This document shows positions 1 to 6,380 of a stretch of DNA of 6,380 nucleotides, piece after piece. The DNA is from Fidelibacterota bacterium. Lineage in GTDB: Bacteria; Fidelibacterota; UBA8477. Location: positions 1 to 6,380 of the forward strand of contig JAIPJR010000108.1 in assembly GCA_021734045.1 (NCBI GenBank), read 5' to 3'. Every line of letters starts with the position of its first letter. Position 1 is the stretch's first letter. Made by a program: the position numbers and the translations under genes. The notes beneath the pieces are model-generated. The model was not told the origin of the DNA. It searched no databases and saw nothing but the letters and a program-made list of their open reading frames with translations.

Positions 1-1923
1 GTTGCTGGTCCATCCACCTCCTCCCAGTTCTTCGCTCAGCACTTCCAGTCCCCGCTGCCGGTTGGCTATACTGTAAATCAGATTGCTGTATTAGCCTCCG
101 CTGATGCCGCCCGAACCAACTTTGAGAAATTCCTTGTTGTTGGTTCAGACGTAGACGGTATGCCGGATATGGAAAACGTGCTGTGGAGCGCCACCAATAT
201 CCAGGCAGCGACCTATCCGGAAGTACGCTGGGAGGTTGAGGATGTCGGTGCTGTACCGGCAACCACTGACTTCTGGGTGCTGGTACAATGGCCGGAAGGC
301 AATACCATGGGTCCCTATATCGCTGCCGATGAAGACGGCATGCCGCGGGAAGCCTCCTTCTGGACTTCCGATTCCGGTATGACCTGGAACGGTGTTGCTG
401 ATAACTTCATGATTCGCGCCTTTGTTGGTGAAACGCCTGTTCGTGAGCAGGTTGCGCTGGCAAGTTATACCGTGGAAGCCGCTAAGATTACGACGCGGCG
501 TGCGGTTGGCGTTAAGGAAGACTATGTGGCTAACAGTGGTCACACAGAAGCACCGGGCCTCTACAACGCGACCCGCGAACTCCAGAGCTACAATGTCTAC
601 CGGACCACAGATCCGGAAGTCTGGGGTGACGTGTATGCTAATGTGGCCAGCACCTTATTTACCGATATGGATTTCGCTTTCGAAACCGACTATTGGTATA
701 CGGTGACCGCTGTTTACGATGAAGGCGAATCGGGTCCTGATATGCCGGTGCATGTATTTGAATGGACGCCGCTGTATCTCAGCTATGTGGAAACCTTCGA
801 TTACGAAGATGACACACCGTTCGACTCCATTGGTTGGGTTGCGGATGATGGTGAAGGTACAGATGGCAACTGGAACATCGAGGATATGGCCGCTCACTTT
901 GATTGGTCACCTTCCCTGGATTCCGGTTTTGTCCATACACTGACTTCACCACCGGCCGATCTCACGGATGCGACGATTGTTCGCCTGCGCTTATTCCAGT
1001 TCTTCGATGATTACGATGATACTGAGAACGGCTTGTTTAATCTGAAAATCTCTGCCTCCTCCGATGGTTTCGCTTCTGAAACCGTCTTGTGGACGCATAA
1101 CGATTCGGTCTTTGGAAATATTGAAGGTGAATTCGCTTTTGATGTTTCTGAATTCGCCGGTTCAGACAATGCACAGGTTCGATTCACGGCTTGGGGTGAT
1201 GATTCCTTCACCATGGACGGCTGGTGGATTGATATCGTAATGGTGGAAACGGATATGTTCCCCAACGAGCCACCGATGGCATTCAACATGCTGACACCTG
1301 CAGATGGCGATACCGTAGACATTACCACCGCCAATTTGGAAACAGATATGCTAACCCTTTCCTGGGAAGCTGCTGTTGATCCCAATGGTGATGAGGTAAC
1401 CTACGGCATTATGCTGGGTGATGGCCTGGCCAATAGTATCGCCTTTGGTGATACTACCGGAACCAGCGTTTCTATTCCGCTGGAGGCAATCTACACAGTG
1501 CTTCAGGCTGCTGGTGAATCAATGGTGTCTGGTGAGTGGGGCATTTATGCCACAGATGGTGTTGATACCACCTGGGCTGAAAATGCACCGTTTACGCTGA
1601 CGATTGATGCGTCGACGGTCTCCATTGATAACATGCAGATTCCGGAAGTCTATGCCTTGCATCAGAACTATCCCAACCCGTTCAACCCAACAACCACGAT
1701 TCAGTACGATCTGCCGGAAGCGACAGATGTGACACTGGTTGTGTACAACATGCTGGGTCAGCGGGTGGCCACCCTGGTGAATGGTCAACAGTCGGCTGGC
1801 TACTACACCATCCAATGGCGTGGTTTGACCGACACGGGTACGCCTATTGCGTCAGGTATTTACCTGTATCGCATCCAGGCTGGCAAGTTCAGCAAGACCC
1901 TGAAGATGATGTACATGAAGTAA
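1..1923 (+). CDS. Secreted multidomain protein with C-terminal type IX secretion sorting domain (5' end outside window)
   Basis: The reading frame is open from the first base, so this is the last 640 residues of a larger protein whose signal peptide and any catalytic domain lie upstream. Numbering in the visible part: residues 50-155 form a beta-rich segment of unknown family (ends in the FMIRAFV strand). Residues 190-260 look like a fibronectin-III-like repeat (LQSYNVYRT ... [12 protein letters not shown]). Residues 262-418 resemble the jelly-roll 'choice-of-anchor J'/MAM-like domain of secreted proteins (starts YVETFD, ends WWIDIVMVE). Residues 423-536 are Ig/cadherin-like ([12 protein letters not shown]). 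Residues 551-640 are a type A T9SS sorting domain: QNYPNPFNP at 555-563, then [24 protein letters not shown] and a basic end KTLKMMYMK. In the family this tail directs export through the outer membrane and is usually removed on attachment or release. The protein is acidic with almost no cysteine, typical of extracellular proteins. Enzymatic function cannot be told; many such proteins are peptidases or adhesins. Confidence 0.9.
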
Positions 1924-1962
1924 ACCGCTGTGTTTGCTAACTGACAGAAGATAACAGGACTG

Positions 1963-1992
1963 AAGCCCCCTCAATTCGTTTGAGGGGGCTTT
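1963..1992 (+). terminator. Intrinsic terminator of the T9SS-protein gene
   Basis: A perfect 12-bp stem (AAGCCCCCTCAA at 1963-1974 pairs with TTGAGGGGGCTT at 1980-1991) encloses a five-base loop TTCGT, 39 bases after the stop codon. The stem is very strong, but only three T residues end the hairpin, so termination may depend on the stem more than on a U tract. It separates the upstream gene from the next unit. Confidence 0.85.
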
Positions 1993-2019
1993 GCTCCGTT
2001 CATGACCCAACCAAGCAGA

Positions 2020-2033
2020 ATGATGTAAATCAT
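2020..2033. promoter_or_regulatory. Perfect dyad ATGAT-GTAA-ATCAT, possible FNR/CRP-family operator
   Basis: Two 5-bp arms ATGAT and ATCAT are exact inverted repeats separated by four bases. The layout matches the FNR-type consensus TTGAT-N4-ATCAA except for the outermost base of each arm. Its centre (2026.5) lies about 58-61 bases upstream of the start predicted from the promoter at 2050-2078, close to the -61.5 spacing of class I CRP/FNR activation. The regulator is not in the window; binding is inference. Confidence 0.4.
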
Positions 2034-2049
2034 ACAGGTGTGATTAAAG

Positions 2050-2078
2050 TTGACATGAATTTGGGAAACAGGTACATT
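2050..2078 (+). promoter_or_regulatory. Sigma-70-type promoter of the small secreted protein gene
   Basis: A perfect -35 box TTGACA (2050-2055) and a -10 box TACATT (2073-2078, 4 of 6 consensus bases) are separated by 17 bases. Transcription should begin near 2085, which is the A of the chosen ATG. The mRNA would then be leaderless, which fits the lack of a usable Shine-Dalgarno sequence directly before that ATG. Confidence 0.6.
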
Positions 2079-2084
2079 CGCGCC

Positions 2085-2483
2085 ATGAAACGAATCATCA
2101 CACTGGGATTATCCCTTTTCCTCACCGCCAATCTCTTTGCCGGTGCCACGGTCATTGACTTCAGCGGGTATTCTGAAACCACCCGCATCGTCATTCAGTG
2201 GATTAGCATTGCCGAGCAGAATCTGGAAGGGTACGAAGTACAGCGCTCAATGGATGGTCAGAACTTCACAAAATTGGGATTTCTGGACGCCCGGGGCAGC
2301 AACACCGGTTATACCTATATTGACGATTCTGTTTTCGCGAAAATTTCCGGCCGGGTCTATTACTACCGCCTGAAAATGATCGATCGCGGTGGTAGTGCAC
2401 AATACTCGGAAACGGTGACGATTGAATCCCAGATTTCCAGTGTAAAACATACCTGGGGCTCCATTAAAGCCATGTTTAAATAA
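2085..2483 (+). CDS. Small secreted protein with fibronectin-III-like fold, unknown function
   Basis: A 132-residue protein that I cannot assign to a named family. Residues 1-19 are a clear Sec signal peptide (MKR, then a hydrophobic run ITLGLSLFLTANLFA, cleavage probably after LFA). The mature part reads like the beta-sandwich found in many exported proteins of the FCB group: IVIQWISIAEQNLEGYEVQR, then SMDGQNFTKLG, then VYYYRLKMIDRGGSAQYSETVTI. This is the pattern 'W...E.N..GYEVQRS.DG..F..LG ... YYRL...D..G...YS' usually seen just before a T9SS tail. Here there is no sorting tail; the protein ends in a basic amphipathic stretch VKHTWGSIKAMFK. The start at 2085 gives the best signal peptide and sits where the promoter predicts the transcript start. 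An in-frame ATG at 2055 and a TTG at 1980 are less likely, the latter lying inside the upstream terminator. It is a single-gene unit between two terminators. Confidence 0.8.
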   Translation: MKRIITLGLSLFLTANLFAGATVIDFSGYSETTRIVIQWISIAEQNLEGYEVQRSMDGQNFTKLGFLDARGSNTGYTYIDDSVFAKISGRVYYYRLKMIDRGGSAQYSETVTIESQISSVKHTWGSIKAMFK

Positions 2484-2524
2484 TCCCGGTTGCCGACACC
2501 GAACGATTAATCATCAAAGATTTT

Positions 2525-2556
2525 AAAATACCCACCGCATCCCGGTGGGTATTTTT
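2525..2556 (+). terminator. Intrinsic terminator after the small secreted protein gene
   Basis: The stem AAAATACCCACC (2525-2536) pairs perfectly with GGTGGGTATTTT (2544-2555). One further G-C pair (2537/2543) leaves a five-base loop CATCC. It is followed by a T run reaching 2556. A-rich bases on the left arm make it potentially bidirectional, although no gene is convergent here. Confidence 0.9.
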
Positions 2557-2600
2557 ATATTGGGAAACCTTTGCATAGAGACCGCATTAAAGCCATTGCT

Positions 2601-2612
2601 AAATCATGATTT
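2601..2612. promoter_or_regulatory. Perfect 12-bp palindrome AAATCATGATTT before the protease gene
   Basis: The 12 bases are their own reverse complement and end four bases before the Shine-Dalgarno of the downstream protease gene. A palindrome at this place could be an operator or could pair in the mRNA leader. I could not identify a convincing promoter between the preceding terminator and this site, so its position relative to the transcript start is unknown. A chance AT-rich palindrome is possible. Confidence 0.3.
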
Positions 2613-2616
2613 GAAT

Positions 2617-2620
2617 GGAG
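2617..2620 (+). promoter_or_regulatory. Shine-Dalgarno GGAG fixing the protease start
   Basis: GGAG lies eight bases before the ATG at 2629. It decides for this start over the in-frame GTG at 2545, which falls inside the preceding terminator hairpin and would put 28 residues before the signal peptide. Confidence 0.75.
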
Positions 2621-2628
2621 AAAATGAA

Positions 2629-4077
2629 ATGAAATTGCGACCGATACAGAACACGACACTTCTATTAACACTTTTCGTTTTACTGACATCTATGACCCGG
2701 GCAGACGGACTGAATATCGCCCGGGCATTGAGTGATGCTTTCTCACAGATTGCGGAACAGGTACAACCCTCCGTGGTGACCATTACCAGCGAACAGGTCA
2801 TTAAGCACCCGGCATTGAATGGCCGTGACGGACGGAATCCATTCGGCGATAATCCCTTCTTCTGGTTCTGGGGGCCCGACAATAACCGTGAATTCAAAAC
2901 CACCAGCTTGGGTTCCGGCGTCATTATTGACGCTGATGGCTATATCGTCACAAATAACCATGTGGTGGAAAAAGGCCAAAACATAAAAGTCCAACTCTAT
3001 GATGGCAAAATTGTGGATGCGGAAATTGTGGGAACCGATCCCAAAAGCGATGTAGCCCTGATAAAAATTGATGCAGATGACTTGAAGCTCAAAGCAATTA
3101 CCGTGGGAAATTCTGATAACCTCCGTGTGGGAGAATGGGTCCTGGCTGTGGGCAGCCCCTTTGGCAGCGAATTGTCGCATACGGTCACCCAAGGGATCGT
3201 CAGTGCTATTGGTCGCTCTTCCGTGGGGCTGGTGGATTATGAAAATTTCATCCAGACCGATGCCGCCATTAATCCGGGCAATTCCGGGGGGCCGCTGGTG
3301 AATCTGGATGGTGAGTTGGTTGGCATTAACACCGCCATCGCCTCCCGTAGCGGTGGCTACCAGGGTATTGGTTTCGCCATCCCTGTGAATATGGTCAACC
3401 GGGTTACCAGTGACCTGCGTACCAAAGGCAAAGTAGTTCGTGCCTGGCTGGGTGTGAAAATTCAGAGTGTGGATGCAGACATGGCAAAAACTCTGGAACT
3501 GGACTATGCCCAGGGTGCCCTGGTAGGTGAAGTAGTGAAAAACAGTCCTGCGGATGATGCCGGCCTGGAGGTGGGAGATGTCATTACCAGGGTCGATAAA
3601 AACGACGTGAAAACTTCCCGCGACCTCATGAACATGATCGCTTCAAAACACCCGGATGAGCGGGTATCCCTTACCATTTTACGGGACGGAAAATCCAAAA
3701 CAATTAAGGTGAAACTGGCTGAATTTCCCGAGGAATACAGCCTGGTGAGCAGCTCCCGGCAGCAAATGACCACCAATCTGGGTATGCAGGTACAAAATCT
3801 CACACCCCAGGATATCAAGCGTTATGGATTGGATGAAGACAGCCGGGGCGTGCTGGTGGCCAGCGTCATGCGGGGGAGCGAAGCCCAGCAGAAAAATATT
3901 CAACCGGGCATGCTCATTGAAAAAATGGGACCCATCGTGCGTGAGCTGGAAACCATCACCTCAACCAACGAATATCACCGTCAGCTGTCACGATTCAAAC
4001 CCGGTGACACAGTGCTCTTCCTCATGCAGCGGGAAGGCGAGAATTTCTTTGTGGCCCTGACGATTCCGGAGAAGTAA
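2629..4077 (+). CDS. degP: Do family (HtrA/DegP-type) periplasmic serine endopeptidase
   Basis: A complete 482-residue protein of usual length for Do proteases (E. coli DegP is 474). Residues 1-25 are a Sec signal peptide (MKLRPIQN, then a hydrophobic core, cleavage probably after MTRA), so it acts in the periplasm. The trypsin-like domain spans about 30-265. Its catalytic triad is visible as His111 (TNNHVV), Asp141 (KSDVALIKID) and Ser219 (NPGNSGGPL). The LA-loop region between 65 and 90 is rich in aromatic residues (NPFFWFWGPDNN). PDZ1 covers about 271-365 (RAWLGVKIQSV ... SPADDAGLEVGDVI) and PDZ2 about 382-482 (LGMQVQNLTPQD ... RGSEAQQKNIQPGMLIEKM). In the family these enzymes form oligomeric cages that degrade misfolded envelope proteins and can act as chaperones; PDZ1 binds substrate C termini. 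The gene has its own Shine-Dalgarno and terminator and appears monocistronic. Whether it is DegP-, DegQ- or MucD-like cannot be decided from one sequence. Confidence 0.96.
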   Translation: MKLRPIQNTTLLLTLFVLLTSMTRADGLNIARALSDAFSQIAEQVQPSVVTITSEQVIKHPALNGRDGRNPFGDNPFFWFWGPDNNREFKTTSLGSGVIIDADGYIVTNNHVVEKGQNIKVQLYDGKIVDAEIVGTDPKSDVALIKIDADDLKLKAITVGNSDNLRVGEWVLAVGSPFGSELSHTVTQGIVSAIGRSSVGLVDYENFIQTDAAINPGNSGGPLVNLDGELVGINTAIASRSGGYQGIGFAIPVNMVNRVTSDLRTKGKVVRAWLGVKIQSVDADMAKTLELDYAQGALVGEVVKNSPADDAGLEVGDVITRVDKNDVKTSRDLMNMIASKHPDERVSLTILRDGKSKTIKVKLAEFPEEYSLVSSSRQQMTTNLGMQVQNLTPQDIKRYGLDEDSRGVLVASVMRGSEAQQKNIQPGMLIEKMGPIVRELETITSTNEYHRQLSRFKPGDTVLFLMQREGENFFVALTIPEK

Positions 4078-4107
4078 GCGCAATCTCATTCAGATGAAAA
4101 ATGGTAT

Positions 4108-4140
4108 TAGACCCCGCCTCATTGGTGGGGTCTATTTTTT
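4108..4140 (+). terminator. Intrinsic terminator of the Do protease gene
   Basis: TAGACCCCGCC (4108-4118) pairs with GGTGGGGTCTA (4124-4134) over 11 bp with one G-T wobble, around a five-base loop TCATT. Six T residues follow (4135-4140). This is a textbook factor-independent terminator 31 bases after the stop codon. Confidence 0.95.
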
Positions 4141-4185
4141 CCCGAAGTACCGGTTAAAGCCAACGGAGATTCCCCACCGAACGCG

Positions 4186-4215
4186 TTGACATTGGTCATG
4201 GCCGGCGTTTATATT
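4186..4215 (+). promoter_or_regulatory. Sigma-70-type promoter of the mtnP-ileS unit
   Basis: A perfect -35 TTGACA (4186-4191) and a -10 TATATT (4210-4215, 5 of 6 consensus bases) are separated by 18 bases. Transcription should start around 4221-4223, about 80 bases before the mtnP ATG and about 9 bases before the ATG of the possible leader ORF. Confidence 0.7.
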
Positions 4216-4230
4216 CACGGGCTTTTTAAG

Positions 4231-4302
4231 ATGAGTGGAAACAAGCGTTTTCTGATGGAAATTGGACGGCGTAACTGCTTGAGAATGAGAGTGTTAATCT
4301 AA
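4231..4302 (+). CDS. Possible 23-codon leader ORF in the mtnP 5' region
   Basis: The first AUG of the predicted transcript opens a 23-residue frame (MSGNKRFLMEIGRRNCLRMR, then VLI). Its TAA stop is immediately followed, with no intervening base, by the ATG of mtnP in the same frame. The product would be basic and has three methionines including the first. No Shine-Dalgarno is visible, but the AUG is only about 9 bases from the predicted transcript start. Stop-start contact would allow ribosomes finishing the leader to re-initiate on mtnP, whose own Shine-Dalgarno is weak (GAGAG, 11 bases upstream). The same frame is open further upstream (back to 4111), so the ORF may be chance. I see no attenuator hairpin. 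Confidence 0.25.
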   Translation: MSGNKRFLMEIGRRNCLRMRVLI

Positions 4303-5169
4303 ATGCATGACCAGCGCATCGGTATTATTGGCGGCACCGGATTGTACGAGCTGCCCGGATTTGAAAAAACTGACGAAAAAACCATCACCACCGCTTTCGG
4401 TGAGCCCTCAGCACCCCTGAAAATTTTCAAATCGGGTAAAAAAGAGGTGGTCTTCCTGCCGCGGCACGGTGAAAAACATCACCTGCTGCCCACGGAACTG
4501 AACCATCGCGCCAATATCATGGCCTTGAAAATGCTGGGTGTGAAATGGCTCATGGGCGTGAGCGCAGTAGGTAGTTTTAAGGAAGAATTACCTCCCCAGA
4601 CCATGGTGTTCGTGGATCAATTCATTGACCGGACCCGCTCGGTACAGACCTTTTTCGGGAATGGCATTATAGGTCATGTGGGTTTCGCCCATCCGACGGA
4701 ACCCGCGCTTGCTAAAATCCTGGCTGAGTGTGCGACCGAACTTGGTATCAAGCACCAATTGGGTGGCACCTATGTGAACATGGCCGGTCCGGCATTTTCT
4801 ACGGTAGCCGAATCCCGGCTGTACAAAAGTTGGGGCGCCGATGTGGTGGGTATGACCGCCCTGGCAGAAGCCAAATTATCCCGGGAGGCGGAAATTGCCT
4901 ATGCCCCGGTCGCCTTGGTGACTGACTTTGATGCCTGGCACTCGGATCACGATGCTGTCTCGGTGGAGATGGTGGTGCAAAATCTCCAGGCTAACAGCGC
5001 CAATGCCAAAAAACTCCTGACCCGCTTTCTGGAGGTGTTCGACCCAAATGATGCCGATTATCCCAGTCACCACAGTCTGGATGGGGCACTTATGACCGCG
5101 ATAGAAGACATTCCGCCAGCCACCCGAAAGAATCTGGAACCCATCCTCCGCCGGTTTCTCACTTCCTAA
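4303..5169 (+). CDS. mtnP: S-methyl-5'-thioadenosine phosphorylase (MTAP)
   Basis: A complete 288-residue enzyme, normal length for the MTAP/PNP family 2 of trimeric nucleoside phosphorylases. It cleaves methylthioadenosine with phosphate to adenine and 5-methylthioribose-1-phosphate, in the cytoplasm, and so feeds methionine and purine salvage. Visible motifs are the N-terminal GIIGGTGLY (Thr12, phosphate site), LPRHGEKH (Arg54, His55), SAVGSF at 87-92, NMAGPAFST followed by AESRLYKSWGADVVGMT (Met184 of the nucleoside site) and VTDFDAW (Asp208, Asp210). Asp at the last two positions indicates 6-aminopurine (adenine) preference; 6-oxopurine phosphorylases carry Asn there. The residue before Met184 is Gly where human MTAP has Asn. 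The start is fixed by a TAA directly before the ATG. No other salvage genes (mtnA, mtnB and so on) are in the window. The synthetase gene follows after 63 bases without a terminator, so they are probably co-transcribed from the promoter at 4186. Confidence 0.95.
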   Translation: MHDQRIGIIGGTGLYELPGFEKTDEKTITTAFGEPSAPLKIFKSGKKEVVFLPRHGEKHHLLPTELNHRANIMALKMLGVKWLMGVSAVGSFKEELPPQTMVFVDQFIDRTRSVQTFFGNGIIGHVGFAHPTEPALAKILAECATELGIKHQLGGTYVNMAGPAFSTVAESRLYKSWGADVVGMTALAEAKLSREAEIAYAPVALVTDFDAWHSDHDAVSVEMVVQNLQANSANAKKLLTRFLEVFDPNDADYPSHHSLDGALMTAIEDIPPATRKNLEPILRRFLTS

Positions 5170-5232
5170 GGGACATTAACAATATTACCCAGCGGAAATC
5201 ATAACCTTTGAAGATGAAGAATTTTGAAACCT

Positions 5233-6380
5233 ATGTCTGAAAAAAAACAGCCGAACGCCATGCAAGATGTCTCCAGTAAGGTCGATTTCATCGCCCTTGA
5301 ACACGATATCCTCGATTTTTGGAAAGACCACGATACCTTCAACAAACTGCGGCAGCAAAATGCCGGCAACCCGCGCTGGTCATTTCTGGACGGCCCCATC
5401 ACCGCCAATAATCCCATGGGCGTTCACCACGCCTGGGGACGTACCTACAAAGATTTATACCAACGCTTTCACGCCATGCTGGGACAGGATCAGCGTTACC
5501 AAAACGGCTTTGATTGTCAGGGATTGTGGGTAGAGGTTGAGGTGGAAAAAGAACTGGGTTTCAAATCCAAGACCGACATTGAAGCCTATGGCATTGAGAA
5601 ATTCGTGGAAGCCTGTAAAGCCCGTGTCTTGAAATTTTCCGCCATCCAGACCGAGCAATCCAAGCGTCTGGGATATTGGATGGACTGGGAGAACTCCTAC
5701 TACACCATGTCCGAGGAGAATAACTATTCCATCTGGAAATTTCTGAAAAAAGTCCATGATCGGGGCTTGATCTACAAAGGCTATGATGTGATGCCCTGGT
5801 GTACCCGCTGCGGTGCCGCGCTTTCTGAACACGAAATTGCCACCGAAGGGTACAAAGAGCTCACCCATACTTCCATCTACCTGAAATTCCCCCTGAAAGA
5901 CCGCCCCGGCGAGAACTTGCTGGTCTGGACCACCACACCCTGGACCCTTTCCTCCAATGTGATGGCGGCCGTGCATCCGGAGTTGGATTATGTGAAAGTG
6001 CGGCAGGGAGACGAAAACTACTACCTGGCCAAAGCGCTACTCACCATTCTTCAGGGTGATTATGAATTTCTGGCAGAGCTGAAGGGTGAAGATATGCTGG
6101 GTTGGCAATATCACGGGCCCTTCGATGAATTACCCGTCCAGCAGGGTGTGGAGCATGCTGTAATCGCCTGGGATGAGGTGAGTGAGTCTGAAGGAACCGG
6201 CATCGTGCATATTGCGCCGGGTTGTGGACGGGAGGATTATCAGTTATCCAAACGGGATGACTTTCCGGTGCTGCGCCCCATTGATGAGTTTGGGAATTAT
6301 CTGGACGGCTACGGGGAGTGGACCGGTAAAAATGTCAGTGAAATCAACGACGACATTATCCGCAATCTTTCCGAGAAAGG
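5233..6380 (+). CDS. ileS: Isoleucine--tRNA ligase (class I), N-terminal part, with altered HIGH motif GVHH
   Basis: The frame runs off the window after 382 residues, about a third of a normal IleRS. It activates isoleucine with ATP and loads tRNA-Ile. The catalytic core starts at about 17. The class I signature is unusual: [18 protein letters not shown] at 53-70 has GVHH (63-66) where HxGH is expected, and [10 protein letters not shown] at 92-101 replaces GWDCHGLPxE. [12 protein letters not shown] at 141-152 follows. A Cys pair WCTRCG (Cys190, Cys193) may bind zinc. The CP1 editing domain begins near 205 with the threonine-rich WTTTPWTL (232-239) and contains [16 protein letters not shown] (321-336), where Asp335 matches the editing-site aspartate. 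The editing domain therefore looks intact. KMSKS and the anticodon-binding region lie outside. Overall it resembles the IleRS2-like/Chloroflexota-type enzymes more than E. coli IleRS1. ATG 5233 is preferred; a TTG at 5224 is possible and a stop at 5215 bounds the frame. No strong Shine-Dalgarno is visible. Confidence 0.9.

Follow-up and report, generated by a model that had tools for sequence, protein, structure and literature searches.

A GVHH-type isoleucyl-tRNA synthetase as the probable sole housekeeping IleRS2 of a Neomarinimicrobiota (SAR406) bacterium, with predicted mupirocin hyper-resistance

Results and discussion

The ileS gene at the end of the analysed stretch of DNA (6,380 nucleotides; hereafter the window) most probably encodes the sole housekeeping type 2 isoleucyl-tRNA synthetase (IleRS2) of a Neomarinimicrobiota (SAR406) bacterium. 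The enzyme carries G-V-H-H in place of the HIGH motif and is predicted to combine full activity with mupirocin hyper-resistance. Its kind is already known, since an exchange of the first and third HIGH residues in IleRS2 and the link of this exchange to mupirocin hyper-resistance are described in the main text of a published study (Brkic 2023; PMC10485003). New are the fixation of the motif across a phylum and its pairing with an altered KMSKS motif, in a clade for which we found no measured Ki or kinetics in the published literature.

Locus and motif

The window comprises one whole contig (C95) of a genome of 2.5 Mb that is 92% complete. The closest relatives that bear a name place the organism in the Neomarinimicrobiota. 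It covers just about 382 N-terminal codons of ileS because the contig ends there (Table 1). The gene was taken to start with ATG, with TTG at 5224 as the alternative. The final 79 bases of the contig were identical to the beginning of a second contig of the same genome (C12, minus strand), which carries the rest of ileS, and the joined frame was stop-free over 1052 aa. In the genome of a sister organism, a Candidatus Neomarinimicrobiota bacterium (L084), ileS was uninterrupted and the gene order mtnP-ileS-lspA lay on one contig. The two ileS genes shared 95% protein identity and 92% DNA identity. A first-pass annotation of the window had placed the gene in a plain mtnP operon; mtnP does adjoin ileS and the context is a housekeeping one, but the operon has to be corrected to mtnP-ileS-lspA. 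In the window genome, ileS was followed at its 3' side by lspA, a pseudouridine synthase gene and then, as judged by eye, a putative tyrosine recombinase frame.

Table 1. Features of the window and the basis on which each was assigned
Feature	Position	Strand	Basis
Open protein frame with C-terminal secretion-type sorting domain	1..1923		FlgD_ig, Por_Secre_tail
HtrA-like trypsin/PDZ protease	2629..4077		
mtnP-like phosphorylase gene, upstream neighbour of ileS in the same orientation	4303..5169	+	Domain match (PF01048); adjoins ileS in sister genome L084 too
ileS 5' part, IleRS2 N-terminal ~382 codons	5233..6380	+	ORF, contig join, TIGR00392
Clade-specific motif frame, versus (GP)PTANGxP-HxGH in other IleRS2	5389..5454	+	Per-column tally, 314 typed IleRS sequences
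G-V-H-H replacing H-x-G-H (HIGH motif of class I aminoacyl-tRNA synthetases), aa 63-66	5419..5430	+	Direct reading, alignment

The motif is encoded by ggc gtt cac cac and aligned ungapped to HIGH in E. coli IleRS1 and to HVGH in the IleRS2 of T. thermophilus and P. megaterium. No H-x-G-H was present elsewhere in the full 1052-aa protein. The GxHH form that the first-pass annotation had read at the HIGH position was thus confirmed, by direct reading as well as by alignment. In L084 the motif DNA differed from that of the window by one synonymous base, in the Val codon. In other Marinimicrobia genomes 69 loci were read, and GVHH was found in all 68 that covered the motif; the remaining locus (L064) lacked the region owing to its cut point, and a few rows began near the motif through frame trimming. 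Since the motif is conserved in the sister genome despite a synonymous change, and is present in every readable locus of the phylum, a sequencing error at these positions was rejected. Between the window genome and L084, the dN/dS of ileS was 0.068, showing that the gene is under purifying selection.

The exchanged motif is therefore fixed, without exception the only form seen across a phylum that lives in the sea and in other environments, and the proposal that it could be a lineage trait held for the motif. The predicted mupirocin insensitivity would consequently date back to an ancestor and have nothing to do with clinical use.

Enzyme type and copy number

The joined protein matched the isoleucine--tRNA ligase profile TIGR00392 over its full length, with 765 bits against a cut-off of 621. 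Residues 857-1045 matched PF19302, a domain that we take to be a marker of type 2 IleRS. The domain search gave no match to the IleRS1 zinc-finger domain, and one Cys only lay beyond residue 515. In a tree with E. coli IleRS1 and the IleRS2 of T. thermophilus and P. megaterium, the enzyme grouped with IleRS2, apart from IleRS1. Profile, C-terminal domain and tree all identify it as a type 2 IleRS, as the first-pass annotation had supposed in likening it to the published GxHH form.

A TIGR00392 profile search of the window genome (92% complete) found no second IleRS; the other matches were ValRS (C107), LeuRS (C78) and weaker, putative class I relatives on C62 and C16. Among Marinimicrobia genomes of at least 90% completeness, and with the two split pieces of the window genome counted as one, 94 of 98 encoded exactly one IleRS. 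The remaining four showed none, which was taken to be due to assembly gaps. The suggestion that this might be the housekeeping and possibly the only IleRS was borne out: a housekeeping role is strongly supported by the sole copy, by selection and by the operon. In one other Marinimicrobia genome (L045 on G077:C25, and L108) the ileS frame breaks at approximately aa 577-595, just before KMSKS, reflecting a frameshift or an assembly fault.

Phylogenetic placement

IleRS sequences were sampled from Marinimicrobia, from named genome contigs of many phyla and from the phylum samples of a Rubrobacter (Actinomycetota), a planctomycete, a thorarchaeon and an acidobacterium. In a 70-row tree constructed with the motif columns removed, the window enzyme was placed in a 37-row clade (hereafter the window clade) in which all rows had GXHH or AXHH (SH-aLRT 100). 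The sister lineage of this clade contained the IleRS2 of T. thermophilus and P. megaterium along with a second GXHH group. A tree constrained to keep all GXHH rows together was worse by 213 log-likelihood units (AU p 5e-83). Under the model used, this rejects a single origin of GXHH, in agreement with the main text of PMC10485003, in which the motif arose at least twice.

The window enzyme lay outside the Thermus-side GXHH subgroup, in a separate clade (SH-aLRT 100). This does not remove it from the GXHH IleRS2, because the published account counts a second, minor GXHH clade, the ancestor of which (node 747) is GXHH. The window clade is apparently this 'minor IleRS2 clade', since Planctomycetota and Chloroflexi are named in the text for the early branch. 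The IleRS2 of D. radiodurans and S. griseus, the hyper-resistant enzymes named in the study, seem to fall into the second GXHH group, which arose independently, because the text has a Deinococcus-Thermus reversion inside a GXHH lineage. The window clade spans many bacterial phyla, a few archaea and many habitats; GVHH is an old fixed trait of this enzyme lineage and not a recent acquisition of resistance.

Thorarchaeota and one Bathyarchaeota genome encoded an IleRS of the same GXHH clade (L159 2971-6351, CP070761.1; L135, L136, L160, L137), which suggests transfer between bacteria and archaea. In the two of these genomes that were searched, it was the sole IleRS over the cut-off. The genome of Ktedonospora formicarum (G101) encoded two IleRS (L266, L267), one from each GXHH group: one had PMHKS, the other GRPGVHHIESR with KMSKS.

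Altered KMSKS motif and other active-site positions

The KMSKS equivalent of the window enzyme is DMHKS at aa 602, located on C12 and so outside the window. Of 179 window-clade sequences, 178 had D, E, P, A or some other residue in place of the first Lys of KMSKS, and 176 had His at the third position. Here and in the tallies below, loci and not independent events are counted, and some loci belong to one genome or to nearly identical ones. The second Lys is kept in DMHKS. All 35 sequences of the second GXHH group had K as the first and S as the third residue, and HxGH IleRS2-like sequences had the first K in 40 of 40. We rejected the idea that MHKS is always paired with GXHH, as KMSKS is retained in the second GXHH group and AMHKS occurs in some IleRS1-like enzymes. 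MHKS is not tied to GXHH, because it occurred in 9 of 60 IleRS1-like sequences with HxG motifs. Three planctomycetotal members of the GXHH clade (L254, L259, L260) had K/YFSKT at this position and not xMHKS.

No mention of the KMSKS change was found in the main text of PMC10485003, although its Figure 2b may show it, and the string MHKS was not found in the synthetase literature searched. In this large IleRS2 clade of many bacterial phyla and a few archaea, both catalytic signature motifs deviate. Possibly, though this is a tentative reading, the clade is doubly rewired: with GXHH plus [DEPA]MHKS, an additional His in the ATP loop and the first KMSKS Lys lost, isoleucine would be activated by catalytic side chains unlike those of any IleRS studied, and the response to the drug would be unpredictable from the published GXHH enzymes.

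A related and rather unlikely explanation is that GXHH in the window clade reflects a variant architecture of the ATP site that is linked to the [DEPA]MHKS loop, and no adaptation to mupirocin. Any resistance would then be a by-product, and the enzyme would still be a housekeeping IleRS2. The near-uniform loop of the clade set against the K and S of the independent GXHH group, the spread of the clade over many phyla and habitats, and the AU rejection of a single GXHH clade are in line with such a variant. The MHKS of IleRS1-like enzymes with HxG motifs, however, shows that the loop is not GXHH-specific, and, according to the main text of PMC10485003, GVHH by itself makes two unrelated IleRS2 enzymes bind mupirocin less tightly.

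Other active-site positions differed as well. The residue before TAN was Ile, not Pro, in 176 of 179 window-clade sequences. Where P. megaterium IleRS2 has Trp130, 161 of 179 had Gln; the window enzyme also has Gln there, as does IleRS1, and its active-site geometry may for this reason differ from the modelled case. Asn70 and Phe586 of P. megaterium IleRS1, which contact mupirocin according to the text of PMC10485003, correspond to Gly and Leu in the window enzyme, in agreement with a low affinity for mupirocin.

Predicted response to mupirocin

The main text of PMC10485003 reports G/AXHH in 86 of 379 IleRS. The D. radiodurans IleRS2 (ALHH) had a mupirocin Ki of 6.6 mM, and restoring HVGH made the Ki 823-fold lower; the S. 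griseus IleRS2 is also named among the hyper-resistant enzymes. When GVHH was put into the IleRS2 of T. thermophilus and P. megaterium, the Ki increased about 200- to 430-fold, and the enzymes stayed active at a catalytic cost of up to 10-fold. In the mechanism proposed there, the third His takes over the catalytic role of the first and causes a clash with mupirocin. The first-pass annotation had referred to a subset of IleRS2 with the GxHH form and very high mupirocin resistance, correctly so according to this text.

Judged from the published structures, the third His of GVHH would be used in isoleucine activation by the window enzyme, and GVHH would render it hyper-resistant to mupirocin. 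We infer full activity, for which the sole copy and the dN/dS of ileS speak indirectly, and resistance is plausible by analogy. Like the published GXHH IleRS2, the window enzyme is a type 2 housekeeping enzyme in which the first and third HIGH residues are exchanged. In contrast to those of D. radiodurans and S. griseus, it belongs to a separate deep clade, outside the GXHH subgroup nested with Thermus, and has DMHKS. The best PDB sequence match was the P. megaterium IleRS2 with GVHH (8c8w), which is of the same family and has the same GVHH; there, however, the exchange is engineered, in a natively HVGH enzyme with a KMSKS background. The T. thermophilus IleRS2 (1ile, 1jzs) is likewise type 2 and has Leu at the Phe586-equivalent position, but carries HVGH and KMSKS. 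That the GVHH-engineered enzymes carry KMSKS whereas the window enzyme has DMHKS counts against the preferred reading of a fully active, hyper-resistant IleRS2, and so does its Gln at the Trp130 position. The window clade offers a test of the published clash mechanism outside its source enzymes.

Marine Pseudoalteromonas make thiomarinol, a relative of pseudomonic acid; nothing here links thiomarinol to this lineage. The literature on Marinimicrobia and mupirocin yielded a match on salmon farming only, in which mupirocin was mentioned once.

An acquired resistance gene of the MupA/MupB sort is very improbable and was rejected. The MupA/MupB enzymes are of the type 2 family too and their profiles matched the window enzyme over nearly the full length, but with 679 and 685 bits the scores were far under the cut-offs of 1900. 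Whereas MupA/MupB are mobile and acquired, with plasmid MupA about 40% identical to the window enzyme, the latter is the only IleRS of its genome, lies in a conserved operon and is fixed in the phylum. A decayed, paralogous or mis-sequenced gene, to which the split over two contigs might point, is next to inconceivable and was rejected, together with a pseudogene or a hidden second IleRS, given the exact 79-bp overlap, the intact 1052-codon frame, the dN/dS given above, the occurrence of GVHH in every readable relative and the single IleRS in the genome.

Valyl-tRNA synthetase

The ValRS of the window genome (G000:C107 461-3127, L006) had TLGH in place of HxGH. Thr at the first HIGH position is known from TrpRS. 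Among Marinimicrobia ValRS loci (L333-L362), 26 of 30 had Thr as the first HIGH residue (TxGH), while the ValRS of other phyla had HxGH in 14 of 14 readable loci. With TxGH in ValRS and GVHH in IleRS, the first His is missing from two class I synthetases in Marinimicrobia.
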